Assembly (NCBI GenBank): GCA_017400135.1
Contig: JAFPVJ010000018.1
Location: 1-39,672 of the forward strand
DNA: 39,672 nt
Direction of reading: 5' to 3'
Source of the DNA: Bacteroidales bacterium
GTDB lineage: Bacteria > Bacteroidota > Bacteroidia > Bacteroidales > UBA932
The notes beneath the pieces were generated by a model. The model was not told where the DNA came from. It did not search any database and saw only the letters and a program-made list of their open reading frames with translations. Shown piece by piece: positions 1 to 39,672 of the stretch. Position numbers and translations under genes: made by a program. Every line of letters starts with the position of its first letter. Positions within the stretch are counted from its first letter, which is position 1.

Positions 1-441
1 AAACACCGCCACAAACAGGGGACAAAACTCAGAAAACGACCGCGTCGTCTCGACCATGGACTGCGAGACACCCACGGCGAGCGCATCGATGCTGGTCGCC
101 ACGCCGCTCAGCACGACGTTGCGGAAACCGTCCAGGCGGACCGACTCCGCCGCGCACCGGCCCCGCAGCGCGCGAATCCCCTCGAGCAGCATATCGCCGC
201 CCACATACAGGAGCAGCAGGAAGCCGATCCAGTGCGAGATCCTCTCGATGAAGCCGACGAAGAAATTGCCGAACTCCCAGCCCAGGAACAGCAACCCCGC
301 CTGGATCACGGCGAAAGCCAGCGCAATGCCGCCCAGCGTCTTCCAGGTCATGCGCCGAAGCGTCACCCCCGAGCAGAGCGTGCAAGCGAAACAATCCGCG
401 CAGAGCGAAATAGCAATCAGGATGGCCTCCCAGATACCCAT
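1..441 (-). CDS. mntP: Putative manganese efflux pump MntP, 3' part cut off by window edge
   Basis: An open frame of 147 codons begins at the ATG at 441 and runs without a stop to base 1, so the C-terminus (about 40 residues, judging from the usual length near 190) lies outside the window. The protein is strongly hydrophobic with several membrane spans. It has the two internally repeated Asp motifs of the MntP/DUF204 family: one in the first helix (SLCADCFAC, Asp16) and a second near residue 120 (ATSIDALAVGVS). MntP exports Mn2+ across the cytoplasmic membrane. The first motif has extra cysteines where many homologues have Met/Ala/Ser. The gene follows recR after a 6-base gap and looks like the tail of the gmk-to-recR run. 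Family assignment is fairly secure; the metal specificity is inferred from the family. Confidence 0.82.
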   Translation of the reverse strand, partial: MGIWEAILIAISLCADCFACTLCSGVTLRRMTWKTLGGIALAFAVIQAGLLFLGWEFGNFFVGFIERISHWIGFLLLLYVGGDMLLEGIRALRGRCAAESVRLDGFRNVVLSGVATSIDALAVGVSQSMVETTRSFSEFCPLFVAVF

Positions 442-447
442 AAAGGA

Positions 448-1125
448 CTATGGCTTAAACAGTTGCCTATTGACGATCGACCGCCCCAGCGTCAACGCAT
501 CGGCATACTCCAGGTCGTCCCCGAAGCCCAGGCCGCGCGCCAGCGTGGACACTTTCACGCCCAGGGGCTGAATCTGCCGGTAGATATAGAACGAAGTCGT
601 CTCCCCTTCCACGTCGCCGCTCAGCGCCAGGATCACCTCCACCGGAGGCTCTGAAGGAACCCGCGGTCCGTCCATCCCGTGCCTGGCCACCTCGGAGGTC
701 TCTCCCTCCGCGACCAGACGTTCCAGACGCTCCACCAGCTGCCGGATGGTCAGGTCGGAAGGCCCCACCCCGCCAATCGGCGAAATGATGCCCCCCAGCA
801 CGTGGTATACGCCGTTGTACTGGCCCGTGGCCTCGATGCTCATCACGTCCCGCACGCTTTCCACCACGCAGATCAGGTGGTGGTCCCGGCGCGTGTCGGA
901 GCAGATCGAGCAAACCTCGTCGTCCGAGAGCATCATGCACTCCCGGCAATATTTCACCTCATCCGCCAGGCGGTCGATGGCCTGCGTGAAATGATGCACG
1001 TTCTCCTTCGGCTGCTTCAGCAGATGCAGGGCCAGCCGCAGCGCGCTGCGGGAGCCCACGCCCGGAAGCGATCCGATCGCCTCGACGGCGTTTTCCAGGA
1101 GCCGGGAAGGATATTTCTCATTCAT
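448..1125 (-). CDS. recR: Recombination mediator protein RecR
   Basis: RecR works with RecO (and RecF) to load RecA on gapped single-stranded DNA. The 225-residue product has an N-terminal helix-hairpin-helix (IGSLPGVGSRSALRLA, residues 17-32), a four-cysteine zinc finger (Cys60, Cys63, Cys72, Cys75) and a Toprim domain from about residue 84 that includes the segment VILALSGDVEGE. The length is slightly above the usual 200-205. I chose the ATG at 1125 because MNEKYPSRLLENAVEAIGSLPGVG is the normal RecR beginning; the frame is open further upstream, but that extension lies inside the preceding kinase gene in another frame. The start overlaps the kinase stop by 8 bases, so the two are probably translationally coupled. 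Confidence 0.96.
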   Translation of the reverse strand: MNEKYPSRLLENAVEAIGSLPGVGSRSALRLALHLLKQPKENVHHFTQAIDRLADEVKYCRECMMLSDDEVCSICSDTRRDHHLICVVESVRDVMSIEATGQYNGVYHVLGGIISPIGGVGPSDLTIRQLVERLERLVAEGETSEVARHGMDGPRVPSEPPVEVILALSGDVEGETTSFYIYRQIQPLGVKVSTLARGLGFGDDLEYADALTLGRSIVNRQLFKP

Positions 1126-1936
1126 AATGATAACGGACCAGACTGTCAATGATATCGTCCTGGAAACCGGAAATGCGGATGCCGTACCCGGCCGCCACCG
1201 GCTCGAACAGGTCCCGCGCCGCCTTGCCGAAACCGCCGACCACCCCGACGGGATAGCGGGCGACGTCGTACTGCAGCAGGCAGCGTTCGCAGAAAGCCTT
1301 GAAATTGGCGATGACCAGATCGTGCGCATACCCCGGTTCCCCCGCGCGAGCCAGGATCCAGGGTGCGAAAGACCCCAGATAAGCGGCCGGCGTCGGGCTC
1401 TGGTACACCTCGCGCACCACCGTCAGGTAATCCACCTGGAACGCGGCGGCGAACTCGTCCGACAACGCCTGCGGCACCAATCCCTTGAGGAAATCGGACA
1501 TGAAAAGGCGGCCCAGCGCCGCTCCCCCGCCCTCATCGCCGAGGATGAAACCCGAAGAATGGACGTTCGTCACGATCCTTTCCCCATCGAAGAAACAACT
1601 GTTGGAGCCCGTCCCCAGGATGGCCGCGATGCCCGGCGCATGTCCGCAGACGGCCCGGGCGGCCGCCAGCAGGTCGGAGGCGCATTCCACCTTGGCCCCG
1701 GGGAACAGGGACGACACTTCGTCTTCCAGCATCCCGGCGGCATAGAAATGCACCCGCTCCAGCTTCTCGCCCGACGGATTCAGCTCAGCGACGGCCTGTG
1801 CGATGCGTTCCTCGACGGTCGCCCGTGCAATCGTGGCGACGTTGACGCCGCCGGTACGGGCCTTCGTGACCCGTCCCTGCGCATCGATCGCCCGCCACCG
1901 CGTGCTGGTCGCTCCCGCTTCCGCAATCAGGATCAT
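1118..1936 (-). CDS. BadF/BadG/BcrA/BcrD-type ATPase, N-acetylglucosamine kinase-like
   Basis: This 272-residue protein belongs to the ASKHA superfamily of sugar kinases and ATPases. The N-terminal phosphate-1 loop (AEAGATSTRW, residues 5-14), the second phosphate motif (GTGSNS, 108-113) and the segment LGDEGGGAALG (from 132) are typical of the N-acetylglucosamine kinase group of the BadF family. Such enzymes phosphorylate amino sugars in the cytoplasm, for example during cell-wall recycling. Proteins of this type next to recR and FKBP genes in Bacteroidales are usually annotated only as BadF-type ATPase, so the substrate is inferred. The gene starts 3 bases after the FKBP stop and overlaps recR by 8 bases. 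Confidence 0.85.
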   Translation of the reverse strand: MILIAEAGATSTRWRAIDAQGRVTKARTGGVNVATIARATVEERIAQAVAELNPSGEKLERVHFYAAGMLEDEVSSLFPGAKVECASDLLAAARAVCGHAPGIAAILGTGSNSCFFDGERIVTNVHSSGFILGDEGGGAALGRLFMSDFLKGLVPQALSDEFAAAFQVDYLTVVREVYQSPTPAAYLGSFAPWILARAGEPGYAHDLVIANFKAFCERCLLQYDVARYPVGVVGGFGKAARDLFEPVAAGYGIRISGFQDDIIDSLVRYHYE

Positions 1937-1939
1937 AGA

Positions 1940-2545
1940 CTACAGGACGGCCAGAAGTTCGACGACGAAAGTCAGCGCCGCGCAGGGCGGGATGGCGCCG
2001 TGGGCGCCCGCCTCACCGTACGCGAGCTGGTAAGGGATGTACAACTCCCACTTGGAACCCTCGGGCATCAGCTGGAGCGCTTCGGTCCAGCCGGCGATGA
2101 CCTGGTTGACCCCGAAAACGGCGGGCTCGCCCCGCTGGTAGGAGCTGTCGAAGATGCGTCCGTCTACGAACTTGCCCTCGTAGTGGCAGCGGACCTTGCT
2201 CGCGGGACCCGGCGTCTTGCCGAATCCGGCTTTCAGGATCTTGTACTGCAGGCCGCTCGGGAGGACCTTGACGCCTTCGCGGGTCGCGTTGACCTTGAGG
2301 AAGGCCTCTCCCTCCTCCTTCATCTTGCCGGCGATTTCCGCCGCCTCGACGGCCTGGCGTTTCTCCAAATCCTTGAAAAAAGCGTCCAGGGCCTGGCCGG
2401 CTTCCTCGATCGAAAGGGCGGGCTTGGCTCCTGTCATCATCGCTTCCAGTCCGGAGCGGAAATCATCGAAATCCAGCCGGGTCACGCCCGACTGCTGAAG
2501 GTTGTGGGCAATGCTCATTCCGAGCGCATAACTGATCTTATCCAT
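1940..2545 (-). CDS. FKBP-type peptidyl-prolyl cis-trans isomerase
   Basis: This 201-residue protein catalyses cis-trans isomerisation of proline peptide bonds. The N-terminal half (MDKISYALGMSIAHNLQQSG onward, to about residue 95) is the helical dimerisation domain of FkpA/FklB/Mip-type proteins. The C-terminal half is an FKBP domain, with the active-site stretches VDGRIFDSSY, GWTEALQLMPEGSKWELYIP, LAYGEAG and IPPCAALTFVVELL. There is no signal peptide or lipobox, so it is probably cytoplasmic, like FklB. The gene lies 18 bases after the DUF4230 membrane protein and 3 bases before the sugar kinase. Confidence 0.94.
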   Translation of the reverse strand: MDKISYALGMSIAHNLQQSGVTRLDFDDFRSGLEAMMTGAKPALSIEEAGQALDAFFKDLEKRQAVEAAEIAGKMKEEGEAFLKVNATREGVKVLPSGLQYKILKAGFGKTPGPASKVRCHYEGKFVDGRIFDSSYQRGEPAVFGVNQVIAGWTEALQLMPEGSKWELYIPYQLAYGEAGAHGAIPPCAALTFVVELLAVL

Positions 2546-2563
2546 ATTCTAAACAAAATATTA

Positions 2564-3208
2564 TCACAATTTTTCTCCCGCCGGCAACGGCAGCGAATGC
2601 GGGACTACGACCACTTCCTTGTAGCCGAAAGAGCGCAGCAGGCGGTCCAGTTGTTTCCCGGCGGATTCGGCCGCCTTGTCCAGCAGGCCGGCCGCCAGTG
2701 CATCCCGCCGGATCGCCTCTTTGGCGCGGGACTCGATGGCCACGACCTCCTCGTGCGACCAGCGTCCGTCCTCGACGAATATCTCATAGTCCGACGGATT
2801 GAGGATGATCTCGAACAACTCCGGTTCCGGCAGGCGGACCATGACGGTATCCCCCTGCATCGAGAAAGCGTCCTCGGAGAGTTTCGAGAGATCGATGCCG
2901 GCACGGGCCTTGCCGTGCGAGATGATGCAGATCTCATCGTCCGGAAGCGGAATGCTACGGGTAAAGGCTCCCGCGGTCCGGGGCTTGGAAGCCGTCAGGA
3001 CCACCTCATCATAGTAGCTGGCCGTCACGAAAGAAGCCATCGCCTGGACCTGCGTCACGATCGTCTGCGTGTCCTGGGCCTTCAACCCGCGACGCGACAT
3101 GCCGCCCCCGCGGAGACTTCCCACCACCTGAAGCACCAGCAGGATGCCCAGGACGACCAGGATGAGCTCAGCGGCCCGGATCAGCAAGCGGAAGGACTTC
3201 TCATTCAT
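2564..3208 (-). CDS. DUF4230 protein with N-terminal membrane anchor
   Basis: The 214-residue product has one N-terminal transmembrane helix (about residues 8-28, LLIRAAELILVVLGILLVLQ) and a soluble domain that I assign to DUF4230 from its overall look: a strand-rich N-terminal half (ASYYDEVVLTA, EICIISHGKARAGIDLSKL, DTVMVRLPEPELFEIILNPSDYEIF), then a long amphipathic helical region and a short C-terminal strand (LLRSFGYKEVVVVPHS). DUF4230 has no known function. Its start overlaps the stop of the lipoprotein gene 3205-3771 in an ATGA arrangement. The two proteins share plan and motifs (RSFGYKEVVV against RSLGYEDISI; AGIDLSKL against AGVDMTAY), so they look like diverged paralogues. Family call moderate, function unknown. 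Confidence 0.72.
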   Translation of the reverse strand: MNEKSFRLLIRAAELILVVLGILLVLQVVGSLRGGGMSRRGLKAQDTQTIVTQVQAMASFVTASYYDEVVLTASKPRTAGAFTRSIPLPDDEICIISHGKARAGIDLSKLSEDAFSMQGDTVMVRLPEPELFEIILNPSDYEIFVEDGRWSHEEVVAIESRAKEAIRRDALAAGLLDKAAESAGKQLDRLLRSFGYKEVVVVPHSLPLPAGEKL

Positions 3209-3771
3209 AGCGAATCGAAATAAATGCTGATGTCCTCATAGCCCAGGGAACGGAGCAGGGAATCAAAGAATGTTAGCGCGTTCTGCCGGGCGTCCCGGAT
3301 GATACCCATCTTGGGCACATCCAGCAGGATGGCTTCCTCGCCCTGCTTCAGCAGGCGCCCCCGCTCTTCGGCGCTGAATTCGGCCCGGAGGCCCGTCACG
3401 CGGCTGTATACCTGACGGATCTCCTCCACGGGAATGTTGACCGACAGGACCTTGGGGGCCGGCAATATCAGGATGATGGACTTCTGTCCCCTGTCAATGA
3501 CCGTCTTATCAGGATTGTACGCCGTCATGTCCACTCCCGCTTTAAGATAGGCGTTGCAGCAGAAAAGGATCTTCCGCTCACCGATCTTCCAGGGGACCAC
3601 GTCATCGGCCTTGATCACCTTGGAGACCGTGTACTCGCAGGTGACCAGTTCACCGGCGGCACTTAGTTCCCGCAGGGTTTCCTCGGTCGTACGGGGACGC
3701 GGGCCGCAGGATGCCGTCAGCAGCATCCCGGCCAGAAAGCTCACGATCACTATGGTCCGGAACAGGCGCAT
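3205..3771 (-). CDS. DUF4230 lipoprotein
   Basis: The 188-residue product begins with a signal peptide ending in a lipobox (GMLLTASC, Cys22) and so is a predicted lipoprotein. The rest matches the layout of its downstream neighbour: strands around residues 40-90 (VTCEYTVSKVIKA, KILFCCNAYLKAGVDMTAY), the segment SIILILPAPKVLSVNIPVEEI, and a helical C-terminal part ending SLLRSLGYEDISIYF. I chose the ATG at 3771 because it gives a clean lipoprotein signal and shares one base with the preceding stop codon (TGATG); the longer open frame has no plausible signal. Function unknown. Two DUF4230 proteins, one lipid-anchored and one membrane-anchored, encoded in tandem suggest that they act together at the envelope. 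Confidence 0.72.
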   Translation of the reverse strand: MRLFRTIVIVSFLAGMLLTASCGPRPRTTEETLRELSAAGELVTCEYTVSKVIKADDVVPWKIGERKILFCCNAYLKAGVDMTAYNPDKTVIDRGQKSIILILPAPKVLSVNIPVEEIRQVYSRVTGLRAEFSAEERGRLLKQGEEAILLDVPKMGIIRDARQNALTFFDSLLRSLGYEDISIYFDSL

Positions 3772-4085
3772 CAGTCTTCCTTGAGAGTGGTCATATGGCT
3801 GACAGGTAGCGAGAAGAGCAGGCCCTGGGCGCCGGACGCGGGTCCGCATTCCTTGTACACGGCCTTCATGATGGCGTCCTTGACCTCCTTCAGGGCCAGG
3901 ATCATCACGATCTCCTTGTCGGGCTGGACCGTGATGTTGAAAAACTCTTCGGACTCGGGATTGGCCGTCCCGCGGGCGCGGACGATGGTGCCGCCCTTCG
4001 CTCCGGCGGCACGGGCCGCTTCCATCACGTTCTGGGAAAAACCTGCGTTCACGACGCAGAGCAGCAATTCGTGTTGACTGTCCAT
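3771..4085 (-). CDS. PII-family regulatory protein (104 aa)
   Basis: The product is a short GlnB-fold protein. The segment GAKGGTIVRARGTANPESEEFF (residues 28-49) is the region leading into the T-loop, and DKEIVMILALKEVKDAIMKAV (56-76) is the second strand-helix unit typical of PII proteins encoded beside DUF1538 membrane proteins. It lacks the classical Tyr51 uridylylation segment of GlnB. PII proteins bind ATP/ADP and 2-oxoglutarate or other ligands and control transporters or enzymes. The gene begins 1 base after the neighbouring PII-like gene ends, and both follow the DUF1538 gene, so its target is probably that membrane protein. This is inference from context. Confidence 0.82.
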   Translation of the reverse strand: MDSQHELLLCVVNAGFSQNVMEAARAAGAKGGTIVRARGTANPESEEFFNITVQPDKEIVMILALKEVKDAIMKAVYKECGPASGAQGLLFSLPVSHMTTLKED

Positions 4086-4086
4086 A

Positions 4087-4458
4087 TTATGCTTCCTCCT
4101 TGACGGTTCGTTTGTCGTTGCTTAAAAAACCATAGACCAGGGTGCCGATCACGCTCGAGAGCGGGACGGTATAGGCAATCCCCTTGTAATCCTTTCCTTT
4201 CTTGAAGGTCTCGTCGAGCAGCTCGATCAGATCGCCGACCTGATCCTCGCGCACGACGCTGACGATCATGGACTTCGGGCGCTCCGTCAGGCCCAGGTAG
4301 TTGAGAATCAGGTGCGTGGTTCCCTTGGCCGCGGTCGTCAGTTGCAGATTGGCCTGATGGGACTGGATGAGACTGGAAAAGTAAGCGACTTTCTTGTTGT
4401 GGACGACGGCAAAAAGCAGCTCCAGCTTCATCGGGGCTATGTTTCTACTCTCTTCCAT
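4087..4458 (-). CDS. PII-like regulatory protein (123 aa)
   Basis: This is a second small protein that appears to have the GlnB fold: strand KLELLFAVVHNK, helix KVAYFSSLIQSHQ, strand ANLQLTTAAKGTTHLILNYLG, strand KSMIVSVVREDQVGDLIELLDETF, and the tail GKDYKGIAYTVPLSSVIGTLVYGFLS. The last segment resembles the C-terminal strand of PII proteins found with DUF1538 genes. I take the ATG at 4458, 1 base after the DUF1538 stop; an internal Met at 4431 is an alternative. The earlier part of the open frame overlaps the DUF1538 coding region and is rejected. It could form hetero-oligomers with the 104-residue PII protein that follows. The family call rests on sequence pattern and neighbourhood. Confidence 0.72.
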   Translation of the reverse strand: MEESRNIAPMKLELLFAVVHNKKVAYFSSLIQSHQANLQLTTAAKGTTHLILNYLGLTERPKSMIVSVVREDQVGDLIELLDETFKKGKDYKGIAYTVPLSSVIGTLVYGFLSNDKRTVKEEA

Positions 4459-4459
4459 A

Positions 4460-6016
4460 CTACTCGAAATAAATGATTTGATCATCCGCGGCGGCCAGGA
4501 TGCGGCGCATCGCGGCATTGTCACGGTAACGGACACTGAGCACGGACTTGAAGCCGAGGCACTGGATGGTGATCAACGGGGTCATGGCGACCATCGCCAC
4601 CACGCCGAAAGCGAAATCCAGCACGGCCGGCTCGCCCTGCAGGGACACGCAGGAACCGATGACGAGCGGCAGGATGAAACTCGAGGTCAGCGGACCGCTG
4701 GCCACGCCGCCGGAGTCAAAGGCGATCGCCGTGTACAGTCTCGGCACGAAGAAGGAGAGTCCCAGCGACAGCAGATACCCGGGCACCAGGTAGTACAGCA
4801 CCGAGAATCCATAGTACACCCGCAGGACGGACAGACCGATGGAAACACCCACACCGAGGGAAAGGGCGACCATCATCTCCGTCTTGCCGACCTCTCCGCC
4901 CGTGATCTCCTCAACCTGGTTGTTGAGCACATGGACGGCCGGCTCGGCGAGCACGACCACCATGCCCAGCAGGAAAGCGAAGCCGATCAGCAGCGCCGGA
5001 CTCTGACCGGCCAGTTGGAGGCCGATCTTGTAGCCGATCGGCATGAAAGCCATCGAAACGGCCACCAGGAACAAGACCAGGCCGATGAAAGTGTACAGGA
5101 TGCCGAAGAGGATCTGGCCGATCTTCGACATCGGGAGTTTCAGGACCAGCGCCTGCAGGATGAAGAACACGGACACTACCAGCAACAGGGAGCGGCCGAC
5201 TTCCATCATCGTATGGCCGAACAGGGTGCCGGCTCCCCCGGCAAGCACCGTATCCATCGAATAGTCCGGAACGGTATAGGACAGATCGCCCTGGGCCAGC
5301 ATCGAAAGGGCCAGGACCGCCACGATGGGACCGACGGAACAAAGGGCGATCAAGCCGAAACTGTTCTCATTGGCCCCCCGGCCACCCACCGTAAGGGCGA
5401 TGCCCACGCCCAGCGCCATGATGAAAGGCACCGTGATCGGGCCCGTCGTCACACCGCCCGAGTCGAAGGACATTGGAAGGAAAGAGCCCTTGCCGCTCTG
5501 GATCAGCAGCGCCGCCAGGCAGAACAGGACCATATAGCAGAAGAGCAGAATGCCCGTCAGGTCCAGGTGGAAGACGATCTTGAGGACCGCCAGCAGGAGG
5601 AACAGGCCTACGCCCACGCCGACCGTCACGATCAGGAGCGTCCCGTTCATCACGGCGCTGACCTGACCGGCCAGGACCGAAAGATCCGGCTCGGCCACGG
5701 TGATCAGCAGTCCCATCACGAACGCGATGCTCAGCAGGATGCCCAGTTTCCGGGATTTGGTCAGTCCCTCGCCGATGTACTGTCCCATCGGGGTCATCGC
5801 CATGTCGGCGCCCAGGTTGAACAGGCCGATGCCCAGGATGAGCAGGACTTCCGCCCCGGCGAACACGGTCAGTTCGTGGGCCGAGATGTCGACCCAGGGC
5901 GTGACGGACAGGATGAAAACCAGCAGGCTGACCGGCACGACCGAGAGAAGGGCCTCTTTCAGCTTCTCCCGCAACGATTTCCACAGGTCGTATGCGACGG
6001 GGTTGTTCTTCGCCAT
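4460..6016 (-). CDS. DUF1538 multi-pass membrane protein, putative transporter
   Basis: The 518-residue product is almost entirely hydrophobic, with about 12-14 predicted membrane helices, and matches the DUF1538 family. It is an internal duplication: the first half carries AEPDLSVLAGQV and FDSGGVTTGPITVPFI, and the second half carries AEPAVHVLNNQV and FDSGGVASGPLTSSFI. The repeated polar FDSGGVxxGP motifs inside membrane segments look like a substrate- or ion-binding site made from two inverted or parallel halves. The substrate is unknown. The gene is followed within 1 base by two PII-like genes, a typical arrangement for a PII-controlled transporter (compare AmtB-GlnK). It lies 19 bases after nadD. 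Confidence 0.85.
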   Translation of the reverse strand: MAKNNPVAYDLWKSLREKLKEALLSVVPVSLLVFILSVTPWVDISAHELTVFAGAEVLLILGIGLFNLGADMAMTPMGQYIGEGLTKSRKLGILLSIAFVMGLLITVAEPDLSVLAGQVSAVMNGTLLIVTVGVGVGLFLLLAVLKIVFHLDLTGILLFCYMVLFCLAALLIQSGKGSFLPMSFDSGGVTTGPITVPFIMALGVGIALTVGGRGANENSFGLIALCSVGPIVAVLALSMLAQGDLSYTVPDYSMDTVLAGGAGTLFGHTMMEVGRSLLLVVSVFFILQALVLKLPMSKIGQILFGILYTFIGLVLFLVAVSMAFMPIGYKIGLQLAGQSPALLIGFAFLLGMVVVLAEPAVHVLNNQVEEITGGEVGKTEMMVALSLGVGVSIGLSVLRVYYGFSVLYYLVPGYLLSLGLSFFVPRLYTAIAFDSGGVASGPLTSSFILPLVIGSCVSLQGEPAVLDFAFGVVAMVAMTPLITIQCLGFKSVLSVRYRDNAAMRRILAAADDQIIYFE

Positions 6017-6035
6017 TGTTACTGTTTATTCTATT

Positions 6036-6593
6036 CTACATCAGCCAGTTACCGACATCTTCTCCGCGTGCGATCGCTTCCCGGACCTGCGTCGAGGAGA
6101 TATCCACCAACGGACAGTCCAGCAGCGTGATGCGATAGGAGGGGTCCTCCTCCAGCAGTTCCGCCCGCAGCGCCTCACTGTCAAAACCCGAGCGGGGGTA
6201 GACGGCCACGCCGTATTCTCTCAGGATGCGGCCGTAATCTTTCCAGCGGCGGATGACGGCCAGGTTGTCACCCCCGATGACGAGGGTGAAGGTATTGCCG
6301 GGCTCCTGCCGCCGGAACGTATCCAGGGTGCGGATCGTATAGCTGGGCGGCGGCATGCGCAGCTCGATGTCGTCCAGCCATACACGCAGCTCCGGGTGAC
6401 GGCGGAGGGCTTCCAGCGCCGCCAGGTAGCGTTCCTTGCCCGTACGGGCCGCCTCCGCCTCCTTCAGGGGATTCTGCGGGGAAACGACCAGGTAGGTCCA
6501 GTCCGCGCCCTCCCACGCGGACAAGGTCCGCATGATGGCCAAATGCCCGGTGTGCAGGGGGTTGAACGAACCCGAGTAGACCGCGATCCTCAT
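6036..6593 (-). CDS. nadD: Nicotinate-nucleotide adenylyltransferase NadD
   Basis: NadD makes deamido-NAD from nicotinate mononucleotide and ATP in NAD biosynthesis. The 185-residue product has the nucleotidyltransferase signature GSFNPLHTGH (residues 8-17, with the two His), the central strand VIGGDNL and the C-terminal motif ISSTQVREAI. Length is normal for the family. The ATG at 6593 overlaps the gmk stop codon (ATGA), which is the common gmk-nadD order in Bacteroidetes and points to coupled translation. Confidence 0.95.
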   Translation of the reverse strand: MRIAVYSGSFNPLHTGHLAIMRTLSAWEGADWTYLVVSPQNPLKEAEAARTGKERYLAALEALRRHPELRVWLDDIELRMPPPSYTIRTLDTFRRQEPGNTFTLVIGGDNLAVIRRWKDYGRILREYGVAVYPRSGFDSEALRAELLEEDPSYRITLLDCPLVDISSTQVREAIARGEDVGNWLM

Positions 6594-7162
6594 GCCTTCT
6601 CCAGGAATTCGTCCACCACTCGTTCCGCTTCCGCGAAAGTCTGCTCCAGCACGTCGTTGACCAGGTCGTAGTCAAACTTGCCGGCGGCGAACGCCAGCTC
6701 GGACTCGGCCTTGGCGACGCGCTCCTCGATCGCTTCCGGACTGTCCGTCCCGCGCTTGACGAGGCGCTCGCGGAGCACTTCCACGGACGGAGCCTGGATC
6801 AGGATCGAAAGGGCCTGGTCCCCGAAATACTTCTTCAGGTTGACGCCGCCCTTGACATCCACGTCGAAAACGATGACGTGGCCCTTGGCCCAGATGCGTT
6901 CCACCTCGGACTTGAGCGTGCCGTAGAACTTATCCTTGTAGACCTCCTCATACTCGACGAAGGCATCCTTCCGGATCCGGTACTTGAACTGGCGCGGCGT
7001 CAGGAAATAGTATTCCACGCCGTTCTGTTCAGTCCCGCGCGGGGCGCGCGAGGTGGCGGAAACGGAGAATTCGAACTCGGGATGCAGCCCGAGCAGATGG
7101 TTCACGACCGTGCTCTTGCCAGAGCCGGAAGGGGCGGAAAAAATGATGACTTTGTTGGACAT
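6590..7162 (-). CDS. gmk: Guanylate kinase
   Basis: Gmk phosphorylates GMP to GDP with ATP. The 190-residue product has the P-loop APSGSGKST (residues 10-18), the GMP-binding segments SRAPRGTEQNGVEYYFL and VEYEEVYKDKFYGT, the Walker-B-like VIVFDVDVKGG and the lid region LVKRGTDSPEAIEERV. I start at the ATG at 7162; a TTG three codons further upstream would be in frame but is unlikely. It is the first gene of the leftward run, with a TAAATTTG -7 box 18 bases upstream giving a very short leader. Confidence 0.96.
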   Translation of the reverse strand: MSNKVIIFSAPSGSGKSTVVNHLLGLHPEFEFSVSATSRAPRGTEQNGVEYYFLTPRQFKYRIRKDAFVEYEEVYKDKFYGTLKSEVERIWAKGHVIVFDVDVKGGVNLKKYFGDQALSILIQAPSVEVLRERLVKRGTDSPEAIEERVAKAESELAFAAGKFDYDLVNDVLEQTFAEAERVVDEFLEKA

Positions 7163-7179
7163 ATTTTTCAATAATTGTA

Positions 7180-7187
7180 CAAATTTA
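7180..7187 (-). promoter_or_regulatory. -7 box for the gmk-to-mntP run
   Basis: The minus strand reads TAAATTTG here, an exact fit to the Bacteroidetes -7 consensus TAnnTTTG. I see no TTG at the usual 17-23 base spacing upstream. Transcription would begin about 11 bases before the gmk ATG. It sits 2 bases from the rightward fba box. Confidence 0.55.
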
Positions 7188-7189
7188 GT

Positions 7190-7197
7190 TATTTTTG
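7190..7197 (+). promoter_or_regulatory. -7 box for fba
   Basis: TATTTTTG fits the Bacteroidetes -7 consensus TAnnTTTG exactly. No well-spaced -33 TTG is visible. The expected start near 7204 leaves a leader of about 34 AT-rich bases before the fba ATG at 7238, without a Shine-Dalgarno sequence, as is normal in this phylum. Confidence 0.55.
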
Positions 7198-7237
7198 CAA
7201 ACCTTCCGAGTTAGTAGGTAATTTAAATCTATAAATT

Positions 7238-8239
7238 ATGGTTTCTTACAAAGAATTGGGTCTTGTCAACACCCGTGAGATGTTTGCCAAGGCCGTCGCC
7301 GGCGGATACGCCATCCCTGCATTCAACTTCAACAACATGGAGCAGCTCCAGGCCATCATCCAGGCCGCAGCCGAGACCAAGTCCCCGGTCATCCTCCAGG
7401 TTTCCAGCGGCGCGCGCAAGTACGCCAACCAGACCCTCCTCCGCTACATGGCGGAAGGTGCGGTCGAATATGCCAAGGAGTTGGGTTGGGAGCATCCCCA
7501 GATCTGCCTGCACCTGGACCATGGCAACAGCTTCGAGCTCTGCAAGAGCTGCGTGGACATGGGCTTCTCTTCCGTGATGATCGACGCTTCTTCCCTCCCC
7601 TACGAGGAGAACATCGCCCTGACCAAGCAGGTCGTCGACTACGCTCATCAGTTCGACGTGACCGTCGAAGCCGAGCTCGGCGTCCTGGCCGGCGTGGAGG
7701 ATGAGGTCTCCGCCGAGGAGTCCCACTACACCCGTCCGGAGGAGGTTATCGACTTCGCGACCCGCACCGGCTGCGACAGCCTCGCCATCTCCATCGGCAC
7801 CAGCCACGGCGCCTACAAGTTCAAGCCCGAGCAGTGCACCCGCGACCCCAAGACCGGCCGTCTGGTCCCTCCGCCGCTCGCTTTCGACGTCCTGCACGAG
7901 GTTGAGAAGAAGCTCCCCGGCTTCCCCATCGTCCTCCACGGTTCCTCCTCCGTCCCCCAGGAGTATGTCGACATCATCAACGCCCACGGCGGCAAGCTGC
8001 CGGACGCGGTCGGCATCCCCGAGGAGCAGCTCCGCGAGGCCGCCAAGAGCGCCGTCTGCAAGATCAACATCGACTCCGACAGCCGTCTTGCGATGACCGC
8101 CGCCGTCCGTCTGGTCTTCGACGAGAAGCCCGGCGAGTTCGATCCCCGCAAATACCTCGGCCCCGCCCGTGATGAGATGAAGAAGCTCTACATGCACAAG
8201 ATCATCAACGTGCTCGGCTCCAACGGCAAGGCTGAATAA
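7238..8239 (+). CDS. fba: Class II fructose-bisphosphate aldolase
   Basis: The enzyme cleaves fructose 1,6-bisphosphate to glyceraldehyde 3-phosphate and dihydroxyacetone phosphate in glycolysis and runs the reverse in gluconeogenesis. The 333-residue product carries the zinc-site motif LHLDHGNSFE (catalytic Asp94, zinc His95), a second metal motif VEAELG (Glu145), the His of GTSHGAYKFK (His190) and the phosphate-binding VLHGSSSVP and INIDSDSR segments. Length fits the class IIB group. Codon use is strongly biased to C-ending codons (many CTC, GCC, ATC), as expected for a highly expressed gene. The nitrilase gene follows after 18 bases. Confidence 0.96.
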   Translation: MVSYKELGLVNTREMFAKAVAGGYAIPAFNFNNMEQLQAIIQAAAETKSPVILQVSSGARKYANQTLLRYMAEGAVEYAKELGWEHPQICLHLDHGNSFELCKSCVDMGFSSVMIDASSLPYEENIALTKQVVDYAHQFDVTVEAELGVLAGVEDEVSAEESHYTRPEEVIDFATRTGCDSLAISIGTSHGAYKFKPEQCTRDPKTGRLVPPPLAFDVLHEVEKKLPGFPIVLHGSSSVPQEYVDIINAHGGKLPDAVGIPEEQLREAAKSAVCKINIDSDSRLAMTAAVRLVFDEKPGEFDPRKYLGPARDEMKKLYMHKIINVLGSNGKAE

Positions 8240-8257
8240 GCCCGTAAATCCGCTCGG

Positions 8258-9025
8258 ATGAGAATATCTTTACTGCAAACGGCTCCGGTGTGGGGTGACC
8301 CCTCCCGGAGCCGTATTGAGATCAGCCAATGGCTGGAGGGCATGGCCCCGACGGACCTTCTGGTCCTGCCGGAGATGTTCTCCACCGGTTTCGTGACCCA
8401 TCCCGAAGGCGTCGCGGAGACTGAAGGAGGCGAAAGTCTGGCCTGGATGCAGGAAACCGCCCGCAAGCGGGGCTGCGCCGTGGCCGGAAGCTTGTCCGTC
8501 GGAACGGAGAACGGCTACCGCAACCGCCTCTATTTCGTCTTCCCGGACGGAAGCTACCGTTTTTACGACAAGCGCCATCTCTTCACCTACGGCAAGGAGC
8601 ATCTCCGCTACCAGGCAGGAGAGGAGCGGGTCATCGTCAGCTACGGCGGGTTCCGCATCCTGCTTCAGGTATGCTACGATCTCCGCTTCCCCGTCTTCGC
8701 CCGCAACCGCATCGTGGACGGCGTGCCGGATTATGACCTGATCCTGTATGTCGCCTGCTGGCCGGAATCCCGGATCGCGGCGTGGGACACCCTGCTCAGG
8801 GCCCGTGCCATCGAGAACGTGTGCTTCGTAGCCGGCGTGAACCGGGTGGGAGACGAGCCCGGAAACCATTATTGCGGACATTCCTGTTTGATCGGTCCGC
8901 GCGGAGAAGTGCTTTCGATCTGTAAGGAAAACGAAGCTTCCTTCGTCGAATATGAAATCAAAAAGGCGGATCTGGATTCATTCCGCGCCTCCTTCCCAGC
9001 CCTCTCCGACGCTGATAATCAGTAG
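8258..9025 (+). CDS. Nitrilase-superfamily omega-amidase (YafV/Nit2-like)
   Basis: The 255-residue product is a carbon-nitrogen hydrolase with the complete Glu-Lys-Cys triad: Glu39 in LVLPEMFSTGF, Lys105 in FYDKRHLF and Cys139 in LQVCYDLRFPVFARN. The LPEMFSTGF and CYDLRFPV segments are typical of the YafV/omega-amidase group, which hydrolyses 2-oxoglutaramate or 2-oxosuccinamate made by glutamine or asparagine transamination, or repairs deaminated glutathione. Which of these applies cannot be read from the sequence. It follows fba after 18 bases and is probably co-transcribed with it. No convincing terminator follows. Confidence 0.88.
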   Translation: MRISLLQTAPVWGDPSRSRIEISQWLEGMAPTDLLVLPEMFSTGFVTHPEGVAETEGGESLAWMQETARKRGCAVAGSLSVGTENGYRNRLYFVFPDGSYRFYDKRHLFTYGKEHLRYQAGEERVIVSYGGFRILLQVCYDLRFPVFARNRIVDGVPDYDLILYVACWPESRIAAWDTLLRARAIENVCFVAGVNRVGDEPGNHYCGHSCLIGPRGEVLSICKENEASFVEYEIKKADLDSFRASFPALSDADNQ

Positions 9026-9042
9026 ATTTTACTGGATTATTC

Positions 9043-9073
9043 TTGTTTTTTAAAAACATTTTTATTTACTTTG
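9043..9073 (+). promoter_or_regulatory. Probable promoter of the ilv operon
   Basis: A TTG at 9043-9045 and TACTTTG at 9067-9073 are 21 bases apart, a good spacing for the Bacteroidetes -33/-7 promoter. The -7 box is one base shorter than TAnnTTTG. The start would lie near 9080, about 20 bases before the leader peptide ATG. Confidence 0.5.
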
Positions 9074-9099
9074 TTTCCGGTAACGATTTGGAACCGAAA

Positions 9100-9153
9100 A
9101 TGAGAAACGTACTCGTCATTGCCCTGTCCCTGATTCTCCTTGTCTTGCAATAG
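9100..9153 (+). CDS. Branched-chain amino acid leader peptide (17 aa), ilv operon attenuator
   Basis: A short frame, ATG at 9100 and TAG at 9151-9153, encodes MRNVLVIALSLILLVLQ. Eleven of its 17 residues are Leu (6), Val (3) or Ile (2), the three end products of the operon that begins 84 bases downstream. The frame is followed by an antiterminator segment starting 3 bases after the stop and by a terminator hairpin, the layout of classical ribosome-mediated attenuation. The peptide is too short to be a signal peptide of a larger protein, because the stop comes at once. Scarcity of charged Leu, Val or Ile tRNA should stall the ribosome inside it and allow read-through into ilvD. There is no Shine-Dalgarno sequence, as elsewhere in the window. 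Confidence 0.85.
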   Translation: MRNVLVIALSLILLVLQ

Positions 9154-9156
9154 GCA

Positions 9157-9208
9157 CGGACTGGAAAGGCATGACGGTCGAAGATAAACCAACCTCCTTC
9201 TCAGTCCG
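9157..9208 (+). promoter_or_regulatory. Predicted antiterminator helix of the ilv attenuator
   Basis: CGGACTGGAAAGG at 9157-9169 can pair with CCTTCTCAGTCCG at 9196-9208 in a 13-position helix with only two internal mismatches. The right strand overlaps the 5' arm of the terminator (9191-9205), so the two structures exclude each other. The left strand begins 3 bases after the leader stop codon, so a ribosome that finishes the leader would cover it and favour termination. Confidence 0.75.
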
Positions 9209-9229
9209 GAACTGGAAGGAGGTTTTTTT
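9191..9229 (+). terminator. Intrinsic terminator of the ilv attenuator
   Basis: AACCTCCTTC (9191-9200) pairs perfectly with GAAGGAGGTT (9215-9224). The stem continues with CAGT (9202-9205) against ACTG (9211-9214) after a one-base bulge, around a 5-base loop. Seven T residues (9223-9229) overlap the end of the 3' arm. It lies 8 bases before the ilvD ATG, so it must be passed to express the operon. Confidence 0.88.
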
Positions 9230-9237
9230 AGTAGTGT

Positions 9238-11070
9238 ATGAAACATTCTCTTAGAAGCAGCGTCACCTTTGAGGGGCGCAGGATGGCAGGGGCCCGGGCG
9301 CTCTGGCTGGCCAACGGCATGAAGGAAGAACAATTCGGAAAACCTGTCATCGCCATTGCCAATTCTTTCACCCAGTTCGTTCCGGGCCACGTGCATCTGC
9401 ATGAGGCCGGACAGGTCGTCAAGGAAGAAATCGAACGCCTGGGGTGTTTCGCGGCGGAGTTCGACACCATCGCCGTGGATGACGGCATCGCCATGGGACA
9501 CGACGGGATGCTCTATTCCCTTCCCTCCCGCGACATCATCGCCGACAGCGTCGAGTACATGGTCAACGCCCATAAGGCCGACGCCCTGGTCTGCATCAGC
9601 AACTGCGACAAGATCACGCCCGGCATGCTCCTGGCCGCCATGCGGCTTAACATTCCCACGATCTTCGTGTCCGGCGGCCCGATGGAAGCCGGGGAACTCG
9701 GCGCCCTGAAACTGGACCTGATCGACGCCATGGTACAGTCCGCCGACGCCAGCGTGAGCGACAGAGAGGTCGCGGCGATCGAGCGTTGCGCCTGTCCGAC
9801 CTGCGGCAGCTGCTCCGGCATGTTTACGGCCAACTCGATGAACTGCCTGACGGAAGCGATCGGTCTCGCCCTGCCGGGCAACGGCACCGTCCTGGCCACG
9901 CATACGCTCCGCAAGGGACTCCTGATCCGCGCCGCCCGCCAGATCGTGGAGAATACCCGGCGCTACTACGAGGAAGGCGACGAATCCGTCCTTCCGCGCA
10001 GCATCGCCACCCGGAAAGCCTTCCTCAACGCGATGGCCCTCGACATCGCCATGGGCGGATCGACCAATACGGTACTCCATCTGCTCGCCGTGGCGAACGA
10101 AGCCGAAGCCGATTTCAAGATGGCCGACATCGACGCGCTCTCGCGCCAGGTCCCCTGCCTGTGCAAGGTCGCTCCCAACACGCAGAAATACCACATCCAG
10201 GACGTCGGCCGCGCCGGCGGAGTGATGGGCATCCTGGAGCAGCTCCTCGACGCCGGCCTGGTCGACGGCACCGCCGTGCGCGTCGACGGCCGCACGCTGG
10301 GAGAAACGATCCGCCGGTACAGCATCACGGTACCCGAGCCGGACGAGGACGCCATCGACCTCTATTCCGCCGCCCCCGGCGGCAAACGGACCACGCAGAT
10401 GGCCTCCCAGAGCTGCCGCTACAAGACTCTGGACACCGACCGGGAGGGCGGCTGCATCCGGAGCCGCGCCCACGCCTACACCCGGGACGGCGGCCTGTGC
10501 GTCCTTTTCGGCAACCTCGCTCCGGACGGATGCATGGTTAAGACCGCCGGCGTTGAAGAGATCCTGTGGCATTTCGCCGGACCGGCGAAAGTCTTCGATT
10601 CGCAGGAAGCCGCCTGTGACGGGATCCTCGGCGGAAAGGTGCAGAGCGGCGACGTCGTCGTCATCAACTACGAGGGCCCCAAAGGCGGCCCCGGCATGCA
10701 GGAGATGCTCTATCCCACCTCCTATCTCAAGTCGATGCACCTGGGCAAAGCGTGCGCGCTCATTACGGACGGGCGCTTCAGCGGCGGCACCTCCGGCCTG
10801 AGCATCGGCCACGTCTCCCCGGAAGCCGCTTCCGGCGGTCCCATCGCCCTGCTGCGCGACGGCGACCGGATCGAGATCGACATCCCCACCCGCAGCATCA
10901 ACGTGCTCCTCTCCGAGGCCGAGTTGCAGCAGCGCCGGGAAGAGGAAGAAGCCCGCGGAAAGAAGGCCTTCACGCCCCCGACCCGCGTGCGGGAGGTTTC
11001 CAAGAGCCTGAAAGCCTACGCCCGTATGGTGAGTTCCGCCGACAAGGGTGCGGTACGGATTATTGACTGA
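9238..11070 (+). CDS. ilvD: Dihydroxy-acid dehydratase
   Basis: IlvD dehydrates 2,3-dihydroxy-isovalerate and 2,3-dihydroxy-3-methylvalerate to the oxo acids that become valine, leucine and isoleucine. The 610-residue product has the iron-sulfur cysteine motifs SNCDKITPG (Cys123) and [18 protein letters not shown] (from residue 186), the metal motif [11 protein letters not shown] and the C-terminal [19 protein letters not shown]. Length is typical of the long (E. coli-like) group. The ATG at 9238 lies directly behind the attenuator hairpin. An AAGGAGG sequence lies in the terminator arm but is about 15 bases from the start codon. First structural gene of the operon; ilvB follows after 19 bases. 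Confidence 0.97.
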
Positions 11071-11089
11071 ACGAACGAAACGACTGAAT

Positions 11090-12790
11090 ATGATTACAGG
11101 ATCGGAAGCACTGTGGCAAGCGCTCATTGACGAAGGCGTGAAGACCGTTTTCGGGTATCCCGGCGGCCAGATCATGCCGGTCTATGACAGCCTGTGCAAA
11201 TATCGGGACCGGGTCCGCCACATCCTCGTGCGGCACGAGCAGGGAGCCATCCACGCCGCCCAGGGCTTTGCCCGCGTCAAGGGTGAGCCCGGCGTCGTGA
11301 TCGTCACCTCGGGACCCGGTGCCACCAATGTCATCACCGGCGTCGCCGACGCGATGACCGACTCCACCCCCGTGGTCGTCATCACGGGCCAGGTACCGTC
11401 CGCCGCCCTCGGCACGGACGCGTTCCAGGAAGCCGACGTCATCGGCCTGACGGCCCCGATCAGCAAGTGGAACTACCAGATCCGCTCGGCCGACGAGGTG
11501 ACCTGGGCCATCGCCCGGGCCTTTTATATCGCCCGCACCGGCCGGCCGGGGCCCGTGGTCCTGGACTTTACCAAGGATGCGCAGGTGGGTCTGACGGACT
11601 ATCATTTCGAGCCCTGCAACTTCATCCGCAGCTACATCCCCGATCCCAAGATATCGGAACAGGCGGTCAGCAAGGCCGTCGCCCTGCTCGATGAAGCCGA
11701 GCGACCCTTCGTCGTCTTCGGCCAGGGCATCCTGCTGGGGCACGCGGAGGATGAGCTCAAAGCCTTCCTCGAGAAGGGAGACATCCCCGCAGGCTCCACC
11801 CTCCTGGGCCTCAGCGCCCTGCCGTCCGATTTCCCGCTTTACCGCGGAATGATCGGCATGCACGGCAACATCGCCCCCAACCTGATGACCAACGCCTGCG
11901 ACCTGCTCATCGCCGTCGGCATGCGTTTCGACGACCGGGTGACCGGAACCGTCTCCACGTACGCCCGGCAAGCCAAAGTGATCCACATCGACATCGACAC
12001 CTCCGAAATCGGCAAGATCATTCCCGTGACGACGGGCATCCGGGGCGATGCGAAAAAGGTGCTCGCGCTCCTGACGGAACGGATGCAGCCCCGGAAGCAT
12101 CCGGAGTGGAACACCGCTTTCGACCGCTGCGACACGGTGGAGAAAGAACGGGTCATCGACCCGGAAGTCCATCCGTCCGACGGCCTGCTGCGCATGGGTG
12201 AGGTGGTGGACTGCGTGGCCGCTGCCTCCGGCGGGAACGCGGTCATCGTGACCGACGTGGGCCAGAACCAGATGATGGGCGCCCGCTATTCCCGCTTCCG
12301 CCAGACCCGGAGTTTCATCAGTTCGGGCGGCCTGGGCACGATGGGATTCGGCCTTCCGGCCGCCATCGGAGCCAAGGTGGGCGCCCCGGACCGGCCCGTA
12401 TGCCTGTTCGTCGGAGACGGAGGCATCCAGATGACCCTGCAGGAACTGGGCACCATCATGCAGGAAGGCGTCGGCGTGAAGATCGTGCTGCTCAACAACA
12501 ACTGGCTGGGCAACGTCCGCCAGTGGCAGGAGCTCTTCTTCGGATGCCGTTTTTCCGAGACACGCATGCTCAATCCCGATTATGCGATGATCGCCACCGC
12601 CTACGGGATCCGCTGCGCCACCGTGACGGACCGCCGGGAACTGGATGCGGCGCTGGAAACGATGTTTGCGGACGACCAGCCCTTCCTGCTGGACGTCCAT
12701 GTCCTTGAGGAAGGCATGGTCATGCCCATGGTTCCTCCCGGCAAGGGCATCCACGAGATCATGATTACCGAAAGCGAATGGTACAGTTAG
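11090..12790 (+). CDS. ilvB: Acetolactate synthase, large (catalytic) subunit
   Basis: This ThDP enzyme condenses pyruvate with pyruvate or 2-oxobutyrate, the first common step of valine and isoleucine synthesis. The 566-residue product has the three domains of the family: N-terminal PYR domain with the catalytic Glu in VRHEQGAIHAAQGFAR, the central FAD-binding domain (GMRFDDRVTG) and the C-terminal PP domain with the ThDP/Mg motif GDGGIQMTLQEL...NNNWLGNV. I start at the ATG at 11090 (MITGSEALWQAL); an in-frame GTG at 11048 would overlap ilvD and is unlikely. Its last codons overlap the proposed start of ilvN. Confidence 0.96.
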   Translation: MITGSEALWQALIDEGVKTVFGYPGGQIMPVYDSLCKYRDRVRHILVRHEQGAIHAAQGFARVKGEPGVVIVTSGPGATNVITGVADAMTDSTPVVVITGQVPSAALGTDAFQEADVIGLTAPISKWNYQIRSADEVTWAIARAFYIARTGRPGPVVLDFTKDAQVGLTDYHFEPCNFIRSYIPDPKISEQAVSKAVALLDEAERPFVVFGQGILLGHAEDELKAFLEKGDIPAGSTLLGLSALPSDFPLYRGMIGMHGNIAPNLMTNACDLLIAVGMRFDDRVTGTVSTYARQAKVIHIDIDTSEIGKIIPVTTGIRGDAKKVLALLTERMQPRKHPEWNTAFDRCDTVEKERVIDPEVHPSDGLLRMGEVVDCVAAASGGNAVIVTDVGQNQMMGARYSRFRQTRSFISSGGLGTMGFGLPAAIGAKVGAPDRPVCLFVGDGGIQMTLQELGTIMQEGVGVKIVLLNNNWLGNVRQWQELFFGCRFSETRMLNPDYAMIATAYGIRCATVTDRRELDAALETMFADDQPFLLDVHVLEEGMVMPMVPPGKGIHEIMITESEWYS

Positions 12791-13350
12791 CGATGGAAAA
12801 CGAAATCAAGGAATATACGGTGACCATCTACACCGAGAACCAGATCGGCCTCCTGGCCCAGATCACGAACGTGTTCACGCGCCACGGCCTGAGCATCTGG
12901 AGCCTGTCTGCGGGAGCGACTTCGATGGAGGGTATCCACAACATCACCATCGTGACCGCCGGTCCCGAAAAGAAGGTAAAGGAAAGCGTCCAGCAGATTG
13001 AAAAGCGCGTGGACGTGATCAAGGCTTTTTATTATACGGCCGACAAGATCGTGTACCGGGAACTGTGCCTGTACAAGGTCTCCACGCCGGCCCTGCTGGA
13101 GTTCGGCGACAGCGAGGCCCTGCTCAACCGCTATCACGCCCGCATCGTGGAGATGAACAAGATCTTCACCGTCATCCAGAAAACCGGTTATTCGGACGAG
13201 ACGGCCCGCCTCCACGACGAGCTCAAGAACGTGGGCGTGCTGCAGTTCGTCCGCTCCGGACGCATCGCCGTTTCCCGGGCCGAGCAGGAACCCGTGTTCA
13301 AGTTCCTGCGCAAGCGGGAAAAGGAAAGAAATCAACAACTTAACAAATAG
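12778..13350 (+). CDS. ilvN: Acetolactate synthase, small (regulatory) subunit
   Basis: The 190-residue product has an N-terminal ACT domain (YTVTIYTENQIGLLAQITNVFTRHG), which normally binds valine for feedback inhibition, and the C-terminal domain of IlvN/IlvH. It ends in a highly charged tail (KFLRKREKERNQQLNK). Two starts are possible: the ATG at 12778, overlapping the ilvB end by 13 bases, and the ATG at 12793 (MENEIKEYTV), 2 bases after the ilvB stop. Either allows translational coupling. The 12793 start would give 185 residues and no extra leader. It belongs to the same operon as ilvB and ilvC. Confidence 0.93.
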   Translation: MVQLAMENEIKEYTVTIYTENQIGLLAQITNVFTRHGLSIWSLSAGATSMEGIHNITIVTAGPEKKVKESVQQIEKRVDVIKAFYYTADKIVYRELCLYKVSTPALLEFGDSEALLNRYHARIVEMNKIFTVIQKTGYSDETARLHDELKNVGVLQFVRSGRIAVSRAEQEPVFKFLRKREKERNQQLNK

Positions 13351-13355
13351 ACACA

Positions 13356-14405
13356 ATGGCAAAGATCAATTTTGGCGGAGTCGAAGAAAATGTCGTGACC
13401 CGCGAGGAGTTTACCCTGGAGAAAGCCCGCGAAGTGCTCGCCGGCGAAACCATCGCCATCATCGGATACGGCGTGCAGGGCCCCGGACAGTCCCTCAACC
13501 TGAAAGACAACGGATTCAAGGTCATCGTCGGCCAGCGCAAGGGCAAGACCTACGACAAGGCCGTCGCCGACGGCTGGGTGCCCGGCGTGGATCTCTTTGA
13601 CATCGAAGAGGCCTGCAAGAGAGGTACGATCATCGAATACCTGGTTTCCGATGCGGCCCAGATCGCCGTATGGCCCACGGTCAAGAAGCACCTCACGCCC
13701 GGCAAGGCCCTGTATTTCTCCCACGGATTCGGCATCACCTACAACGACCGGACCGGCATCGTCCCTCCGGCAGACGTGGATGTCATCATGGTGGCTCCCA
13801 AGGGCTCCGGCACTTCCCTGCGCAGGCTTTTCCTGCAGGGACGCGGTGTCAATTCCTCCTACGCGGTCTATCAGGACGCAACCGGCCGCGCCCTCGAGCG
13901 CACCCTCGCCCTGGGCATCGGCGTCGGCTCCGGCTACCTGTTCGAGACCGATTTCAAGCACGAGGTCTATTCCGACCTGACCGGCGAGCGCGGCACCCTC
14001 ATGGGCGCCATCCAGGGCATCCTGTCGGCTCAGTACGAGGTGCTCCGCGAGCACGGGCACTCCCCTTCCGAGGCCTTCAACGAGACCGTCGAGGAACTGA
14101 CCCAGTCCCTGATGCCGCTCTTCGCGGAGAAGGGCATGGACTGGATGTACGCCAACTGCTCCACCACCGCCCAGCGCGGCGCCCTGGACTGGATGGGCCC
14201 GTTCCACGATGCGACCAAACCCGTGTTCGAGAAACTGTACAACAAGGTGGCCAGCGGCGAGGAGGCGCAGATTTCCATCGACGCCAACTCCAAGCCGGAC
14301 TACCGCAAGGGCCTGGAAGAAGAGCTGAGGCAGCTCCGCGAGAGCGAACTCTGGCGCACCGGCGCCGCCGTGCGCAAGCTCCGTCCCGAAGAAATCGACC
14401 GTTAA
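13356..14405 (+). CDS. ilvC: Ketol-acid reductoisomerase
   Basis: IlvC isomerises and reduces acetolactate or acetohydroxybutyrate with NAD(P)H. The 349-residue class I enzyme has the Rossmann motif IIGYGVQGPGQSLNLKDNG (from residue 35), VAPKGSGTSLRRLF, the Mg-binding motif DLTGERGTLMG and the knotted C-terminal domain. The strand after the Rossmann loop reads VGQRKGKT; the basic residues there suggest NADPH preference, as in most KARIs. It starts 5 bases after ilvN ends; leuA/cimA follows after 10 bases. Confidence 0.96.
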   Translation: MAKINFGGVEENVVTREEFTLEKAREVLAGETIAIIGYGVQGPGQSLNLKDNGFKVIVGQRKGKTYDKAVADGWVPGVDLFDIEEACKRGTIIEYLVSDAAQIAVWPTVKKHLTPGKALYFSHGFGITYNDRTGIVPPADVDVIMVAPKGSGTSLRRLFLQGRGVNSSYAVYQDATGRALERTLALGIGVGSGYLFETDFKHEVYSDLTGERGTLMGAIQGILSAQYEVLREHGHSPSEAFNETVEELTQSLMPLFAEKGMDWMYANCSTTAQRGALDWMGPFHDATKPVFEKLYNKVASGEEAQISIDANSKPDYRKGLEEELRQLRESELWRTGAAVRKLRPEEIDR

Positions 14406-14415
14406 GCATCTGAAG

Positions 14416-15939
14416 ATGATCGAAATCCTGGACACCACCCTCCGTGACGGCGAGCAGACCGCCGGTGTCTCGTTCAACCCGGACGAGAAACTGGCGATCG
14501 CCCGCCTGCTCCTGGAGGAGCTGAAGGTCAACCGGATCGAAGCGGCATCGGCGCGGGTTTCCCGCGGCGAGTGGGATTCCTTCGCCAAGATCTGCGCCTG
14601 GGCGGCCGCCTGCGGGAGGATCGGTGCCGTGGAGGCGCTGGGATTCGTCGACGGCGGAGAATCGGTGGACTGGATCGTCTCGGCGGGAGGGCGCGTGATG
14701 AACCTCCTGACCAAAGGTTCGATCCGGCATCTGTCCGGGCAGTTGAGGAAAACCCCGGAAGAACACCGGGACGACATCCTCCGGGACATCGCCCTGGCCG
14801 TCTCCAAGGGTCTGGAAGTCAACGTGTATCTGGAAGACTGGTCCAACGGGATGGCGGACTCGCCGGAGTATGTATTCTTCCTGGTGGATGCTTTGAAGGA
14901 AGCACCGGTCCGGCGCATCATGCTCCCCGACACCCTCGGCATCCTGAATCCCACGCGGACCGGCGACTATTGCCGGACGATGACCGAACGCTGGCCCGGA
15001 CTGCATTTCGACTTCCATCCCCACAACGACTATGACCTCGCGGCCGCCAACGCCTACGAGGCGGTACGTGCGGGCGTACAAGGGCTCCATACGACGGTCA
15101 ACGGCCTGGGCGAGCGGACCGGCAACCTGCCCGTTTCCAGCGCCCTGGGCATCCTCAACGACCACCTGAAGGTGGACAACACCCTGGATGAAAGCCGCCT
15201 GATGCACGTCTGCCGCTATGTGGAGACGATTTCGGGCGTGCGCATCCCTGCCAACAAGCCCCTCGTGGGCGAGTTCGCCTTCACCCAGACGAGCGGGGTC
15301 CACGCCGACGGGGACCGGAAGGGCGGCCTCTACCAGAATGCCCTCCTCCCGGAGCGCTTCGGCCGCCACCGGCACTATGCCCTCGGCAAGACCAGCGGCA
15401 AGGCGAACATCATCAAGAACCTGGAGACCCTGGGCATCACCCTGACGCCGGAGCAGATGAAGCAGGTCACGGCCCGCGTCGTCGAGCTCGGTGACAAGAA
15501 GGAAAGCCTCAGCCCGGAAGACCTGCCCTTCATCGTGGCCGACGTCCTCAAGGGGCATTTCTCCACCGTTCCCGACCGCATCCGCATCGTCAACTATACC
15601 CTGCAGCTGACCCGCGGCATGCGTCCGATCGCCCACCTCCGCATCGACATCGACGGGGAGGAATATGAAGAGTCCGCGGCCGGAGACGGCCAGTACGACG
15701 CTTTCATGAAGGCGCTCTGGAAGATTTACGACCGGCTGGGACGCCGCCATCCGACACTGACGGACTATGTGGTCAAGATTCCTCCGGGAGGAAAAACCGA
15801 CGCCCTCGTGGAGACGACGATTTCCTGGGACTGGGACGGCCACGGCTTCAAGACCCGCGGCGTGGATTCGGACCAGGCCGAGGCGGCCATCAAGGCCACG
15901 GTCAAGATGCTGAACCTGATTGAAAACAAAATGATTTGA
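14416..15939 (+). CDS. 2-isopropylmalate synthase / citramalate synthase family protein
   Basis: The 507-residue product is an HMGL-like TIM-barrel acyl transferase that condenses acetyl-CoA with a 2-oxo acid. It has the signature LDTTLRDGEQTAGVSF near the N-terminus, the metal motif HPHNDYDLAAANAYEA and NGLGERTGN, the linker HADGDRKGGLYQ and a C-terminal LeuA-type regulatory domain (about residues 370-507) in which inhibitor normally binds. It could be LeuA (leucine) or CimA (pyruvate to citramalate, giving isoleucine without threonine deaminase). No leuB, leuC or leuD is in the operon, and the context is ilv genes only, which slightly favours CimA; I do not assign a symbol. It is followed within 8 bases by ilvE. 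Confidence 0.86.
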   Translation: MIEILDTTLRDGEQTAGVSFNPDEKLAIARLLLEELKVNRIEAASARVSRGEWDSFAKICAWAAACGRIGAVEALGFVDGGESVDWIVSAGGRVMNLLTKGSIRHLSGQLRKTPEEHRDDILRDIALAVSKGLEVNVYLEDWSNGMADSPEYVFFLVDALKEAPVRRIMLPDTLGILNPTRTGDYCRTMTERWPGLHFDFHPHNDYDLAAANAYEAVRAGVQGLHTTVNGLGERTGNLPVSSALGILNDHLKVDNTLDESRLMHVCRYVETISGVRIPANKPLVGEFAFTQTSGVHADGDRKGGLYQNALLPERFGRHRHYALGKTSGKANIIKNLETLGITLTPEQMKQVTARVVELGDKKESLSPEDLPFIVADVLKGHFSTVPDRIRIVNYTLQLTRGMRPIAHLRIDIDGEEYEESAAGDGQYDAFMKALWKIYDRLGRRHPTLTDYVVKIPPGGKTDALVETTISWDWDGHGFKTRGVDSDQAEAAIKATVKMLNLIENKMI

Positions 15940-15947
15940 CAAAGACT

Positions 15948-16988
15948 ATGGAAGCCATTGACTGGAAAACCCTGGGATTCGACGCGTACAGGACGCGCAC
16001 GGTCATCCTTTCCCACTACAAGGACGGGCGGTGGTCCATTCCCGAAGCGACGGAAACCTTTTCGTTCACCTTCGATCCCTTCGCGCAGGTCTTCCATTAT
16101 GCGATTTCCTGTTTCGAGGGACTGAAGGCCTTCCGGCAGAAGGACGGACGCGTCGCCATGTTCCGCCCAGACCAGAACGCCGCCCGTATGCAGCGGACGG
16201 CGGACTACCTGGGCATGCCCTGCCCAGACGAAGAAATGTTCTTCAAAATGTGTGAGGAATGCATCCGCGGCAACCTGGAATTCCTGCCACCCTACGGCTT
16301 CGGAGCCTCGATGTACCTGCGCCCCCTGCTGGTCGGCATGCATCCCCAGATGCAGCTCGTGCCCTATCCGGAGGCCATTTTCGCCGTCATGTGCGCCCCC
16401 GTTGGATCGTATTACGGCGCCCATCTGAAATCATGCGCCGCCGTCATTCCCGGCAACTATGACCGGGCCGCGCCGAAGGGGTCCGGCAGCTACAAGATCG
16501 GCGCCAACTATGCCGCCACTTTCAAGCCCTACAAGTTCGCGCACGAGCAGGGCTATGCCGAACTCCTGTATCTGAATTCCTCCACACGGGAGTTTGTCGA
16601 CGAGTTCGGTTCTTCCAACTTCTTCGGCATCAAGGGCAACAAGTACGTCACTCCCCTCTCAGACAGCGTCCTGCCTTCCATCACCAACAAGACCCTGCAG
16701 CAGGTGGCCCTGGATTTCGGCATGGAGGTCGAGCGCAGGCCCGTCCCGCTGGAGGAACTGGCGACCTTCGAGGAAGTGGGCGGCTGCGGAACGGCCGTGG
16801 TGATCACGCCGCTCTCCCATATCGACATCAAGCCGGTGCTGGAGGAAGTGACCGTTTCCCGGGTATTCCGATTCTGCCCCGACGGCGAGGTGGGACCCGT
16901 GTCGAGGAAACTCTACGCCCGCATCACGGCCATCCAGGCCGGTGAAGCGGAAGACACCCACGGGTGGTGCCGATTCGTGGAGGTATAA
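15948..16988 (+). CDS. ilvE: Branched-chain amino acid aminotransferase
   Basis: IlvE makes the last step: it moves an amino group from glutamate to the branched-chain oxo acids. The 346-residue product is a fold-type IV PLP enzyme of the eukaryote-like BCAT group, with YAISCFEGLKAFR, the arginine motif MYLRPLLVG, the Schiff-base lysine in SYKIGANYAA (Lys183), the glutamate-containing TREFVDEFGSSNFF and the phosphate-binding GTAVVITPL. I use the ATG at 15948; an in-frame TTG at 15936 lies inside the preceding gene. Its TAA (16986-16988) lies within the A-run of the terminator, so it closes the operon. Confidence 0.95.
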   Translation: MEAIDWKTLGFDAYRTRTVILSHYKDGRWSIPEATETFSFTFDPFAQVFHYAISCFEGLKAFRQKDGRVAMFRPDQNAARMQRTADYLGMPCPDEEMFFKMCEECIRGNLEFLPPYGFGASMYLRPLLVGMHPQMQLVPYPEAIFAVMCAPVGSYYGAHLKSCAAVIPGNYDRAAPKGSGSYKIGANYAATFKPYKFAHEQGYAELLYLNSSTREFVDEFGSSNFFGIKGNKYVTPLSDSVLPSITNKTLQQVALDFGMEVERRPVPLEELATFEEVGGCGTAVVITPLSHIDIKPVLEEVTVSRVFRFCPDGEVGPVSRKLYARITAIQAGEAEDTHGWCRFVEV

Positions 16989-17016
16989 AAAAACCGGGAA
17001 ATTTATCCCGGTTTTT

Positions 17017-17018
<2 letters not shown>
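16987..17018. terminator. Bidirectional terminator between ilvE and the GH2 gene
   Basis: A-run, ACCGGGA, a 6-base AAATTTA-type loop, TCCCGGT and a run of seven T residues form a stem that works on both strands. The ilvE stop codon (16986-16988) and the GH2 stop codon (17017-17019, minus strand) are part of its A and T tracts, so one 32-base element ends two converging transcripts. Confidence 0.9.
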
Positions 17019-24204
<7,186 letters not shown>

Positions 24205-24222
24205 AAGGGTATGGTTTTAATG

Positions 24223-25140
24223 TTATTGATTCAATATTGCATCCACCTCTGCGCGGTGAGGTACGCCGGACTGGGCGCCGGGGCGCGTCACGGCGATGGA
24301 AGAGGCGACCGTCGCGAAACGGGCGGCCTCCACCAGATCCTTACCTTCAGACAGGGCGGTCACGAGCGCGCCATTGTATACATCTCCGGCACCGACGGTA
24401 TCGACAGCCGTCACCCGGCGGGCCGGGACGAGCTCATGCGTAGTGGCATTGCAGATGACGGATCCGGAGCTTCCGAGGGTGATGATGACATTCTTCACGC
24501 CTTGCGAAAGCAGAAACTCAGCCGCCTGGAAGGCATCGCCCGCCGATTCGATCTTGAGTCCGGTGAGTTTCTCTGCCTCCGTTTCGTTGGGAGTGATCAG
24601 CCAGAGTTTCTGAAGCACCTCAACGGGAATCGCATCCGAGAAGGGGGCAGGATTGAGGACGACCTTTACGCCCTCTTCGCTGGCCAGGTCAACGGCATGG
24701 TAGACCGTCTCCAGCGGAATCTCCAGCTGCATCAGCAGATATTCAGCCTCAGCAAGGACTCCGGCTGCGGCGTCTATGTCCGAAGGCAACAATTCGCGGT
24801 TGGCACCGGGCGCCACCGCGATGCAATTCTCTCCGTCATCCGCTACAAAGATGAGCGCGGTGCCGGTCGGAGAATCAGCGCTGAATTTCATACAGGAAGT
24901 ATCGATCCCATCAGATGCAAAGACATCCTTCAGCATACGGCCCTGCATGTCATCGCCGACGCAAGTGAGGAAGGTCACCTTGCCTCCGAGCCTGCCTGCG
25001 GACACAGCCTGGTTGGCTCCTTTGCCGCCATTGGCCTGCATGAAGCGGCCTCCACCGATGGTCTCCCCGGGACGGGGAAGCGTTTTGACATAGGCAGTCA
25101 TGTCGATATTGGAACTGCCAGCCACTACGATCTTGCTCAT
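24223..25140 (-). CDS. Ribokinase (PfkB family)
   Basis: The 305-residue product phosphorylates D-ribose to ribose 5-phosphate in the cytoplasm. It has the ribokinase signatures: SSNIDM near the N-terminus, the sugar-contacting GGKGANQAVSAGRLGG (residues 38-53), NPAP (163-166), TPNETEAEKLTG (183-194) and the anion-hole/catalytic-base motif DTVGAGDVYNGAL with Asp253. Length is typical for RbsK. Substrate could be another furanose, but the GGKGANQA motif and the adjoining permease and nucleoside hydrolase support ribose. It is the first gene behind a TATATTTG -7 box, so it may be expressed separately from the susCD part. Confidence 0.9.
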   Translation of the reverse strand: MSKIVVAGSSNIDMTAYVKTLPRPGETIGGGRFMQANGGKGANQAVSAGRLGGKVTFLTCVGDDMQGRMLKDVFASDGIDTSCMKFSADSPTGTALIFVADDGENCIAVAPGANRELLPSDIDAAAGVLAEAEYLLMQLEIPLETVYHAVDLASEEGVKVVLNPAPFSDAIPVEVLQKLWLITPNETEAEKLTGLKIESAGDAFQAAEFLLSQGVKNVIITLGSSGSVICNATTHELVPARRVTAVDTVGAGDVYNGALVTALSEGKDLVEAARFATVASSIAVTRPGAQSGVPHRAEVDAILNQ

Positions 25141-25162
25141 AATAAAAGTCTTTATTGGTTTT

Positions 25163-25170
25163 CAAATATA
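25163..25170 (-). promoter_or_regulatory. -7 box ahead of ribokinase-permease-GH2 genes
   Basis: The minus strand reads TATATTTG, an exact TAnnTTTG. It lies 23 bases before the ribokinase ATG (25140). No TTG at good spacing is seen upstream. Confidence 0.5.
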
Positions 25171-25172
25171 GT

Positions 25173-25201
25173 AAAAAAAGCTGACCGAAAAAATATTTCG
25201 G
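25173..25201 (-). terminator. Probable weak terminator after the CotH gene
   Basis: On the minus strand CCGAAA (25201-25196) and TTTCGG (25190-25185) form a 6-bp stem with a 5-base loop, and seven T residues follow after 5 bases (25179-25173). It sits 5 bases after the CotH stop codon and directly before the ribokinase -7 box. The gap between stem and T-run makes it a weak candidate. Confidence 0.45.
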
Positions 25202-25205
25202 AGGA

Positions 25206-27050
25206 CTACCAGAACGCGATTTCTGCATTCATCCAATGCAGTCTGTCGAGGTAGAACTTCTGCAAGTATTCACATTCGGCCCGATAATCCCCAAGCACGA
25301 CCACATTGGGCCACACGTAGGTATCCAGGATCTCCCAGCGGGAGAAATTATGATGGGCGGCATGACTCAGGCGGGAAGCCCGGGAGAGGATGAAGTCCCC
25401 GACGGCCTCCAGTTGCGGATAGAGTTCCTGCCAGCGTGCCTTAACCGCGGCGGTGAAAGCGGGATCTTTAAACAGGTACCAGTACCAGCCGGTCCCGTAT
25501 CCCTGCTGCGTATAATTGCGGATATACCATCCCCGGTAGGACGAATCCATTCCGGAATGGCCCGAGAAATAATCACAGTTGCCCAGGGCGAGATCGAAAT
25601 CCCAAACGTGGGCGAAGGTCAGCCGTCCCCCTTCCTCCAAGGTCAGGAACTGGCTCTTGAACAGGTCCGCATCGATGTTCTTGGTCAGTTCCTGCACGAT
25701 GTACTGGGCGATGAACGAGTCCACGTCGATACGGGACGGGTATCCCAGCCCAGGATCACCCCGGTCTTCGGAAAGCAGGCAAGTCTCGAATGCCTCCAGG
25801 AAGTCCCGGACATAAGCTATTCTTTCATCCGTCGGATTCTCGGGGTCCTTGAACTGGATGAACACTTTCATCCCCGTCTGAAACCATACGGGCTCGTCGA
25901 TGGCCGCCTCGATCTCCAGATAATTGCCCGCCGATGTGATCCGAACCCGGTCGGCAGAGGTTTTCTTGTGTTCCGTGAAATCATAACAGCCCAGATACTC
26001 GTCATTTAGATAGAGTTCCACGGGAAATACCTTCGGCGTCCAGGGAAGGCCGCAAATCTCTGAAAGCCGCAGTCCCACGGTGTTGCGCAGCAGGGATTTG
26101 TCCGCATAATTCGCGAGCAGCGCCCATTCCTTGTCGGCCGGAATACCGAAGATGGACTCCTTCTTGTCCAGTTTGATCTTGAATGGTTTCTTCGGCATGT
26201 TCCAGGTGGAATTGCCCCTTCCCCGGATCTTCCCTTTGCCATCGAAATGCGTCACGTCGGAATAGCGCCCCTCAGGGTCGTCGATGACGATGCGCGCCGT
26301 CACATAATCGGTCTTGGACACGACAGGCGCACCACCCTCCGTATAGATCCTCACCGTCGGGAAGTCTTCCTCAATGGAAAGCGTGTACGAAACCGAGCTG
26401 CCACCGGCCAGGTCGATGCGGCACTGGACGGCCTTCCCGAAATCCACCGTCTCTTCCCCATACGCTTTTCCGTCCAGAAGGAGGCTCTTTCCACGGAAAA
26501 GGATGCTGGGTTTAAGCAGGAAGCCGGCCGACCCTGGCGGCAGTTTGCCGGTCAAAGCCATTCCTGCACCTGTCAGCGTAAAGTCTTCGGACAATCCGGG
26601 ATTGTCGGCTTGCAGGAAACGGACACTGTGCAGAGAACGTTCGGGCGAATCGGGAATCAGCAGGATATGACCGTTGGAGAGACAGGAATACAGATAGTGG
26701 TAGTCGTATGCGACCCATTGCAACGATGCATTCCCGTCCGCCACAGAAGCATCCTCCACCAGTCCGGTATCGGGAAGCGGAGCCATCCGGCAGTCCACCA
26801 GGCGGGTCCGGTCCAGATCTAGGGTAAGCGGATCCCCCGAATCGAAAGAAATCGTAGCCGTATTTCCCGAGACCGTCACCTCGCGGAAATACCTGGCGGA
26901 GTAATAGGCGGCCACCAGGCCCTGACGCAACTGTTCCGATTGCATTTCCGGATCAGTCCTGTCACAGGAGACCGAAGACAGGAATGCCAGGACCAGAAGC
27001 AATCCGGCCAAAGAGTAAGAATATGAAAACCGCTTTTTCAAGGCATTCAA
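25206..27050 (-). CDS. CotH-type protein kinase lipoprotein
   Basis: The 614-residue product has a lipoprotein signal (AFLSSVSCD, Cys29), an N-terminal region of about 200 residues without a recognised fold, and a CotH kinase domain from about residue 230 to 600. Within that domain I see KIRGRGNSTW (274-283), KKPFKIKLDKK (287-297), WALLANYADKSLLRN (309-323), LYLNDEYLGCYDFTEHKK (346-363) and the metal-binding HVWDFDLALGN (481-491). CotH of Bacillus spores and its relatives are atypical secretory kinases that phosphorylate proteins with ATP. A lipid-anchored form within a sugar-utilization locus is unexplained: the target and phosphate donor outside the cytoplasm are unknown. Its start overlaps the stop of the preceding gene (ATGA), so it is part of the same transcript. 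Confidence 0.87.
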   Translation of the reverse strand: MNALKKRFSYSYSLAGLLLVLAFLSSVSCDRTDPEMQSEQLRQGLVAAYYSARYFREVTVSGNTATISFDSGDPLTLDLDRTRLVDCRMAPLPDTGLVEDASVADGNASLQWVAYDYHYLYSCLSNGHILLIPDSPERSLHSVRFLQADNPGLSEDFTLTGAGMALTGKLPPGSAGFLLKPSILFRGKSLLLDGKAYGEETVDFGKAVQCRIDLAGGSSVSYTLSIEEDFPTVRIYTEGGAPVVSKTDYVTARIVIDDPEGRYSDVTHFDGKGKIRGRGNSTWNMPKKPFKIKLDKKESIFGIPADKEWALLANYADKSLLRNTVGLRLSEICGLPWTPKVFPVELYLNDEYLGCYDFTEHKKTSADRVRITSAGNYLEIEAAIDEPVWFQTGMKVFIQFKDPENPTDERIAYVRDFLEAFETCLLSEDRGDPGLGYPSRIDVDSFIAQYIVQELTKNIDADLFKSQFLTLEEGGRLTFAHVWDFDLALGNCDYFSGHSGMDSSYRGWYIRNYTQQGYGTGWYWYLFKDPAFTAAVKARWQELYPQLEAVGDFILSRASRLSHAAHHNFSRWEILDTYVWPNVVVLGDYRAECEYLQKFYLDRLHWMNAEIAFW

Positions 27051-28246
27051 TCCAACACAATACGCTCCAGTGCGATGTTGCTGCGGGCTTCGCTGGCATC
27101 AAGACGGCGGGAATCCGTGCTATAAAGGATATAGAGCCTGTCTCCACGGTGGAAACGACCGCCGGCTTCCACGTAGAAGGAGGGGTAATGGATGCCCTCC
27201 GGGACAAACTTTGAACGGACAAACTCGAGTTCATCTCCATCCCGGCTGACTTTGTAGAAAGACGCCGTAGCACGGTAGACGGAGCCGTAATCCTCGACCT
27301 CGGATGGACCGAAAGTGTTGCAATAGAAGTATGTATCTCCCTTATAATCAAAAAACTCCGGACGCGCGGTAATGCCGCCCTCTATCCGCCGGAGATGGGA
27401 CAGCTCCCCTGTCGATACGTTCCACGTTCCCACGATGACCCCATCCTCACTCTGAACGCGCGTCGCAAAAGCGAAAAGATCATCATGCAGCGGATGGAGT
27501 ACACCTTCCCAATATGTGGTTCCGAAATGAACCGGTGAAAGGTCCGCCACGGTGACGGTCTGCCAGTGAATCAAGTCATCGGACCGGACGATGATGGCCG
27601 TAAAACCATAGGCCAGGGCACTGATGACGGAATAAAAACAATCCCCGTGGCGTATGACCTCGACATTCATTCCGATGCCGAAAGCTGATTTTGGTCCCCC
27701 ATCGGAGGACCAGGGGATCTCCACCCCGGTCCGAGAGGTATAAATGTCAAGGACGTTGGCTACCGTTATCTCCTTGCCATCGAGCGTCATGACCTCTTCC
27801 GCACCGAGTACCCCCTTATCCAAGTCATACGGGACATGGACATAGGCACTGCGGCCTTCCACCCCGGGACAGAACAGGATGTGCATCGTCGGGCCGTCTA
27901 TGAATCCGCTTGCATCGTAGGGCGGCCGGAAGTCATCACTGATTCCCTTCCCCGTATACCAGATTTGGCTGATCTCGCGGTGTTCCAGATATTTTGTTTT
28001 CCAACGGACGAGCTTCAGGTCAATGTCAAGATTCTTCGGATGCTCTTTCGTTGTCTCATAGCCGGCATTGTACAGTCCGTACCGCCACCCGTCATACTCG
28101 CCGACATACCTGAAATTATGGGCCATCAGTTCGACGGAAGGGTCTGATACAGAGCCTAGCAGTTGATCATGCGGCGACCCGCATGATATCAGGCAAGAGA
28201 CAAACAGGAAGCAAAGAATCTTGACCGGGGATAAGATCGTTTCCAT
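27047..28246 (-). CDS. Lipoprotein of unknown function, predicted beta-propeller
   Basis: The 399-residue product has a lipoprotein signal (SCLISCGS, Cys22). The rest is strand-rich with recurring short segments of the kind seen in five-bladed propellers of GH43/GH32/GH117-like proteins: SDDLIHWQTVTVADL, TTYWEGVLHPLHDDLFAFATRV, ITARPEFFDYKGDTYFYCNTF and HYPSFYVEAGGRFHRGDRLYILYS. A phrase such as RSDDLIHWQ is common in glycosidase propellers. I cannot assign a family or catalytic residues. It lies 1 base after the next propeller gene and overlaps the CotH gene, so it is within the operon and probably on the cell surface. It does not share the CDP and NHN motifs of the two other propeller proteins. 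Confidence 0.6.
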   Translation of the reverse strand: METILSPVKILCFLFVSCLISCGSPHDQLLGSVSDPSVELMAHNFRYVGEYDGWRYGLYNAGYETTKEHPKNLDIDLKLVRWKTKYLEHREISQIWYTGKGISDDFRPPYDASGFIDGPTMHILFCPGVEGRSAYVHVPYDLDKGVLGAEEVMTLDGKEITVANVLDIYTSRTGVEIPWSSDGGPKSAFGIGMNVEVIRHGDCFYSVISALAYGFTAIIVRSDDLIHWQTVTVADLSPVHFGTTYWEGVLHPLHDDLFAFATRVQSEDGVIVGTWNVSTGELSHLRRIEGGITARPEFFDYKGDTYFYCNTFGPSEVEDYGSVYRATASFYKVSRDGDELEFVRSKFVPEGIHYPSFYVEAGGRFHRGDRLYILYSTDSRRLDASEARSNIALERIVLD

Positions 28247-28247
28247 A

Positions 28248-29417
28248 TCAATTACCCCGAACCGGTCTGGTCACCGTCCGGATGCGCTTGGTCAGTTTTG
28301 ATTTATAGATATGGTAGGTCCATTCCGCGTGCTTGCCCGTCGAAGCATTGACGTCGGGCGTCTCCTTGCTCACCGTGAAATAAACCGTCGGCGTCTCCCA
28401 CTCCGTCAGGTGTCCGAAGCTGTCCCGCGACAGGCCGGCATTGTGGTTGCGGGGGAACCCACTGACGGAATTGTCGATCCGTGCCAGGGGCGTCCATTTG
28501 CCAATACCGGCGCGGAAACTGTCCAAGTCCATGTAGTCCACCTCCTGAGCCACGGGTATGTAGCTGGGATAGGTGGAAGGATGAGGCTGGACCGGGCGGA
28601 CCATGACGATCTTGTTATCCGAAGGAGCGATGGCGAAATCGCAGTTGCAGGTATAGTCCGACCCCCCATTCAGATTCTCCAGCCCGGCAGCGTTCATGTT
28701 CATGGCGGTGCCGAGATCCGGATGGGACATGTCCGACAGATCCATCTCCCGGAATGCGACGCGCGTCCCGGCGCTGTCTCCGATGGTGTAGGTCAGCAGG
28801 ACCTTCCCCTTCTTGTCCAGCGAGACGGCGGACGGCTGCCCGACGCCCCAGGACTTGGCATTGCCTCCGAGAGACTGATCGCCCTCCGTCGGCCAGGTCT
28901 TGGGAACCAGCTGGACGGGATATTTCACCCAGGAGGAAGCGCCCAAGTCATTGCTGAAAGCCACGCCGATCTCATTGTAGTAATACTCCAGCGGATTGCT
29001 CAGGAAGAACATCGCATACCTGTAGGTCGTCCCGTCCATCTTGAATTCGCCTTCTATGACGCAAGGGTCGCAGGTATGGTGGCTGTCCCAGTTGAGACTG
29101 GGCTGAAGCACGCTGACGGCCGCCGTATGCGTACCGTTGGCATACTCCACGATATGGTAGACATTGTCCACCATCGTCCCCTGGTTGGGATTCCCGCAGA
29201 AGAAGACATGGCTGGTCCCATCCCCGTTGGCGATGATGGAGGGACAGTACGAATAGCGGTTCTGACCGGTGAAGCCAAAGACAAAACTGGGTTTGCTGAA
29301 GATAAAATCCGTGACCTCAATCGTCTCTTCCGGGACTTCGGGTCCGTCTCCCCCGCCGCAGGAAAACACGGCGAGGGAAGCCAGACAGACACATATCAAA
29401 TGGAGTATACGCCTCAT
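28248..29417 (-). CDS. Lipoprotein, predicted GH43/GH117-like beta-propeller (paralogue of 30456-31493)
   Basis: The 389-residue product has a lipoprotein signal (ASLAVFSCGGGD, Cys20) and a strand-rich body. It shares an ordered set of motifs with the protein at 30456-31493: YSYCPSII, WDSHHTCDPCVI, NEIGVAFS, KSWGVGQPSAVS and SGFPRNHNAGLSRDSFGHL. These conserved Asp, His and Asn residues at blade starts suggest a common active or binding site, as in five-bladed propeller glycosidases, but no established family motif is complete enough to name. Its start overlaps the nucleoside hydrolase stop (ATGA). The acidic residues after the cysteine are compatible with surface export. Confidence 0.65.
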   Translation of the reverse strand: MRRILHLICVCLASLAVFSCGGGDGPEVPEETIEVTDFIFSKPSFVFGFTGQNRYSYCPSIIANGDGTSHVFFCGNPNQGTMVDNVYHIVEYANGTHTAAVSVLQPSLNWDSHHTCDPCVIEGEFKMDGTTYRYAMFFLSNPLEYYYNEIGVAFSNDLGASSWVKYPVQLVPKTWPTEGDQSLGGNAKSWGVGQPSAVSLDKKGKVLLTYTIGDSAGTRVAFREMDLSDMSHPDLGTAMNMNAAGLENLNGGSDYTCNCDFAIAPSDNKIVMVRPVQPHPSTYPSYIPVAQEVDYMDLDSFRAGIGKWTPLARIDNSVSGFPRNHNAGLSRDSFGHLTEWETPTVYFTVSKETPDVNASTGKHAEWTYHIYKSKLTKRIRTVTRPVRGN

Positions 29418-30448
29418 TTCCTGGAAGCAGGACAGGATGTGATCACTTCGACGAAATGCTTGAGGATCGCCTCTCCCTGTTCCGGAGTCACGGCCAGATA
29501 GCGGCGGGTGCCCTCAGGATCCTCGGTAAACAGGGTGGATCCCTCATCCGTCACGGTAATCTTTCCGGCCGGGGAAACGGTGAACCACTCCCCGCCTTCG
29601 ACGGCATACAGCACGGCTGTCGGATCCCAGGTGGGACGGTTGTAAGGCATCGGCAGATAAGCCTTGTAGGCCTCAACGACCGGATGCTGCGGCGCCCAGT
29701 CGAAATCACCCTCGATACTGGTCGCAGGATAGCGGATCTGCACGCCCACCTCAAAGGGAGAAGTCACGACCGGAGTCGGCCACTCTTCGAAGATGACCTT
29801 GGCAGCAGGAATATCCTTGACGACATTGTATTCGTGCGTCTTCGGATTGTCCATGCAGCCGGCCATCGTTACCAGCAGTTTCACCTTCTTGGCCACCAAC
29901 TCTTTGCCGTTCAACGGAGAAATATCGTCGGCAGGCGTCTCCAGCAGGCGGATCAGGTTGGTTGAGAATCCGACGGAAGCGATCACCACCGAGGCGTCCG
30001 GTTCCGCGGCAAGGAGCTTCCGATAGAGCGTGACCGCTTCGGGATAGTCCGCATAGCCGGGGTGGGAACGGGCGAAGAGCGGATTCCCTTCCGCATCTTT
30101 CATTTCCACGACAGCCTTGGCATAATTGACCGCAGCGTCCGTCTCGCAATCCGCTCCGTCCCGGATGATGCCGATCGGGACATCAGGATAACCATACCAG
30201 GTGTTGAGGATATCCGCATATTCGGCCGGGGCGTCACCGTTCTTGTTGAGGTTAATGGCCAGGAGGCGGATCTTTCCGGCATCGAGATACTTGTAGAGCA
30301 GATCCAGCGCCAGTGCGTCATCCACGTCGTTGCCCAGATCGGTTTCCATGATGACCGCCAGGGGGGCCTCCGCTTCCGCAGCCGGCTTTTCCCCACAGGC
30401 GGGAAGCAGCAGAACGGCTGCCGCCAGGATAACAAACAGTTTTTTCAT
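29414..30448 (-). CDS. Nucleoside hydrolase (IUNH family), lipoprotein
   Basis: The 344-residue product has a lipoprotein signal (VLLLPACGE, Cys18) and a nucleoside hydrolase domain, which splits the N-glycosidic bond of ribonucleosides to give ribose and base. The calcium/ribose motif is METDLGNDVDDALAL (Asp37, Asp43, Asp44); the first Asp of the usual DTDxGxDVDD reads Glu35. The C-terminal metal Asp lies in RPTWDPTAVLYA, where Trp replaces the His found beside it in protozoal enzymes, as in other Bacteroidetes lipoprotein members. VIASVGFSTNLIRLL and VTMAGCMDN are further family segments. It sits between two propeller genes and most likely acts in the periplasm or at the surface, feeding ribose to the permease and ribokinase encoded downstream. 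Confidence 0.88.
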   Translation of the reverse strand: MKKLFVILAAAVLLLPACGEKPAAEAEAPLAVIMETDLGNDVDDALALDLLYKYLDAGKIRLLAINLNKNGDAPAEYADILNTWYGYPDVPIGIIRDGADCETDAAVNYAKAVVEMKDAEGNPLFARSHPGYADYPEAVTLYRKLLAAEPDASVVIASVGFSTNLIRLLETPADDISPLNGKELVAKKVKLLVTMAGCMDNPKTHEYNVVKDIPAAKVIFEEWPTPVVTSPFEVGVQIRYPATSIEGDFDWAPQHPVVEAYKAYLPMPYNRPTWDPTAVLYAVEGGEWFTVSPAGKITVTDEGSTLFTEDPEGTRRYLAVTPEQGEAILKHFVEVITSCPASRK

Positions 30449-30455
30449 TAGTCTT

Positions 30456-31493
30456 CTATTTGCGTTTCTTCATGTCAAATGTTGCAGAATACAGGTCGTA
30501 GGACCAGAGCCAGTCATCACCGGTTACAGCCGTGGTGAAATAAACCGTCAGAACGTCCTCATCCGGCAGATAACCCTTCTCGTCCGTCAGGAACCCGGGG
30601 TTGTGGTTCCGGGGGAAACCGGAAAACTCGGGCGTGACGTAACCGAGGACCTCCCAGGGATCCTCCTCGGCGAAGATATCCCCGTCCAGCGGCACGCGGG
30701 CCACCCGGCAGAGGTCACCTACCCAGGTGGGAATCACACTGCCGTCATAGGCGTCGGACTTCATTTCCGAGACCATATACAAGTGATCCTTGCCCAGAGC
30801 CGGATAAGAATTGGGCCTTAAGTGAGGAATGTCCTCCTGCTCCCCGAGCCGGATGTTGTCCAGGTCATTGAGAATCACTTCCCTGCGCGAATAACCGGTC
30901 TTGGATCCCGTGTTGTGGTAATAGACCACGATGGTGGAGTCATTTTTGACCAGGCTGGTGCTCTGGCCCGTGCCCCACTTATCCCGTCCCTCGTAGGGGA
31001 TCAGGGGGTTGCCGTCAAACTTGATGTAAGGTCCTTCGATCGCCTCCGAAACGGCCAGACCGATCTGGTTGTGGTCGAACCACTGGTCCACGCCCAGATA
31101 GGTCATGATGTAGTTGTAGGTCTTTCCCTTCCATCGGGTCTTGAAGGCCCGCACATCGGGGTCGCAGATATGGATGTGGTCCCATCCCGTCTCGGAAGGG
31201 GCCACGATCTGCGTACCGGGCTGCCAAACATAGCCGTCCTTCGTGGGAATCCCCTTGTACAGATACACGTAATCGATGATCTCGAAGGGATTCTTGTTCT
31301 CACAGAGGAAGCCGTAGATGATGCCGTATTCATCGATAATGAAGCTCGGGGCATAGTCGTAATGGCCGGCGCCCCCGCTCAATTCGTACCGGATCTCGGG
31401 AACGACCAGGGACGATGATGCTCCATCTCCGTCCCGGCACGAAACGGCCAGGACGGAGAAGAGTATCAGGGTCGGGAATAGAATCCTGTTCAT
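30456..31493 (-). CDS. Lipoprotein, predicted GH43/GH117-like beta-propeller
   Basis: The 345-residue product has a lipoprotein signal (VLAVSCRDGDG, Cys19) followed by acidic residues. The body is strand-rich with the motifs YDYAPSFI, GWDHIHICDPDVRAF, NYIMTYLGVDQWFDHNQIGLAVSEAIEGPY, KWGTGQSTSLVKND and SGFPRNHNPGFLTDEKG. The phrase QIGLAVSEAIEGPY is typical of GH43/GH117-type propellers (xxGLAxSxxxxGPW). The five motifs are shared in order with 28248-29417, so the two are paralogues. Hydrolase activity is plausible, but I cannot place the catalytic residues. It begins exactly where the BACON-FISUMP gene ends (no gap) and precedes the nucleoside hydrolase by 7 bases. Confidence 0.68.
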   Translation of the reverse strand: MNRILFPTLILFSVLAVSCRDGDGASSSLVVPEIRYELSGGAGHYDYAPSFIIDEYGIIYGFLCENKNPFEIIDYVYLYKGIPTKDGYVWQPGTQIVAPSETGWDHIHICDPDVRAFKTRWKGKTYNYIMTYLGVDQWFDHNQIGLAVSEAIEGPYIKFDGNPLIPYEGRDKWGTGQSTSLVKNDSTIVVYYHNTGSKTGYSRREVILNDLDNIRLGEQEDIPHLRPNSYPALGKDHLYMVSEMKSDAYDGSVIPTWVGDLCRVARVPLDGDIFAEEDPWEVLGYVTPEFSGFPRNHNPGFLTDEKGYLPDEDVLTVYFTTAVTGDDWLWSYDLYSATFDMKKRK

Positions 31494-32537
31494 TTAGTCT
31501 TCGATCTCGAGGATCTTGACGCAACGGACCGGCGCGGCGCGGACTTTCTGTCCGTCACCCCAGCCCCAGGCGTCAGTATAGCCCCAGCTGGAGAGGAACA
31601 TGCCGCCCATGGACTTGTTGAGGGAGGTCGCCGTACGCAGGACAACCAGCCAGTCACGGTCCCAGTTGCCGTATTCGTTCAGCCAGCCGGACTGCGGGAT
31701 GAAGAGCGCACCGCTGGAGGTGACGTTCTCCTTGGTCAGGGTGGCGGCGACGGACTTGTCCACGCCGACGATGTAACCACGGACCTTGAAACCGTTGGTG
31801 GCCGAAGCGTTGACGGAAACGGCCTTCAGGTTTGCCTCGGAATCGCCCAGGAGGTCGCACACCTCCTGACCGGTCGGAACGCGCCATCCGGTGGGACAGG
31901 GATTGTTGGCATCCGTCCAGGCACTGGTCACCCAGTCATCCCCTTCCGAGGGAACATAACTATTGACCGCTGCCACGAAATCAGGATTGGCCTTGCCGCC
32001 GACCCAGCCCTCCTTGCGGTTGAACTGATAGCAGTAGCCGATATCATCAATTTCGTCCGTGAAGGTACCGGGCTTGCCGACATTGCGGTTGATCCAGATG
32101 AGACCGTTGATCAGGACCTCGTCATCCGCAAGGGTCAGCAGGCCTTGGACCACCTTGGTCTTGAGGGTCTTCTTCCCGTTGGAGACCAGGAACTCCATCG
32201 AGCGGTTCTTGACGAAGGAGTTGGACTGGGTCACGGTCGCCTTGACCGTCGTCTTGCCGTTGCCGGAGACCTTGTCCAGGACGCACCAGTCGGTCTTGGA
32301 CGTATTGACATCGCCCACCTCGATGGTCCAGTTTTCGTTGCCGGTAATGGTGAATTCGACTTCTCCGCCTTCCGCCGGTACGCTGACGGCGATCGGATAG
32401 ACGGCGAAGAGAGACTCGTCGCTTTGGATCTTATAACTCGGATCTTCGATCCAGGTCGCCGCATTCTTGGTGCAGGAAAGTTGCAGGCAAGCAACGGCGA
32501 CACCGATAAGCATATAGATGATCTTTTTCATATCCAT
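31494..32537 (-). CDS. BACON- and FISUMP-domain lipoprotein, probable surface glycan-binding protein
   Basis: The product (347 residues) has a lipoprotein signal (ACLQLSCTK), then a BACON-like Ig domain at about residues 40-135 (VSVPAEGGEVEFTITGNENWTIE, then NSFVKNRSMEFLVSNGKKTLKTKVVQ) and a C-terminal FISUMP (Fib_succ_major) domain with its signature NPCPTGWRVPTGQE and a late GWGDGQKVRAAPVRCVK. BACON domains occur in Bacteroidetes glycan-binding proteins and glycosidases. In susCD loci the gene right after susD commonly encodes a SusE/SusF-like or SGBP protein; this one fills that place. The start is the ATG at 32537, sharing one base with the susD stop (TGATG), or the ATG at 32531, which gives a simpler signal peptide (MKKIIYMLIG). 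Confidence 0.78.
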   Translation of the reverse strand: MDMKKIIYMLIGVAVACLQLSCTKNAATWIEDPSYKIQSDESLFAVYPIAVSVPAEGGEVEFTITGNENWTIEVGDVNTSKTDWCVLDKVSGNGKTTVKATVTQSNSFVKNRSMEFLVSNGKKTLKTKVVQGLLTLADDEVLINGLIWINRNVGKPGTFTDEIDDIGYCYQFNRKEGWVGGKANPDFVAAVNSYVPSEGDDWVTSAWTDANNPCPTGWRVPTGQEVCDLLGDSEANLKAVSVNASATNGFKVRGYIVGVDKSVAATLTKENVTSSGALFIPQSGWLNEYGNWDRDWLVVLRTATSLNKSMGGMFLSSWGYTDAWGWGDGQKVRAAPVRCVKILEIED

Positions 32538-34120
32538 CAATATTTAGGGTTCTGCTCGAGGTTCGGGTTGTTGTCAACTTCACGCTGAGGCAGCGGCAAA
32601 CGCTCGTGTTTGCCAAGCTCGAAGTTGTTGTAATCCACATCCCGTTTCTGGAGTTCCTTCACCGTGGCCTCATCGAAGCCCCAGCGCTTGAGGTCCATCC
32701 AGCGGACGCACTCGAAAGCCGTCTCAAGGGCACGCTCAATCTTGATGTGCTCCTTGAACGCAGTGTAATCGGAAGCGATCTTCGCTCCATCGTAGTAGGT
32801 GCTCGCCGCCAGAGTGGGCAGGCCGACGCGGGTGCGGACCCGGTTGACATACTCCACGGCCTTGGCGGTCGGAGCCTTGTTGACCTCGTTCAACACCTCC
32901 GCATAGAGCAGGAGCATGTCGGCGAGACGGATGGATCGGAAGTTGTTGTCGTTCCAGTAATAGAGCGGCATGACATCCGTCGAATACTTCTTGATGAAGA
33001 CGCGGTTGCCGCTGTCGGCATAACCGTCGGACCAGGTCTTGCCATAGATCAGCTGATCCCCGTGCTCCGGGAAGTCGGTCGTAGCCTGGTCATACCAGCA
33101 GGTATAGAACAGGCGCGGGTCGTTCTTGCCGTCCGTGGTCTTTTCACGCTTGAAGTACTCGACAATCCAGCGGTTGCCTTCGACGTTGTTCCAACCCGTG
33201 CCCTTCGGAGACTGGTTGATCTCGATCTGGGTGCCGAGCTGGGCGTTGGCGTCGCGGTAGTTATCCGTCTGGTCGAAACCGACATAATTCACCAGGGAGA
33301 ACTGGATCTCATACAGGGACTCGACGTTGTTCTCCTTCTTGCAGTTGAAGTTGTCCTGCCAGACAGGCTCCAGGGAATAAACGCTCTTCCCCTCGCCTTC
33401 CACGATCCACTCCAGGCACTGGGCGGCTTCCGTCCATTTGTGGTGCTGGGCATAGTAGCGGGCCAACAGGCCGTATGCGGAGCCCTTGGTCGGACGGGCC
33501 TTCTCCTTCGAACGGGTCAGCGGCAGGTAGCCGATCGCCTCGACCAGGTCTTGCTCCATCTGGGTAAAGATCTCATCGGGGGTGGAATTGGCGGGCTGGT
33601 CGCCGGCGGAAGACATGTGCAGAAGCAGCGGGATGTTGTCCCACAGAGCGACCATGTAGTAATAGTAGAACGCACGGAGCCAGAGGGCCTGTCCCTTGAT
33701 GTCCTTACGGTCATTTTCATTTCCGAAAACGATCGCTTCGTCATCGATGTGGTCGAGCACCTGGTTGGCGCGGTTGACCGCCGTCCAGTGTTCCTTCCAG
33801 ATCTTGGCCTGGCCTTCGGCGAAGTTATAGTTGGTGTACTTGAACTTGGTCCACTCGTTAAGCTCGGTCCAGCCGGCGTAGCTGACACCGTCGTCGGCCA
33901 TGCCGTTGAGCTGGGTATAGATGTTACGCGTCCACGTTCCCTGACGGTAGAACATGTTGTAGACAGCGATCAGGTTGGAATTCATATCCTCCTCGGTCTT
34001 CCAGAACATACTGGTGTTGAGGCTGTTGCCGTTCTCGATATCGATATACTTCTCTCCGCAGGAGATCAGGCAGGGCAGCGTCACGAGGGCAATGGCGAGA
34101 AAATAAACTATTCTTTTCAT
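32537..34120 (-). CDS. SusD/RagB-family nutrient-binding outer-membrane lipoprotein
   Basis: The 527-residue product has a lipoprotein signal (TLPCLISCGEKYIDIE, Cys21) and the helical TPR-like fold of SusD: TSMFWKTEEDMNSNLIAVYNMF near the N-terminus, IWKEHWTAVNRANQVLDHI, IKGQALWLRAFYYYYMVALWDNIPLL around residues 145-170 and RLADMLLLYAEVLNEVNKAPTAKAVEYVNRVRTRVGLP in the C-terminal part, ending with a LKRWG...ERLPLPQREVDNNPNLEQNP tail typical of the family. SusD caps the SusC transporter and captures ligand. It starts 12 bases after susC stops. Confidence 0.96.
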   Translation of the reverse strand: MKRIVYFLAIALVTLPCLISCGEKYIDIENGNSLNTSMFWKTEEDMNSNLIAVYNMFYRQGTWTRNIYTQLNGMADDGVSYAGWTELNEWTKFKYTNYNFAEGQAKIWKEHWTAVNRANQVLDHIDDEAIVFGNENDRKDIKGQALWLRAFYYYYMVALWDNIPLLLHMSSAGDQPANSTPDEIFTQMEQDLVEAIGYLPLTRSKEKARPTKGSAYGLLARYYAQHHKWTEAAQCLEWIVEGEGKSVYSLEPVWQDNFNCKKENNVESLYEIQFSLVNYVGFDQTDNYRDANAQLGTQIEINQSPKGTGWNNVEGNRWIVEYFKREKTTDGKNDPRLFYTCWYDQATTDFPEHGDQLIYGKTWSDGYADSGNRVFIKKYSTDVMPLYYWNDNNFRSIRLADMLLLYAEVLNEVNKAPTAKAVEYVNRVRTRVGLPTLAASTYYDGAKIASDYTAFKEHIKIERALETAFECVRWMDLKRWGFDEATVKELQKRDVDYNNFELGKHERLPLPQREVDNNPNLEQNPKY

Positions 34121-34132
34121 CGTATTCCGGAA

Positions 34133-37100
34133 TTAGAAAGTGAAGGAAAGAGAGAACTGAACGGAACGAGGGTTCGGGAACGAACAGCCGTCATATCCGA
34201 TGGAGTAAATACCGCTGTCGGCAAACTCCGGATCCAGGCCCGTGTAGCGGGTGAAGGTCAGGAGATTCTTGCCGATCACGCTGAAACGGATCTGATCCAT
34301 CCCGATCTTCTTGACGAAGGGGGTCGGGAGGGAATAACCCAGGGCGATGTCGCTGAAGCGCCAGAAGGAGCCATCCTCCAGCCAGCGGTCCTGGTCTCCG
34401 CGCGAGTTGCGCGAATCACCGAAGATGATGCGCGGCGTATTCGTCGTGGGATCTTCCTGGGTCCAGGGCTTGTAACCGTTGAAATTGTTGTTGTTGTTGA
34501 CAAAGTCGCCGGCCGTGGCCTTGGCGCCGTTGTAAACGAGCTGGCCGAAACGGCCGTAACCCTGGATGCTCAGATCGAAGCCCTTGTAAGCCATGCTGAC
34601 ATTCAAGCCGGCATAAAGCTTCGGCCAGGGGCTTCCGACGACCTGGCGGTCGGTCGATGCGATCTGGCCGTCCGGATCATAGTCGTCGTACTTGATGTCA
34701 CCCGGCAGGGCGTTCGGCTGGATGATCTTGCCTTCGGCATTGACATAAGAGTCGATTTCTGCCTGGGACTGGAAGATGCCCAGGGTCTTGTAGAGATACC
34801 ACATGCCGAGGGGCTTTCCGATTTCGGAAATGGAGGTGCTGGTGTAGGAAACCGTGTTGCCGTAGCCCAGGCCGAGGATCTTGTTCTTCAGCGTGGAAAG
34901 GTTGCCGTTGATGGAATAGCTGAAGTCACCGAAGTGATCGTTCCAGCCGACTTCGAGTTCGAGACCGGTATTCTGCAGGGAACCGGCGTTGACCGTCGGG
35001 GCGGAGCCTTCGTTACCGGTCGTCCACAGGATCGGCAGGCTCAGGAGCAGGTCCTTGCTCTTGGACAGGAACCATTCCGCGGACACCGTCAGCCTGCGGC
35101 TCAGGGCGGTCAGGTCGAAACCGACATTGGCGGTCGTCTTGCGTTCCCAGACCAGGTCGCTGTTGGTCAGGTTGGAAAGCGTGATACCGACCGCCTTCTC
35201 GTCACCGTCCATGATGGCGCGGGGAGCCGTATTGAGCGTCGAGACATAGTCCCAGGCGCCGATGTTGGTGTTACCCAGCGTACCGTAGTTGGCCCTCAGT
35301 TTGAGGTCGTCGATGCCGGGCACGTTGAAGAACGGCTCGTTGCTGATACGCCAGCCGACGGATACGGAACCGAAGTTGTCCCAGCGGTTGCCGGCGGGCA
35401 GACGGGAAGTACCGTCCCGACGGGCGGTCAGCTGGAGGAGATAGCGGTCCGCATAGGAATAGTTCAGACGGCCGAAGTAAGAGATGAGGGCATACTCGAT
35501 GTAGCTGCCCGTTGCCGTCTGGGTGCCCGTTGCGGAAGAAATGGAAGTGATGTAACGGTCGCCGATCGTCAGCGGGTTCAGCTTGGACTCACCGCGATAC
35601 TCTTCATGGAAGGTATCGTAGGAGAAACCGCCTACGGCACTGATGGCATGCTTGCCGAAAGTGTGGTCGAAGGTATAGGTGTTTTCAATGAGGATCTTGT
35701 CGTGCTTGGCCGTCTCGTAACCGATGCTCGCGGCATCATCACCCTGACCCATCGTCCAGTTGCCCTTCTTGCGGAGACGGGACGTTTCACCGAAATAATT
35801 CTTGTAGGAAACGTTCAGCTTCGCCGAGAGGTAATCCTTCCAGATATCCAGTTTGCCATAGACATCCCCATAGAGATACTGCTCGGGGTTCTCGGCGTGA
35901 TACAGCTCTTCATATCCGACCGGGTTCAGGGCGTAGGTGTTCGCCCTGTCCGGATCACCGTAGCCGTAGCCGCCCGGGTGGGACTCATCATAGACGGGAA
36001 TGGTCGGAGGCATCGCGATGAAGTTGGACCAGATCCAACCCGTCGCCGTATTGAGTTTCTGTCTCTTCGACTTGGTGAAGAAGAAATTCTCGCCATACTC
36101 GAAGATACCCTTCTTTCCGGAAGTATTGATACGGAATCCAGTCTGCTCATAGCCCGTGTAGCGGAGGGCACCCTGGTCCCGCTTGTGGTTGATGGAGGCA
36201 TAGTAGCGGATGTTCTCGCTGCCGCCGGACAGAGACACGTTGTAGTTCTGTAGGATGCCGGTGCGGAGCATCTCGCTCTGCCAGTCCGTATTACCGTCGT
36301 AGTGGTTCTGGGTCTTGGTGATGCCCGCCACACCCTGCAGCATCGCTTCCTGATAGGCGCGGTCATCATAGAGCTTATAGGTTTCCGCATCCATTAGGTC
36401 GTACCGGGGCAGCCAGTAGATCTGCGCGGAAGCATCGCCCGTCACCTTCAACGGGCCGGCCTTACCCTTCTTGGTCGTGATGATGACCACGCCGCTCGCA
36501 GCCCGGGAGCCGTAGATGGCGGCGGAGGAGGCGTCCTTCAGGACCTGGATGGACTCGATGTCTTCCACATTCAGGCCCAGTTCGCTGCCACCGTACGAAC
36601 CGTCTACGATAAAGAGCGGAGAGTTGCCGGTAAAGGAACCGATACCGCGGATCTGGATAGTGGCGCCCGAACCCGGCTGACCGCTGCTGGTGATCTTCAC
36701 GCCGGAAGTCATACCGCGCATCGACTCGACCACACCGGCGGTCTTGCGGTTGAGCAGGTCCTGTTCACGGACCGTTGAGATGGATCCGAGCACGTCCTTT
36801 TTCTTGACCGTGCCGTAACCGATCACAACCGATTCCTGCAGGATGTCCGGTTTAAGAGTCAAGCTGGCCGGAGCCTGGCCGAGCGGGAAGCTCTGCGGCT
36901 GGAAGCCCATGAAGCTGAACTCCAGTTCCGATCCGGCAGGAGCCGTAATCTGGTACTGTCCTGATGCATCGGTGAAGGCGCCGTCCAGGATCTTCCCGCC
37001 ATCCTTGACGACGACGGAAACACCCGGAAGGGCCTCACCCTTCTCATCCGTGACGGTTCCCCGCACCGTGGTCTGGGCCATGGCCAGGGTTCCCGCGCAC

Positions 37101-37177
37101 AGAAGCATAGCCAAGACGGGAATCAATCTGTTTCTTCCCATCCTGACGATCTGTTTTTTGAGATCGAATGATTTCAT
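34133..37177 (-). CDS. SusC/RagA-family TonB-dependent transporter
   Basis: The 1014-residue outer-membrane barrel imports ligand delivered by SusD using TonB energy. It has a signal peptide (to about residue 34, TLAMAQ), a carboxypeptidase-regulatory-like domain (VRGTVTDEKGEALPGVSVVVKDG), the TonB-box region (ESVVIGYGTVKKKDVLGSIS), the plug (GVKITSSGQPGSGATIQIRGIGSFTGNSPLFIVDG; DIESIQVLKDASSAAIYGSRAASGVVIITTKKG) and a 22-strand barrel ending in aromatic SVQFSLSFTF. Length is standard. It is the first gene of the PUL-like operon after the regulator, with a 150-base upstream region that carries a candidate operator. No DUF4880/sigma-anti-sigma element and no extra N-terminal signalling domain is present, so regulation is probably by the LacI-type protein. 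Confidence 0.97.
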   Translation of the reverse strand: MKSFDLKKQIVRMGRNRLIPVLAMLLCAGTLAMAQTTVRGTVTDEKGEALPGVSVVVKDGGKILDGAFTDASGQYQITAPAGSELEFSFMGFQPQSFPLGQAPASLTLKPDILQESVVIGYGTVKKKDVLGSISTVREQDLLNRKTAGVVESMRGMTSGVKITSSGQPGSGATIQIRGIGSFTGNSPLFIVDGSYGGSELGLNVEDIESIQVLKDASSAAIYGSRAASGVVIITTKKGKAGPLKVTGDASAQIYWLPRYDLMDAETYKLYDDRAYQEAMLQGVAGITKTQNHYDGNTDWQSEMLRTGILQNYNVSLSGGSENIRYYASINHKRDQGALRYTGYEQTGFRINTSGKKGIFEYGENFFFTKSKRQKLNTATGWIWSNFIAMPPTIPVYDESHPGGYGYGDPDRANTYALNPVGYEELYHAENPEQYLYGDVYGKLDIWKDYLSAKLNVSYKNYFGETSRLRKKGNWTMGQGDDAASIGYETAKHDKILIENTYTFDHTFGKHAISAVGGFSYDTFHEEYRGESKLNPLTIGDRYITSISSATGTQTATGSYIEYALISYFGRLNYSYADRYLLQLTARRDGTSRLPAGNRWDNFGSVSVGWRISNEPFFNVPGIDDLKLRANYGTLGNTNIGAWDYVSTLNTAPRAIMDGDEKAVGITLSNLTNSDLVWERKTTANVGFDLTALSRRLTVSAEWFLSKSKDLLLSLPILWTTGNEGSAPTVNAGSLQNTGLELEVGWNDHFGDFSYSINGNLSTLKNKILGLGYGNTVSYTSTSISEIGKPLGMWYLYKTLGIFQSQAEIDSYVNAEGKIIQPNALPGDIKYDDYDPDGQIASTDRQVVGSPWPKLYAGLNVSMAYKGFDLSIQGYGRFGQLVYNGAKATAGDFVNNNNNFNGYKPWTQEDPTTNTPRIIFGDSRNSRGDQDRWLEDGSFWRFSDIALGYSLPTPFVKKIGMDQIRFSVIGKNLLTFTRYTGLDPEFADSGIYSIGYDGCSFPNPRSVQFSLSFTF

Positions 37178-37220
37178 ATAACTAGGGTTTGAAATATGGT
37201 GTTGCTTGTATTTTCTTCCC

Positions 37221-37227
37221 CAAAATA
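37221..37227 (-). promoter_or_regulatory. Possible -7 box for susC
   Basis: The minus strand reads TATTTTG, one base short of TAnnTTTG. Transcription would begin near 37214, leaving a leader of about 37 bases. No -33 TTG at proper spacing is seen; the nearest is 10 bases away, so the promoter may need an activator. Confidence 0.35.
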
Positions 37228-37289
37228 GTTATTTGTACAAGACCTTGGATTCCCGTATGGTGTTTTTTCTCCGCACCCGGAGTGATTTG

Positions 37290-37297
37290 TTGCGCAA
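37290..37297. promoter_or_regulatory. Candidate LacI-type operator ahead of susC
   Basis: TTGCGCAA is an 8-base perfect palindrome with the central CG step common in LacI-family operators. The same octamer is found in the promoter of the regulator gene (38388-38395). A related TTGTCGCAAAA lies 20 bases away at 37312-37322, between this site and the regulator stop codon. Confidence 0.5.
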
Positions 37298-37327
37298 ATT
37301 TTTACAAAAACTTGTCGCAAAATCCAT

Positions 37328-38341
37328 CTACAAGGGAGCGATCGACTCGCCATAAATCATTTCCGGCAACAGACGGATCTGCGAATGGGCAGCCGTCGTC
37401 CCACTCGGGTCCAACTGGTCACAAAGGATCTTTACGGCCAGCTTGGCCATGTTCTCGACGGGCTGGCTCACCCGTGTAATGGACGGCGTCAGGTAATCCA
37501 TGTAGACGTTGTCGTCGAAGGATATCAGCGAGATATCTCCCGGCACGGACAAGCCCGACTCCCGGATCGCTTTCAAGGCTCCGAGCAAAATCGTGTTGCT
37601 GAGGGCAAAAATGGCTGTGGGACGGGACGGTCCGAAAAGGAAAAGCTTGGTCGAGAGATATCCGTTCTGGACTGAAAACTCATTGCCCGCCAGGAGGGCC
37701 TGGTCGGACAGGCCCGCCTCTTCCATCGCCTTTCGGAATCCATTGACCCGCTCCCGGTTCGGCATCGAATCCCGCTCGCCCTGGATGCAGGCGATGCGCT
37801 GGTGGCCTTGTCGGATCAGCAGCCGCGTACCCTCGTAACCGCCCTTGAAGTTGTTTGTAGTCACGTATGAGAGGTCTGTCTGCTCATAAAAACGATCCAC
37901 CAGAACCACGGGGACTTCCCGGGCGATCATCTCCAGTACGGCGGGATCGTCGCCGCAGGGAACGGCGATCATGCCCTCCACACGACGCAGCAACAGGGCC
38001 CGGGCGCTCTTGTTGAGCCGGGTTGCATCCTCCATCGTATCCACCAGGATCGTCGTATAATCCGACTTGTACAATTCGGACACAATGTGACTCGCCATGT
38101 CGGCAAAATAAGGGTTGGCTATCGACGGGAGGAGCAATCCGATCATTCCCGAACGCTTGCTCCGCAGACTCTGCGCCGTGAAGGAAGGGACATAACCGGT
38201 CCGCGTAACTTCCTGCATCACCACCTCAGCCGTCTTTCTGCTGATGCGGTACTTTTCCGCGTTGCCGTTCAGGACACGGGAAACCGTCGTAATGGAACAT
38301 CCGCACTGCTCCGCGATGGATTGAAGCGTCGTTTTTTTCAT
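37328..38341 (-). CDS. LacI-family transcriptional regulator
   Basis: The 337-residue product has an N-terminal helix-turn-helix with hinge helix (TLQSIAEQCGCSITTVSRVLNG, then YRISRKTAEVVMQEVTRTGYVPSFTAQSLRSKRSG) and a periplasmic-binding-protein-like effector domain (IGLLLPSIANPYFADMASHI; VPVVLVDRFYE; RIACIQGERDSMPNRERVNGFRKAMEEAG; FALSNTILLGALKAIRESGLSVPGDISLISFDDNVYMDYLTPSITRVSQP). Such regulators sense a sugar or nucleoside ligand. It is encoded upstream of susC in the same direction, 150 bases away, and the TTGCGCAA palindrome overlaps its own probable -33 element and recurs before susC, which suggests autoregulation and control of the locus. Ligand unknown; ribose or a nucleoside is the natural guess from the genes. 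Confidence 0.95.
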   Translation of the reverse strand: MKKTTLQSIAEQCGCSITTVSRVLNGNAEKYRISRKTAEVVMQEVTRTGYVPSFTAQSLRSKRSGMIGLLLPSIANPYFADMASHIVSELYKSDYTTILVDTMEDATRLNKSARALLLRRVEGMIAVPCGDDPAVLEMIAREVPVVLVDRFYEQTDLSYVTTNNFKGGYEGTRLLIRQGHQRIACIQGERDSMPNRERVNGFRKAMEEAGLSDQALLAGNEFSVQNGYLSTKLFLFGPSRPTAIFALSNTILLGALKAIRESGLSVPGDISLISFDDNVYMDYLTPSITRVSQPVENMAKLAVKILCDQLDPSGTTAAHSQIRLLPEMIYGESIAPL

Positions 38342-38362
38342 AAGCGTATCTCATCAATGGAA

Positions 38363-38370
38363 CAAAGATA
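38363..38370 (-). promoter_or_regulatory. -7 box of the lacI-type regulator gene
   Basis: The minus strand reads TATCTTTG, an exact TAnnTTTG. A TTG of the TTGCGCAA octamer lies 22 bases upstream and can act as the -33 element. The regulator ATG follows after about 21 bases. Confidence 0.6.
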
Positions 38371-38387
38371 GCATTTTCGCACAAATA

Positions 38388-38395
38388 TTGCGCAA
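38388..38395. promoter_or_regulatory. Candidate operator overlapping the -33 region of the regulator gene
   Basis: Second copy of the TTGCGCAA palindrome. It lies within a larger imperfect inverted repeat (ATTTTCGC at 38373-38380 against GCGCAAAAT at 38391-38399). Binding here should hinder RNA polymerase, so the regulator probably limits its own synthesis. Confidence 0.5.
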
Positions 38396-38438
38396 AATGG
38401 CGGTAGTTTCTTATCGAGTATCCTGTTATGAGGAAAGG

Positions 38439-39566
38439 TTACCGCAGAACGAAACGGGCGGTGCGGTCCTGGGAATCACCGGCGTAAAAGTCGACGGTGA
38501 CCCCGCGGCGGGACACATCCAGGCGATACGATCCGGCCGAGTAGGCGTGGATGTACTGCCTGAGGCCCGGACGGTATTCGTCATACAGCGCTTCGGCATC
38601 CTGGTTGGCCGGGTCGTCAGGGCTGACCCTCCGGCGGCGGGACAGCCCGTACTGGTCCGGTCCTTCGGCATCGATGCCATAGTGTCCCAACTCTTCGTTG
38701 GCCCAGACACTGCTGCAGGTCATCTGGGTGATCCTTCCCCCGTCCCCGTACCAGTCGTGGAATTCCGTCCTGTGGGTATGGCCGCAGAGGACGATCGCGT
38801 TGCGGCGTGCGAATTCCTTGCGGAAATGGAGCCGTGCCCCGGTCCTTTTGGCCGATCCCTGATAGAACCAGCGGAAGGAGAGGGCGTCCAGGGGGAAGAC
38901 CGCGCTGTGCGTGACAATGAACGTGTATCGGGCACCTTCCGTCTCCTTCAGGAGCTTATCCATCTCCTCATCGTCCGGATCGTTGAAATCGGTCACGATC
39001 CAGGCATCGTCCCCTACCGGGAAACCGAAGGTGGTTTTCCGGACGGGCATCCCCAGCTCCGCGGACATGCGGGCCGGCATGTATTCGTGATAGACTTCCC
39101 TGGCATCCTTGCCCCGGATGTCGTGGTTGCCGACCACCGTCACGAAAGGAAGGCCCCTCAGATTCGCTTTGAGGTAATCCATGGCGTCGGACAGCATCCT
39201 GCGATGGACGTCCCCGTTGCCGCAGTCGCCCTGGACGAGGTCTCCGACCTGCAGGGCGAAACGGGTGGAGTCATCGATCAGACCCGCCGCCCGGGCCAGC
39301 AGGCGCGGGCAACGGTCCGACCACATCTCCCCGTTGCGGGCAAACTCGGCGTGCTGGATATTGCTCAGATTTTGGTCCTGCTCATTGTAACAAGAATGAT
39401 AGATGCTGTCGGGGGCCTTATCGAAATGGGTATCCCCCAAGATTACTACCGAATAGCGTCCGCCTTTCCGGGAAGGATTCTTTCCCTCCAGCAGGACGGA
39501 AGGTCCCGTCAGCCCCAAAGCAGCGAGTCCGCTCGCAGACAAACCTAGAAATGTCCTTCTATCCAT
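38439..39566 (-). CDS. Calcineurin-like metallophosphoesterase with Tat-type signal
   Basis: The 375-residue product has a twin-arginine-like N-terminus (MDRRTFLGLSASGLAALGLTG) and a complete metallophosphoesterase domain: GDTHFD (Asp45, His47), QVGDLVQGD, TVVGNHDIRG, VTHSAVF and CGHTHR, the metal and phosphate ligands of the calcineurin fold. The C-terminal part, rich in Arg and Asp, has no recognised fold. It probably acts in the periplasm on phosphomonoesters or diesters. It lies upstream of the regulator gene, same strand, with a 97-base gap and its own -7 box, so it may or may not belong to the locus. A role in removing phosphate from nucleotides before nucleoside hydrolysis is possible but is inference. 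Confidence 0.9.
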   Translation of the reverse strand: MDRRTFLGLSASGLAALGLTGPSVLLEGKNPSRKGGRYSVVILGDTHFDKAPDSIYHSCYNEQDQNLSNIQHAEFARNGEMWSDRCPRLLARAAGLIDDSTRFALQVGDLVQGDCGNGDVHRRMLSDAMDYLKANLRGLPFVTVVGNHDIRGKDAREVYHEYMPARMSAELGMPVRKTTFGFPVGDDAWIVTDFNDPDDEEMDKLLKETEGARYTFIVTHSAVFPLDALSFRWFYQGSAKRTGARLHFRKEFARRNAIVLCGHTHRTEFHDWYGDGGRITQMTCSSVWANEELGHYGIDAEGPDQYGLSRRRRVSPDDPANQDAEALYDEYRPGLRQYIHAYSAGSYRLDVSRRGVTVDFYAGDSQDRTARFVLR

Positions 39567-39587
39567 TGTTTCATGAAATTCTTATTA

Positions 39588-39595
39588 CAAATATA
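39588..39595 (-). promoter_or_regulatory. -7 box of the metallophosphoesterase gene
   Basis: The minus strand reads TATATTTG, an exact TAnnTTTG, 21 bases before the ATG. An upstream TTTG is only 14 bases away, which is short. Confidence 0.5.
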
Positions 39596-39617
39596 CGAAT
39601 GTTTTGACACAAAGGGC

Positions 39618-39627
39618 AGGGCGCCCT
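39618..39627. repeat. Perfect 10-base palindrome
   Basis: AGGGCGCCCT is a perfect palindrome 23 bases beyond the -7 box of the metallophosphoesterase gene and directly adjoining the larger inverted repeat. Confidence 0.6.
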
Positions 39628-39672
39628 CCAAGATGCATTCCCCCGGAGGGGTTGATACTTTCTGCATCTTGG
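39628..39672. repeat. Inverted repeat with nested hairpin at the right edge
   Basis: CCAAGATGCA (39628-39637) and TGCATCTTGG (39663-39672) are perfect 10-base inverted repeats around a 25-base interval that itself holds CCCC-CGGA-GGGG (39641-39652). The arms end exactly at the window edge, so the repeat may be longer. It could be a mobile-repeat unit, a terminator-like structure of the neighbouring gene, or an operator. Confidence 0.6.

Follow-up and report, generated by a model that had tools for sequence, protein, structure and literature searches.

The ilv operon and its flanking genes

The window, that is, the whole stretch of 39,672 nucleotides analysed here, carries on its + strand an operon with the gene order ilvD-ilvB-ilvN-ilvC-cimA-like-ilvE. 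The dihydroxy-acid dehydratase gene ilvD (9238..11070; NF009103, 1067.6 bits; TIGR00110, 787.9 bits) is the proposed first regulated gene. It is followed by ilvB (acetolactate synthase large subunit, 11090..12790; TIGR00118, 653.7 bits), ilvN (acetolactate synthase small subunit, 12778..13350; TIGR00119, 92.9 bits, above the cut-off), ilvC (ketol-acid reductoisomerase, 13356..14405; TIGR00465, 313 bits), a citramalate synthase-like gene of the cimA/leuA family (14416..15939; the best model, NF042433, scores 617 bits against a cut-off of 950) and ilvE (branched-chain aminotransferase, 15936..16988; TIGR01123, 304.8 bits). These downstream genes make the amino acids that the leader described below would sense. 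The closest named ilvD found is that of a Bacteroidales MAG from goat rumen, with 79% identity in the best segment. The leuA gene of this genome is located elsewhere, not in the ilv operon, and the stretch read upstream of it holds no leader frame or hairpin.

On the 5′ side of the leader, and on the same strand as ilvD, lies a gene resembling amidohydrolases (8258-9025; its NF007757 score of 243.9 bits falls just short of the cut-off). This gene and the ilvD start at 9238 enclose a probable promoter, a short frame rich in codons for branched-chain amino acids (BCAA), and a leader RNA with two exclusive folds. Beyond ilvE, two adjoining long genes on the minus strand (17017-23222) have translations that, by eye, resemble each other and beta-galactosidases.

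The initial annotation had placed a promoter before the frame. A probable promoter can indeed be assigned to 9043..9073 of the + strand, with TTG at 9043-9045 and TTACTTTG at 9066-9073, which we take to resemble the -33/-7 pattern of Bacteroidetes, with one mismatch to the TAnnTTTG box; a sigma-70 scan of the window, however, returned no promoter on the leader strand. Inspection by eye of five close relatives reveals a promoter-like stretch at the matching place.

The leader frame

The leader frame (9100..9153, ATG to TAG, + strand) would encode the peptide MRNVLVIALSLILLVLQ. Re-reading the sequence bore out the earlier count of 17 codons, 11 of them for Leu, Val or Ile; all of the BCAA codons stand at position 16 or before, and codon 17 is Gln. 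None of 2000 shuffles of the 200 nt 5′ of ilvD, with dinucleotide composition kept, matched the BCAA richness of this frame. Translation in Bacteroidetes starts largely without Shine-Dalgarno sites. Pairwise comparison of six close leaders gave 93 codon differences, 67 of which are either synonymous (41) or swaps among Ile, Leu and Val (26).

Predicted helices of the leader RNA

Three segments and a terminator, all on the + strand, can be recognized in the leader RNA. Segment 1 (9114..9123), inside the leader frame, is the 5′ side of a protector helix and pairs with 9168-9176. Segment 2 (9157..9169), the 5′ strand of the antiterminator, is overlapped by the protector too; it begins at 9157, three bases past the end of the leader stop at 9153, just as had been annotated, and pairs with segment 3 (9196..9208), the antiterminator 3′ strand, which overlaps the terminator in its 5′ arm and loop. 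The predicted intrinsic terminator (9191..9229) consists of a hairpin at 9191-9224 and a T-run at 9223-9229. Its parts are AACCTCCTTC (9191-9200), the bulged T 9201, CAGT (9202-9205), a loop (9206-9210), and ACTG plus GAAGGAGGTT (9211-9224). The stem, earlier called perfect, is in fact one of 14 bp with a single bulged base (T 9201), and it is probably because of this bulge that a simple terminator scan of the window listed no terminator at the leader. The seven T residues end 8 bases before the ilvD ATG at 9238, and the pairing of 9157-9169 with 9196-9208 overlaps the hairpin at 9191-9224, so that antiterminator and terminator exclude each other; both points agree with the initial annotation.

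The leader RNA between 9101 and 9236 is predicted to fold more stably than all of 200 shuffles (z -3.0), and for the stretch 9151-9232 alone 5 of 200 shuffles were as stable (z -2.1). The protector helix (9114-9123/9168-9176), which the earlier account did not include, can in folding block the antiterminator in an untranslated leader, and the untranslated window RNA is predicted to fold into protector plus terminator. Support for the protector among leaders is modest: 18 of 67 beat nulls made with synonymous codons at the 5% level, and the protector of the window leader (L001) was matched by 32 of 300 such nulls.

The effect of the ribosome was modelled on partial transcripts ending before the 3′ arm of the terminator, on the assumption that a ribosome covers 12 nt from the A-site codon. 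Ten codons in the range 4 to 16 were tested, and with the ribosome at any of them the antiterminator fold was kept (-17.8 to -23.5 kcal/mol); it was largely lost with the ribosome at codon 17 (-8.0 kcal/mol) or at the stop (-6.1 kcal/mol). Among the 64 ilvD leaders defined in the next section, the antiterminator lost a mean of 14.2 kcal/mol when the ribosome stood at the stop rather than at the middle BCAA codon, with a loss of at least 5 in 56 of the 64. Measured against a ribosome at the last BCAA codon, the mean loss at the stop was 6.6 kcal/mol, with at least 3 in 38 of the 64. The antiterminator strand of L168, L178 and L179 lies inside the end of the leader frame, so translating to the frame end disrupts the antiterminator in these three. 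When the full-length window RNA was folded, the terminator formed at every ribosome position tested, and the switch must therefore be kinetic.

Conservation and covariation of ilvD leaders

The comparison began with 193 ilvD loci, of which 187 had an ilvD start and 182 were long enough, leaving 170 after dereplication. Among the loci left out were L102 and L131, which were wrongly placed, and L148, L150, L155, L169, L175 and L190, which had no start. The alignment of related upstream regions that had been called for revealed a BCAA-rich frame (p<0.01) in 77 of the 170. The antisense strand gave 3, and 20 shuffle sets averaged 2.95, the highest reaching 8. With the limit set at p<0.001 there were 51 of 170, compared with 0 antisense and a shuffle mean of 0.25. 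No BCAA frame at p<0.01 was found in 93 of the 170, same-genus regions included.

A hairpin with a T-run, of -12 kcal/mol or lower and ending at most 60 nt from ilvD, is present in 72 of the 170 regions, and in 68 of these 72 a BCAA frame, by a lax criterion, stands just 5′ of it. Shuffling the upstream part reduced the 68 to a mean of 7.35 (maximum 14 in 20 sets), and reverse-complementing it to 2. Leaders that keep the hairpin and lack the frame, which the initial annotation had named as evidence against attenuation, are thus rare (4 of 72): L014 is unexplained, L093 comes from Desulfobulbaceae, in L110 the hairpin is preceded by N bases, and L176, from the same genus, has a divergent neighbour gene.

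Covariation was examined in the A1 alignment, made of 25 of the 35 class-A (GGACTGGGAAGG type) leaders printed and picked by eye. Both helices covary across these chosen leaders, as had been proposed. The antiterminator (11 pairs) is paired in 93.4% of cells, and six pairs, in 16 cells, are changed on both sides, a result reached by 0 of 500 shuffles; sliding it by one column lowers pairing to below 60%. For the terminator the best register gives 87.1% of cells paired and 23 cells doubly changed (0 of 500 shuffles), this register being the neighbour of one that failed and having been chosen after the slide table was viewed. The failed one came from L168 and lay one position off; 76.9% of its cells were paired, and 93 of 500 shuffles did as well, which is not significant. 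The A1 shuffles ignore the relatedness of the rows.

A set of 64 leaders was drawn from the 170 by requiring a frame at p<0.01 and a hairpin of -10 kcal/mol or lower starting less than 80 nt past the frame. Their composition is I 21.5%, V 22% and L 17.6%, compared with A 3.4%, F 1.9%, G 3.5% and M 0.7%, the low share of other residues being partly built in because the leaders were selected for Ile, Leu and Val. Tested against spacer shuffles, the antiterminator duplex of the 64 has a mean z of -2.47, with 40 of 64 passing at 5% and 30 at 1% (Fisher 2e-35). The 24 that miss the 5% mark include L013, the class-A leader L124 and members of a second class (GGAATCC type: L029, L140, L171, L181, L185, L186); the window's own leader just misses it, with 11 of 200 spacer shuffles.

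Distribution

Frame and hairpin occur together in Phocaeicola faecalis (L046; frame p about 0.01), Heminiphilus faecis (L049; p 0.02), Saccharicrinis sp. (L075) and Marinifilum sp. D714 (L086). Ten loci bear the title Prevotella or Prevotellaceae, and two of them (L052, L054) have a frame at p<0.01. Within the "same phylum" loci (L226-L255, the 30 best-scoring ones, not dereplicated, for which frames alone were examined) such frames were found in 16 of 30, compared with 1 antisense; MSISTINLPSIILLGIIILSLLGILITVIS is an example of a BCAA-rich frame upstream of ilvD in this set. The 20 "same class" loci (of 31 matched; again frames alone) gave 1 of 20 in the sense and 4 of 20 in the antisense direction, and there is therefore no signal.

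Some same-genus loci have ilvD running divergently from a gene that, by eye, is aspartokinase-like (L130, L136, L137, L160, L161 and others), and there no frame was seen; about 133-144 bases separate the two genes in the five loci named. Control of ilvD in these leaderless genus-mates must differ. Across same-genus genomes an ilvD match is present in 71 of 200 and leuA above the cut-off in 40 of 121, so that BCAA synthesis seems unevenly spread over the genus, though many of the genomes are incomplete.

A histidine leader was also sought in the window's own genome. The codon pattern His-His-His-x-His occurred 30 times, compared with 1 in the reversed control, but the stretches read contained no short frame like a His leader, and hisG (TIGR00070) had no match in this genome. 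TGGTGGTGG gave 43 matches, as against 35 in the reversed control.

Covariance model matches and leaders of other genes

Within the window the A1 covariance model has a single match, the leader element itself, at 95.4 bits. Searched against 101 same-genus genomes it returned 25 places in 23 genomes, and 24 of the 25 places precede ilvD or leuA. By coordinates 21 matches are 5′ of ilvD, 14 of these being training sequences, and three (G161, G165, G217), none of them in training, are 5′ of leuA. Two of the three leuA matches, MRFSSVLVLSLLILALP and MSFSSVLALSLLILALP, are strongly Leu-rich leaders.

Nine leuA leaders were available, from eight of 30 leuA loci plus L292: the three model matches, and six read by eye, in which Leu content may be favoured because they were picked as frames before a hairpin. 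Together the nine contain 44 Leu, 16 Ile and 6 Val, whereas the 64 ilvD leaders contain 245 Leu and 605 Ile plus Val (Fisher 1e-9), the Val share falling from 22% in ilvD leaders to 4% in leuA leaders. The three model-found leuA leaders alone give 16 Leu to 11 Ile plus Val (p 0.002). Read from these sequences, leader codon content follows the pathway, with Ile, Val and Leu before ilvD and a weighting towards Leu before leuA.

Upstream of leuA in L298, L305, L306, L316 and L320 short Leu-weighted frames are followed by a hairpin of the CTCCGGAGTTTC type. By sequence these five form a candidate second attenuator-like class before leuA.

A further model match (L293; G228:C72:598-740, minus strand; 46.6 bits, E 4e-6) stands, with the leader MIFGMVIILLLVGLVM, in front of an XRE-cupin gene; its genome, G228, gave no ilvD match. 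The element might control the making of BCAA out of branched-chain fatty acids, which is a guess resting on a single case. Nine of 121 genomes have homologues of this XRE-cupin gene, at 10 places in all. Upstream sequence was considered at three of these places, the other seven homologues being distant: the leader stands before the G228:C72 copy, a close homologue (L328, in G245) has none in the part read, and for the second G228 copy (L336) the upstream sequence is too short. By eye, the L328 homologue of the G228 XRE-cupin frame runs on for 693 aa into an AMP-ligase-like part.

Proposed regulation and alternatives

We read the window leader as a classical ribosome-mediated transcription attenuator of the ilv operon, and assign this reading, made from sequence and modelling, a probability of roughly 0.92. 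Its basis is the sequence itself, conservation, covariation, the predicted folds and the link to BCAA genes. The classical ilv layout named in the initial annotation gains support from the conserved frame, the covarying helices and the scarcity of hairpins without a frame (4 of 72). We infer that the leader is transcribed and translated, that ribosomes stall on it, and that its termination responds to starvation, as follows. RNA polymerase would make the leader while a ribosome translates the 17-codon peptide. With ample charged Leu-, Val- and Ile-tRNA the ribosome would reach Gln17 or the stop and cover segment 2, leaving segment 3 free for the terminator, and transcription would stop near 9229. 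Were one of these tRNAs uncharged, the ribosome would stall at a codon up to 16, and segments 2 and 3 would pair before segment 4 is made, blocking the terminator and allowing the ilv operon to be transcribed. In an untranslated leader segment 1 would pair with segment 2, giving termination by default.

The 17-residue peptide is hydrophobic, as expected if it were a small membrane peptide or type I toxin with its own terminator and ilv control were incidental. We consider this very improbable, given that the recurring residues of the 64 ilvD leaders, a set selected for Ile, Leu and Val, are specifically these three, that leaders before leuA shift to Leu, that 24 of 25 model matches precede BCAA genes, and that a covarying antiterminator would be without a role. 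The exclusive terminator and antiterminator are equally the layout of a riboswitch platform, and PMC8632094, in the part available, mentions weak candidates for riboswitches before ilvD of Veillonella and ilvB of Leptospira. Control of the same terminator by a metabolite or a bound protein, with the frame as a by-product, is nevertheless very improbable: apart from the pairing arms, no block between the frame and the terminator stands out as conserved in the A1 alignment, a frame accompanies the hairpin in 68 of 72 regions, and Rfam 15 gave no family at gathering in the window (the best sub-threshold hit over 9000-9300 being OrzO-P, E 0.87) and one tRNA only on 37 related loci.

The element does stand between two genes of one strand, where the hairpin could simply end transcription of the amidohydrolase-like gene and the frame be due to chance. 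This is the least probable of the alternatives, against which speak a frame matched by 0 of 2000 shuffles, covariation of the antiterminator along with the terminator, a position 8 bases from the ilvD start, and related elements before leuA as well.

If ribosome-mediated attenuation is the true function, a form of control that is textbook in Proteobacteria would also act on BCAA synthesis in one of the main groups of gut bacteria, where it would imply coupling of transcription and translation. The odds seem to us about even that leader-peptide attenuation is an old, mobile control of BCAA synthesis across Bacteroidota (ilvD in Bacteroidales and other classes, Leu-weighted leaders at leuA, perhaps the XRE-cupin gene where no ilvD was found), with tight coupling of ribosome and polymerase. 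The analysis yields a covariance model, a set of naturally occurring variants and a ready-made contrast between ilvD leaders with Ile, Val and Leu and leuA leaders weighted towards Leu.

Relation to known attenuators

The leaders of enterobacterial ilvGMEDA and ilvBN combine a BCAA-rich peptide, alternative antiterminator and terminator, and a protector helix upstream of ilv genes. The window leader resembles them in its peptide, alternative hairpins and ilv genes, and has a candidate protector; unlike them, it belongs to another phylum, and its operon begins with ilvD, with the terminator 8 bases from the start codon. Leader peptides for BCAA genes also occur in C. glutamicum, of the Actinobacteria, and S. 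aureus, of the Firmicutes. The available part of one account describes a leader-peptide attenuator with three hairpins before the BCAA genes ilvBNC of C. glutamicum (PMC11857589), alike in principle, though in another phylum and before other genes. In S. aureus, according to the portion of PMC5794164 at hand, a leucine-rich attenuator peptide controls BCAA synthesis; here too a leader peptide serves BCAA, but in a different phylum and acting beside CodY. The mechanism itself is already known, and what would be new is an ilv case, with its function inferred from sequence, in many Bacteroidales.

In the accessible part of their paper, Naville and Gautheret (2010) state that, as far as they knew, demonstrated leader-peptide systems were confined to Proteobacteria and Actinobacteria, to which they add Firmicutes (PMC2965389). 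Ryan (2020) describes short frames in B. thetaiotaomicron 5′ UTRs as "reminiscent of leader peptides"; the word ilv is absent from the main text, as far as this was accessible (PMC7366714). The initial annotation had called such leaders little described in Bacteroidetes. This holds for ilv, no attenuator of which was found for this phylum in the literature searched (outside it, Lopatovskaya (2010) and Vitreschak (2004) may contain such a prediction); it is less apt for leaders in general, as Bacteroid-trp (RF01692), a predicted cis-regulatory trp element, was listed in 2010 (PMC2864571, in the part available).

Within the phylum, Bacteroid-trp is the nearest Rfam element to the window leader; it has a short frame in the matches examined, and differs in having Trp codons in place of BCAA codons. 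Its covariance model has no match in the window or its own genome, and has matches in 6 of 79 genomes of the window's family, 2 of them above the cut-off. Four of the six matches were examined and all have short frames holding WW or WWW; in at least L337 and L338 a hairpin with a T-run follows the frame, as judged by eye.
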